IMG/VR virus record: IMGVR_UViG_3300009684_000054
Coordinates: 1 to 43,859 of that record
From: a virus
Direction: 5' to 3' (one strand)
Length of the DNA stretch: 43,859 nt
Position numbers and translations under genes: made by a program. The notes below the pieces were generated by a model. That model worked only from the letters and a program-made list of their open reading frames with translations. It had not been told where the DNA came from and ran no database searches. Positions 1-43,859 of this stretch are shown piece after piece; position 1 is the stretch's first letter; each line of letters starts with the position of its first letter.

Positions 1-2
1 CG

Positions 3-167
3 ACCCCCCTCGAGCATGGGAACTGGTCGGCTGTCGAATTTGAAACCGCTGAAGAGGCTTGGGCTTGGTGGGACGCCGTTGCGACCAGGTCAGTGCACCC
101 CCGTCAGATGACCGTGGCTGATCCATCGGGGCGGGTTTGGGCTTCGCGGTTCGTGCCAGTAAAGTAG
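3..167 (+). CDS. Hypothetical protein, 5'-truncated by window edge
   Basis: This is the C-terminal 54 codons of a protein whose start lies before the window. The frame stays open from base 3 to a TAG at 165-167, ten bases before the next start codon. The visible part is acidic and Trp-rich (ETAEEAWAWWDAV, then DPSGRVWASRF), which looks like real coding sequence. I do not recognise the family. It sits at the head of a run of small same-strand phage genes. Confidence 0.6.
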   Translation, partial: TPLEHGNWSAVEFETAEEAWAWWDAVATRSVHPRQMTVADPSGRVWASRFVPVK

Positions 168-177
168 GAGTGCAGGG

Positions 178-393
178 ATGACTTATATCATACAGGACCT
201 AGCAGACGCCATAGTCAATATGGATGAAAATGTGCTAGTTGACTCGCGGGATCTTTACTTGCTCCTGAACCGGGCTGTAGGGGCTATTGATAGCAGGGAC
301 CGCGAGATCAAAAGACTACAGATAGCAATTATGCGGGGCGGTGATTTACTCGCAGAAGAAATTAAAAGAATAGGGATAGATGACTTTGAGTGA
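178..393 (+). CDS. Small phage protein, unknown function
   Basis: A 71-residue acidic protein with a largely helical, heptad-like pattern (DLADAIVNMDENVLVDS; later RDREIKRLQIAI), possibly a short coiled coil. The ATG at 178 follows a GGAG-type ribosome binding site at about 167-170. Its stop overlaps the region holding the next gene's ribosome binding site. No enzyme motif or membrane segment is visible. It belongs to the packed early block of small genes that typically carry host-takeover functions in T4-like phages, but no function can be assigned. Confidence 0.6.
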   Translation: MTYIIQDLADAIVNMDENVLVDSRDLYLLLNRAVGAIDSRDREIKRLQIAIMRGGDLLAEEIKRIGIDDFE

Positions 394-403
394 GGAGACC
401 GCT

Positions 404-604
404 ATGACCCCCCGTTACTATGCCCGTAGTGCTAGTGACCGCACCGACGACTGGCCTTGGTGGTTTGTCGCCGACAGTAAGCGCGGGGGTCTCAATGTCA
501 CTATGGAAATCTGTAAACTTTTAAACCGTCCTCCGGTGCATGGGGCTACACTATGTGCCAGGGAGTATGCTGAACATCTAGCTGAGGAGGCTAACAAGCT
601 ATGA
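404..604 (+). CDS. Small phage protein, unknown function
   Basis: A 66-residue protein. I prefer the ATG at 404 over an in-frame ATG at 380 because GAGGAG at 392-397 lies six bases before 404, while the 380 start would overlap the previous gene. It contains WPWWFVADSK and an acidic C-terminus (REYAEHLAEEANKL). No family is recognised. The TGA stop overlaps the next gene's ATG (ATGA at 601-604), so translation of the two is probably coupled. Confidence 0.6.
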   Translation: MTPRYYARSASDRTDDWPWWFVADSKRGGLNVTMEICKLLNRPPVHGATLCAREYAEHLAEEANKL

Positions 605-801
605 GTACCTCTTATGAATACTGGGACGAGCTCTGTGAGCGGGTCAAGAAGCTGCGGGACCAAGGCTACACCGTCCTACAGATCGAGGATGAGACCGGGA
701 TAGACTACGAGGATATTCTGTGGGCTATTCATCAAGAGGTCCTCCTACAAGAAATGAAAGAAGCATTGGAGAAACGGAATGAGACTTATATCGAAGAATG
801 A
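601..801 (+). CDS. Small protein with possible helix-turn-helix
   Basis: A 66-residue protein starting in an ATGA overlap with the upstream gene. Residues of about 15-45 (VKKLRDQGYTVLQIEDETGI, then DYEDILWAIHQ) have the spacing of a recruited helix-turn-helix: a helix, a Gly-Tyr turn, a Ile-Glu-Asp recognition-like helix and a further helix. That would fit a small DNA-binding regulator, but the match is by eye only. The 3' end overlaps the following gene by 23 bases. Confidence 0.6.
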   Translation: MSTSYEYWDELCERVKKLRDQGYTVLQIEDETGIDYEDILWAIHQEVLLQEMKEALEKRNETYIEE

Positions 802-979
802 AAGCCTACCCCTGACGCTATGGGAGGACCTTGATGGCAAGACCGTAGAGGAGGTGCTGGCTATGCTGGAGGCCTATCCTGCGGGGGCTGTCATAGACGC
901 CAGGACGAGATGGGCAAAGCCAGATCAGCTGTGGGGCGGTCCCGAAGAAGACTATTTTGTTATTACATGGGAGGATTGA
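779..979 (+). CDS. Small phage protein of the YP-xx-A-xI-DA family
   Basis: A 66-residue protein. The ATG at 779 has GGAG at 768-771 seven bases ahead, which supports this start although it overlaps the previous gene. The core pattern (VEEVLAMLEAYPAGAVIDAR, then a C-terminal FVITWED) resembles the protein encoded at 2640-2798 (VAMLIERLKSYPQDAKIIIDA), so the two look like diverged paralogues. Small proteins with a helix, YP, then a strand with acidic residues occur widely in phages. Their function is unknown. Confidence 0.6.
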   Translation: MRLISKNESLPLTLWEDLDGKTVEEVLAMLEAYPAGAVIDARTRWAKPDQLWGGPEEDYFVITWED

Positions 980-982
980 GTG

Positions 983-1180
983 ATGGACTTAGTAGATAGA
1001 AAAGCGGTGATAGAGGCTATCCGCCTTGGTATGACAGTGACCCAGATAGAGCGGGAGGTTATGGCGATCCCGCAAGTCACTTTAGATGAAGTGATGGCTG
1101 AAAGATTCCGTCAGCACAATGAAGATAGGGGTGATGTACCAGGACGGTTCGGCTACTGGAAGCGTAAATGGCAGGAATAG
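983..1180 (+). CDS. Small phage protein, unknown function
   Basis: A 65-residue protein. GTG at 980 and ATG at 983 are both possible; GGGAGGA at about 969-975 serves either, and ATG is preferred. The N-terminal half (RKAVIEAIRLGMTVTQIEREVMAI) is helical. The C-terminal half contains AERFRQHNEDRGD and ends GYWKRKWQE. A similar 'MAERxRQ..EG' segment is common in phage proteins of unknown role. The stop TAG directly abuts the next ATG at 1181. Confidence 0.55.
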   Translation: MDLVDRKAVIEAIRLGMTVTQIEREVMAIPQVTLDEVMAERFRQHNEDRGDVPGRFGYWKRKWQE

Positions 1181-1479
1181 ATGAAGACCATCATCCATGT
1201 TAATCAGCACGTAGTAAAGCGCAACAGTAAGACCGGGGAGCGAGAACCCTGCCTTACAGTGAAGCAGGGGCCTCTTAATACCTACGTTCATGAAGTAGAG
1301 ATCGCCGGTCCCTCTAGAGTGGTGTATAGACCCGACAAGCCTCTTAGCTGTGGCGCTAAGGTCTGCCTCTTAGCTGTGGCGCTAAGGTCTGGATAGAAAC
1401 CGAAAGTGAAGTAACTCTAATAGGACCGGTGAAAGTAATGGGAAGGGCTAATAATGCTCTTGACAACATTTCCAAATAA
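1181..1479 (+). pseudogene. Small conserved phage protein, frameshifted by a 26-bp duplication
   Basis: The present reading frame runs from ATG 1181 to TAG 1394-1396 (71 residues). The N-terminal part includes HVNQHVVKRN, TVKQGPL and VHEVEIAGPSRVVYRPDKPL followed by SCGAKV, which I recognise as typical of a small conserved phage protein. After GAKV the frame runs into an exact 26-bp tandem duplication (1340-1365 and 1366-1391). Removing one copy restores a longer frame that continues WIETESEVTLIGPVKV and stops at 1477-1479, giving about 90 residues. The WIETE segment is what the family normally has after GAKV, so the duplication is likely a recent loss-of-function or assembly change. Confidence 0.65.
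1340..1391. repeat. Perfect 26-bp tandem duplication
   Basis: Bases 1340-1365 are repeated exactly at 1366-1391 with no gap. The unit itself contains the short inverted repeat CTTAG...CTAAG. Because 26 is not a multiple of three, the second copy shifts the reading frame of the gene at 1181. The two copies are identical, so the event is recent, or is an error of assembly. Confidence 0.95.
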
Positions 1480-1488
1480 TTCTATAAC
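1460..1488 (+). promoter_or_regulatory. Sigma70-type promoter
   Basis: TTGACA at 1460-1465, a 17-bp spacer and TATAAC at 1483-1488. It lies 28 bases before the ATG at 1516. The leader that follows (AAAAAGTAATTTGAAAGGAAACGACA) resembles the leader after the promoter at 2802 and the bases before the gene at 7687. Confidence 0.8.
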
Positions 1489-1515
1489 TAAAAAGTAATT
1501 TGAAAGGAAACGACA

Positions 1516-1767
1516 ATGTATAAATTTCTCTTAGTGACCGGTTACCAGCTTTGGATGGTCCAGAAGAAGAACGACTTCACCGATCATGGTGGTGGCGAGC
1601 TTTACCACAAAGGTGAGCTAGTGGGCTATATGGAGGAGACCGACCGTGACGAGGACCGTATCTGGTACGACCACTTTGTCCGGGAAGATTTCTATCCTCA
1701 CGAGATGGTGCAGGCGGAGAAAGAACGCCTCGAGAAACTATATAAAGGATTGAAGAAAAATGAGTGA
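1516..1767 (+). CDS. Small phage protein, unknown function
   Basis: An 83-residue protein, the first gene after the promoter at 1460. The ATG is preceded by GAAAGGA seven to eight bases upstream. It is rich in charged and aromatic residues (GYQLWMVQKKNDF; EETDRDEDRIWYDHFVREDF) and ends in a lysine-rich helix (QAEKERLEKLYKGLKKNE). It has no membrane segment and no recognised motif. Its last eight bases overlap the next gene. Confidence 0.65.
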   Translation: MYKFLLVTGYQLWMVQKKNDFTDHGGGELYHKGELVGYMEETDRDEDRIWYDHFVREDFYPHEMVQAEKERLEKLYKGLKKNE

Positions 1768-1945
1768 AGTTAAACTTAAGCCTATCGAAACCGAAGACGA
1801 CGATGGCATCATTTACATCAGCTTTACCGAAGATCACACCGTTCGGGATATTATCCGCTACCTACTGTCAACAGGTGTGAATGCAGAGGAATTGATTTAC
1901 CATATCAACGATCCGCATTTGCTGGAGAAACCAAATGACATTTAA
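1760..1945 (+). CDS. Small acidic phage protein
   Basis: A 61-residue acidic protein, translated from an ATG overlapping the end of the previous gene. Visible elements are an acidic N-terminus (KPIETEDDDGIIYISF) and a helical second half (HTVRDIIRYLLSTGVNAEEL). Its layout (short strand, then a helical hairpin) is like the 63-residue protein at 2449, with which it may share ancestry. No function is assigned. It sits in one transcription unit with its neighbours. Confidence 0.6.
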   Translation: MSEVKLKPIETEDDDGIIYISFTEDHTVRDIIRYLLSTGVNAEELIYHINDPHLLEKPNDI

Positions 1946-2099
1946 AAATAACATGGAAGAAATTCGTTCATACTTTATCGAGATTTTTATTCGCCTAAAT
2001 GATATTGAGCAAGAAATTGGAAAGCAACGTAAAGAACAACACACCGACCGACTTTATGGTGACGAGCGGTATACTGACCATGGAAGGATTGAAGAATGA
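1935..2099 (+). CDS. Small charged protein, unknown function
   Basis: A 54-residue reading frame from ATG 1935 to TGA 2097-2099. It starts inside the end of the upstream gene, and its stop is interlocked with the next ATG at 2096 (ATGA). The sequence (MEEIRSYFIEIFIRLNDIEQEIGKQRKEQ) is a strong amphipathic helix that could form a coiled coil, followed by a polar tail with many His, Asp and Arg residues. The start/stop interlocking on both sides supports expression. The function is unknown. Confidence 0.5.
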   Translation: MTFKNNMEEIRSYFIEIFIRLNDIEQEIGKQRKEQHTDRLYGDERYTDHGRIEE

Positions 2100-2452
2100 C
2101 TATGCATATGATTAGGGGCGTCATGGCTCCCGGTTCGGGCAAAAAGAAGCCCAAAGTGAAGACTGCTTCGATCCTCGCTGCTGAGAAAGCACTACGGGAC
2201 ACTCTAGCACGGGTCGGATATAAGGGACCCCTTACCACAAGTAAACGCGCTTACAAGCATGACCTCGGCGTGGTTCGTGATGCTACCCGCACTCACAGCA
2301 TTCCCGGTAACGGCACCAAGAAGGATGCCAATGTCTATACGGGTGACGAGATCTGCGGTATCGCAACCATGCACAAGAGCAACGCCGTTCCTATTCGGCG
2401 GGATAACAAACAAGCAGCAGTAGACGTAGCAAACATGAGGACAGGCGGATGA
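2096..2452 (+). CDS. Conserved basic phage protein, unknown function
   Basis: A 118-residue basic protein; GAAGGA about eight bases before ATG 2096 supports this start. It has a lysine-rich N-terminus (PGSGKKKPKVKTASIL), a helical segment (AEKALRDTLARVGYKG) and a C-terminal half with DANVYTGDEICGIATMHKSN and IRRDNKQAAVDVANMR. The basic charge suggests nucleic-acid contact, but this is inference. Its stop overlaps the next start (ATGA, 2449-2452). Confidence 0.65.
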   Translation: MTMHMIRGVMAPGSGKKKPKVKTASILAAEKALRDTLARVGYKGPLTTSKRAYKHDLGVVRDATRTHSIPGNGTKKDANVYTGDEICGIATMHKSNAVPIRRDNKQAAVDVANMRTGG

Positions 2453-2640
2453 CTAAAGGTGATGTAGAAGTATTGGATATTGAAGATCAAGAGGATGGTA
2501 GCTCTATTATCACCTTCGACTTGTCGCAAGAAGCAACTAAGAGCATGGCGCAGTATGGGTTGAAGTTCGTGCTTTTCTGTGCCGCTTATGACGTAACCAT
2601 TGACGAAGGCTTTAACCGTATCGCAGGGAGAACAAAATAA
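2449..2640 (+). CDS. Small phage protein, unknown function
   Basis: A 63-residue protein with an acidic N-terminal strand region (VEVLDIEDQEDGSSIITFDL) and a C-terminal segment with FVLFCAAYDVTIDEGF. Similar short acidic proteins are frequent in early regions of myoviruses, but no role is known to me. It starts in an ATGA overlap with the previous gene, and its TAA (2638-2640) overlaps the ATG of the next gene by one base, which indicates translational coupling. Confidence 0.6.
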   Translation: MTKGDVEVLDIEDQEDGSSIITFDLSQEATKSMAQYGLKFVLFCAAYDVTIDEGFNRIAGRTK

Positions 2641-2798
2641 TGATGACAGTAGCAATGCTCATTGAGCGTCTTAAGTCGTATCCGCAAGACGCTAAGATTA
2701 TCATTGATGCTCACAACTTCAACGTGGCGCATGATATGAAGCAACTCTACTGGTGTGAAGGTCGAGATGACAAAGATGAAGGTGTCTACTTCGAATAG
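2640..2798 (+). CDS. Small phage protein of the YP-xx-A-xI-DA family
   Basis: A 52-residue frame from ATG 2640 (or ATG 2643) to TAG 2796-2798. The pattern VAMLIERLKSYPQDAKIIIDA, then a Trp-Cys segment and an acidic DDKDEGVYFE ending, matches the protein at 779-979 in layout, so they are likely paralogues separated by about 1.7 kb. The one-base overlap with the upstream stop is typical of this block. No function is known. Confidence 0.55.
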   Translation: MMTVAMLIERLKSYPQDAKIIIDAHNFNVAHDMKQLYWCEGRDDKDEGVYFE

Positions 2799-2801
2799 CG
2801 G

Positions 2802-2830
2802 TTGACATCTTTTTTCATTAATTCTATAAA
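2802..2830 (+). promoter_or_regulatory. Sigma70-type promoter
   Basis: TTGACA at 2802-2807, a 17-bp spacer and TATAAA at 2825-2830. It drives the gene at 2879 and probably the HNH gene. The spacer end and leader start (AATTCTATAA, AAAGAGTAATGAAAGG) closely match the promoter at 1460. Confidence 0.85.
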
Positions 2831-2846
2831 CAAAGAGTAATGAAAG

Positions 2847-2863
2847 GGCGGAGGGGTTCCGCC
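2847..2863 (+). promoter_or_regulatory. Leader hairpin before the gene at 2879
   Basis: GGCGGA at 2847-2852 pairs with TCCGCC at 2858-2863 around a GGGGT loop, just before the GAAAGGA ribosome binding site. Compared with the otherwise similar leader at 1489-1515, this hairpin looks like an added segment. It may stabilise the transcript or modulate translation. Confidence 0.45.
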
Positions 2864-2878
2864 TCGAAAGGAAACGAC

Positions 2879-3142
2879 ATGGCTGCGAATAACAACGGCA
2901 AATCTGAGTTCAAAACTGAAAAACTGACTCGTGAAGATGTGATGGCTCGTTATGACGCACTTCCCAAGGAATATCGGGATGTGCTGAAAGATACAGTCAT
3001 GAACATAATCTGTTCTGATCCTAAAACTATCAAGCGCACTTTTCCCACGGCTCGTCACATGAAGTCGTGGGTTCGTCAAAAGGACCTTTTAGGTACTCGT
3101 GATACCTATGGACGTCAACATCCGGCGGTATCTTACAAATAA
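2879..3142 (+). CDS. Phage protein, unknown function
   Basis: An 87-residue protein. I place the start at ATG 2879, which has GAAAGGA about six bases upstream and the same leader type as the gene at 1516. An in-frame ATG at 2840 would put the leader hairpin in the coding region and is less likely. The protein is basic and helical: KLTREDVMARYDALPKEYRDV, then VMNIICSDPKTIKRTFPTAR and a C-terminal RHMKSWVRQKDLLGTRD. No known motif is seen. It is followed nine bases later by the HNH gene. Confidence 0.65.
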   Translation: MAANNNGKSEFKTEKLTREDVMARYDALPKEYRDVLKDTVMNIICSDPKTIKRTFPTARHMKSWVRQKDLLGTRDTYGRQHPAVSYK

Positions 3143-3151
3143 AGGTGTAAA

Positions 3152-3505
3152 ATGAAGCTAGATTTCCCCCTCGTAATCAACGAAGAACCACTTTCCGACG
3201 ATTTCTTACACTACCCAGGCAAGATGGCGAAGGTTGCTTACGAGGTTGCTCACTGGCAATGGCTCAGATGTCGCCTTTCCGAAGCGCAAAACTGGAAATG
3301 TTGCTGGTGTGGTGTAAAAACGACCGATCTCCGCAAGGTTCGGCACGCTTCTACTGTCGAGCATGTCCTACCAAAGTCACTGGGCGGCTCGAATGAGTGG
3401 GAAAATCTTGCTATGTCTTGTGAAAAGTGCAATAACGCCCGTGGAAACATGACGGCGGATGAGTTTATGGAAAAATTAACCGGCTCGTCCACGCCTTCAG
3501 CGTGA
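3152..3505 (+). CDS. HNH endonuclease
   Basis: A 117-residue protein with a complete HNH (treble-clef, His-Me) nuclease domain. A CxxC knuckle lies at C50/C53 (CCWCG), the catalytic E70-H71 in TVEHVLPKSLGG, the structural Asn in NEWENL, and the second zinc pair at C90/C93 followed by NNARG. All key residues are present, so it should be active, cutting DNA with a divalent metal. Free-standing HNH proteins in T4-like phages are often homing endonucleases or act in DNA processing; nothing here decides between these. It follows the gene at 2879 by nine bases. Confidence 0.9.
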   Translation: MKLDFPLVINEEPLSDDFLHYPGKMAKVAYEVAHWQWLRCRLSEAQNWKCCWCGVKTTDLRKVRHASTVEHVLPKSLGGSNEWENLAMSCEKCNNARGNMTADEFMEKLTGSSTPSA

Positions 3506-3546
3506 GTATGTAGTCCCAAATAAATAATCTCTTTAATGGAGGTACT

Positions 3547-3696
3547 ATGTCTTTAGTTGATGAACTTAAAGAATTGATAGAGAGAACAGGTTCTTATAAC
3601 GACCGCGATCTTCTTGTGCGTATTTTGTATGAAATGGAGAAAGAATCCAAAAATCACTGGGGTTCTGAGGAAATGTATTATAGGAACAGAAAATGA
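3547..3696 (+). CDS. Small phage protein, unknown function
   Basis: A 49-residue frame from ATG 3547 to TGA 3694-3696. GGAGG at 3538-3542 is well placed before the ATG, and the stop interlocks with the next start (ATGA at 3693-3696). It is helical and charged (LVDELKELIERTGSYNDRDLLVRIL). No family is recognised. The good ribosome binding site and coupling argue for a real gene. Confidence 0.6.
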   Translation: MSLVDELKELIERTGSYNDRDLLVRILYEMEKESKNHWGSEEMYYRNRK

Positions 3697-3902
3697 CTTT
3701 AAAATGGATAGAGAACCCAAATCATAAACAGTTCGTTGCTGTGTCAGAATCACAACTTAACGGAACGTTCCGTGTCTTCTATGATGATGTGATGTATTGG
3801 CCTTCTTGGTCACCCGACTGCACACAGGACTTAGATGCTCTTAAACAAGAAGCGCAAGACATTCATGACCAATGGATTAGGCTTTCAACGCTGTCCAGTT
3901 AA
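3693..3902 (+). CDS. Small phage protein, unknown function
   Basis: A 69-residue aromatic-rich protein (WIENPNHKQFVAVSESQLNG, FYDDVMYWPSWSPDC). A C-terminal helix (LDALKQEAQDIHDQWIRL) follows. Small aromatic-rich proteins of this kind are common phage orphans. It starts by ATGA coupling to the gene at 3547, and its transcript would end at the hairpin terminator at 3941-3973. Its 3' end overlaps the convergent gene at 3877-4092 by 26 bases. Confidence 0.55.
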   Translation: MTLKWIENPNHKQFVAVSESQLNGTFRVFYDDVMYWPSWSPDCTQDLDALKQEAQDIHDQWIRLSTLSS

Positions 3903-4092
3903 CACAATACCAGTCTCTTGGTTCATAATCTTCAAACTTGAGTGCTAGGGTTCCTGATCCTAGCACTTTTTTTATTGATTGTTCACAAACTTCCTGATTT
4001 GAAAACATAGCATTAGGAGAAACAGTAAAGCATGATCCTATGTCTTTACCTTCAGTATGTAAAGCACACATTAGAATAAGAGCAGTAAACAT
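3877..4092 (-). CDS. Small Cys-containing, probably exported protein
   Basis: A 71-residue protein on the minus strand. An AAGGAA ribosome binding site (plus-strand TTCCTT at 4100-4105) lies seven bases before the ATG, and a late-promoter-like CATAAATA (4115-4122, minus strand) lies further upstream. The hydrophobic N-terminus MFTALILMCAL looks like a short signal or anchor, and the rest has three more Cys (GSCF, EVCEQ, WYCV), consistent with disulfides in the periplasm. It is the only minus-strand gene in the first 12 kb. Its coding region contains the terminator of the opposing gene, which lowers confidence. Confidence 0.55.
   Translation of the reverse strand: MFTALILMCALHTEGKDIGSCFTVSPNAMFSNQEVCEQSIKKVLGSGTLALKFEDYEPRDWYCVNWTALKA
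3941..3973 (+). terminator. Rho-independent terminator
   Basis: AGTGCTAGG (3941-3949) pairs perfectly with CCTAGCACT (3959-3967), and the stem runs into seven T residues. It ends the plus-strand unit containing 3547 and 3693. It lies inside the coding region of the opposing minus-strand gene. Confidence 0.85.
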
Positions 4093-4123
4093 GAAAATGT
4101 TCCTTAAAGAAAAGTATTTATGG

Positions 4124-4152
4124 TTGACATGTTTTTAGAATAATGTGATATT
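4124..4152 (+). promoter_or_regulatory. Sigma70-type promoter
   Basis: TTGACA at 4124-4129, a 17-bp spacer and GATATT at 4147-4152 (four of six consensus bases). It lies 24 bases before the ATG at 4177, which has a strong AAAGGAGA ribosome binding site. Confidence 0.65.
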
Positions 4153-4176
4153 GAATCATAGGAAAGGAGAACTGAC

Positions 4177-4389
4177 ATGACTGTAAAGTATCGCATCAAC
4201 TGCTCCGCATCTGAACGAGGATGGGGGCGTGAATATTGGAGTGAAGATTATGACACCTATGAAGAAGCCCGAAAGCGTATCTACGAAATCAACAGCAAGA
4301 ACACCTCGCTTACAGCCCCCGACTACTACGAGCAAGCCGAACTTAGAATCGAAGCAGTCGACACCTCAATCGTTGCACAAAGGCATTGA
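4177..4389 (+). CDS. Small phage protein, unknown function
   Basis: A 70-residue protein following a promoter and a strong AAAGGAG ribosome binding site. The sequence is polar with strand-helix character (YRINCSASERGWGREYWSED, then YEEARKRIYEINSKN and AELRIEAVDTSIV). This is a layout like small alpha/beta proteins that phages use against host factors, but no homologue is recognised. The small membrane protein gene at 4391 follows immediately. Confidence 0.6.
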   Translation: MTVKYRINCSASERGWGREYWSEDYDTYEEARKRIYEINSKNTSLTAPDYYEQAELRIEAVDTSIVAQRH

Positions 4390-4390
4390 A

Positions 4391-4543
4391 ATGTATATCT
4401 TGAAATTTCTTATGTTTGTCCTTGCTATCAACCTATTAACCGTCTTGTTGGTCCATGCGTTGGTTGCATCGTTCAATCCATCGCTGTATGGTAAGTATCT
4501 GCAGACAATGGATGACTCTCGCTATGCATATGTAGATCCATGA
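4391..4543 (+). CDS. Small single-pass membrane protein
   Basis: A 50-residue frame from ATG 4391, one base after the stop of the upstream gene. Residues 4-27 are a continuous hydrophobic helix (LKFLMFVLAINLLTVLLVHA), followed by a short polar tail with PSLYGKYLQTMDDSR. It should sit in the inner membrane with the tail on one side. Such small membrane proteins of T4-like phages often act in lysis control or superinfection exclusion; this is a guess here. A terminator follows at 4583. Confidence 0.55.
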   Translation: MYILKFLMFVLAINLLTVLLVHALVASFNPSLYGKYLQTMDDSRYAYVDP

Positions 4544-4582
4544 GTGAACTAACAAAACATCAAAACTAAAATATTGACAGAA

Positions 4583-4606
4583 ACACGCCTTCGGGCGTGT
4601 TTTTTT
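4583..4606 (+). terminator. Rho-independent terminator with UUCG tetraloop
   Basis: ACACGCC (4583-4589), loop TTCG (4590-4593) and GGCGTGT (4594-4600), followed by a run of six to seven T. The C(UUCG)G loop is the very stable form used by many phage terminators. It ends the unit 4177-4543; a new promoter starts directly after it. Confidence 0.92.
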
Positions 4607-4607
4607 A

Positions 4608-4636
4608 TTGACAAAATATCTCCAATATTGTATAAG
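4608..4636 (+). promoter_or_regulatory. Sigma70-type promoter
   Basis: TTGACA at 4608-4613, a 17-bp spacer and TATAAG at 4631-4636, starting two bases after the T-run of the preceding terminator and 28 bases before the ATG at 4664. Confidence 0.85.
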
Positions 4637-4663
4637 TAATAATAATGAAAAAAGGAGGATACC

Positions 4664-4867
4664 ATGTACTACAAAGTCGTCACCGGTCGTCTGACTGATA
4701 CTTACGGTCACGAGAAGATTCACTTTCAATCACGCAATGTCGAGGACTGCTTTCAGTTCGTCGCTGCCCGTGCTAATTCTAAGATGAAGACCGTCCGTCT
4801 TACTACTAAGGGTATGAAGGTTGTGGATGCCTTCGGAGATGTTGTCAAGCTGAAAAAGAACGCTTGA
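4664..4867 (+). CDS. Small basic phage protein, unknown function
   Basis: A 67-residue basic protein with its own promoter and a very strong AAAAAGGAGGAT ribosome binding site, so it should be highly expressed early. It contains GRLTDTYGHEKIHF, a helical FQFVAARANSKM and a lysine-rich end (KVVDAFGDVVKLKKNA). No family is recognised. The next promoter's -35 box (4864) overlaps its stop codon. Confidence 0.6.
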   Translation: MYYKVVTGRLTDTYGHEKIHFQSRNVEDCFQFVAARANSKMKTVRLTTKGMKVVDAFGDVVKLKKNA

Positions 4868-4892
4868 CATTATTTAAAAAATAAACGATAAA
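4864..4892 (+). promoter_or_regulatory. Sigma70-type promoter for the DUF932 gene
   Basis: TTGACA at 4864-4869, a 17-bp spacer and GATAAA at 4887-4892. It overlaps the stop codon of the gene at 4664 and lies 37 bases before the ATG at 4929. Confidence 0.7.
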
Positions 4893-4928
4893 CAATCATA
4901 CGAAAACAAACACACAAGGAACTACATC

Positions 4929-5882
4929 ATGGCACATCAAGTTGAAACTATGGCTTACGCTGGCGAAACCCCTTGGCACGGATTAGGCATTCCCGTCAGT
5001 GCTGATCTGACCCCCGATCAGATGCTCGTCAAGGCTGATCTGAATTGGGATGTTGATAAGGTCCCTGCTTTTGTCGACTACAAAGGCGAAGTGATCAATA
5101 CCGGCAAACACGCGCTGGTTCGCTCGACTGACTCTCGCGTTCTTACTATGATCTCAGACGACTGGGAACCTGTTCAGAATATCGAAGCATTTGAGTTCTT
5201 CAATGACTTCGTTATGGCAGGTGACATGGAGATGCACACTGCTGGCTCGTTGCGTGAAGGCAATATGGTATGGGCACTCGCAAAGGTCAAAGAGTCCTTC
5301 TCGTTGTTCAAAGGCAAAGATACTGTCGAGTCGTATCTGTTGTTCTCGAACCCACACGAATATGGCAAGTCGATTGATATTCGCTTCACGCCGATCCGGG
5401 TTGTCTGCAATAACACCTTGACTCTTTCTTTGTCACAGAAATCCGATATGATGATGAAGATGAACCATCGTCGTAAGTTCGATGCTGAAATGGTTAAAAA
5501 GACCATGGGTATCGCAAAGGACAAGCTGGGTCAATACAAGGAGATGGCAGAGTTCCTGTCGGTCAAGCGTTACACTGACGAAACCGTCTCGAACTACTTG
5601 CAGGAAGTGTTTCCGCTTGTTACGACCAAAGAGAAGGTCGAAGGCGAACCTTTGAAGATGTCTCGTCCTGCAGCGCTAGCATACGACATCATGGGCACAC
5701 AGCCCGGCGCTGAGATGGGTGAAGGCACCTTCTGGCAAGCGTTTAACGCTGTCACCTACTCGATTGATCACTTGCTCGGACACTCGGCAGAGACTCGCTT
5801 GAACTCTTCTTGGTATGGCACCAATCGTAATAAAAAGATTCAAGCACTCGAAAAAGCGGTCGAATACGCTAACGTTGCTTAA
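4929..5882 (+). CDS. DUF932 family phage/plasmid-like protein
   Basis: A 317-residue protein of the DUF932 (phage/plasmid-like, TIGR03299-type) family, recognised from the N-terminal ETPWHGLG block, the DWEPVQNIEAFEFF block, the AGSLREGNMVWALAKV segment, and the central FTPIRVVCNNTLTLSLS motif. A C-terminal SWYGTNRNKKIQALEKAVEYA completes it. Its length is normal for the family. The function is unknown; these proteins are common on phages and plasmids and have been proposed to act in DNA metabolism. It has its own promoter at 4864 and is apparently transcribed alone, since a palindrome and a new promoter follow at 5893-5944. Confidence 0.9.
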   Translation: MAHQVETMAYAGETPWHGLGIPVSADLTPDQMLVKADLNWDVDKVPAFVDYKGEVINTGKHALVRSTDSRVLTMISDDWEPVQNIEAFEFFNDFVMAGDMEMHTAGSLREGNMVWALAKVKESFSLFKGKDTVESYLLFSNPHEYGKSIDIRFTPIRVVCNNTLTLSLSQKSDMMMKMNHRRKFDAEMVKKTMGIAKDKLGQYKEMAEFLSVKRYTDETVSNYLQEVFPLVTTKEKVEGEPLKMSRPAALAYDIMGTQPGAEMGEGTFWQAFNAVTYSIDHLLGHSAETRLNSSWYGTNRNKKIQALEKAVEYANVA

Positions 5883-5892
5883 TGAAAAGAGT

Positions 5893-5944
5893 TGAGGGGA
5901 GTCACACGATTCCCCTTGACAACCTCAATAACCACCTGTATAAT
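5893..5944 (+). promoter_or_regulatory. Perfect-consensus promoter overlapped by a palindrome
   Basis: TTGACA at 5916-5921, a 17-bp spacer and TATAAT at 5939-5944: both hexamers are full consensus. The bases before and into the -35 box form an inverted repeat (AGGGGA at about 5896-5901 with TCCCCT at 5911-5916, flanked by GTTG and CAAC). It could be the end-hairpin of the DUF932 transcript or an operator. There is no T-run after it, so a simple intrinsic terminator is unlikely. It drives 5977 and the genes after it. Confidence 0.8.
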
Positions 5945-5976
5945 AGCTAATGTAGCTCTGAAAATAAAAGGAATAT

Positions 5977-6585
5977 ATGATGATTGACTTCACCAAAGAG
6001 ATCAAAGGTATCACTTCGTGGACTGTTCTAGGTGAAATGCCCACGGGTAAAGGTCCTATCGTGCGAGCTTTAAAAGAACAATATAACACCGAAGGTCATG
6101 GTGTGTATCAATTGATCGAAGCTAGCCATATTTCAAAAAATATCGACAACAAAAGTTTTGTTGATCCTGATATTGGTTATACTGGTATGAGTGCTAACAT
6201 TTTCAATAGGGCAGGTCAAATCAAGACCGGCGCCCACAATGCTGGTAAGATGGTTTACCAGAAATTCAAAAGCCCGTTGACAGAAGTTTATATTCGGTAT
6301 ATTTTTTGTGAACCTTCGAAAGAGAAATTGATTGAAGATTCCATTCACAAAGAGTCACTCATCAAATACAAATACAAGTTTAAATGGCGTGAGGCTAGTG
6401 GCGGTATTGATGGTATTTCTACTCGCATTCAAGCAGATCTTGATAAAGTAGAAAATCCTGCTGAAATCATCAACATCATCAAAAAAGCAGAAGAACGTTG
6501 GGCTGAAATCACTCTTTCAGCAGCTAAAAGTGGCACCACTTCATTTCGAGACCTTGTAGATGAATACTTCACCGAAGACGAGTAA
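5977..6585 (+). CDS. Possible GIY-YIG-fold protein
   Basis: A 202-residue protein. The segment with GVYQLIEAS, then DIGYTGMSANIFNRAGQIKTGAHN has the order of a GIY-YIG domain: a GIY-like GVY, an IGYTG strand corresponding to YIG, then S-x-N-I..R and a His. The spacer between the two strands (about 20 residues) is longer than usual. A Glu in the later helix (HKESLIKYKY) could be catalytic. The C-terminal 60 residues are helical (PAEIINIIKKAEERWAEI). The assignment is by eye and tentative; it may be an inactive or diverged member. It starts the unit driven by the promoter at 5916. Confidence 0.5.
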   Translation: MMIDFTKEIKGITSWTVLGEMPTGKGPIVRALKEQYNTEGHGVYQLIEASHISKNIDNKSFVDPDIGYTGMSANIFNRAGQIKTGAHNAGKMVYQKFKSPLTEVYIRYIFCEPSKEKLIEDSIHKESLIKYKYKFKWREASGGIDGISTRIQADLDKVENPAEIINIIKKAEERWAEITLSAAKSGTTSFRDLVDEYFTEDE

Positions 6586-6586
6586 T

Positions 6587-6649
6587 ATGTGTCCCCCATG
6601 TAATCACGACTGTAATCAGGGCAGAGATTGTCCGGCGAGGAAGAAATGA
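6587..6649 (+). CDS. 20-residue Cys-rich CNQGRDCP peptide
   Basis: A 20-codon frame from ATG 6587 to TGA 6647-6649: MCPPCNHDCNQGRDCP followed by a basic ARKK tail. Very short proteins with a CNxxCNQGRxC core recur in phages and enterobacteria, from my memory of annotated genomes. Four Cys residues in CxxC/CxxxxxC spacing could bind a metal. It begins one base after the stop of the gene at 5977, and its stop is interlocked with the next start (ATGA at 6646-6649). That coupling and the conserved motif argue that it is real despite its size. Confidence 0.6.
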   Translation: MCPPCNHDCNQGRDCPARKK

Positions 6650-7116
6650 ACATCAAACATCATCCACACTTCAACACTATGATCATCAGCAAACACTTCT
6701 CTCAGAAGGATGATGTTCCTCTCGAATATGTTTGCACTTCTGCACCAAACAAAAACGCAGATTATGCTGCAGATATCTTCTATCGTGATACACCTCATCC
6801 TGACTATGGTAATCGCTACCTTGGCGTTTATCGCAATGGCGACAATCAAGTTATGATCACAAACTGTGATACGATTGAAGATCTTACATTCAGTATGATT
6901 GAAGGACCTGATGGATGGGAATACTCACAGCATCGTCATGATTATCGTCAAGTAGGTCGAACTGCTATTGATGGTGGTCGTTCATATGTTAGATTGATCG
7001 GTGATATTCACGCTAAGGTTAAGGTCATGAAAGTCAAAAACGGGGTGTTTGAGGAAAGCAGGGAATATAAAGTCATCGGCACCACAGAAGTAGGTGGAGT
7101 AACCATTGAGTCTTGA
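6646..7116 (+). CDS. Conserved phage protein, unknown function
   Basis: A 156-residue protein. I choose ATG 6646 over an upstream in-frame TTG at 6628 because GAGGAA at 6637-6642 precedes it and the stop of the 20-residue peptide interlocks with it. The sequence is mostly beta-like and polar: ADYAADIFYRDTPHPDYGNR, LGVYRNGDNQVMITNCD and a C-terminal KVIGTTEVGGVTIES. No catalytic motif is recognised. It is the third gene in the unit from the 5916 promoter. Confidence 0.65.
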   Translation: MNIKHHPHFNTMIISKHFSQKDDVPLEYVCTSAPNKNADYAADIFYRDTPHPDYGNRYLGVYRNGDNQVMITNCDTIEDLTFSMIEGPDGWEYSQHRHDYRQVGRTAIDGGRSYVRLIGDIHAKVKVMKVKNGVFEESREYKVIGTTEVGGVTIES

Positions 7117-7136
7117 AAAAACTGGAGAATTAATAG

Positions 7137-7361
7137 ATGTCAGCTCTACCTAAAGAATATATGGAACAACTCAAACGCACGATGGCTCCTATTGATCGTC
7201 ATATCATGCTATGTGACAATGAAGAAGAGATTCTCATGTTCGGGACTGTCATGTTGTCAAAAGCAAAAACTATTCTTCAGTGTCAACTAGGTAAGGATGC
7301 AACTGCTGACATTCTTTTATCTCTTTCTAAGAAGGTTCGAGAAGAAAAAGATGAGCGTTGA
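7137..7361 (+). CDS. Small helical phage protein, unknown function
   Basis: A 74-residue, mainly helical protein (PKEYMEQLKRTMAPIDRHIM; EEILMFGTVMLSKAKTILQC). The ATG at 7137 has GGAG about nine bases upstream. Its last bases overlap the next start at 7351. The pattern of two amphipathic helices with a conserved-looking DRHIMLCDNEEE turn is reminiscent of small phage proteins of unknown role. No function is assigned. Confidence 0.6.
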   Translation: MSALPKEYMEQLKRTMAPIDRHIMLCDNEEEILMFGTVMLSKAKTILQCQLGKDATADILLSLSKKVREEKDER

Positions 7362-7662
7362 AGATTTCTATGAAGAAGAAAGTGTTCTTGCAGTAACGAG
7401 GATTCCTCAAGAGATTGAAGTGTGGCGACGGATTAAATTGTCCGTCGCTGCATATGCTTACGAGTTCTGTGACAACTCAATCATGACTGATGCAGAATTT
7501 GACGAGATGTGTAAATCAATCAATCCGTTGATCAAAACAGGTAATAAATTGATGGATAAGTTCTTCAAAGAGAAGTTTGATCCTTCAACTGGTCAATGGA
7601 TTCATCAACATCCAGAACTAGATAAGATCAAATATCTTTATGAAACCTATTACAATAAATAA
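7351..7662 (+). CDS. Small protein resembling the Ia domain of NAD-dependent DNA ligase
   Basis: A 103-residue protein; the ATG at 7351 (just before MSVEDFYEEE) is preferred over an earlier in-frame ATG at 7297 that would overlap the previous gene by 65 bases. The middle segment RRIKLSVAAYAYEFCDNSIM, then TDAEFDEM, resembles the NAD-binding Ia domain of bacterial LigA (helix, Y-x-Y, then I-S/T-DAE-F/Y-D). There is no adenylation domain after it. The end has FDPSTGQWIHQHPELDK. Stand-alone proteins with this segment occur in many phages, from memory; whether they bind NAD is not known to me. Confidence 0.6.
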   Translation: MSVEDFYEEESVLAVTRIPQEIEVWRRIKLSVAAYAYEFCDNSIMTDAEFDEMCKSINPLIKTGNKLMDKFFKEKFDPSTGQWIHQHPELDKIKYLYETYYNK

Positions 7663-7686
7663 TAGGTAATTTGAAAGGAGACTACA

Positions 7687-7893
7687 ATGTTCCTACAATA
7701 CTGGATGCTAGGTATTCTTATTATCCTTACAGGTCTTTGGGCAGAATACAGAAATCGTGTAGGTTTTAGATCAGGAGTCTCTGTAGGTATGGAAAAAACC
7801 TTATGGACCCTAAAAGAAAAAAATATTATTGATATTGATTCTAAAGGGAAAATCTTACCTAAATTTAAGCAGGAGATATTGGATGTCAGATAA
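7687..7893 (+). CDS. Small membrane protein, unknown function
   Basis: A 68-residue protein whose ATG follows the leader GTAATTTGAAAGGAGACTACA, a strong ribosome binding site like that of the gene at 1516. The N-terminus (LQYWMLGILIILTGLWAEY) is a single membrane helix, and the remainder is a soluble polar tail (MEKTLWTLKEKNIIDIDSKG). It probably anchors a short cytoplasmic domain. Its 3' end overlaps the next gene by 11 bases. Confidence 0.6.
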   Translation: MFLQYWMLGILIILTGLWAEYRNRVGFRSGVSVGMEKTLWTLKEKNIIDIDSKGKILPKFKQEILDVR

Positions 7894-8065
7894 CCCAGCA
7901 AACACCATTACCGTTGAATCTACTTATACCCAATTGCCATGGGATCAATCTAAGTACTCACAACGAGAATGGGATAGGGTTGTTGGTATCGGGTCTGTTC
8001 CTGCAGAATATAAGAAGAAAAAATACACGATACATGATCTAGTAAGATTGTATGATCGCGGCTGA
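7883..8065 (+). CDS. Small phage protein, unknown function
   Basis: A 60-residue protein from ATG 7883, preceded by AGGAGAT at 7871-7877. An earlier in-frame ATG at 7829 would overlap the previous gene much more. It has a polar N-terminus (NPANTITVESTYTQLPWDQS) and a basic C-terminal end (EYKKKKYTIHDLVRLYDRG). No motif is recognised. Confidence 0.55.
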   Translation: MSDNPANTITVESTYTQLPWDQSKYSQREWDRVVGIGSVPAEYKKKKYTIHDLVRLYDRG

Positions 8066-8086
8066 ATAATTTTAAATGGAGATATA

Positions 8087-8722
8087 ATGACTATAGAATT
8101 AGAACTTAGAGATTGTGGATTTGAAAACGTTGAAAAACTTTACTGGATTAAAGGTGATACTGGCGCATGGTCAGGACCCCTTGATGATTGGAATGAAGGT
8201 ATTGAAGATTTCTTATCTCATGTGAGCAATTTTGGGACTGTTGTGCAAGCAGGCGGATGTTGCGGAATGTATCCTCGATTCTATAAGAATCACTTTAATA
8301 AAGTAATTACATTCGAACCGAACAAAGACAATTATATTTGTTTGTCGAAGAATTGTGAGAACACTGATATTGTTCATTACAATAAAGCATTAGGTTCAGA
8401 AATCACTACAGCAACGATGAGTTATGCTCGTCCGGGTGGCGATAATATGAATGTCGGAATGCATCGTGTAAACGAATCCGTTCCAGGAGAAATCGAAGTT
8501 ACGACTGTCGATAGTTTAAAACTTAAATCCCTCGATCTATTACATCTTGATCTTGAAGGATCTGAAGAAGATGCACTGATGGGTGCCATTCAAACTATTA
8601 CTCGCTATTGGCCTGTTATTATCACTGAACGAGCAAATGGTGACAGTTTGCTAAAACTTTTAGGATATGAATGCGTCAAGACAATGCGTATGGATAGCAT
8701 CTTCGTGAAAAAGTTTTGGTGA
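8087..8722 (+). CDS. FkbM-type SAM-dependent methyltransferase
   Basis: A 211-residue protein with the class I methyltransferase layout of the FkbM family. The SAM-binding strand-loop is VVQAGGCCGMYPRFY (residues of about 52-66), the acidic strand end that contacts the ribose is VITFEPNKDNYICL, and the family-typical LLHLDLEGSEEDALMGA block is followed by PVIITE. The first Gly-rich loop has QAGGCCG in place of the common DVGANxG. Members usually O-methylate sugars or small molecules; a phage copy could alter host surface glycans or a phage component, which is inference. It is the last gene before the tmRNA promoter. Confidence 0.82.
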   Translation: MTIELELRDCGFENVEKLYWIKGDTGAWSGPLDDWNEGIEDFLSHVSNFGTVVQAGGCCGMYPRFYKNHFNKVITFEPNKDNYICLSKNCENTDIVHYNKALGSEITTATMSYARPGGDNMNVGMHRVNESVPGEIEVTTVDSLKLKSLDLLHLDLEGSEEDALMGAIQTITRYWPVIITERANGDSLLKLLGYECVKTMRMDSIFVKKFW

Positions 8723-8738
8723 TACGACACAATAGTTA

Positions 8739-8767
8739 TTGACATTATGTGTATCAGATGATATACA
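8739..8767 (+). promoter_or_regulatory. Sigma70-type promoter of the tmRNA gene
   Basis: TTGACA at 8739-8744, a 17-bp spacer and TATACA at 8762-8767. A start about seven bases downstream would begin the transcript about 20 bases before the P2 strand of the acceptor piece, so the promoter is correctly placed for the permuted tmRNA precursor. Confidence 0.85.
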
Positions 8768-8835
8768 TATAGATGTAGTGATGATATTCACTGAACACGT
8801 TCTGGACTCGGGGGCGGTACCCGACGACTCCACCA

Positions 8836-8909
8836 CAGATACATTGGTCACCATAGTCGGAACAAATATGGTGTAATAGGTTTCTCCGAACACCCAATGT
8901 ATCTTTGCT
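8836..8909 (+). other. Intervening segment removed from the tmRNA precursor
   Basis: This 74-base stretch separates the CCA end from the mature 5' G. Its ends pair perfectly over 11 bp (8837-8847 with 8894-8904), and inside CACCAT (8849-8854) pairs with ATGGTG (8868-8873). In bacteria with permuted tmRNA this loop is excised by RNases to give two separate pieces; the structure here supports the same processing, which is inferred. Confidence 0.85.
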
Positions 8910-8993
8910 GGGGTCGAAATAGGATCGACAGGCGTACTAGGCAGGATGGAGCTACCCGGCGAAAGCTCGGTTAACGCAATAAAATCAAGAAAT

Positions 8994-9038
8994 GCAAATG
9001 AAAATTTCGCACCGGTAGCTTACGCTCTAGCAGCATAA
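8994..9038 (+). other. tmRNA tag reading frame, ANENFAPVAYALAA
   Basis: From resume codon GCA (8994-8996) the frame reads ANENFAPVAYALAA and stops at TAA 9036-9038. With the charged Ala the added tag is A-ANENFAPVAYALAA. The ANxNFA beginning fits alphaproteobacterial tags, and the C-terminal ALAA is the degron read by ClpXP/ClpAP. There is no start codon, as expected. Segments on both sides are complementary in three colinear blocks (CTAGG, TGGAGC and TACCC at 8937-8957 with GGGTA, GCTCCA and CCTAG at 9046-9064), which would close the loop around the tag. An alternative pairing GAGCT/AGCTC (8949-8953, 8964-8968) could be pseudoknot PK1. Confidence 0.9.
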
Positions 9039-9106
9039 TCTACCTGGGTATGGGCTCCACCTAGAAACAGAACGGGCCTTCACACGTAACATAATAGGAT
9101 GAAATG

Positions 9107-9469
9107 ATGAAAACTTTTCTTTTGACTGCTACTGCAGTTTTGGCACTTACTGCTGGTTCAGCTTTTGCAGTTGACCTAGGCAAGAGCAACTTTCAGTTTA
9201 ATAACGATCTAGTTGTTGAATACGATACAAAAGCTGAATTGTGGACTACAACTAATACTCCCGAACTTCGCTTTATTCCAGTTGAAGGTCTTTCAGTTTA
9301 TGTCAGCACTGACGTTGACTTGCAAGATGTAAACTTCGCAGGAGCAGAAGTTGGTGTCGAATACTACCCAGACATCGCAAAGCTAGATTTGGTCACTTAT
9401 GTGAAATCTACTTCTGATGCAGATTTCAACTTTGACGGCGCAATCGTTGGCGCTGAATTGAAGTTCTAA
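9107..9469 (+). CDS. Exported beta-rich protein, unknown function
   Basis: A 120-residue protein with a classical Sec signal peptide: MKT, a hydrophobic core (FLLTATAVLALTAGSAFA) and a likely cut after AFA. ATG 9104 is an alternative start. The mature part is acidic and alternates hydrophobic and polar residues (FQFNNDLVVEYDTKAELW, LRFIPVEGLSVYVSTDV, AEVGVEYYP, AIVGAELKF) as in the strands of a small outer-membrane barrel, ending in an aromatic (KF) as porin-like proteins do. It might be a periplasmic or outer-membrane protein that changes the host envelope. It begins about 32 bases after the tmRNA with only a weak ribosome binding site (AGGA), perhaps reading through from the same promoter. 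Confidence 0.7.
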   Translation: MKTFLLTATAVLALTAGSAFAVDLGKSNFQFNNDLVVEYDTKAELWTTTNTPELRFIPVEGLSVYVSTDVDLQDVNFAGAEVGVEYYPDIAKLDLVTYVKSTSDADFNFDGAIVGAELKF

Positions 9470-9487
9470 TCTAGAGGAACCAGGTCT

Positions 9488-9676
9488 GTGAAAATTATCA
9501 TCGAAGAAACTATCGTGAAAGCAGCAGCCGCTAAAAGCGGACCTGGTTCGACCTTCCATAAAATATTGATTGACGGTGCAAAATTCTCAAGGGCAGGATT
9601 GACACCTAAGTACATCTATGATGATATATTAGAGATGATAGAAGTCACTTTTGACGAAAAACGAAAAATGAATTGA
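9488..9676 (+). CDS. Small phage protein, unknown function
   Basis: A 62-residue protein starting at GTG 9488 with AGAGGAA about 11 bases upstream. It is basic at the N-terminus (IIIEETIVKAAAAKSGPG) and acidic at the C-terminus (YIYDDILEMIEVTFDE). The GPGSTFHKILIDG segment has no catalytic match that I recognise. It is eight bases upstream of the next gene, in the run leading to gp33. Confidence 0.5.
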   Translation: MKIIIEETIVKAAAAKSGPGSTFHKILIDGAKFSRAGLTPKYIYDDILEMIEVTFDEKRKMN

Positions 9677-9683
9677 GGGCACT

Positions 9684-10094
9684 ATGACATTTGATGAATG
9701 GTTTAAACTAAACAAAGATATGTTGAAATCTGCGTATGATGCGGGTTTCCAAGAAGGATCTAAACAACCTGTTCCTTTAACTGTTACGACAGTTCCGACA
9801 CCGCCATATGTTAAATATCCCACGGCAGCAAATCCCAGACCTGATGATCCGTTCAAACGAACTCACGAAGCAACATGGCCTAATATCAAGTCATGCTCGA
9901 AATGCGGGATTAATTTGTCGGGTGTTATGGGTTATGTTTGTTATGATCTACAATGTCCGACACAGATGAGAATCACTTCAGGCGGCGGATTTACTCTTAG
10001 CGGCGTAGCACATTCAAGTGGTAGTATTGGTGCTGTAGGCAGTGATAGATATAGTGATACTTGTGGTTATACTAATTGTAAGGATAAAAAATAA
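9684..10094 (+). CDS. Protein with a possible zinc knuckle
   Basis: A 136-residue protein with a polar N-terminal part (residues 1-60, proline-rich around 29-56) and a Cys cluster at C71, C74, C86 and C91 (SCSKCG ... YVCYDLQC). A C-terminal pair is C127/C132. The spacing (CxxC, then CxxxxC) fits a small zinc-binding ribbon or treble-clef-like site. The stretch between (TSGGGFTLSGVAHSSGSIG) is Gly/Ser-rich and flexible. The function is unknown. It ends directly against the TTG start of the next gene. Confidence 0.6.
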   Translation: MTFDEWFKLNKDMLKSAYDAGFQEGSKQPVPLTVTTVPTPPYVKYPTAANPRPDDPFKRTHEATWPNIKSCSKCGINLSGVMGYVCYDLQCPTQMRITSGGGFTLSGVAHSSGSIGAVGSDRYSDTCGYTNCKDKK

Positions 10095-10682
10095 TTGCGT
10101 GTATATATCGGACCGTATCGGTATCGTTGGGTCAGCGCTATTCATCACAAATATATGAATTGGAAATACGATCATGATTGGTGCAATAGTCATAATGGGT
10201 TTGAGCGTTTTCTTGAAAAACTAGAATACTTTTTGCAAACTATTTACAATGCAACTATCAATCAAATCCTTGATGGTCGTAAAGATCAAAAGGTAAAAGT
10301 TCGCATTGACAATTATGATGTATGGGGTATGGATGATACCCTCGCATTGATCGTTGATCCTATGTTGAAGTTGCTTAAAGAGAATAAGCATGGATCGCCA
10401 TATGTTGACAATGCTGATGTTCCAGAAGAACTTCGCCATCCAGTCACTGATGATCCTGATCATGATGATACTATTCACAAGCGTTGGGATTGGGTTCTCA
10501 ATGAAATGATATGGGCGTTTGAACAAAAAGCACGTCCGGGTGGGTGGGAATCTGACTTCTATAACTTTGGTCCTAACGGCAATTACATTAGTTCAGATTC
10601 CGAAGGTGTGCAGAAGCATCAGAATCGTATGAGCAATGGTTTTCGACTATTTGGTCGCTATTACGAGGCATTGTGGGACTGA
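10095..10682 (+). CDS. Conserved phage protein of unknown function
   Basis: A 195-residue protein that begins with TTG at 10095, the base after the previous stop, with AAGGAT about nine bases upstream. The sequence has the conserved-looking blocks VKVRIDNYDVWGMDDTLALI, VDPMLKLLKENKHGSPYVDN, HKRWDWVLNEMIWAFEQKA and QNRMSNGFRLFGRYYEALWD. I recall similar proteins (with the VRIDNYDVW..DHTLA and HGSP..D blocks) in many T4-like and jumbo phages, where they are annotated as hypothetical. The His, Asp and Trp-rich conserved residues suggest an enzyme or a metal site, but nothing is proven. It ends in an overlap with gp33 (TGATG). Confidence 0.75.
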   Translation: MRVYIGPYRYRWVSAIHHKYMNWKYDHDWCNSHNGFERFLEKLEYFLQTIYNATINQILDGRKDQKVKVRIDNYDVWGMDDTLALIVDPMLKLLKENKHGSPYVDNADVPEELRHPVTDDPDHDDTIHKRWDWVLNEMIWAFEQKARPGGWESDFYNFGPNGNYISSDSEGVQKHQNRMSNGFRLFGRYYEALWD

Positions 10683-10912
10683 TGAAAGCACCTATGCAGT
10701 TTAACTCGACACTTGTTGAGGAAGTAGAATTCATTGTTAAAAATCGCAAGATTGAATACATGGATGCTGTTATTATGTGGTGTGAAATGAACAATCATGA
10801 AATTGAGTTTGCAGGTGATCTTATTCGTCGTCATGCAGTTCTTAAATCTAAAATTCAGTTAGAAGCAGAAAACCTCAACTTCATGCGAAAGAGTTCTCGG
10901 TTACCTATATGA
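10682..10912 (+). CDS. 33: gp33-like late promoter transcription accessory protein
   Basis: A 76-residue protein. ATG 10682 overlaps the upstream stop (TGATG); a GTG at 10673 in frame is possible. The family is recognised from the helical layout and motifs: EEVEFIVKNRKIEYMDAVIM, EMNNHEIEFAGDLIRRHAVLKSKI and a C-terminal ENLNFMRKSSRLPI, which ends in the short hydrophobic patch that contacts the RNA polymerase flap in T4. gp33 links the sliding-clamp-activated late transcription machinery to host RNA polymerase. Placement 33-59-32, as in T4, supports the call. Its 3' end overlaps gp59 by four bases (ATGA). Confidence 0.85.
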   Translation: MKAPMQFNSTLVEEVEFIVKNRKIEYMDAVIMWCEMNNHEIEFAGDLIRRHAVLKSKIQLEAENLNFMRKSSRLPI

Positions 10913-11493
10913 GTACAGCATACGATGTTTTCAAAGATTACATTGCGCTGAAGAATCATTTCACAACCAAATCATACGACTACTTCAAATATCAAGGTAA
11001 ATCTCGATCAATTACACCCGAGAAATACAATCAAAGAAAAGACAAAGTTTTCTTCATGAAGTTGGCAAAACATAGGGATCCTAAACATTTCCTCGTTGCC
11101 AACTTCATTGAAGGAGATACATGGATTGGTTCGCTTGCATATAATGAACAAGCGCAAAACACATATACCAATTGGTTAAAGCGAACACAATCGCTTACCT
11201 ATATTTTCCAGAACGAAATAGAACAACTTAACGATGAGTTCAATTCGAATTTCATCGTTGAAGAAGGGCAACACCCAAACGCTTTAAAACTGTATCTGCG
11301 AAAAGAAATATCAATCGAAACACTCGTCATTCTTATTGATGTTGTTAGATGTTTTTCGCATTGGCAAAGGCATATGAGTGAAGACATTGTATGGAAAGAG
11401 TTGTCTCATAAATTAATGAAATACAAACCTTTCCTACAATATGATAGGGCAAAATGCAAAAAGATTTTGCTTGATCATTTCAAAACTGCATGA
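10909..11493 (+). CDS. 59: gp59-like helicase loader
   Basis: A 194-residue protein, near the length of T4 gp59 (217). It begins TAYDVFKDYIALKNHFTTKS, followed by YDYFKYQGKS, EKYNQRKDKVFFMKLAKH and GDTWIGSLAYNEQAQ, which parallels the T4 YxLYLxIKxHx...YDxIKYN...RRDKYFFQKL...AWIGD pattern. gp59 is known to load gp41 helicase onto gp32-covered forks and junctions. Translation is coupled to gp33 by an ATGA overlap, and it is followed by gp32, so the T4 replication-recombination cassette order is preserved. Confidence 0.88.
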   Translation: MSTAYDVFKDYIALKNHFTTKSYDYFKYQGKSRSITPEKYNQRKDKVFFMKLAKHRDPKHFLVANFIEGDTWIGSLAYNEQAQNTYTNWLKRTQSLTYIFQNEIEQLNDEFNSNFIVEEGQHPNALKLYLRKEISIETLVILIDVVRCFSHWQRHMSEDIVWKELSHKLMKYKPFLQYDRAKCKKILLDHFKTA

Positions 11494-11570
11494 TACAATG
11501 CATATATAATGTATCGTTTATGACGCACAAACCGGTGTTATGATCATTAATGCGACATCTTCGATACATT
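11492..11570 (+). promoter_or_regulatory. gp32 leader with inverted repeats
   Basis: GATACA and TGTATC (11492-11497 and 11510-11515) form a short palindrome over a TATAAT (11505-11510). AATGTATCG (11508-11516) is exactly complementary to CGATACATT (11562-11570), 45 bases later. T4 gp32 represses its own translation by binding a leader structure; a comparable role for this leader is inferred. The -35 match to TATAAT is poor, so I do not call a sigma70 promoter. Confidence 0.5.
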
Positions 11571-11618
11571 AAATACAAAACATACAAACATTTTATACAA
11601 ATTATACGGAGAATACAT

Positions 11619-12554
11619 ATGGCACTTTCATTTGCTGAAATGAAGAAATCTCGTCAAAACACACTTGAGTCATTGACCAAGGAATTGACAAAACTCCAGA
11701 CGCCCAATGGCGGCGCAGACGACGATGCTCGTTTCTGGAAACCAACTGTTGACAAAGCAGGCAACGGTATGGCAACTATTCGCTTCCTACCTCCAATCGC
11801 TGGTGAAGATATGCCTTTTGTGCGTATGTTCTCACACGGGTTTAAAGGCCCGACCGGTTTGTGGTATATCGAGAACTCATTGACTACTCTCGGTAAGAAT
11901 GATCCTGTTTCAGAATATAACTCTGAATTGTGGAATTCGACCACTGATGATGCATCACCCGCTCGTAAGCAAGTGCGTGATCAGAAGCGTAAGCTGAACT
12001 TCATCTCGAACATTTATGTCGTGAAGGACAGTGCAAATCCTGCAAACGAAGGCAAGGTATTCTTGTATCAGTATGGCAAGAAAATCTTCGACAAAGTCAA
12101 CGAAGCAGTTAAGCCTCCTTCACAATTTGAAGATGAAAAACCTATGAACCCATTTAATTTGTGGGAAGGTGCAAACTTCAAATTGAAGATTCGTCAAGTT
12201 GAAGGTTATCGTAATTATGACAAAAGTGAATTTGAAGCTCCATCACCTTTGAGCAATGATGACGATGTTCTCGAAACCATTTGGAAGAGTGAATATCCAT
12301 TGCAAGAATTGGTCGGTCCTGATAAGTTCAAGTCGTATGACGAACTTAAGGCAAAGCTGGTTCGTGTATTGGGTCTTGATGGAAATCCTATGGTATCGCG
12401 TAACAGAACAGCAGAGAACAACTCGTATGATACAAATGTAGAATCTGCACCTAGTCAGCGAACTGCGACCGCTCCTAAAATTGAATCTTCTTCATTCGCG
12501 GATGACGATGATGACAATATGGAGTTTTTCAAGAATCTTGCTGATGGAGACTAA
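11619..12554 (+). CDS. 32: gp32-like single-stranded DNA-binding protein
   Basis: A 311-residue protein. ATG 11619 (MALSFAEMKKSRQNTLESL) follows ACGGAG; an upstream in-frame ATG at 11550 lacks a good site. The basic N-terminal region needed for cooperativity, the OB-fold core (FWKPTVDKAGNGMATIRFLP; FSHGFKGPTGLWYIENS; NEGKVFLYQYGKKIFDKV; LKIRQVEGYRNYDKSEF) and the acidic tail (FADDDDDNMEFFKNLADGD) are all present. It coats ssDNA in replication and recombination; the acidic tail binds partners such as gp59. The core lacks the zinc-binding Cys residues of T4 gp32: WYIENS replaces WYIENC, and DPVSEYN stands where CPVC lies. A terminator follows at 12574. Confidence 0.94.
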   Translation: MALSFAEMKKSRQNTLESLTKELTKLQTPNGGADDDARFWKPTVDKAGNGMATIRFLPPIAGEDMPFVRMFSHGFKGPTGLWYIENSLTTLGKNDPVSEYNSELWNSTTDDASPARKQVRDQKRKLNFISNIYVVKDSANPANEGKVFLYQYGKKIFDKVNEAVKPPSQFEDEKPMNPFNLWEGANFKLKIRQVEGYRNYDKSEFEAPSPLSNDDDVLETIWKSEYPLQELVGPDKFKSYDELKAKLVRVLGLDGNPMVSRNRTAENNSYDTNVESAPSQRTATAPKIESSSFADDDDDNMEFFKNLADGD

Positions 12555-12573
12555 TAGTTCAGAAATGAACGTG

Positions 12574-12603
12574 AAGGGAGAGCTTAATTGCTCTCCCTTT
12601 TTT
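12574..12603 (+). terminator. Rho-independent terminator after gp32
   Basis: AAGGGAGAGC (12574-12583), loop TTAATT and GCTCTCCCTT (12590-12599), then a run of T to 12603. It ends the plus-strand replication unit and lies between two convergent gene blocks. On the minus strand the stem is followed by only two T, so it is mainly a plus-strand terminator. Confidence 0.92.
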
Positions 12604-12604
12604 A

Positions 12605-14212
12605 TTAAGTAAACATTCCGGAATTTTGAAATATAGTTTGTTCAAATACAGTTGCCGCAGGATACGGACTATCAGTTCCTGCGGTAGGATAACCAGTTGT
12701 TTCACTATTATACATGACAGGTTGCGATTGCACAGGTTTTTGTGATTTTGTTTTAGTAGGTGCAACTTTTGCTGCCATAAATGTTTTTGATGACAAATCA
12801 CTCAATGTTTTACCTATAGATGATACCATCGAAGATAATGAAGAACCTATTTCACTAATACCACTTAATCCCGTATTTGCTGACATACCTTTGACAGGTT
12901 GACTGCCATTTAACATACTTTCATGGCTTGAACCTATATTTCCTCCGCCGACATTTCCTACTGTTGTCTTATCATTTTGTGCTGTTTCTTGATTAGGTGG
13001 CGAGTAACTAGCATTTTGAGCGACTGCTGGTGAACTAGTTTGTTGTTGAACTATTCCCGTATTTTTGAAACGAATTACATCTGAAATAAATTTAATTTCA
13101 TCTGCTTTTAAAGTTATTTCATCAGTCTTTGAATTTTCATTCATAGAATATGATGTTGGGGATGCTGCACCAAAACTTCTTTGACCTTGAAATCCGGATG
13201 GAGATATAAATTCTCCAATTGATTTCATGTTGCGAAACAATTTATAAAGATCATAAATTGTTTTTAATCCTTTAGCTTCTCCTAAATACGGTACTAGATA
13301 TGATAATGCATTTAACATATCCATTGTAGATAATGGCTGATCACCTAATGCATTATCTCCGACTGCAAGTCCTGGTCCATCTCCTTGATATTTCCACCAA
13401 TCTTCAGGTACTAATCCTTGCGAAGCAGCTGCAGGTAACTCACCCGGATGTTCTTTTTCGGGGGGATTAGGATTATTTGCAGGTGTTTGTGGTTCAGGCT
13501 TGAAAATCGGTTTAGCATCTGGTATTAGCGGCTCGGGATTATTCGCAGGTATCAGTGGTTCGCTTGGACCAGGTTTGAAAATTGGTCTAGAATCAGGTCC
13601 CGGCACAGTTATGGGCGGGGTTTCAGGGGCCGGGTTATCTAAAGGTTTAGGAGTCTCTGCTGGCTGTGCAGGTTCAATAACTGGCTCTGGAACAGGTGCG
13701 GGTGCTGTTCCAGGAATAACTGGCTGATCCGCAGGCGCAGGTTCTCCTAATGGTATTGGTTTTGTAATAGGGGGTGCTGCAGGTATAGGTGAAGGTTTTG
13801 TTATAGGTGCAGGCTGAGCCCCCGGGATTTGTTGCGGCTGTGGCGCAAATATTTCACCAGGAACCGCTTGTCCTTGACGTTGGCCCTGTCTTTGTCTTTG
13901 TGGTTCTTCTTCTTCGTTACCTGGTCTATTTCTTCTTCTTTTTCTTCCATCATCAGATTCATCTTTGCTGTCATCATGATTACAGCAGCAAGGATTCAAA
14001 ACTTTTACAGGTATATAGCCATTATCATCAAAAAATTTGTCTAAATTAGGCATACCGCTAGTTTGATGCTTAAATAGATTTTGATTCTCAGATAAAAAAT
14101 TGTAAATTAAATCTAATTCTAATGCAGCATTTTCATTGAAAGCATTTGCTTTCACTAATTGAGAATTAATATCATCAATCTTGTTGCTTAAATTTTCGTT
14201 TTCTTCTTCCAT
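12605..14212 (-). CDS. Proline-rich structural protein with GYIPVKV-NPCC motif
   Basis: A 535-residue protein. The N-terminus (about 1-50) is a coiled-coil-like helix. Then comes DNGYIPVKVLNPCCCNHDDS near residue 70, a basic/acidic linker (RKRRRNRPGNEEEEPQRQRQGQ) and about 170 residues rich in Pro (IFKPGPSEPLIP...). A Leu-rich segment follows (LNALSYLVPYLGEAKGLKTIYDL), and finally an ITLKADEIKFISDVIRF motif and a Ser-rich tail. It is a paralogue of the neighbouring 646-residue protein, which has ENGYIPVKVINPCCDEE and a similar TARKINFVAKEI segment. It is the last gene of the minus-strand unit after gp26/51, so a role in the tail or baseplate hub is likely, but no fold is identified. There is no transmembrane segment. 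Confidence 0.75.
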   Translation of the reverse strand: MEEENENLSNKIDDINSQLVKANAFNENAALELDLIYNFLSENQNLFKHQTSGMPNLDKFFDDNGYIPVKVLNPCCCNHDDSKDESDDGRKRRRNRPGNEEEEPQRQRQGQRQGQAVPGEIFAPQPQQIPGAQPAPITKPSPIPAAPPITKPIPLGEPAPADQPVIPGTAPAPVPEPVIEPAQPAETPKPLDNPAPETPPITVPGPDSRPIFKPGPSEPLIPANNPEPLIPDAKPIFKPEPQTPANNPNPPEKEHPGELPAAASQGLVPEDWWKYQGDGPGLAVGDNALGDQPLSTMDMLNALSYLVPYLGEAKGLKTIYDLYKLFRNMKSIGEFISPSGFQGQRSFGAASPTSYSMNENSKTDEITLKADEIKFISDVIRFKNTGIVQQQTSSPAVAQNASYSPPNQETAQNDKTTVGNVGGGNIGSSHESMLNGSQPVKGMSANTGLSGISEIGSSLSSMVSSIGKTLSDLSSKTFMAAKVAPTKTKSQKPVQSQPVMYNSETTGYPTAGTDSPYPAATVFEQTIFQNSGMFT

Positions 14213-14223
14213 TTAATTACCTA

Positions 14224-16164
14224 TCAAACCCATGGATTGCGTGCTAAAGTAGCATCGTCAAGCATGTCAAACATATCATGGAACGCAGCCCATGGTTCAT
14301 CAACTGGCGGCGCAGATGATTTAACGTTTATGATTGACGCAGAAGAAACAGCAGGAGCTACTGTCGGTGCCGCCGGAGGTTTATTCAGCTCTAAAGTAGT
14401 TGATGCTGATTTTGATGCTATATCAGCATGAGGACTTAGTTCATTTGAACTATCTGTTTTTTTAGATACACCTAAATCATCAGGTAATCCGCTCAAATAA
14501 TTTAATCTTTGTTGTGTCGCACCTTGAGTATCTGCAGGTCTTTCATATTGTGAAACCAATTTACTGACAATCGACGCAGCATCATCAGTTTTCATGCTTT
14601 CCCATAAACCAGGATAATCTGATTGTATTTCCCATATAGCAGCTTTTGTTTGTTCGGCTACAGTCATATCTTGTGGGTATTTACCGAAATGTTGTTTGAT
14701 TTTTTCTGCTCTATTATTATCCCACTGAACAATGCCGTGAGCCATTTGATTCGGATTACTACGAGATGGATCGGCATGTACATCACCAGGTTTACTAAGA
14801 GCTTCACCGGACATATTTGCGACTAATGCTTTTGCAGCTGCGTCATTCAAACCGCTTTCAATAGCTGCTTTGTATGCTTCTGCTTGATTTTCTTTTAGTG
14901 ATCCTGTTGCAACAGTTTTATTGCTCATGTTATATCCGCCGCCATTCATTGGTATAGCAGATTCTTGAGGATTGAATGATACAGTTGATAAATCGCCGCC
15001 CATACTGCCCCCGTATGAACCCGATGAACCTGATGAAGCACCACTACTCTGATCTATGAACTCAAATTTACCTGCTTCGTATGTGATTTCTTTCGCAACA
15101 AAATTGATTTTTCTTGCGGTCAATATAGTGTTATCAGTATTATCTTTTGTTATACCGTAGTTACCTAATGCATCATCAGGTTTTTTGTAACTCATATTCT
15201 CTAATATTGGACTATCTTCATCACCAAAAATACTAGGATATTTGCCGCCGCCCACTCCACCTTGTCCGGGCATACCCAAATCTGGCATATTCATCGGTAC
15301 GCCACGTCCGCCTCTACCTAAACTTCTATAAGGATTTTCTGCAATACCTTTTAGATTTTCGAACGCAGGTGTTCTACTGGCAGGAGTAGATGATACATTA
15401 GGTTTTGCACCAACCTGTGGGTTTGTATCAGCGGGAAAAATAGGTTTAGGTGAGGTTTCTGTGATAGTTCCCAGAGGTGTTGGCTTATTAATTATCATTA
15501 CAGGAGATGCGGGCACAGAATTTTTGTCTGATGTTGCTGGTTGTTCTGCTACTACAGCATTCGGTTGCTTGACTGGATCAGGAACAGATTTTGTTGAAAT
15601 AGCATCAGCTGCAGGCATTCCGCCTGTTTTTGCATTTTTTAATCTAGGATCAACTGGTATTGACATTGCATCAGCAGGTGCTGCAACTTCTTCTTCAGCA
15701 GGATGAAATTTTGAAGCAATATATGCAAGAGCCGGAACAACTGCAGGTATAATATCTGCAAGATATTCTTTGAAACTTTTAGGTTTATCTTTATCTTTGT
15801 TTTTATCTTTATTTGCAATATTGTCTGTTGCAGATTCTTCATCACAACAAGGATTAATTACCTTGACTGGGATGTATCCATTTTCATAAAAATATGTATC
15901 TAAAGATGAGACATAAGGAACAGGTCTCATAGTTTTCAATATTTCATAGATGTCATTTAATCTAATGGCACTATCTTCAGAATAATCAGTCATCCGTTTA
16001 ATTTGTGACGATTGATCAGTTAAACGCATTTTGAATATGCCATATGATTGCGCGTCATATGAATCGGAGACTTTTTCATTCGGGTTTAAAACAGGTTTAG
16101 CCGCCGATGCAGATTTTGCACGGCGGCTTTTTTTATTTTGTGGTTGATTGTTATCGTCTGCCAT
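14224..16164 (-). CDS. Tail-associated lysozyme-domain protein (paralogue of 12605)
   Basis: A 646-residue protein starting two bases after the end of the gp51-like frame. Visible parts in order are a lysine-rich N-terminus, a helical region, ENGYIPVKVINPCCDEE near residue 105, a hydrophobic stretch (ADIIPAVVPALAYIASKF, near 140), a Pro/Gly-rich linker and TARKINFVAKEITYEAGKFEF near 350. A lysozyme-like domain spans roughly residues 425-545 (KALVANMSGEALSKPGD, then MAHGIVQWDNNRAEKIKQHF and the helix QTKAAIWEIQSDYPGLW). The E of MSGEAL fits the catalytic Glu, and GIVQWDNNR is the signature of phage tail-lysozyme domains (PF18013-type). It probably cuts peptidoglycan during DNA injection, the role held by the lysozyme domain of T4 gp5, which is absent here. 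Confidence 0.82.
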   Translation of the reverse strand: MADDNNQPQNKKSRRAKSASAAKPVLNPNEKVSDSYDAQSYGIFKMRLTDQSSQIKRMTDYSEDSAIRLNDIYEILKTMRPVPYVSSLDTYFYENGYIPVKVINPCCDEESATDNIANKDKNKDKDKPKSFKEYLADIIPAVVPALAYIASKFHPAEEEVAAPADAMSIPVDPRLKNAKTGGMPAADAISTKSVPDPVKQPNAVVAEQPATSDKNSVPASPVMIINKPTPLGTITETSPKPIFPADTNPQVGAKPNVSSTPASRTPAFENLKGIAENPYRSLGRGGRGVPMNMPDLGMPGQGGVGGGKYPSIFGDEDSPILENMSYKKPDDALGNYGITKDNTDNTILTARKINFVAKEITYEAGKFEFIDQSSGASSGSSGSYGGSMGGDLSTVSFNPQESAIPMNGGGYNMSNKTVATGSLKENQAEAYKAAIESGLNDAAAKALVANMSGEALSKPGDVHADPSRSNPNQMAHGIVQWDNNRAEKIKQHFGKYPQDMTVAEQTKAAIWEIQSDYPGLWESMKTDDAASIVSKLVSQYERPADTQGATQQRLNYLSGLPDDLGVSKKTDSSNELSPHADIASKSASTTLELNKPPAAPTVAPAVSSASIINVKSSAPPVDEPWAAFHDMFDMLDDATLARNPWV

Positions 16165-16166
16165 CG

Positions 16167-16364
16167 TTATTGAGCACCTGCTGCCATTTTTTGTTTCTCT
16201 TCCAATTCTTCAAGGTATTTCTTGAGCATGTCAAGATAAATATCGCGTTCAAATGGAATCATACTCTCTATATCTTCTAGGGAATATTTATGGTGTTGCA
16301 GCAGCGCAAAATTAATATTATAATAATTTTCTAACGTATTATGATTTAAACTAAGGTAAAAAAA
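16167..16364 (-). CDS. 51: gp51-like -1 frame, probably fused to gp26 by frameshift
   Basis: The -1 frame of gp26 continues from the U7 slippery site at 16358-16364 to a TAA at 16167-16169, adding 63 residues (YLSLNHNTLENYYNINFALL, then HHKYSLEDIESMIPFERDIY and a helical KKYLEELEEKQKMAAGAQ). There is no convincing start codon or ribosome binding site for a separate protein. The SLEDIESMIPFERDIYLDML block is typical of tail assembly chaperone C-termini (S-ED-x-x-x-MPxxxR). In T4, gp26 and gp51 are adjacent baseplate hub genes. If slippage occurs, the fusion is about 298 residues. The frame ends two bases before the start of the next gene. Confidence 0.8.
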   Translation of the reverse strand, partial: FFYLSLNHNTLENYYNINFALLQHHKYSLEDIESMIPFERDIYLDMLKKYLEELEEKQKMAAGAQ

Positions 16365-17062
16365 TCGACTAACGATGTCATCAGAATTTTTCTTTCTGTG
16401 CCTTTTGAGTTAGTGTATTTTATTTCGTAATTTAAACGTGGCATGTTTAACACAAATTTCCGCATCTTATCGTAAGACAAAGAATCAAATTCATTCTCTA
16501 GATATTGTTGCAGTTCTGCTTTTGGAACATCACCAATTTCAAATACTTCATCACCCTGGAATATTTTATCGACACAATTAGCGATAAGCATATCAAAATA
16601 CTTGTTCATATCAGTTTGAGTGAACTCATCATCAGTCATAAGTGAAGATGGCGCATATTTCATAACAACAACTATGTCATCATTTATTTTAATATTCTTG
16701 TCAATATTTTCGGGAAATTTAACTGAAACTTCATCTAAATTAACTTCAAATTCATATGATTTGTCATCTTCTGAATCTATATAAGAAACCTTAGATATAT
16801 TGCTGATTGAGTATGCACGAATCTTAATAAACAAATATTCAATGTCGAAAGTTGTTAAACTATCAATATCAATTTTATCGTCCATGATACAATTATTGAC
16901 AACTTGTCTAACTGCAGTTAATGCGTCTCTAGGATCTCCACCGCTTTTTGCCATAAGAAGTATTTTTTCTTCTTTAACAAGCATAGGACGAATTTTAATT
17001 TTTTTATTTGTTGATGGTATAGTCACATCAAACAGCGGGTGACTAATTTTAGGTAAAGCCAT
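16346..17062 (-). CDS. 26: gp26-like baseplate hub / tail assembly protein
   Basis: A 238-residue protein recognised as gp26-like by the N-terminal ALPKISHPLFDVTIPSTNKK, the IRPMLVKEEKILLMAKSGGD block, the DIEYLFIKIRAYSIS block and the end LMTSLVDFFTLV. T4 gp26 (208 residues) is a hub component. The reading frame ends at TAA 16346-16348 just after a U7 run in the GAT-TTT-TTT frame, which permits a -1 slip into the gp51-like frame. It is preceded by the tube-fold gene on the same strand. Confidence 0.8.
   Translation of the reverse strand: MALPKISHPLFDVTIPSTNKKIKIRPMLVKEEKILLMAKSGGDPRDALTAVRQVVNNCIMDDKIDIDSLTTFDIEYLFIKIRAYSISNISKVSYIDSEDDKSYEFEVNLDEVSVKFPENIDKNIKINDDIVVVMKYAPSSLMTDDEFTQTDMNKYFDMLIANCVDKIFQGDEVFEIGDVPKAELQQYLENEFDSLSYDKMRKFVLNMPRLNYEIKYTNSKGTERKILMTSLVDFFTLV
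16358..16364 (-). promoter_or_regulatory. U7 slippery heptamer for -1 frameshift
   Basis: On the minus strand the sequence is GAT TTT TTT ACC, giving a U UUU UUU heptamer in the correct phase (X XXY YYZ) for simultaneous -1 slippage of two tRNAs. The frame after slippage is open for 63 codons. The zero frame stops three codons after the site. A downstream stimulatory structure was not seen. Confidence 0.8.
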
Positions 17063-17081
17063 AATTTACTCCATTATTAAG

Positions 17082-17729
17082 TTATTGTGGTCCTATTACA
17101 GTAGAACCCATATTCGCAGACGAAACAGAAACACTTTCTGAATACCAATCAGTGTATGTAAATGCTACAGGTATTTTCATATAATCGTTTGTATCATTCC
17201 AATTTAATTGTATGTCACCCATATCAGTAGGATATGCGTCTCTTAATACTACCTTAATTATTTCATCCGTATTCTCTTTAAATACATGAATTGATATATC
17301 AGTTATGTAGTTATCTTTATATGCTAGCTCATATGATCTTGATGAGCCAGTTCCATTAGATTTCAAATTTTTCAAATCGCCATCTCGAACATCAAAATTA
17401 TGAATCATTTTTATCCAATTATAAAAGAATGAATGCATGGCACCCTTACTATCACCCATGAACGTCATTGACACGTTATTAAAAGATGAACTAGAAGGCC
17501 TTTTTTCTGTAACACCATAGCCATATCGTCTAATTTGGGTAGTTTGTAGGGAAACACCGGGCAAGTTTGAACTATCACACCATAACTCTACGTATCTTGC
17601 TGTATTTTTAAGATCAGAATTTCCACTAAATCCTACAGGGTAAGGCATTCTTACAAAAAACTTATTGTTTCGTAAAATGCCGTTAGCATTCAAATGCGAT
17701 GTGAAATTTGCTATATTAAATCCAGACAT
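17082..17729 (-). CDS. Tail-tube-fold protein, gp54-like tube initiator or tube protein
   Basis: A 215-residue protein with the pattern of the T4-like tail-tube/initiator family: NANGILRNNKFFVRMPYPVG at the N-terminus, ELWCDSSNLPGVSLQTTQIR in the middle, VSMTFMGDSKGAMHSFFYNW, and a C-terminal VVLRDAYPTDMGDIQLNWN then IPVAFTYTDWYSES. The tube fold is shared by T4 gp19 (163 residues), gp54 (320) and gp48; length and context fit a baseplate tube initiator or a tube variant. The gene stops 19 bases before gp26 starts and follows gp2 by two bases. Which of the tube family members it is cannot be decided from sequence. Confidence 0.7.
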   Translation of the reverse strand: MSGFNIANFTSHLNANGILRNNKFFVRMPYPVGFSGNSDLKNTARYVELWCDSSNLPGVSLQTTQIRRYGYGVTEKRPSSSSFNNVSMTFMGDSKGAMHSFFYNWIKMIHNFDVRDGDLKNLKSNGTGSSRSYELAYKDNYITDISIHVFKENTDEIIKVVLRDAYPTDMGDIQLNWNDTNDYMKIPVAFTYTDWYSESVSVSSANMGSTVIGPQ

Positions 17730-17731
17730 TT

Positions 17732-18328
17732 TTAAAACTGCTTTGAAGAATTGCGGTAAACTTTTGACTTGTCGGCGCCAACGAATTGTTCAGTTGGCAA
17801 TAATATAGTGGTATCCCATTCAGCAGGTGTTATGTAAAAATAACGCGATTTCACATGACTGTATAAATAACGTTTGACACAAGGTCTGAAATAACTAAAC
17901 TGTGACGCACTTTTCAATATTCTGTAATTGATATTAAGTTTTGTTGTGTCATCATTATTTTTATTATTTATCGTGGAATATAAAGCATCCATTAATTTGG
18001 CTCTTGCAAGAGGTGAAATATAATGTAGGTTGATACCTAAGAATCCATCAGGATACATTTCAATCGGGAACACCAATGGAAATCTATCCCAATAAGGTAA
18101 TTCGTCTTTATACTTCGCATCGTAATAAAACATATACATTCTGCCAATAGAAAATTTATTCATATTGTTAACTAAACGATCTTTATCAGCAGCTAAATTG
18201 CTTTTTGTAATATTGCTTAGTTTCTTAGTATTGTTCAAAAACCATGAACGTGCTTCGTTGATTGCGGAACTTTCAACAGCTCCAACTTTATTCATACTAG
18301 CAATTTTTTCGAACGTATATGCTACCAT
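17732..18328 (-). CDS. 2: gp2-like DNA end protector
   Basis: A 198-residue protein. I take ATG 18328 (MVAYTFEKIASM) because it overlaps gp4 by only seven bases; ATG 18370 (14 codons earlier) is the alternative. The signature is GRMYMFYYDAKYKDELPYWD then RFPLVFPIEMYPDGFLGINLHYISP, which I recall in proteins annotated as DNA end protectors of T4-like phages. In T4, gp2 binds the packaged DNA ends and shields them from host RecBCD nuclease after injection. Its position next to gp4, as in T4 (2-4), supports the call. T4 gp2 is longer (about 274 residues). Confidence 0.72.
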   Translation of the reverse strand: MVAYTFEKIASMNKVGAVESSAINEARSWFLNNTKKLSNITKSNLAADKDRLVNNMNKFSIGRMYMFYYDAKYKDELPYWDRFPLVFPIEMYPDGFLGINLHYISPLARAKLMDALYSTINNKNNDDTTKLNINYRILKSASQFSYFRPCVKRYLYSHVKSRYFYITPAEWDTTILLPTEQFVGADKSKVYRNSSKQF

Positions 18329-18765
18329 TTGATATTTAGTTCTTTCTCTGTCATGATCAGGAATCTCCATTTACGGTCAGCACAATATTCACTCGCGGCT
18401 TTCCATTTTGCTTGGTTTACACCCCAAGTCATGACTTCGTTGATGTATGCTTTATTTATCGTTTTTTTCTTGACTGGTTCGACTGTTTGATTTGCTGGTT
18501 TAATTTCAACAAGAACAGTTTCGATCACACCTCGTAGGTCTTTCTTATGAACAAGGAAATCAGGAAAATAACGATGTATTTTCCCGTCAACAGGACTTCG
18601 ATATGGGATTACAAGTTCTTCACTTGCCCAATAAATAACATCAGGATGCTCATCTAAATATTTCATAAATTTTGCTTCCCACGAACTGCGATAAATAATG
18701 TTAGTGGGATCGCCCTTATATCTAGACGGGTTCTTTGGTTTAAATTTACCTTTGTAACTTTTCAT
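18322..18765 (-). CDS. 4: gp4-like head completion nuclease
   Basis: A 147-residue protein (T4 gp4 about 150). I choose ATG 18765; the frame stays open to a TTG at 18792 that overlaps the divergent gene's start. The PD-(D/E)xK nuclease motif is visible: E30 in YRSSWEAKFM, D69 in RYFPDF, and E87 with K89 in VLVEIK. T4 gp4 is required to finish heads before tail joining, and its family has this nuclease fold. It is the first gene of the minus-strand unit, with 26 bases to the divergent plus-strand unit. gp2 overlaps its 3' end. Confidence 0.85.
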   Translation of the reverse strand: MKSYKGKFKPKNPSRYKGDPTNIIYRSSWEAKFMKYLDEHPDVIYWASEELVIPYRSPVDGKIHRYFPDFLVHKKDLRGVIETVLVEIKPANQTVEPVKKKTINKAYINEVMTWGVNQAKWKAASEYCADRKWRFLIMTEKELNIKW

Positions 18766-18791
18766 ACTACTACTTATAACAAGGAAAAACA

Positions 18792-19751
18792 ATGGTCACT
18801 ATCACATCAGGATCACTTAGTTCTGGCTCATCTATTGCGGCAGGATATTCAACGCCGCAAGGGGTATCAGTAACTCGTGCAGACATTGCAGGACCTTCAA
18901 CTATGTATAAGTTGAAAAACATTGAAAGTAATCAGCAAGCAAGTAATCTCACATTCCCGGCTGACATAGGTCCGCATTACATGACGATTGCGATTGCTGA
19001 ATCTACAAGAACAAACAGAACAGATTCAATAGGTGGTGGAACTAGATTTGGCGGGATGAAATTTAAAGGACAATCTTACATTCGTTTGCCGTTACCCGAA
19101 CATATTAAAGACATTAATGAAGTAGATTATACACCTGAAGGTGTTGTTAGTGCTAGCTCAACCGCGGGTGCTCTTATGGGAACTATCGCACCTCGAGGAA
19201 CTTTTTTGAACACACTCGTCGATACCGCATCTCAACAAGGTGTCGGGGCTGAATTGAGAGCAAGATCAGGTACTGCCCCGAATCAAATGTTGACCATATT
19301 GTTGAAGGGTCCTAAATATAAAGATCATTCATTTTCGTGGAAATTGTATCCTAGAAATGCAAAAGAATCTGCTGCTGTAAGATCTATAATTCAAACATTA
19401 AAATCTAGTTCAAGACCCGGATTAAGTCAAAATGGATGGTTTTTCACATTCCCTCGTATTTTTAAATTATCTTTCATCACAGGAAATAAAGAAAATAATG
19501 AAAAGGGAAGTGGATATTTGTTTGAATTTAAACCATCCGTGTTGCAATCTGTTGTAGTTAATTATACTCCATCAGGAGCACCTGCATTGTATTCAGGAAC
19601 TTCAGCACCTGATGGTGTCGAATTAACTCTAAATTTTAAGGAATTAGAATACTGGTTGGGTGAAGATAGACCTTCTGAATGGGATTTAGGAGGAGAATTG
19701 CTAGGATCATTCGGATTAGATAATAATACATTACGTGGCACAGATCGTTAA
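18792..19751 (+). CDS. 48: gp48-like baseplate tail tube cap
   Basis: A 319-residue protein (T4 gp48 is 364), with AAGGAA six bases before ATG 18792. Beta-rich, with TRFGGMKFKGQSYIRLPLPE and HIKDINEVDYTPEGVVSAS in the first half. The second half has HSFSWKLYPRNAKESAAVRSI, as gp48 has its TFTWDLTPRST-type segment, then FRIFKLSF-like strands and ELTLNFKELEYWL at the end. gp48 caps the tail tube onto the baseplate hub. It is the first gene of the plus-strand baseplate unit, opposite to gp4, and precedes gp53. Confidence 0.82.
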   Translation: MVTITSGSLSSGSSIAAGYSTPQGVSVTRADIAGPSTMYKLKNIESNQQASNLTFPADIGPHYMTIAIAESTRTNRTDSIGGGTRFGGMKFKGQSYIRLPLPEHIKDINEVDYTPEGVVSASSTAGALMGTIAPRGTFLNTLVDTASQQGVGAELRARSGTAPNQMLTILLKGPKYKDHSFSWKLYPRNAKESAAVRSIIQTLKSSSRPGLSQNGWFFTFPRIFKLSFITGNKENNEKGSGYLFEFKPSVLQSVVVNYTPSGAPALYSGTSAPDGVELTLNFKELEYWLGEDRPSEWDLGGELLGSFGLDNNTLRGTDR

Positions 19752-19773
19752 AATTAATAAGGTAAGAATTTAA

Positions 19774-20634
19774 ATGCCAGAACCATTTTTCAGTAAATTC
19801 CCAGTTATAACATATGCAAATACACGATGCATTGACATAACTAAACGAGTCATTATTGACTCTGGATTGAGAAGAAATCCTATTGTGTATGATCAACATG
19901 AATTGAAACACGCAACAAGAGCAGACGTAATTGCTGAAAATTACTATGAGGATCCTTCCATGGAGTGGATGCTTTTCCTTGTGAATGGCATAATTGACCC
20001 ATATTATGGATGGAATTTATCTTCATTTGATTTCGATGAACATTTGATAAAAAAATATGGGTCGATTGAATTGTCCAACCAAAAAATAGCATATTACAAA
20101 ATAAACACAGAAGATGAAACTGAATTTAGCGTTGATTATTATGATAGTTATATAACTGAAAATCTTAAAAAATACTACTCACCTAATTTCAATGCAGATC
20201 TAAATATTAGTAGTTACAGCAGAAGAAAAGATAATATAATCGTAAACACAAATAAAGTTTATCAATTTGAAATATCACTAGCTAATTCAACATCAGGGTT
20301 TACAATCGGAGAATTAGTTACTGCTAGTCCAGGTGCAGCAAATGGTGAAGTAGTTTTTGCAAATTCCACATTCGTAAAAGTTAAAAATGTTACAGGTAAT
20401 TTTAACGCAAACATTACACGGGTTAAAGGTAGAAATTCAATAGCAAATGCTAGTGTTATATCAAAAACTTTGTTAAGCACAAATATACCAGATAATGAAG
20501 CAGTTTACTGGACATCAGTGTCTTATTATGATTATGAAAATGACATAAATGAAAAACACAAATCTATAAAACTTATGAATCCTGCATATGCTAGCGAAAC
20601 TGCTTTTAACATGAGAAAAATATTAAAGTCATGA
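19774..20634 (+). CDS. 53: gp53-like baseplate wedge protein
   Basis: A 286-residue protein (T4 gp53 is 196). The N-terminal half is typical gp53: EPFFSKFPVITYANTRCIDI, then ADVIAENYYEDPSMEWMLFL and NGIIDPYYGWNLSSFDFDEH. The middle (about residues 165-235) is an extra beta domain (TSGFTIGELVTASPGAANGE, VVFANSTFVKVKNVTGNF) of the type repeated in gp7, gp8 and the large fibre-type proteins here. gp53 is known to join wedges together and stabilise the gp6 ring. It ends in an ATGA overlap with the gp27-like gene (20631-20634). Confidence 0.9.
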   Translation: MPEPFFSKFPVITYANTRCIDITKRVIIDSGLRRNPIVYDQHELKHATRADVIAENYYEDPSMEWMLFLVNGIIDPYYGWNLSSFDFDEHLIKKYGSIELSNQKIAYYKINTEDETEFSVDYYDSYITENLKKYYSPNFNADLNISSYSRRKDNIIVNTNKVYQFEISLANSTSGFTIGELVTASPGAANGEVVFANSTFVKVKNVTGNFNANITRVKGRNSIANASVISKTLLSTNIPDNEAVYWTSVSYYDYENDINEKHKSIKLMNPAYASETAFNMRKILKS

Positions 20635-21881
20635 GTTTACCTAATTATACACAAGCAATCATAAAAAAATGTTCGATAGATAATATCGACGTTTCATTGC
20701 ATGTCAGACAATTGTATGTTTCATCTTCGATATTGACACCTTATATAACAGCAAAAATATCTATAGCTGATGTTAGTTCATTGCAGGACGCATTATATGA
20801 ACCAGGCAAACCTGTATCTATTGTTTATACTGGCGGTGATAGCTCTATTATCCGTGAATATAATTTAGTTACTATGGGAAGCATGGGCGGAACTAAAGAT
20901 CAAAATAATCGTGCAGGTAAAACTGAAATTATTGCAATAAGCAGATGTTATTTTGATATGCAAAATGAGCATACAAGCCATCATCAAAACATTCCGACTT
21001 CAGAAGTATTCAGAAAATTACATAACGAATTAGTTCCTAGTTCAAAGATAGATATAACAAAAACTAAAGGTTTGATCTCAGATATTGAACCTTTTCATTT
21101 GCGTGGAATTAGATTGGGTAGAGCCATAAACATGGTTAGAAATCGTATGACAGATGATAAGTATAAATCTGCTTCATATGTATATTATGTTGATCAAAAT
21201 TCTGATTATCATTGCGTCCCGCTAGAACAATTATTCGATAAAGCAGCAGGACCTAAATATATTCAAAGAGTTGCAGGGATTAGTTTTCTTAAAGAACATG
21301 ACACATTAGCATACAATATCATTTCTATGAAAAGAGGATCGACTAAATCGGGATATGGTAGCGACGATGCTTCTGCGTATCAATCAACACAAAGACAACG
21401 AGGCGGCGCAACCAATGAAGGTTGGGATTGGGCTAGCGGTTCATATACTGCACCTATCGCAAAATCGTATAAACTATCTTCTGTTAAAACAAAAGGCTCA
21501 CCGGGTGATGAAATTCTCACAACTCAGGGTGCTGACGCAGCGGGAACAGTAAATCACAATTTCATGATTGACTCTAATCAAAAAAGTTCTGCAGATTTTG
21601 AAGCGGATATTGCAAAGAAAAATATATTGAAATCTTTGATCATGCAAGGTTCATCATTAATTAATGTTCCCCTCGAGGGTGGATTGAACTCGTATGTCGG
21701 GAAGGGATGCTATCTTGATATACCTTCTGATATAGGAGATGGAGACAGCAATAAATCTTTGTATGGCGGCCAACACTTAGTGATCGCTCAAGGAGAATAT
21801 ATATTTCAAGATCAAAATGGCATGATGGGTATTGCTGCAATACAAACATCAAGTGGCGGTAAACAAGGGAGTTTAGGTTAA
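20631..21881 (+). CDS. 27: gp27-like baseplate hub protein
   Basis: A 416-residue protein (T4 gp27 is 391). The N-terminal domain (NYTQAIIKKCSIDNIDVS, VRQLYVSSSILTPYITAKIS), the charge-rich SRCYFDMQNEHTSHHQNIP and GIRLGRAINMVRNRMTDD segments and the later SYVYYVDQNSDYHCVPLE resemble the tube-fold and intermediate domains of gp27-type hub proteins. gp27 trimerises at the centre of the baseplate and binds gp5. The gene directly precedes the OB-fold part of gp5 by one base between stop and start, as expected for partners. The C-terminal third carries a Gln/Ser/Gly-rich region (QRGGATNEGWDWASGSY). Confidence 0.83.
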   Translation: MSLPNYTQAIIKKCSIDNIDVSLHVRQLYVSSSILTPYITAKISIADVSSLQDALYEPGKPVSIVYTGGDSSIIREYNLVTMGSMGGTKDQNNRAGKTEIIAISRCYFDMQNEHTSHHQNIPTSEVFRKLHNELVPSSKIDITKTKGLISDIEPFHLRGIRLGRAINMVRNRMTDDKYKSASYVYYVDQNSDYHCVPLEQLFDKAAGPKYIQRVAGISFLKEHDTLAYNIISMKRGSTKSGYGSDDASAYQSTQRQRGGATNEGWDWASGSYTAPIAKSYKLSSVKTKGSPGDEILTTQGADAAGTVNHNFMIDSNQKSSADFEADIAKKNILKSLIMQGSSLINVPLEGGLNSYVGKGCYLDIPSDIGDGDSNKSLYGGQHLVIAQGEYIFQDQNGMMGIAAIQTSSGGKQGSLG

Positions 21882-21882
21882 T

Positions 21883-22194
21883 ATGGCATCTTATGGTCGT
21901 GGTCGTGGGTTCAATTATTTTATAGGTGAAGTTGTTAGTGTCAATTCTCCATATCAGGATGGCAGCGTAAAGGTTCGCGCATACGGCACTGAGGATGATA
22001 AAGCTAAAATCCCAGATGATGCGCTGAGATGGTACAAAGTATTGATGCCGGTGACACATGCACAAATACCCGGACACGGCGGCATCCACGGGCTGCTGAA
22101 GGGCTCTGTGGTGATGTGTATATACCTTGACGACTTCGAACAAATTCCTATGGTGATCGGAACATTAACTTCATCAGGCAAACCTAAAAAGTAA
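21883..22194 (+). CDS. gp5-like OB-fold hub protein (separate from spike and lysozyme)
   Basis: A 103-residue protein with the OB-fold of the gp5 N-terminus: FIGEVVSVNSPYQDGSVKVR, AYGTEDDKAKIPDDALRWYK, VLMPVTHAQIPGHGGIHGLL and KGSVVMCIYLDDFEQIPMVI, GTLTSSGKP. In T4 gp5 this domain binds gp27 and is followed by lysozyme and beta-helix in one 575-residue chain. Here it stands alone; the beta-helix is a separate gene at 22816 and the lysozyme domain is in the minus-strand gene 14224-16164. The start follows the gp27 stop by one base, so both are translated from the same message. Confidence 0.85.
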   Translation: MASYGRGRGFNYFIGEVVSVNSPYQDGSVKVRAYGTEDDKAKIPDDALRWYKVLMPVTHAQIPGHGGIHGLLKGSVVMCIYLDDFEQIPMVIGTLTSSGKPKK

Positions 22195-22204
22195 AGAGAA
22201 AAAA

Positions 22205-22804
22205 ATGGCAATTACAATTGATAACTTTTCAATCGGAATACCTGCATCAGCAAGACCAGCAGAGGATCCTAGACTTATAGATGGATTAAAAGGACTTGAA
22301 ACCCTTCACGGGACCTTACAGAATAGCATTGATAACATTTACGATTTATCATATAAACTGACAGGTGGCGAAATACTAAAGAATTTTGATCTTCCTAGCA
22401 TAGGTGCTCAAATTTTTGATGGTAATAGCGATGCAGCAAAATTCATCAAACAATTCGATCCTAATAATAAAAGCGGAGCAGTCGGTTTCGCATTAGGATT
22501 AGTAGATAAGATTAATTCTGAATTAGACGAAGGTAAATTGTTGAAGGACTTGATGGGTCCTCAAGTTGCATGTCTCGTCACTTCATTCGTTGACATAAGC
22601 AATATTATCCCTACTCTATCATTGAATTTTCCTGATATTGTTGGCATGTTAAAAAATAAACTACAAGAAATTCAAAATGCTATGACCTCAGCAATCGACG
22701 GTTTATTAGCACCTGTTAGAAACCTGATAACATCTTTAACAGATGCTTTACAGAAAGTGAATGATTTAATTGGAAAAATTGCTGCTTGTGCTAGTGCAAC
22801 TTAA
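22205..22804 (+). CDS. Baseplate-region protein, unknown function
   Basis: A 199-residue protein between the OB-fold and spike genes. It is helical with long hydrophobic repeats (LKGLETLHGTLQNSIDNIYD; GAVGFALGLVDKINSELDEG; NKLQEIQNAMTSAIDGLLAP; NLITSLTDALQKVNDLIGKI). No signal peptide or clear membrane helix is seen, and no family is recognised. Its position inside the hub cluster suggests a virion structural or assembly role, possibly an adapter between OB-fold and spike, which is inference. Confidence 0.65.
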   Translation: MAITIDNFSIGIPASARPAEDPRLIDGLKGLETLHGTLQNSIDNIYDLSYKLTGGEILKNFDLPSIGAQIFDGNSDAAKFIKQFDPNNKSGAVGFALGLVDKINSELDEGKLLKDLMGPQVACLVTSFVDISNIIPTLSLNFPDIVGMLKNKLQEIQNAMTSAIDGLLAPVRNLITSLTDALQKVNDLIGKIAACASAT

Positions 22805-22815
22805 AGGAATATACA

Positions 22816-23583
22816 ATGGGTAAAATTGCAGACGATCTCGAAAGCATAAAAAAATCAACTGAGGATGCTATAAAATTAGCTAGAACAGTTTTCTCAGGAA
22901 GAACTCCTGATGCGGGTGACAACAATAAGGGTCAATATCCTTTGCGAAACGTCATGGAGTATATCGGTGGGCATAGACAGGTATTTGATAGCACACCTGG
23001 TGCTAGAGTTGTTGAACAAGCTCACGGTTCAGGCACGTTTCAACAGTGGGCTGAAGACGGGTCAGAAATTCGTGTTGTTGTCAGCAATAAGTATGAACAC
23101 CTCAAGGCAGGATATACTTTAACTGTCAATCAAAACGGCGATATTAAGATTGATGGGCATTGCAGAGTTTCTGTTGGCGGTGGTGCCCATGTTGAGGTTG
23201 CAGGTGATGTGTCATTAGTATCAACTGGAACCATTACCCAATACGCAGCAAAAGACATTAACCTTGTCGCAGGCGGTAAAATCAATATTCTTGGCAATAA
23301 GAGTTTGAATTTGACAACTGATGGAACACATACAGTCCGTGTAGGTAAAGATCACAAATCAACTGTTCATGGCAAATCTGATTACATAGTTGACGGCAAT
23401 CACACATCAGCTATTCAAGGAAATTCTGATAATTTAGTTAAAGGCAACATAGGTTTAAGAGTTGATGGTAATGCTACTACTAGAACTACAGGTAATGAAT
23501 CTGCAGTTATTGGGGGCAAAAAAGATGTTTCTTCAAGCGGCACTATGACATTTATTGCACCAAAAATAGATTTAAACCCATAA
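22816..23583 (+). CDS. gp5 C-terminal-type baseplate spike (beta-helix)
   Basis: A 255-residue protein. After an N-terminal helical part and a GHRQVFDSTPGARVVEQAHG segment that resembles the VgrG/gp5-type start (GSGTFQQWAEDGSEIRVV), the last 130 residues are a short-strand repeat. Runs such as GAHVEVAGDVSLVSTGTI, INLVAGGKINILGNKSLN and VRVGKDHKSTVHGKSDYI, then IGGKKDVSSSGTMTFIAPK follow a triple-stranded beta-helix pattern. This forms the membrane-piercing needle below the hub. Its separation from the OB-fold gene is unlike T4, where both are in gp5. Confidence 0.85.
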   Translation: MGKIADDLESIKKSTEDAIKLARTVFSGRTPDAGDNNKGQYPLRNVMEYIGGHRQVFDSTPGARVVEQAHGSGTFQQWAEDGSEIRVVVSNKYEHLKAGYTLTVNQNGDIKIDGHCRVSVGGGAHVEVAGDVSLVSTGTITQYAAKDINLVAGGKINILGNKSLNLTTDGTHTVRVGKDHKSTVHGKSDYIVDGNHTSAIQGNSDNLVKGNIGLRVDGNATTRTTGNESAVIGGKKDVSSSGTMTFIAPKIDLNP

Positions 23584-23592
23584 GGAAAAACA

Positions 23593-24012
23593 ATGTCAAG
23601 AATAGACACAAATGTAACTACAAGTAAAAAAGAAAAACGTTACAGTGATCTTGCAATGGGATTTACTATGTCACCCGTGACTGGTAATATTGCTATGGTT
23701 TATGATGAACAATCAGTCAAACAAGCAATAAAAACATTGATCTTGACTAAACCTGGTGAGCGATTCTATAATAAAGATTATGGGACAAGTGTTCATGATA
23801 TGTTATTTGATATGATTGATCCTATCACTGCTGAAAATATAAAAATGAGTATTGAAGAAGCTATTAAAAATTATGAACCTCGGGTTGAAACGCTCGAGGT
23901 TCGAGTAGTAGGTGATGAAGTAAATCTACAGTATGTAATCAATATATTTTTCAGAATAATAAATATACCTGAGGTCCAAACAATGGACATAATCCTAAAA
24001 AGAGTTCGTTGA
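23593..24012 (+). CDS. 25: gp25-like baseplate wedge protein
   Basis: A 139-residue protein, close to T4 gp25 (132). The signature is typical: YSDLAMGFTMSPVTGNIAMV, DEQSVKQAIKTLILTKPGER, FYNKDYGTSVHDMLFDMIDP and EAIKNYEPRVETLEVRVVGD. gp25 links wedge and sheath and is conserved in all contractile tails (it has a lysozyme-like fold without activity). It follows the spike by ten bases and precedes gp6 by four. Confidence 0.95.
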   Translation: MSRIDTNVTTSKKEKRYSDLAMGFTMSPVTGNIAMVYDEQSVKQAIKTLILTKPGERFYNKDYGTSVHDMLFDMIDPITAENIKMSIEEAIKNYEPRVETLEVRVVGDEVNLQYVINIFFRIINIPEVQTMDIILKRVR

Positions 24013-24015
24013 AGC

Positions 24016-25854
24016 ATGTCAAATTCATCTATTAATCTAGTAAACTTAGATTTTGCAACCTTAAAATCTAGCCTAAAAACATATATGTCAGCGCAAAATA
24101 TATTCAAAGATTATAACTTTGATGGATCTGCAATGGATGCTTTGCTTGATGTTCTTGCATACAACACATACAAAAATGCTTTCTATCTAAACATGGTAGG
24201 CGCAGAAGGTTTCCTAGATTCGGCACAGATGAAAGGTTCTATATTTTCACATGCTAAAGAACTGAATTATCTACCCAGATCTGCGAGAAGTTCTTCTGCA
24301 AACGTCACGATAAATTTTACAGCAACAAGTGCAAGCCAACCTTACGTTATTCGTAAAGGTGAAACCTTTAGCACAATTATAAACCAAACCTCATATGTGT
24401 TTAGTGTCGCTGATGATCAAATATTGACTTCAGCAAATAACACATATACTTCTACCTTCAATATTTATGAAGGTTCATATGTGACAGATAATTATATAGT
24501 TCTTGATAGTGACATCTCACAGACATTTATTATTAGTAACGTTGATGTTGACACAGATTCCATCTCTGTTTTAGTCTATGAACACGGTTCTACCACACCT
24601 TCTGTTTACGCCAGAGCAACTTCACTATTAGGATTAAATTCACAATCAAAAGTTTATTTTATTCAAGCAAATTCTACTGGCAAATATGAGATAATTTTCG
24701 GTGATGATGTTATCGGAAAAAGACCTTTGCCCGGAAGTACAGTCATTATTGATTATCGTGTTACTGCAGGTCTTGCTGGTAATGGTGGAAAGAATTTCAT
24801 AATAAATTTTGATCCTACTGGAAGTGGCGAATTAACTTCATCAGTTGCCACAACCACTAACAAATATTCACCTGAAGCAGCCGGTCAATATTCTGCAAAT
24901 GGTGATGACGCAGAAAGCATTGAGTCAGTAAGATATTATGCACCTCGTCATTTCCAGACACAAGAACGTGCTATTACTACGAATGATTATGAAACAATTC
25001 TTAAGATGCAATATCCTGAAATCGGCGCTATATCTGTTTATGGTGGAGAAGATGCAACACCACCTAGATATGGTAAAGTTTTTATTGCAATTGATATTAA
25101 AAATGTTGATGGGTTACCCACATCCAAGAAAAACGAATATTACAATTTCTTGAAATCTCGTATGCCTCTTTCGATTGATCCTATATTCATTCAACCTGAA
25201 ATGACATATGTTCAAGTCAATTCTCGTGTAAAATATAACGTTAACGAAACCACTAGAACTTCAAATAATATCAAGGCAGGAATATCGTTGGCTATTTCTG
25301 AATTTGCATCAAAATATCTAAATAATTTCAAAGCAGCTCTTTATTATTCAAAATTGACATCTGCAATTGATGCTGTTGATAATAGCATTGTATCAAATCA
25401 AACAAAACTATACGTCTATAAGAAATTAAGTCTGTCAACTGACATACCTCAAAATTTAGTTATAGATTTCAACATGCCATTGAAGAAAACTTACTATGTT
25501 TTAAACACCTTAATATCAAATAAATCAGTAACTCAAGATGACGTTGAGATGGCACATTCACTTCATTCTTCATTATTTATCTATAATGGAAGTATTTGCG
25601 AATTGGAAGATAATGGTGCTGGTGTGGTTCGTATAATCAGAAAAACTGATCATGTCATTGTCAAGAATATTGGAACTATCAATTATGAAACTGGTAGAGT
25701 ACTGCTGAATAATTTTTCAGTAGATTCATATGATGGCAATTACTTCAACCTATACATCACCCCACGAGAATCAGATGTAGTGATTAAGAAAAATGAAATT
25801 CTGTATATTGAATCTTCTGGAATTAATGTAACTGTAGAACCTGTGAGAATCTAA
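24016..25854 (+). CDS. 6: gp6-like baseplate wedge protein
   Basis: A 612-residue protein (T4 gp6 is 660). The N-terminus SINLVNLDFATLKSSLKTYM, then NFDGSAMDALLDVLAYNTYK, NAFYLNMVGAEGFLDSAQMK and SHAKELNYLPRSARSSSANV is the conserved gp6/gpJ core. Further conserved parts are FGDDVIGKRPLPGSTVIIDY and YAPRHFQTQERAITTNDYET. gp6 forms the continuous wedge ring of the baseplate. Its TAA overlaps the ATG of gp7 (TAATG, 25852-25856). Confidence 0.95.
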   Translation: MSNSSINLVNLDFATLKSSLKTYMSAQNIFKDYNFDGSAMDALLDVLAYNTYKNAFYLNMVGAEGFLDSAQMKGSIFSHAKELNYLPRSARSSSANVTINFTATSASQPYVIRKGETFSTIINQTSYVFSVADDQILTSANNTYTSTFNIYEGSYVTDNYIVLDSDISQTFIISNVDVDTDSISVLVYEHGSTTPSVYARATSLLGLNSQSKVYFIQANSTGKYEIIFGDDVIGKRPLPGSTVIIDYRVTAGLAGNGGKNFIINFDPTGSGELTSSVATTTNKYSPEAAGQYSANGDDAESIESVRYYAPRHFQTQERAITTNDYETILKMQYPEIGAISVYGGEDATPPRYGKVFIAIDIKNVDGLPTSKKNEYYNFLKSRMPLSIDPIFIQPEMTYVQVNSRVKYNVNETTRTSNNIKAGISLAISEFASKYLNNFKAALYYSKLTSAIDAVDNSIVSNQTKLYVYKKLSLSTDIPQNLVIDFNMPLKKTYYVLNTLISNKSVTQDDVEMAHSLHSSLFIYNGSICELEDNGAGVVRIIRKTDHVIVKNIGTINYETGRVLLNNFSVDSYDGNYFNLYITPRESDVVIKKNEILYIESSGINVTVEPVRI

Positions 25855-28841
25855 TGTCGAATATTGAAAAGAATATTTCTCAGTTTATCAAAAATCAATT
25901 CCCTGTTATTTACAGGGAAGAAGGTGATTTGTTTGTTGAATTTGCGACTAAATATTATGAATGGATGGAACAATCGAACAATGTTTTATATTATTCAAGA
26001 AATTTTTTAGAAAATAGAGATATTGATGAGACTGTAGATGATTTTATCATAAGATTCAAAAATAAGTATCTAAATGATATTCAAATTGACACTGTTTCTA
26101 GTTCAAGAAATCTAGTAAAACATTCATTAGATTTATATCGTGCAAAGGGAACTGAGCGTGCTATTGACACGTTTTTTCGTGCTGTATATGGCGCACCTGC
26201 TGAAATTTATTACCCAGGTAAAGACGTTTTTCGCCTATCAGATGGAAGATGGGTTAAGCCTATCTACCTCGAAGTCAATGAAAGTGAACACAATGTTTTT
26301 TTTGCTGGCAAACAGATTGTAGGTTTGAATAGTGGAGCTACAGCTTTCGTTGAACGATACATCAAACGCAAAATTAAATCAAAATATATTCACATATTTT
26401 ACATATCTGCAATTAACGGAGAATTTGTAACAGGTGAATCTTTGACGTTGCCCGATCAGACGACTTTGAAAAACATACCTAAAGTTATTGGGTCAGTGAC
26501 AACACTTGATGTTATTGCAGGAAGCAGCGGGTTTGCAATTGGCGATATTGTCAATATATCTTCTGAAAACGGCAATCAAGGTAAAGCAAGAGTTACTGCA
26601 ATCGCAGACGTTACAGGACTTGTGACATTTAATTTAACAGATAGTGGATGGGGTTATACTTCAAATGCTCAAATCCTAGTTTCTGATAAAGTTTTAACTC
26701 TTAGCAATGTTGTTGCAGGTCCTGCAACAACAGATTTGCCTTTTAAATTATTTGAGACTATCAAACAACCTTTAGCTAATATCGCCCTTAGAAATGCAAA
26801 TAATACTATTTCAATTGCTAATGGTGATTATCTTTACACATATTATTCAAATAATAAATTAGCAGGAACAGGTCGAGTTTTATCATATACTTCAAATGGT
26901 TCTACAAACGGTGAAGTTTTTGTTGCAGAAGTTTATAACACACTCGGACCAGTAGTTCAGCCATCTGCAAACTTAGCAGGAACTGTTTCTGTAACTTTGA
27001 ATGATACACCTGTTACGGGATATAGCACTATAACTGCTAACTCAACAATCATTGATGGCACAGGAACTGATTTTGTAAGCAATATTAGACTAGGTCAGAT
27101 TATTAAATTATTTGCGTATAATAGCAATAACGTATTATTGAGTATTCAAGACAAAAAAGTTTCAAGTATAGCTAATACTACTCGTCTTACTTTGACAACA
27201 AATTCGACAACAACTTCTTCTAAAGTCATAATTCAATCTATAGGTTCATTGGGTATAACTGGATCAGGAACTTCTTTTAATACTCAATTTGTTTACGGTG
27301 ACACAATTGCAATTTTTGGTAATTCTTCTAGTTATGTTTTGAGAACTGTCAATGCTGTTACAAACGCAACATATTTAACTATTCAGGAGAATATTGATTT
27401 TAGTAACACTTCATGCAATTATGCTAATGTGTCATACGACTATAAAGTATATACTGGAGGCAACACATTAAGTGCGAATATTTCAACAAGAACTGATAAA
27501 TCTGTTACAGCTAATATTATGGGTGAGTCTGCAAATTTGACGTTATATGTCACGGGCATCAATGGGCAATACACAAACAATCAAATCGTGTATCAACTGA
27601 ATGCAAATAATGTTGAAATTGCTAATGCAATTGTAGTTTCTTCTCAAATCACCGTAGGTTCGAATGTTCTTTATAGTGTTCAGAATTCTAACGGCGTATT
27701 TGTTGTAGGCGGTCAACCTATTAATTCAAGATATGCTAATGGAAAAAATACAGGATTTATTGGCACTTTATCTAGAGTTGATATGAGTATAGGTATTACT
27801 GATATTGCAGGTGCAGGTTCGTTTACTGATACCACATACAACTATGTCTATGGTGTTGACTCTTCGTCAAATGCTTCTATATCTAGAATAAGTTCAGGTA
27901 CTTTAGCTGATTTTAGTATAACTAATACAATGACATATTCTGAAAGTATCATAATATCAACAGATAGAATAACTAAATATGCAAATGTAAGATTAAATTC
28001 TACTGTATTCGGGTTTCCTGCTAACGTAACTGCAAATGTAATTTCACATAACTTGATAGATATATTACCGCCTTCTACATATGATATAATCATTGGCGGA
28101 ATATCATCTTTGACAGGCATCAACCCAGGTAAGAATTATGACGTAGCACCATTTGTAACATTATATGAACCTGAAGTTGCTATTTTCGGTTTAAGAGATC
28201 TTGAGTTGCAGATAACAAATCTTGTTGGCGGATATTTCTCACCTGGCGAATTAGTTTATCAAACTTCCGGTGCTAGAGGCATCGTGAAGGAAGCAAATTC
28301 TACTAATGTTAGTGTAAAGAGATTAAACTTTGCAAATAGTTTCTTACTCACGGAAAATATCACTGGCTCTTTGACAGGATCTTATGCAAATGTAATTTCA
28401 TTCTTTACTTCACCTGGTGCAACTCCTATAGGTTTGAATGCTTTAGTTTCTGCTAATGTGCAAACTTCTTCAGGTTCTGTTAGCAAGTTAGAAGTATATG
28501 ATTCCGGTTTCGGATATTTACCTGATGAAGTTACAAAATTTGTTTCAAGTGATGGAACAAGAACAGGTACTACAAAAATAAATTTAGGCAAAAAAGGAAT
28601 GTCTGAAGGTTTCTATAAGAATAAAAAAGGTCAATTGAGTGCGTCTAAATACATTTATGACGGCGAATATTATCAAGATTTTTCTTATGAAATTATCACT
28701 GAAATTCATGTCGATAAATATGCTGATATGCTTAAAAAGGTATTACACGTTGCAGGGACTAAATTCTTCTCATCAACAATTTTATCTGACGTAGCAAATA
28801 ATTCAACGAACATTATAACTGTAATTACGAAAGAATCATAA
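25854..28841 (+). CDS. 7: gp7-like baseplate wedge protein
   Basis: A 995-residue protein, near T4 gp7 (1032). The N-terminal segment (NIEKNISQFIKNQFPVIYRE, VEFATKYYEWMEQSNNVLYY, RNLVKHSLDLYRAKGTERAI, FFRAVYGAPAEIYYPGKDVF) is the conserved wedge part. From about residue 140 on it is a chain of beta repeats: GSGTSFNTQFVYGDTIAIFG and INPGKNYDVAPFVTLYEPE, and VGGYFSPGELVYQTSGARGI. It ends with DKYADMLKKVLHVAGTKFFS. Comparable repeats occur in gp53, gp8 and the proteins at 31211 and 36120, so this is a modular protein. It overlaps gp6 and gp8 by one base. Confidence 0.87.
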   Translation: MSNIEKNISQFIKNQFPVIYREEGDLFVEFATKYYEWMEQSNNVLYYSRNFLENRDIDETVDDFIIRFKNKYLNDIQIDTVSSSRNLVKHSLDLYRAKGTERAIDTFFRAVYGAPAEIYYPGKDVFRLSDGRWVKPIYLEVNESEHNVFFAGKQIVGLNSGATAFVERYIKRKIKSKYIHIFYISAINGEFVTGESLTLPDQTTLKNIPKVIGSVTTLDVIAGSSGFAIGDIVNISSENGNQGKARVTAIADVTGLVTFNLTDSGWGYTSNAQILVSDKVLTLSNVVAGPATTDLPFKLFETIKQPLANIALRNANNTISIANGDYLYTYYSNNKLAGTGRVLSYTSNGSTNGEVFVAEVYNTLGPVVQPSANLAGTVSVTLNDTPVTGYSTITANSTIIDGTGTDFVSNIRLGQIIKLFAYNSNNVLLSIQDKKVSSIANTTRLTLTTNSTTTSSKVIIQSIGSLGITGSGTSFNTQFVYGDTIAIFGNSSSYVLRTVNAVTNATYLTIQENIDFSNTSCNYANVSYDYKVYTGGNTLSANISTRTDKSVTANIMGESANLTLYVTGINGQYTNNQIVYQLNANNVEIANAIVVSSQITVGSNVLYSVQNSNGVFVVGGQPINSRYANGKNTGFIGTLSRVDMSIGITDIAGAGSFTDTTYNYVYGVDSSSNASISRISSGTLADFSITNTMTYSESIIISTDRITKYANVRLNSTVFGFPANVTANVISHNLIDILPPSTYDIIIGGISSLTGINPGKNYDVAPFVTLYEPEVAIFGLRDLELQITNLVGGYFSPGELVYQTSGARGIVKEANSTNVSVKRLNFANSFLLTENITGSLTGSYANVISFFTSPGATPIGLNALVSANVQTSSGSVSKLEVYDSGFGYLPDEVTKFVSSDGTRTGTTKINLGKKGMSEGFYKNKKGQLSASKYIYDGEYYQDFSYEIITEIHVDKYADMLKKVLHVAGTKFFSSTILSDVANNSTNIITVITKES

Positions 28842-31198
28842 TGGCTCAATCTAAAAAACTCATAACTAAAGAAACTCGTCTACATAATGCTAGACAGTTA
28901 TTAGAATCGGTCAATGAGCCTTCAAATACTGCCTATTACACATTCATAGGTAATCATCTAGATTATGCAAATACTTCGAACATACCACAGCCATATGATT
29001 CAGTATCTGAAGTACATATTGATGCCTATCGGAATATGATTTATGGTAAAAGATTAAATTCCGGTGATATGTCTTTGATGATCAGAAGAAATGATTACGT
29101 CACAAACACTGTATATACAATGTATGATGACAATTTGGGTGAATCCAATCTCGCATTATTTGACAGTAATTATTATGCTATTGTAAACGCTGATGCCTTT
29201 TATCATGTATTCAAATGTTTAGATAATAACAGAAACTCACCGTCAACAATCCAACCTGAATTTTCCGAAATTGATGTGGCAGATGAATCATATCAAACTT
29301 CTGATGGATATACATGGAAATATATGTATACTGTCGATGATACTTTTAAAAGAAAATTTGCAACTAGTGAATATTTTCCAGTCGTTGCAAACGCTCAAGT
29401 TTCATCTGCTGCAAAAACAGGTATTATCGACGTTATCAAAGTAGAGACTGCAGGTTCAGGTTATGACAACTACTGTAATGGTGTTTTCCGAGTAGATGAT
29501 TTGAGAATCGGAGGTAATGTCAGAACATATTCATTGAACAGTTCAGTTGGTGCAAATACAACAAGTAGATTTTATACAGGGTGCTATATTTACATTTCAT
29601 CCGGCACTGGCGCAGGACAATATGCTAAAATTACGGATTATGTCGTAAATTCTACAGTTAAAGCAATAACGATTGACCGAGCTTTTAATGTAAAACCATT
29701 AGCTAGTTCTGCGTATCAGATCTCACCCGGTGTAGTAATTTTAGGTGATGGCACCGAGACTGTTACTGCCGAAGCAAGGGCAATCGTAAATTCATACGGC
29801 AATACAATTCAAAGAATTGAAATGTTGAATTTAGGTGAAAACTATAATTATGCTACTGCTACAACTGTAACAGATTCAGTTGTTGGTGTCAGTAAAACTG
29901 CAACACTAAGACCAATTTATTCTCCCCCGGGCGGTCATGGTTATGATGCTGCAAGAGAATTGGGTGCAACCAGATTATGTGTCAGCACTAAATTTTCTAA
30001 TACTGATATAGGTATTCCTCTAAAGAATGATTACAGAACAATCGGAATTTTAAGAGATCCAGTATTTGCGAATGTAACTTTTAACATTACGGGTGCTGTA
30101 GGTTCTTTTGTTGCAGGTGAAAGCATATACAAAGTTAATGGCGTAAAAGTAAGTTCAAATGTTAGTATTTCAGCAACAGATTCTGTAGCTATAAGCAACA
30201 CCGGAAATAGTGATTTCCTAAATCAATTTTCTGTTGGGGAATATGTTTATTTAAAAACAGAATCAGGATACCAATTATCTGTAGTAAATTCAATTGTAAA
30301 TTCAACTTACATGACCTTTGCGTCAAATAATTATTACACTAGTAATCAGAATGCCGATATCTACAAAACAAATATCGGTGCTAATTTAACATCAGTTGAT
30401 TTAACATATTCGACTATATTAACTGGCAATGTTTCTGTTAACACGACTTCTGCAAATATGAATGGAACCGGAACTAGTTTTACTACAGAACTTAAAGCAA
30501 ATAGTAGTTTAGTTTTTATCTATAATGCATCTGCTGGCGGCGGAACTATTCGCAAAGTCAAAACAGTTGTTAGCGACACAGTGGCTATACTAGACTCAAA
30601 TTGCAGTTTTGCTAATACGACTGCAAAAGCACAATTATTAAGTTACACTGTAAATTCAATAGTTTCACGAGAAATTGGTGCATCACAAGGATTGTTAACA
30701 TCAGTTGCAGCAGGAACCTTTGATGCGTCTGGTGTTTCAGGTATATTTAAAACTGGTGATTCTGTAATAGGAGCAAAATCTGGGGCATTTGCAACTATAA
30801 GTTCTATTATGAGAAGCGGGGTCTACAAAGACTTTAGCACTTTTATTCAGATGTATAAATATAACGCAATTCCCTTTTCGGGAAGTTTTGTCGAAGACGA
30901 AAAAGTGTTTCAAAGCACTACAGGTTCTAGTAGACAGCAATTTGCTAATGCATATTTACATTCAGTCGTTGATTCTAACGTAAACAAAGATTATTACGTT
31001 ACAAATCAAATTGGTTCTTTTCAAACTGGATCCCCGATAATAGGAACTTCTAACACCACACCGAGGGCAGATGTTGTTAATAAATATTCTCCGGAATTGG
31101 TTTTTGGTAGCGGTAAAGTCATGTATTTAGAAAAAGTAGATGCTATATCAAGAAGTAATACTGCAGCAGAAACAATCAAATTTATATTCGAATTTTAA
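28841..31198 (+). CDS. 8: gp8-like baseplate wedge protein, enlarged
   Basis: A 785-residue protein, more than twice T4 gp8 (334). Conserved ends are visible: at the start DYANTSNIPQPYDSVSEVHI, MIYGKRLNSGDMSLMIRRND, YHVFKCLDNNRNSPSTIQPE and SDGYTWKYMYTVDDTFKRKF, and at the end GKVMYLEKVDAISRSNTAAE, TIKFIFEF, which matches the gp8 ending (MIYMENR...EINILFTF). The excess lies in the middle: ETAGSGYDNYCNGVFRVDDL, the SFVAGESIYK repeat and NMNGTGTSFTTELKANSSLV units, which are repeat domains shared with its neighbours. gp8 joins the wedge to the short tail fibres. Confidence 0.87.
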   Translation: MAQSKKLITKETRLHNARQLLESVNEPSNTAYYTFIGNHLDYANTSNIPQPYDSVSEVHIDAYRNMIYGKRLNSGDMSLMIRRNDYVTNTVYTMYDDNLGESNLALFDSNYYAIVNADAFYHVFKCLDNNRNSPSTIQPEFSEIDVADESYQTSDGYTWKYMYTVDDTFKRKFATSEYFPVVANAQVSSAAKTGIIDVIKVETAGSGYDNYCNGVFRVDDLRIGGNVRTYSLNSSVGANTTSRFYTGCYIYISSGTGAGQYAKITDYVVNSTVKAITIDRAFNVKPLASSAYQISPGVVILGDGTETVTAEARAIVNSYGNTIQRIEMLNLGENYNYATATTVTDSVVGVSKTATLRPIYSPPGGHGYDAARELGATRLCVSTKFSNTDIGIPLKNDYRTIGILRDPVFANVTFNITGAVGSFVAGESIYKVNGVKVSSNVSISATDSVAISNTGNSDFLNQFSVGEYVYLKTESGYQLSVVNSIVNSTYMTFASNNYYTSNQNADIYKTNIGANLTSVDLTYSTILTGNVSVNTTSANMNGTGTSFTTELKANSSLVFIYNASAGGGTIRKVKTVVSDTVAILDSNCSFANTTAKAQLLSYTVNSIVSREIGASQGLLTSVAAGTFDASGVSGIFKTGDSVIGAKSGAFATISSIMRSGVYKDFSTFIQMYKYNAIPFSGSFVEDEKVFQSTTGSSRQQFANAYLHSVVDSNVNKDYYVTNQIGSFQTGSPIIGTSNTTPRADVVNKYSPELVFGSGKVMYLEKVDAISRSNTAAETIKFIFEF

Positions 31199-31210
31199 GG
31201 TTCAGGGAAC

Positions 31211-34200
31211 ATGACATTAGAGACTAATTTTAACGTAGCTCCATATTTTGATGATTACAATGAAACAAAGGATTTTTATAAAATCCTATTTCGCCCGGGT
31301 GTTGCAGTACAAGCTAGAGAATTAAATCAATTTCAGTCTATTTTGCAAAAACAGATTGAACGTTTCGGAGACAATATCTTCAAGCGCGGGACAATTATTG
31401 ATGGATGTAATTTTAATTTCTATTCATCATATCAATACGCTAAATTAGTTGATCAACAAAAGGATGGTTTGACTGCTATACCATCAAATTACGTTGGCTA
31501 TTTTGCGAAGAGCGTAAATCCTTCAATAGGTGTAAACGCATATATTATTAATTATGCTGACGGATTCGTATCGACTTATCCAGATTTGAAAACTATATAT
31601 TTGAATTATATTAACTCAGGTGCTAATGGATCAACAAATACATTTACTGCGGGTGAAACAATCAGCATATATGATCCGAACTATCCTCTGTTAGGTGTGG
31701 CTGCAAACAATGGCGGGTTAGGATTTAGTAATAGTGATTCTGTCGTTATTTCTCCTGCTCTTATTGTAAATGTGTCTTCAGGTACCTTTACTAATACTGA
31801 ATATTTGTACCAACCTTTCACAGGCGCAAACGTTCAAATTATTGGAATCGACACTACTACGTTAGCAGATACACAACAAGTAATTCTTCGTGTCAAACCT
31901 AGAACAGCTGACTTGATTGATTCTACAGCAAAATCAACTCGTTGGACAATTTCAAATTCACACCCAGTTAGAAATGCGTCAGCGTCAGTAACTGCTGATG
32001 TTGAAGGTATTATAGGAACTGATGCTTCAGCAATTATTGTAACTGATTCTGCAGGTAAAGTTACTGATGTCACTATAACATCTTTAGGTTCAGGCTATGA
32101 AACACTTCCTTATGTGACTGTGAAATCAGCAAACAATTCTTCGGGATTGTCAACCCTTAACCTACAACCTAGAAATTATATTGCAAATGTCCAAATCTCA
32201 ACATTACCTAATTCTATAGGTAACGGTTACGCATTTGCAGTCGGAGATGGTATCGTATATCAAAAGGGATATTTCTCAAAAGTAACACCACAAACTGTGA
32301 TCGTTTCTAAATATTCCCAAACACCAGATGCAGTAGTTGTTGGGTTCAATACTGCTGAAAGTATTGTTGATAGTAATATTGACACATCATTGTTAGATAA
32401 TGCACAAGGAACTGAAAATGAAAATGCTCCTGGTTCTAACAGATTAAAACTTACTCCTGAACTTATGATTGCATCAACTGCAGATGCAGCAGCAAATGAC
32501 AACTTCTTTTCTCTAGTTGAATGGTCAGAAGGTCGTCCTTATAAGCAAAATCAACAAACTGCTTACAATAAAATCAATGATGAAATGGCTCGTAGAACAT
32601 CAGACGAATCCGGCGATTATGTCATAAACAAATTTCTTGTTACTACTAGAAGCCCTGCCAATTCTTCACTAGAAGGTAATACTTTTAGTGTGCTTGTTGA
32701 TCCGGGTATTGCATACATTGACGGATATAGAGTTGAAACAAAATCAAATTATACTATCAATATTAAAAAAGGTAATGATTACAGATCAGTAAATAATCAT
32801 GCTGTCACATTGAATTATGGAAATTATATTAGGATCAAAGAGGTCGGCGGATTATTCCAATATAGCACTGGCGATATTATTAAGCTATATGATACTGCAA
32901 AGAATTTTATTTCTAACACAGCTGCTGCTGCAATAGGTAATACTGCAAACGTAGGAACTCAAATCGGAACTGCTAGAATTCGTTCGATGTTACCTTATAG
33001 CGGAACTGTAGGAACTGCAGATTCAACATATAAGTTGTATTTGTTTGATGTGAATATGAACTTAGGTAAGAATTTCCGTGATGTAAGATCGGTGTATTAT
33101 GATGGCACAAACAAAGGTATTGCTGATGTTGTTACAAAATATGATGCATTAGTCGGAAAAGATACTGCTATTATTGAAGAAACTGCTAATAGCACCCTGG
33201 TGTTCAATTCTGGCGCATATTCAGTAAAAAGCACTGCCAATAGCACATACAACTATAGAACAATTGATCAAAATATTTCAATTGCCAACTCAGGATCTTT
33301 GACAAAAGATATATCAAGCATTTCAGGTGAATATTATACATTTGTAGGTGCTGCTCAAGTATCTAATTTGCAGGATATGTACTTAGTTCCAACTAGCGCA
33401 GGCTTAGTCGCTACTCTGTTTGCTAATGGCGATGTTAGCGTTAATACAACCTCGCCGAATGTTGTAGGAACAAGCACATATTTCACTAATGATTTTCAGC
33501 CAGGTGATTTTGTCTATATCAGTAATGGCTCGTCAAACAGTACAAAAAGAATTGTCAGTATCACAAACAATACACTTATGGTGCTAGATTCAAATCCTAG
33601 CTATGCTAATTCTTCTAACAAAGTATATAGATATTTCCCAAAGAACGTTCCAATTTCGATGGGTGTCAGAAATGTGCCTGGTCAATATAGCCATACTGGC
33701 AACGTTGATGCTAATGGCAATATTTTGACTATAAAATTCAAGCACGCCAACAACACAGACATGACATTCAATGCTGTGGGTTCAACTACTGCAAGTTTAG
33801 GTGTTGAAATTCAACGCAAAGGTGTAAACTCGTTGACTGTGAATGCTAGAAGAAGCGCATATGTGAAACTTAGACTTGCAAACGTTGCAGGAAGTAATAT
33901 CGGGCCATGGTGCATCGGTGTTCCTAATGCATTCAGATTGAGATCAGTTTTTGTAGGTAATTCAACTGTTAACGCAACTGGATTCCCTGATGCTATTGAT
34001 GATTTCTATATTGATCATAATCAAACAGCAGATTATAATGGGCTAAGTTACCTATATAAAACTCCAGGTTCATCTTTAAATTTGAATGCTAGCAATGATT
34101 ATTTACTAGTTAAATTTGATTACGGCATTTCAACAGGTGCAGGTTTCATAGACACAACCTCATATACAGGTGATGCGAACGCAGAAACAGTTGCTATAAA

Positions 34201-35755
34201 TGATAGTTTGCCATTGTCAGGTTTGACTACTAAATACAACTCATTTGAAATTCCTGAAGTTTATACTAAGACAGGAAAATATTATGATTTGATTGGCACA
34301 CTTGATTTCCGTCCTTCTGTGAGCAATACAGTATCACCTAATACTACATGGTCTAATGCGCCACTGAACCCATCGAATACAATTAGTTTTGGTGTGACTT
34401 CAGATCCCGCAAATGATAAAAAATTCCCAATCCCAGGATCAATTTTTAAAACTAAACTTGATTATTATGTCGGTCGTATTGACTCGGTATTCGTTGATCG
34501 TGAAGGTGATATATTTGTTACTAAAGGATCATCGGGATATATCAATAATATTGCAAAAGCAAAAATACCTGTAAAACCAGATTATTCGATGAGATTGAAT
34601 AATTTAGTTATTCCGCCATATCCTAATTTACCTATAAATCCTTCGAATACTGTAATTGCTATATTAAATAGAAATATAGCAAATGAAAATAAATCAAATG
34701 CTCGCATTGAAAGTAGAGTTGTCGATGTTCCATTAACTAATGCGAATATTGAGGAACAACAACCCACTGGCTATACTATGAAAGATATTGGAAATCTTGA
34801 TAGAAGAATTCAGGATCTAGAATATTATGTTTCATTGACTTTGTTGGAAAAGGATATTAAAGAAAAAACAATTCCTTCATCATCAACACCTACGTTGTCT
34901 AGATTCAAATATGGATTTTTTGTTGATGACTTTTCGACTACTAATAATACTGATCTAAATCATAAAGCATATGCAGCTTCTATTCAAAATGATGATGCAT
35001 TGCCTGAAAAATCATTGTTTACATTGAAGAGTAGAGTTGCAGCACTACATCAGGACTATTTTGAATATCCTGCTGTTTCTCAAGTTAACGCAACATTATA
35101 TACTCCAGCATTGCCACCTAATGGTAATGGTACTGGCAACACTGGAACTGGTAATACTGGAACTGGTAATACTGGTACAGGAAATGTTGTTGTTGTTGTC
35201 AATACGACACCAATTATATCAAACACATGGTTAACTGTTGCAAACCCATCAACTGTATCACCTGTAACCACAACTAATTTTACAATGGCTAATGCGGCAG
35301 GTCCTGTAACACTGTATGGTCATTTCTACTCAGGTCATGATGCGATTGAAGTTTATCAAGGAAACACTTTAATAAGAACTTCATCAAATAGTTCACAACT
35401 TGCTCAATTGACTACTACAGACAAAACGAAGTTATTGTCGAATGTTGTTCCCGGTAAGTGGTTTAATGGAGTGGTATTTGCAAATTATACTACCAAAGCA
35501 GTATCATCAACTGGCTGGAGCGGTAATGCTGTAAATAATTCATTCAAGTTTACATGGGATCATAATCCATCAGGCGGATTGCAATATACTATTAAAGTTA
35601 GATTATTCTCATCAATCTGGAGATATGCAGTAGAATATCCCGGAAGCAATATTACAGTTTCTAATACTGTGACAACTAATGTGGCTGTTACTCCCACCAT
35701 ATATACGGGGACAATGACAATCACACCACCATCAGTTGATACTAACTGGCGCTAA
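31211..35755 (+). CDS. Large baseplate/fibre-attachment protein (DUF4815-type)
   Basis: A 1514-residue protein. The start NFNVAPYFDDYNETKDFYKI, LFRPGVAVQARELNQFQSIL and QKQIERFGDNIFKRGTIIDG is the N-terminal signature of DUF4815-type structural proteins common in marine and other T4-like phages. Later it carries GSGYETLPYVTVK and the GTSTYFTNDFQPGDFVYISN repeat domain, a GTGNT tandem repeat near residues 1306-1324, and a C-terminal VVNTTPIISNTWLTV and Ig-like beta region (GAMTI-type strands, ending TNWR). It follows gp8 by 12 bases, in the place of gp9/gp10 in T4, so it probably connects the wedge to fibres. It is the largest gene in the window. Confidence 0.8.
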   Translation: MTLETNFNVAPYFDDYNETKDFYKILFRPGVAVQARELNQFQSILQKQIERFGDNIFKRGTIIDGCNFNFYSSYQYAKLVDQQKDGLTAIPSNYVGYFAKSVNPSIGVNAYIINYADGFVSTYPDLKTIYLNYINSGANGSTNTFTAGETISIYDPNYPLLGVAANNGGLGFSNSDSVVISPALIVNVSSGTFTNTEYLYQPFTGANVQIIGIDTTTLADTQQVILRVKPRTADLIDSTAKSTRWTISNSHPVRNASASVTADVEGIIGTDASAIIVTDSAGKVTDVTITSLGSGYETLPYVTVKSANNSSGLSTLNLQPRNYIANVQISTLPNSIGNGYAFAVGDGIVYQKGYFSKVTPQTVIVSKYSQTPDAVVVGFNTAESIVDSNIDTSLLDNAQGTENENAPGSNRLKLTPELMIASTADAAANDNFFSLVEWSEGRPYKQNQQTAYNKINDEMARRTSDESGDYVINKFLVTTRSPANSSLEGNTFSVLVDPGIAYIDGYRVETKSNYTINIKKGNDYRSVNNHAVTLNYGNYIRIKEVGGLFQYSTGDIIKLYDTAKNFISNTAAAAIGNTANVGTQIGTARIRSMLPYSGTVGTADSTYKLYLFDVNMNLGKNFRDVRSVYYDGTNKGIADVVTKYDALVGKDTAIIEETANSTLVFNSGAYSVKSTANSTYNYRTIDQNISIANSGSLTKDISSISGEYYTFVGAAQVSNLQDMYLVPTSAGLVATLFANGDVSVNTTSPNVVGTSTYFTNDFQPGDFVYISNGSSNSTKRIVSITNNTLMVLDSNPSYANSSNKVYRYFPKNVPISMGVRNVPGQYSHTGNVDANGNILTIKFKHANNTDMTFNAVGSTTASLGVEIQRKGVNSLTVNARRSAYVKLRLANVAGSNIGPWCIGVPNAFRLRSVFVGNSTVNATGFPDAIDDFYIDHNQTADYNGLSYLYKTPGSSLNLNASNDYLLVKFDYGISTGAGFIDTTSYTGDANAETVAINDSLPLSGLTTKYNSFEIPEVYTKTGKYYDLIGTLDFRPSVSNTVSPNTTWSNAPLNPSNTISFGVTSDPANDKKFPIPGSIFKTKLDYYVGRIDSVFVDREGDIFVTKGSSGYINNIAKAKIPVKPDYSMRLNNLVIPPYPNLPINPSNTVIAILNRNIANENKSNARIESRVVDVPLTNANIEEQQPTGYTMKDIGNLDRRIQDLEYYVSLTLLEKDIKEKTIPSSSTPTLSRFKYGFFVDDFSTTNNTDLNHKAYAASIQNDDALPEKSLFTLKSRVAALHQDYFEYPAVSQVNATLYTPALPPNGNGTGNTGTGNTGTGNTGTGNVVVVVNTTPIISNTWLTVANPSTVSPVTTTNFTMANAAGPVTLYGHFYSGHDAIEVYQGNTLIRTSSNSSQLAQLTTTDKTKLLSNVVPGKWFNGVVFANYTTKAVSSTGWSGNAVNNSFKFTWDHNPSGGLQYTIKVRLFSSIWRYAVEYPGSNITVSNTVTTNVAVTPTIYTGTMTITPPSVDTNWR
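35130..35183 (+). repeat. In-frame 15-bp tandem repeat coding GTGNT units
   Basis: Three to four near-perfect copies of a 15-bp unit encode (GTGNT)n in the large protein at 31211. The copies differ by a few bases, mostly silent. Such Gly/Thr/Asn runs act as flexible linkers between head and C-terminal domains, and slippage could change their length. Confidence 0.85.
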
Positions 35756-35780
35756 TCAATAACTCGGAGCAAATTAAAAA

Positions 35781-36104
35781 ATGGGCGCGACTATTAAAAA
35801 TTTCACGATACAATGCAAAGGTTTGAAACCCAATACTATTCATCAATTCTTTTATGAGGGGGTTGATAATACCAATCTGTGTTTGTCCGATATGCCAACA
35901 GAAAAAAATACAACAGTATTAAAAACTGATTCGTCGGGGAATATAAATTTTAGATTTGCTTTGAGTGTAAACCAATCACAGAAATATCATGGCATACTTA
36001 AACATTATACTGAATATTGGTTAGATATTTCTGGTACTAAAAAATTCGAATTGAAGGCAATAAATTCGACCGCAACAAAAACAGTTCTGTTTGCAGATAC
36101 TTAA
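35781..36104 (+). CDS. Virion-region protein, unknown function
   Basis: A 107-residue, beta-rich protein (IKNFTIQCKGLKPNTIHQFF; SSGNINFRFALSVNQ; GTKKFELKAINSTATKTVLF) with the look of an immunoglobulin-like or fibronectin-type module: it contains GLKPNTIHQF-like loops typical of such domains. No signature enzyme motif is seen. It lies between the two largest fibre-type genes and probably is a small component of the fibre base or a decoration. There is a 25-base gap upstream with a weak GGAG. Confidence 0.6.
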   Translation: MGATIKNFTIQCKGLKPNTIHQFFYEGVDNTNLCLSDMPTEKNTTVLKTDSSGNINFRFALSVNQSQKYHGILKHYTEYWLDISGTKKFELKAINSTATKTVLFADT

Positions 36105-36119
36105 GGATTAATAAGATAA

Positions 36120-38948
36120 ATGAATAGTATAATTTTTAATTTCGCGCAATCATTTTTAATTGATCCTGCGTCAGTGAAGGGTGCTAAAACAGTTGATGTT
36201 TCTTCTGTTGATTTATATTTCAAAAATAAGCCTACTGCAACCGGAAATAAATCAGGGATAAACAATCCCGGTGCTTATATTTTCTTGTGCGAATTAAACG
36301 CTGATGGTGTTCCTAATATAATTCCATTTGTTAATGGATCGCATTTGCCTGAAGCAAGAGCTGAATATGTTGAAATTAAAGCTACATATGATGCAAGTTT
36401 GCCAACTAAATTCAAATTTAAAACACCTATTAAAGTTCCTACAGGAATCAATTATGCTATTGTAGGTATTTTTGACGGCAATGAAGCATTTACTTTATGG
36501 AGCAGCACAATTGGCGAGAATCTAGTGGGGACGAACACACCCTCAACCGGTTCTAGTGGAAAATACGTTGGAAATTATTTTAGTAGCTTGACTATTTCGC
36601 AACAACCTTCAATCACCGATCCTAATGCAACACTGCCATTGACTGTTATTCCTACATGGAAACCATCAACGACTACTGATTTGAAATTCAATTTGAATAT
36701 TGCAAGATATGCAGTAGACGGTGTTCCTGTCGGGCATAGTTCAATTCAGTCGGGTCTTCCTCCTTCAGCAATTACATATACTTCACCATTGAGTGAAAGA
36801 GACCAGATAACATATACGACTGATGGAGTGACATTCAAAGTCTCGCCCACACCTTATGAATTTATCACATTTGATAGAAAAAATAGCGTTGTGACAGATA
36901 ATGTATTTGGTGGCGAATATGTGTATCAAAACACTGTATTCTATCCGGGCGGCAGCGGAACGGCTAATATCCAACAAGGGATAGCTGTTGCGACTGTTGC
37001 AGGAAACAATTTGATTACTGCAAATACGAATTATCCTAATGGCGCATTATTTAACTGGTCAAGTGTATATGGATCAATTACTGGAAATGAATATATTGTT
37101 ATTGTTAGTTTAAATGGTACAACAGGAAGAAAAACTGATATTAGAAAAATTGTTACTCAAATTTCTAACACAGTAATTCAGGTTGATGCTGCTTGTGGTT
37201 TCACAAATTCTGCAGCATATTTTATAAAATCACCTGTTGCAAAAATCGACTTCATCGACAAAGTAAAAACTTTCGATGTGAAAGCAGATACTATGTTTGG
37301 AAGAAGAGCAAAGGTTATAAAAGATCTATTAGTATTGTCTGACTCAAATGCGAATAGCACAGTTAAATTTGTCAACAACACTATAAATTCTATATCAATT
37401 ACTGCCGGCGGTTCAAATTACACTAATTCAGATTACGTTATAGTAAATGGATTTGAAAACGGTGTTGACGTTGCTGCAGGTTATGCTGCTAAAGCAAATA
37501 TTGTAGCTAATACATCAACTGGCGCAATTGAACAGATATACTTGTCTAACGTTGGTGCAGGTTTCTCTGATGTTGCAAATATCACATACACAATAACAAG
37601 AACCACGGGAACAACAGTAGGAACAAGTGCAACATTCTCAGTGACTACAGGAACTGTTTTGCGTTCTGAATATGACGGTCGTGGAACTTTGGATGACGCA
37701 ACATGGGGACTTGGTGGCAGATTCAATGATTGTAATATCATTAATTTGGAGTTTTATGATTTTGCACCTAAGTCATTGATACAAACTGAATCTAGTTCAA
37801 TTTATAATATGACTCATTCGATTCCATATTACGCACGCTATTCTGATTCTACATACTCTGGTGTTGCATATAGAATGGCAAGTAACGATACTATTTTAAC
37901 AGCAGAAGTTACGAATCTATCTAATACATCTATCATAAGCAAAAACACTCCAATAATTGCATCAAAGTCTAACGAATACGCAATTATTCAAGATGGCGCA
38001 GGTGCTCCCACTGGTGTTCATTCCGGCGCGGGCTACACAAACATTGTTGCATCTTCGAACAACGATTTTGTTGGTGTTACAGTAAAAGATTTCTCTACAA
38101 CGTTTAGTAGATATAATATCAATAGTGATTATTCTGCTGAAAACGGAGATTATGGCAATGCAGCATCAAAACATATAACTAAAAAAATAACTTTTGCACA
38201 AGATAAAAAAGCAGAAGATTTATTAGTATATTTGTCAGCATATAAACCTTTGAACACTGATATTAAAGTTTTTGCTAGACTGTATAATTCAAATGATCCT
38301 GAAGCATTCGATGATAAAGATTGGACATTGTTGGAATTGTTGGATCCTGTTGCTCCTAAATTCAGTAGTTCAACAAATTCAAATGATTTCTTTGAAATGC
38401 AATTCGGTTTGCCAGATTCACCCAATACTGCTATCCTCAATGGCGCATCATGGATATATGCAGGGCAAATTAACGTAGAAAACACATCAACAATGAATGT
38501 GATTGGAACCGGCACAACGTTTTCAACTAATGCAACTAGCAATGTTCAAATCAATGATTTGGTTAAAATTTATTCACCATTGTTCCCGACAAATTATGCT
38601 ATAGCAGTTGTAACAGATGTGCCATCAGATACTAGAGTTGTTATTTCTTCTCCAGTCGGCACAACAGGTCCGACAGGAACCGGATTGAGCATGGCGTTGT
38701 TAGGTCGTGTGGGCAATTCATCATTAGCTTCTGTGAGTTATCCATTGCAAGCATTTAATAATAGAAATAACGGAAATGTCGCAAGATATTACAGTCATTC
38801 TATGATTGAATATGATACATTCGATACCATGCAATTAAAAGTTGTATTCCTGGCAGATACTGGATTGGTTAGCAGCACAACTTCAAATTTAATTCCTACA
38901 TCAATTCCACGCATTGATGATATTAGAGCGGTGGGTGTGTCAGCATGA
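36120..38948 (+). CDS. Large virion protein of the fibre/baseplate group
   Basis: A 942-residue protein beginning NSIIFNFAQSFLIDPASVKG, AKTVDVSSVDLYFKNKPTAT and continuing IFLCELNADGVPNIIPFVNG, a start I recall in virion proteins next to DUF4815 genes in T4-like marine phages. Internal segments VGTGTTFSTNATSNVQINDL (near 795), GGSNYTNSDYVIVNGFENGV and VGAGFSDVANITYTI are the repeat types shared with gp7, gp8 and the protein at 31211. The C-terminal part has ARYYSHSMIEYDTFDTMQLK, VVFLADTGLVSSTTSNLIPT and ends RIDDIRAVGVSA. It overlaps the next gene by four bases (ATGA). Confidence 0.72.
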   Translation: MNSIIFNFAQSFLIDPASVKGAKTVDVSSVDLYFKNKPTATGNKSGINNPGAYIFLCELNADGVPNIIPFVNGSHLPEARAEYVEIKATYDASLPTKFKFKTPIKVPTGINYAIVGIFDGNEAFTLWSSTIGENLVGTNTPSTGSSGKYVGNYFSSLTISQQPSITDPNATLPLTVIPTWKPSTTTDLKFNLNIARYAVDGVPVGHSSIQSGLPPSAITYTSPLSERDQITYTTDGVTFKVSPTPYEFITFDRKNSVVTDNVFGGEYVYQNTVFYPGGSGTANIQQGIAVATVAGNNLITANTNYPNGALFNWSSVYGSITGNEYIVIVSLNGTTGRKTDIRKIVTQISNTVIQVDAACGFTNSAAYFIKSPVAKIDFIDKVKTFDVKADTMFGRRAKVIKDLLVLSDSNANSTVKFVNNTINSISITAGGSNYTNSDYVIVNGFENGVDVAAGYAAKANIVANTSTGAIEQIYLSNVGAGFSDVANITYTITRTTGTTVGTSATFSVTTGTVLRSEYDGRGTLDDATWGLGGRFNDCNIINLEFYDFAPKSLIQTESSSIYNMTHSIPYYARYSDSTYSGVAYRMASNDTILTAEVTNLSNTSIISKNTPIIASKSNEYAIIQDGAGAPTGVHSGAGYTNIVASSNNDFVGVTVKDFSTTFSRYNINSDYSAENGDYGNAASKHITKKITFAQDKKAEDLLVYLSAYKPLNTDIKVFARLYNSNDPEAFDDKDWTLLELLDPVAPKFSSSTNSNDFFEMQFGLPDSPNTAILNGASWIYAGQINVENTSTMNVIGTGTTFSTNATSNVQINDLVKIYSPLFPTNYAIAVVTDVPSDTRVVISSPVGTTGPTGTGLSMALLGRVGNSSLASVSYPLQAFNNRNNGNVARYYSHSMIEYDTFDTMQLKVVFLADTGLVSSTTSNLIPTSIPRIDDIRAVGVSA

Positions 38949-39172
38949 AGCTAGCAAAAACAGATGCTGATGGTTATTATAAAAATATTGAGACTAATAC
39001 AGTCATAAATAATAACAATAATGATTATGCAAATTTCATTCAAAATCGTGAAAGAATAAAACAAATGCAAGGTTTGCAAAACGATATTGAAATTTTAAAA
39101 AATGAATGTAGAGAATTAAGAGAAATCTTTAAAGAAATAAGCGAGAGATTTAATGTCAAGACAAATCAGTAA
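38945..39172 (+). CDS. Small coiled-coil protein
   Basis: A 75-residue protein starting in an ATGA overlap with the upstream gene. Residues 20-70 form a strong coiled coil (NDYANFIQNRERIKQMQGLQ, NDIEILKNECRELREIFKEI). The poly-Asn stretch near residue 24 (NNNNND) is unusual. Its place among the fibre genes suggests an oligomerising stalk or an assembly helper. Its 3' end overlaps the next gene by 20 bases. Confidence 0.65.
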   Translation: MKLAKTDADGYYKNIETNTVINNNNNDYANFIQNRERIKQMQGLQNDIEILKNECRELREIFKEISERFNVKTNQ

Positions 39173-39767
39173 TGTAGAAGTTGCATCAGATACATTCGAC
39201 TCATGGCGTATTAAAACTAACCAGATGGCAAATGCTTTCGGGGATACTGTCACGCTCATTAGAAACTCTACAGGTGAAGCGACTACCGGTAACGGGTTTG
39301 TAGTTGGTATTCTAGGTGCAAACACTTTAGCAACAACTGAATTACGCGGCGGCAACGTTGCAACTACAACATTACTGACTGTTACTTCAAATATTGCAAC
39401 AGGCAATACTTCATCTCAAATTTACGTTTCACATAACGATATTACACAAGTTAGAAGTTCATCAAACACGACTACAAATACGGATGTGCAAATCGTTGAT
39501 ACATTTAGCACATTGACATATAGAAGTGGCAAATATATGTTGTCATTGAAAAATCCAACAAACAGCAAATATCAATATACTGAAATTGCGATTCTACATG
39601 ATGGCGGAAATACATATACCACCGAATACGCAAGTTTAATTTCTAATGGAACTATTGGTCAATTCACGTCTAATGTCGATACAGGTTCTAATACTTTTAG
39701 ATTATGGTTGACACCCACATATTCAGATACTGTGGTTAAATATCAAAGAACTCTATTGGCGGTGTAA
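39153..39767 (+). CDS. Fibre-associated structural protein
   Basis: A 204-residue protein (SRQISNVEVASDTFDSWRIK, TNQMANAFGDTVTLIRNSTG start). Repeated beta strands follow: GNGFVVGILGANTLATTELR, GGNVATTTLLTVTSNIATG and a C-terminal TSNVDTGSNTFRLWLTPTYS, DTVVKYQRTLLAV. The N-terminus with D-TF-SWRI-TN is typical of phage virion proteins that bind the baseplate, from memory. It lies in a run of four small virion genes before the long fibre gene and probably helps assemble or attach the fibre. Confidence 0.65.
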   Translation: MSRQISNVEVASDTFDSWRIKTNQMANAFGDTVTLIRNSTGEATTGNGFVVGILGANTLATTELRGGNVATTTLLTVTSNIATGNTSSQIYVSHNDITQVRSSSNTTTNTDVQIVDTFSTLTYRSGKYMLSLKNPTNSKYQYTEIAILHDGGNTYTTEYASLISNGTIGQFTSNVDTGSNTFRLWLTPTYSDTVVKYQRTLLAV

Positions 39768-39768
39768 C

Positions 39769-40095
39769 ATGGCACTCAAAGCAAACATAGTAATAGATCA
39801 AGGAACAACATTTGCCTCTAGTATTTCTATATTAGATGAAAATGAAGAACCTATTGACATGACATACTATACATCTCGCGGTCAAATAAGAAAAACATAC
39901 ACCAGCAGCAATGCAGTTAATTTCACAACTGCGTTAGCAAACGGTGTTCTTGTTTTATCGTTGACCGCAACTCAAACTGCAAATATTGTTGCAGGAAGGT
40001 ATGTATATGATGTTGAATTGATTGACGGTTCAAACACAGTAGTAAGAATACTTGAAGGTATTGTCACGATAACTCCAGAAGTCACTAGAGTATGA
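39769..40095 (+). CDS. Small virion protein with Ig-like/BppU-like look
   Basis: A 108-residue protein (KANIVIDQGTTFASSISILD, ENEEPIDMTYYTSRGQIRKT; VAGRYVYDVELIDGSNTVVR, ILEGIVTITPEVTRV). The alternation of strands, the TTF-x-S-I pattern and the GRYVYDVEL and EGIVTITPEVT ends resemble small baseplate upper-protein (BppU-like) or Ig-like domains used to anchor fibres. It begins two bases after the previous stop and overlaps the next start by four bases (ATGA). Confidence 0.65.
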   Translation: MALKANIVIDQGTTFASSISILDENEEPIDMTYYTSRGQIRKTYTSSNAVNFTTALANGVLVLSLTATQTANIVAGRYVYDVELIDGSNTVVRILEGIVTITPEVTRV

Positions 40096-40514
40096 CAAAT
40101 TATATTATAAAATTGAAACCTAATACATCAGGAATAATTGTTAAAGCTAGTTTTTCAACAACTTCAAATCCGACTTCAGAAATTTCTATTAAAAATCAAG
40201 TATTGAAAGTTACCGGAAATACAACTACTATCTCTGGGTCTAATATGTTTGTATCACCTAACACTCACACGACAGGTATTGTCATTCAGCCGCACTTAAA
40301 TGCTACACCAAATCCCAATTCGACTGTAACAATAAAAAATCAAGTATTGACTGTAAGCACCCCTGGTCGTCTCGATCACTTACAAGATGTGGTTGAAGGT
40401 GTGGACCCAACTGCAGGGATGACCCTCGTTTATCATCCGGATAATGATAAATACAAAGTAGAGAGATTACAGATTGCGGACGTTGATGGGCCACTTGATG
40501 GTGGGAATTTTTAA
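40092..40514 (+). CDS. Fibre-associated protein with two internal repeats
   Basis: A 140-residue protein. Two similar segments (SEISIKNQVLKVTGNTTTIS; STVTIKNQVLTVSTPGRL) indicate an internal repeat. The C-terminal part has DHLQDVVEGVDPTAGMTLVY, HPDNDKYKVERLQIADV and ends DGPLDGGNF. The end LDGGNF is very like the LDGGTF end of the fibre protein at 40556, suggesting a shared assembly or attachment signal. Both lie in tandem, so a duplication is possible. Confidence 0.65.
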   Translation: MTNYIIKLKPNTSGIIVKASFSTTSNPTSEISIKNQVLKVTGNTTTISGSNMFVSPNTHTTGIVIQPHLNATPNPNSTVTIKNQVLTVSTPGRLDHLQDVVEGVDPTAGMTLVYHPDNDKYKVERLQIADVDGPLDGGNF

Positions 40515-40555
40515 CATGAGTTTGTCCTTCTAAGTTTACATATAAGGGAATAATC

Positions 40556-43180
40556 ATGGCTAATAACCTAATTCAAATTAAAAGATCGCTAAACACTGCA
40601 AATGCTACAGGTTTAGCAAACGGTGAATTGGCGTTCACTTCAAATGGCGACGTTTTATGGATTGGCGCAAATGGCGCAATACTTCCTATTGCAGGTAAAA
40701 GAGTTCCGGGAACTTTAACCGCCAACCAAGCATTGGTTGCAAACGCAACATCAGGTATTGACAAAGTAATTGCCGCAAACCTTGTTCCTCAAGTCATATC
40801 AGCTAACGGCTCATTCGGCGGTGCTGGCCATGTTCTGAAATCTTCGGGTTCAGGCACAGCAAACGTTTATTGGGAAGCTGTTACTACATCTGCTGGTGTT
40901 GCGGGTTCAAACGGTCAAATTCAATATAATGACGGCGGTTCTACACTTGCAGGTTCTGTCGGTTTTACTTACGACAAAGTTACAAATAACGTAGCAATTG
41001 CGAACACATTGCATATACCTGCAAACGGCGCATATGGTAATGCTACCACAGGCGGTTCACTTGTAAACTCAACAGCGTTTGCTACAGGTAACTCAACTGT
41101 AAACGCGACTCATACTTCTTCATTAGTTCAAGTAACAAATAGCACAGGCACTGCTAACTTGACGGCAATTGCATTGACTGTTGGCACATCTGTTGTCAAT
41201 ACCACAGTTCTTGCTGCTGGTGCAAACGTCATTGCAAATACAATTTCATTCTTTGTTGGAAACTCTGTAGCAAATGCTGTTATTGCTTCAACACTCATTA
41301 AAATAACAAACAGCACATCAACTGCTAACCTATCCCCAGTCGATCTTGTAATCAATACTTCGGTAGTTAACTCATCAGTTATCGCTGCGGGTGCAAACGT
41401 TATAGTTAGCACTTCATCTGTGTTTGTTGGAAACTCAACAGTAAACGCAACTCAAACATCGTCACTCCTACAAGTATCAAACACTACAAACACTGCTAAC
41501 TTGACAGCAATTGATCTAAAGATCGGTGCTACAGTTGTTAACACTACAGCGGTTGCAGTGGGAGCTAACGTAATTGCCAATACTACTGCGTTGTATATCG
41601 GAAATAGCACAGTAAACGCTGTCACTACATCAACAGTAGTTCAAATATCAAACAGCACGGGTATTGCTAATTTAACACCGATTGATTTGAAGATCGGCGG
41701 CTATGGTTCAGCAACAAGTGGATTTGTAAGTAATACTATCGCAGTTGCAGTCGGCAACAGTACAGTAAATACAATTGCTACAGCAACTCTAATCCAATTA
41801 TCAAATAGCACAACTATCGCTAACCTATCTTCAATTGATTTGAAGTTGGGCGGATACGGCAACACAACCACTGGCGGTTCGGTTACAAATACTATCATTT
41901 TTGCAGTCGGCAATAGCACAGTTAACGCAATTATCAACCCTGCTTCTATTACAGTCGGCGCAAACATAACTGTGAACGCAACCACATTCTTTGTGGGTAA
42001 CTCAACTGCAAACGCTAGCGCGACCTCACTTCTTATTCAGGTCTCAAACAGCACAGCAATTGCTAACTTGACTCCACTCGCATTAACTGTAGGAACATCA
42101 GTTGTCAACACAACTGTGCTTGCAGCCGGTGCTAACGTAATTGCAAACACAACTGCATTGTTCGTGGGTAACTCAACAGTTAACGCCATCGCAACATCAC
42201 TACAATTGCAAGTTTCAAACAGCACAGCAATTGCCAACCTAACTGCAATTGACTTGAAATTTGGCGGTTATGGTAACGCAACTACTGGCGGTACTGTCAC
42301 TAATAACGTTATCTACGCAGTAGGTAACAGCAGCGTTAACACAAACATTAACCCTGCTTCTGTGACTGTCGGCGCAAACGCATCTTTAAATACCACAGCT
42401 ATTAAAATTGGCAACACAACTATCAATACCGTCATATCATCAGCTAATGCTATATTTGGCGGTTCGATTGCTGTTAATGGTAGTATAGGTACTGCTGGTT
42501 ATGTTCTAGTATCAGGTGCCGGCACAAACGCATACTGGTCAAATACTTTACCCGGTTTGTTCTATTTCACTGATGTGACTGTCTCAGGTAACTTGACTGT
42601 TCTTGGTGATTTTGTATCATTGAACGTTTCTTCATTGTCAATTGAAGATCCATTGATTGTTCTTGCAAAAGATCAAGCAGCAGGTTTGACATATACTGAC
42701 GCAGTAGACATCGGATTTATTGCACCTTATGGTAATACGACAACTGCTAACTCAAACTGGACTGGTTTCTTCCGTGATCAGAGTGATAGCGGGGTGTATA
42801 AGCTATTCTCAGGTAACATACCAACACCAACAACTACAGTTGACACAACTAATACTAACTTCACTTTTGCGACATTGCAAGCCCAACTGAAAACAGGCGG
42901 TGCAGGTGCTGGCGGATTTATTTCAAACGCTACGACTATTGCAATCACTGCAAACTCAACACTAAACGTTGCTATTGTTGCAAACACATTGACACTTTCT
43001 ACTGCACTAGTTGCGACTAGCGGCGGCACAGGACAAAGCGTTTACGCTAATGGTGATATTCTAGTTGGTAACTCATCAAACTTTTTGAATAAATTAGCAG
43101 CAGGTTCTGATGGCTATGTGTTACAAATTAATGGAACTGGCATTGTTGCGTGGAATACATTGGACGGCGGGACTTTTTAA
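40556..43180 (+). CDS. Tail fibre-like protein with tandem repeats
   Basis: An 874-residue protein. The N-terminus (NNLIQIKRSLNTANATGLAN, GELAFTSNGDVLWIGANGAI) is the head found in phage tail fibres that bind the baseplate. Residues of about 175-630 are a chain of near-50-residue repeats around VGNSTVNA, followed by SNSTxIANLTxIDLKxG and VGTSVVNTTVLAAGANVIAN. The C-terminal part (FTDVTVSGNLTVLGDFVSLN, EDPLIVLAKDQAAGLTYTDA, WTGFFRDQSDSGVYKLFSGN) and the final LDGGTF resemble the receptor-binding end of such fibres. No chaperone or peptidase domain is seen. AAGGGAATAATC precedes the ATG. Confidence 0.85.
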   Translation: MANNLIQIKRSLNTANATGLANGELAFTSNGDVLWIGANGAILPIAGKRVPGTLTANQALVANATSGIDKVIAANLVPQVISANGSFGGAGHVLKSSGSGTANVYWEAVTTSAGVAGSNGQIQYNDGGSTLAGSVGFTYDKVTNNVAIANTLHIPANGAYGNATTGGSLVNSTAFATGNSTVNATHTSSLVQVTNSTGTANLTAIALTVGTSVVNTTVLAAGANVIANTISFFVGNSVANAVIASTLIKITNSTSTANLSPVDLVINTSVVNSSVIAAGANVIVSTSSVFVGNSTVNATQTSSLLQVSNTTNTANLTAIDLKIGATVVNTTAVAVGANVIANTTALYIGNSTVNAVTTSTVVQISNSTGIANLTPIDLKIGGYGSATSGFVSNTIAVAVGNSTVNTIATATLIQLSNSTTIANLSSIDLKLGGYGNTTTGGSVTNTIIFAVGNSTVNAIINPASITVGANITVNATTFFVGNSTANASATSLLIQVSNSTAIANLTPLALTVGTSVVNTTVLAAGANVIANTTALFVGNSTVNAIATSLQLQVSNSTAIANLTAIDLKFGGYGNATTGGTVTNNVIYAVGNSSVNTNINPASVTVGANASLNTTAIKIGNTTINTVISSANAIFGGSIAVNGSIGTAGYVLVSGAGTNAYWSNTLPGLFYFTDVTVSGNLTVLGDFVSLNVSSLSIEDPLIVLAKDQAAGLTYTDAVDIGFIAPYGNTTTANSNWTGFFRDQSDSGVYKLFSGNIPTPTTTVDTTNTNFTFATLQAQLKTGGAGAGGFISNATTIAITANSTLNVAIVANTLTLSTALVATSGGTGQSVYANGDILVGNSSNFLNKLAAGSDGYVLQINGTGIVAWNTLDGGTF
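41080..42430 (+). repeat. Coding tandem repeats of the tail fibre
   Basis: About nine copies of a roughly 150-bp unit encode VGNSTVNA ... SNSTxIANLT ... LKxG modules. The copies are diverged in DNA but strongly conserved in protein, as in beta-structured fibre shafts. This is a coding repeat, not a CRISPR array: there are no short exact repeats with unique spacers. Confidence 0.85.
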
Positions 43181-43192
43181 ACACACGCTATG

Positions 43193-43200
43193 TATAAATA
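43193..43200 (+). promoter_or_regulatory. T4-type late promoter TATAAATA
   Basis: An exact TATAAATA match lies 13 bases after the stop of the tail fibre gene and 32 bases before the TTG start of the homing endonuclease gene. The window encodes gp33, the late-transcription accessory protein, so T4-type late promoters are expected. Confidence 0.65.
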
Positions 43201-43231
43201 CTCTAGAGATAATATCAAAGGAGTATTTAAT

Positions 43232-43859
43232 TTGCAAAAATTTGGGTTCATATATTTGTGGTTTGATAAAAGATATAATAGATTTTATATCGGTAGGCAT
43301 TGGGGAACTGAACTAGACGGATATATTTGTTCTTCTACTGTTATGAGAGAAGCACACAGAAGAAGACCATACGACTTCAAAAGACGTATATTAAAAAGAA
43401 TATACACTAATAACGAAGATCTAGTGATTGAAGAACAACGATGGCTTGATATGATTGATCCTATTGAGTGTGGTAATAAATACTACAACAAGACATTGAA
43501 ATCTAATACACCATCAACTAGAGGATATAAACATACCGAAGAAACTATTGAAAAAATAAAAATAGGTAATCAAGGTAAAACTATATCTGATGAAACAAAA
43601 GATAAAATTCGCTTAGCTAATAAAATTCAATTTGAAGATCTAACCCAACGTGAAATAAGAAAACAAAAAAGCAATAATTTATGGGCAGATGATAAATATC
43701 GACAGAGACAAATAGATGCTCATACGGGAAAAGTAAATGGTCCGCATTCTGATGAAACAAAAGATAAAATAAGAGAAAAAATGTTGGGTCGTAAATTTTC
43801 TCCTGAAACAATTGAAAAAATGAGAATGTCAGCGAAAAATAGGAAATGTAAAAATGGAA
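43232..43859 (+). CDS. GIY-YIG homing endonuclease, 3' end beyond window
   Basis: A partial protein of at least 209 residues, open to the end of the window. The start is TTG 43232: AAAGGAG at 43217-43223 is eight bases upstream. An in-frame ATG at 43190 lacks a site and lies over the late promoter. The GIY-YIG motif is intact (GFIYLWFDKRYNRFYIGRHWG, Y8 and Y19-I-G21, R22), with a likely catalytic Glu in LVIEEQRWLD. Downstream are repeated NUMOD3-type DNA-binding units (HTEETIEKIKIGNQGK, SDETKDKIRLANK, SDETKDKIREKMLGRKFSPE). Such enzymes spread by cutting alleles that lack them; it sits directly behind the tail fibre gene. Confidence 0.92.
   Translation, partial: MQKFGFIYLWFDKRYNRFYIGRHWGTELDGYICSSTVMREAHRRRPYDFKRRILKRIYTNNEDLVIEEQRWLDMIDPIECGNKYYNKTLKSNTPSTRGYKHTEETIEKIKIGNQGKTISDETKDKIRLANKIQFEDLTQREIRKQKSNNLWADDKYRQRQIDAHTGKVNGPHSDETKDKIREKMLGRKFSPETIEKMRMSAKNRKCKNG

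Follow-up and report, generated by a model that had tools for sequence, protein, structure and literature searches.

The window analysed here, a virus contig of 43,859 bases that makes up a whole IMG/VR record, carries on its plus strand a permuted two-piece tmRNA gene, as an earlier note on this DNA had claimed. RF01849 (alpha_tmRNA), the covariance model with which that note had proposed to check its claim, matched 8735-9084 (+) over its full length (model positions 1-355) in a cmscan of the 43,859-base window, with 115.8 bits against a gathering cut-off of 50 (E 4.9e-31), and RF04321 (tmRNA_permuted) matched 8774-9038 with 109.2 bits (gathering cut-off 47). These two were the only Rfam matches above gathering cut-off in the window, and ARAGORN likewise reported one gene, a permuted tmRNA with the tag ANENFAPVAYALAA. 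In the permuted order the CCA-bearing acceptor half is encoded first. According to the RF01849 and RF04321 alignments, the acceptor piece (8774..8835) comprises the 5' strand of the helix formed with the coding half, the T arm, the acceptor 3' strand and ACCA; within it, the Rfam alignment places the T stem TCGGG/CCCGA at 8808-8812/8820-8824 around the loop GGCGGTA at 8813-8819 (T arm 8808..8824), followed by the acceptor 3' strand CGACTCC (8825-8831), A73 (8832) and the encoded CCA (8833-8835; together 8825..8835). An intervening spacer of 74 nt (8836..8909), presumably removed on maturation, separates the CCA from an RNase P-type start at 8910, where the coding piece (8910..9084) begins with the acceptor 5' strand GGGGTCG (8910-8916), the partner of the acceptor 3' strand, and continues with the mRNA-like part, in which ARAGORN places the tag reading frame ANENFAPVAYALAA and its stop (8994..9038), and with the 3' region. 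The 3' end is putative, as RF01849 stops at 9084 and ARAGORN runs to 9129, overlapping the next open reading frame at 9104.

The seven-base acceptor stem with G3-U that the note had described forms in full, GGGGTCG/CGACTCC pairing at 7/7 positions and holding the alanine determinant G3-U. The same stem was paired 7/7 in all 126 parsed loci, its fifth pair varying among U-A, G-C, C-G and A-U; G3-U was present in 126/126, with the U side set by the recruiting pattern in most loci and the G side free. The T loop GGCGGTA, thought in the note to be common in the alphaproteobacterial class, is indeed the commonest among parsed bacterial copies (42/73) and matches the Rfam consensus, and it occurs in 116/117 viral copies, most of which were recruited with a pattern fixing that loop. 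The tag frame has an Ala-rich hydrophobic end, ALAA, and the tmRNA span is predicted to fold more stably than 200 dinucleotide-shuffled versions of itself (z -4.3). The minimum-energy cofold of the two pieces kept the acceptor stem and lacked the expected T arm. Furthermore, the gene falls well short of the RF01849 scores of three bacterial genes (247-307 bits), and a gap of about 43 RF01849 model positions follows the tag stop, so that the pseudoknot region may be reduced or divergent, although the Rfam models used contain no pseudoknots. Such divergence from the Rfam consensus might befit a non-functional relic lingering in the phage, a reading that we find scarcely credible in view of the compensatory changes in the acceptor stem and in the spacer helix described below, the open tag frame and the retention of the gene across many phages. 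Rather, the core parts of the tmRNA appear to be all intact and under selection, and because the tag frame is intact, compensatory changes have occurred and the alanine determinant is retained, we consider it highly probable that the window harbors a functional phage ssrA of the alphaproteobacterial permuted type.

Upstream of the gene lies a putative promoter (8739..8767, +), recognized in the sequence as TTGACA (8739-8744), a 17-nt spacer and TATACA (8762-8767). The note had called it near-consensus, which holds for the perfect -35 element; the -10 element is poor, agreeing with the consensus at 4/6 positions, and, having no T at position 6, left 8739-8767 unlisted in a consensus promoter scan. 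The RF01849 upstream consensus UAUAUU aligns at about the place of TATACA.

The 11-bp spacer helix claimed for this gene is present as well. Its 5' arm AGATACATTGG (8837..8847, +) starts one base past the CCA and pairs with the 3' arm CCAATGTATCT (8894..8904, +), thereby closing the 74-base spacer, and both arms covary in a fixed register among viral copies, base i past the CCA being paired with base i+4 ahead of the G that opens the coding half. Across 57 non-redundant viral spacers with a length of 45 bases or more, 94.7% of the cells at nine helix positions were paired, as against a mean of 68.7% and a maximum of 74.5% in 1000 sets with 3' ends swapped between sequences, and 31-62% in neighbouring registers; at each of the nine positions the standard pairs were of three to six types, and changes occurred on both sides. 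The spacer itself is longer in viruses (median 74 nt) than in bacteria (32 nt), and among spacers of at least 40 nt, eight or more consecutive in-register pairs abutting the CCA were found in 51/58 viral copies versus 7/22 bacterial, chromosomal ones (Fisher p 2e-6; 0.1% of shuffled spacers). Rfam draws this stretch unpaired, and the helix is absent from its model. The fixed register implies that the NCCA and the 5' cut site are held in a symmetric 4x4 internal loop, where the bases opposite ACCA read TGAT in 46/58 viral cases and TGCT in the window. RNase P is known to contact the RCCA end, from which we infer that the spacer helix serves precursor maturation. A strictly phage-specific helix was considered and rejected, as a similar one exists in some bacterial genes; the helix is thus more frequent in phages without being confined to them. 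In one bacterial genome, a second permuted tmRNA (L209, G099:C5:288354-289012; 84 bits), possibly a prophage copy, stands beside a normal one (133 bits) and has an 80-nt spacer with an 11-bp helix like those of phages.

The carrier proved to be a T4-like phage, in agreement with the note. In the same orientation, the tmRNA is followed by genes for a T4 gene 33-like late-transcription regulator (10673..10912; phrog_254, E 8.1e-14), a T4 gene 59-like helicase loader (10909..11493; Pfam T4_Gp59_N and T4_Gp59_C; phrog_269, E 9.7e-53) and a T4 gene 32-like ssDNA-binding protein (11550..12554; Pfam gp32, E 6.1e-44; phrog_224, E 2.9e-113), and T4-type baseplate proteins are encoded at 18792-31198, whose nearest isolate relatives include Caulobacter phage Cr30, Stenotrophomonas phage DLP_6, Pelagibacter phage HTVC008M, Melnitz, and Sinorhizobium phages phiN3 and phiM12. 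A tmRNA followed in like orientation by one or more homologues of gp33, gp59 or gp32, usually by two or three, was seen at 16 further viral loci. Because this order recurs, the tmRNA is a long-term resident of a T4 core-gene cluster in the phage group of the window. A search at E 0.001 gave no permuted tmRNA in Cr30, phiN3, phiM12 or cyanophage P-SSM2, and its absence from the first three indicates that not every T4-like phage with an alphaproteobacterial host carries the gene. Immediately ahead of the tmRNA is a gene for an FkbM-type methyltransferase (8087-8722; PF05050, E 1.6e-8; phrog_8156, E 5.8e-31). The open reading frame directly after it (9104-9469, 121 aa) encodes an apparent signal peptide followed by alternating beta-like segments; it had no match in Pfam or PHROG, and a 34% identical homologue occupies the same place after the tmRNA in locus L124.

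Phage-borne permuted tmRNA is already known as a kind. In 2022, phage Melnitz was reported to carry a two-piece ssrA beside a transcription coactivator; the same study examined 18,146 phage genomes and arrived at 53 apparent two-piece tmRNAs (PMC9004378). The rarity implied by the earlier note was therefore mistaken, as such genes are both published and common in viral contigs: a 32-base pattern of the acceptor half matched at least 120 IMG/VR contigs, some of which may be bacterial. Melnitz (EXVC044M, L006) closely resembles the window, being T4-like with an alpha-type permuted tmRNA (RF01849, 106.7 bits) that is followed by genes 33 and 59 at distances of 580 and 746 bases, counted from where its coding half begins, with the same spacer-helix register and a position in the same viral clade. 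It differs in its T loop (GGCAGTA), its tag (ANDNYVPVDYALAA), and a glutamine riboswitch just downstream of the tmRNA, none being found in the window at gathering cut-off. HTVC008M (L217), also T4-like and with an alphaproteobacterial host, carries a permuted tmRNA scoring 83.8 bits with RF01849, whose spacer-helix register equals that of the window as judged by eye; its tag is ANFNEYALAA, and it is more diverged. In the T4-like DLP_6, the host of which is a gammaproteobacterium, the permuted tmRNA (L216:1455-1728) is instead of the beta type (RF01850, 103.7 bits). Furthermore, Rfam models revealed complete permuted tmRNAs like that of the window in the Rhodobacterales and Sinorhizobium phages DSS3P8, vB_RpoS-V10, RcXuper, RcRudolph and Phosso, unannotated in all five records; unlike in the window, their neighbourhoods are not T4-like in the stretches seen.

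Compared with the chromosomal tmRNA of alphaproteobacteria (RF01849; Caulobacter and Roseovarius type), the window gene shares the gene order, the G3-U acceptor stem, the T loop, the encoded CCA and a tag ending in AA, but differs in its longer spacer, lower model score and placement on a separate branch. It might be a recently captured host gene, acquired for example by imprecise excision or by integration at a tmRNA site and kept by accident. Integration often takes place at tmRNA genes, and prophages are known to contain partial copies (PMC9004378); in addition, an acceptor half identical over its 32 nt is found in nine bacterial genomes of the Rhodobacterales and Caulobacterales kind. The phylogeny argues otherwise. 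In a tree of the mature parts of 73 viral and 67 bacterial genes, built by a quick method and with few supported inner branches, the viral or bacterial label changed 5 times versus 46.8 in shuffles (5-6 times across trees), and the window fell within 60 viral rows and 0 bacterial ones (SH-aLRT 96). The coding half alone, which leaves out the acceptor half used for recruiting, placed it within 66 viral and 0 bacterial rows (SH-aLRT 97), the bacterial sample amounting to about 70 genes, 30 of which were the best-scoring of 142 genomes. Melnitz, recruited without the pattern, also falls inside this viral clade. Moreover, the top viral neighbours of the window gene outscore its best bacterial neighbour by a wide margin, the gene holds a conserved position ahead of T4 genes 33-59-32, and no GTDB genome carried the degenerate tag pattern for ANENFAPVAYALAA / ANDNFAPVAYALAA, all of which makes a recent capture quite improbable. 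As for the nine alphaproteobacteria themselves, they were rejected as the source of the gene, since their own copies, recruited by the exact acceptor half, group with bacteria in the tree.

By sequence comparison, the window gene belongs to a phage lineage of tmRNAs. On the whole-RNA tree DSS3P8, RcXuper and Phosso lie outside the clade of the window and RcRudolph inside it, and from the placement of the former three it appears that phages probably acquired the permuted tmRNA more than once. Going further, we tentatively propose, while being more inclined to doubt it than to assert it, that the window belongs to a phage-only lineage of permuted tmRNAs long carried by T4-like and other phages, the hallmark of which would be a longer spacer with a covarying helix abutting ACCA in a fixed 4x4 loop, mostly with UGAU before the 5' cut. 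If true, maturation in this lineage would be specialised and might run faster or depend less on the host, and tagging might have a role peculiar to phages. What goes beyond the published work we found is the viral-only clade of 66 rows and the fixed-register covarying spacer helix; together, the phage-only branch and the precursor helix make both the maturation of two-piece tmRNAs and the gain to a lytic phage testable.

The note had also read the tmRNA type as a pointer to the host class, which turned out to be weak, given that Melnitz has an alpha-type tmRNA and yet a gammaproteobacterial host (PMC9004378), and that the window gene sits in a phage-only clade beside no sampled bacterial gene. 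An alphaproteobacterial host nevertheless remains our best guess, based on the genomes with an identical acceptor half and on the baseplate relatives, which are mainly phages of alphaproteobacterial hosts.

With respect to function, this tmRNA most likely serves to rescue ribosomes in the course of infection, and it is plausible that the phage supplies its own rescue. In our model, a single precursor would be transcribed from the upstream putative promoter, and the spacer helix would extend the acceptor stem across the 4x4 internal loop, so presenting the 5' cut site together with ACCA. The spacer would then be excised by RNase P and 3' nucleases of the host to leave two paired RNAs, which host alanyl-tRNA synthetase could charge via G3-U. 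No SmpB match was found in the window contig or in six phage records, and host SmpB would accordingly be required, loading the phage tmRNA onto stalled ribosomes, where the tag ANENFAPVAYALAA would mark the incomplete peptide for host proteases. The phage may benefit in that ribosomes keep cycling while messages undergo cleavage. A different outcome can be imagined if the tmRNA were modified so as to impede or retarget host trans-translation, acting either as an inhibitor or through a tag with altered proteolysis. For instance, the CDS-less tmRNA of DS6A was reported to interfere with the host's own tmRNA (PMC11915505), and in our data the phage tags are unlike the sampled host tags and the 3' domain has diverged. 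Nevertheless, the acceptor stem and G3-U are retained and the tag frame is intact, ending in ALAA, a normal degron; owing to this intact frame, interference is less likely than ribosome rescue, and we regard it as unlikely. With ribosome rescue as the preferred role, T4-like phages would be maintaining under selection an intact rescue RNA of their own. Many related copies stand unannotated in viral contigs and isolate genomes.

Some of these copies have further peculiarities. In the Roseobacter phages DSS3P8 (L002:4351-4784) and vB_RpoS-V10 (L004:2351-2784), an unannotated GOLLD RNA (150.7 and 151.4 bits, respectively; cut-off 150) lies about 170 bases upstream of the permuted tmRNA in a tRNA-rich stretch. 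Finally, very long tags (29 aa, e.g. ANDNALSNVTFVDFSAPVTAVNEDFALAA) are predicted for several viral permuted tmRNAs, and an identical long tag recurs in separate viral contigs (L030, L051 and L057; L038 and L040).
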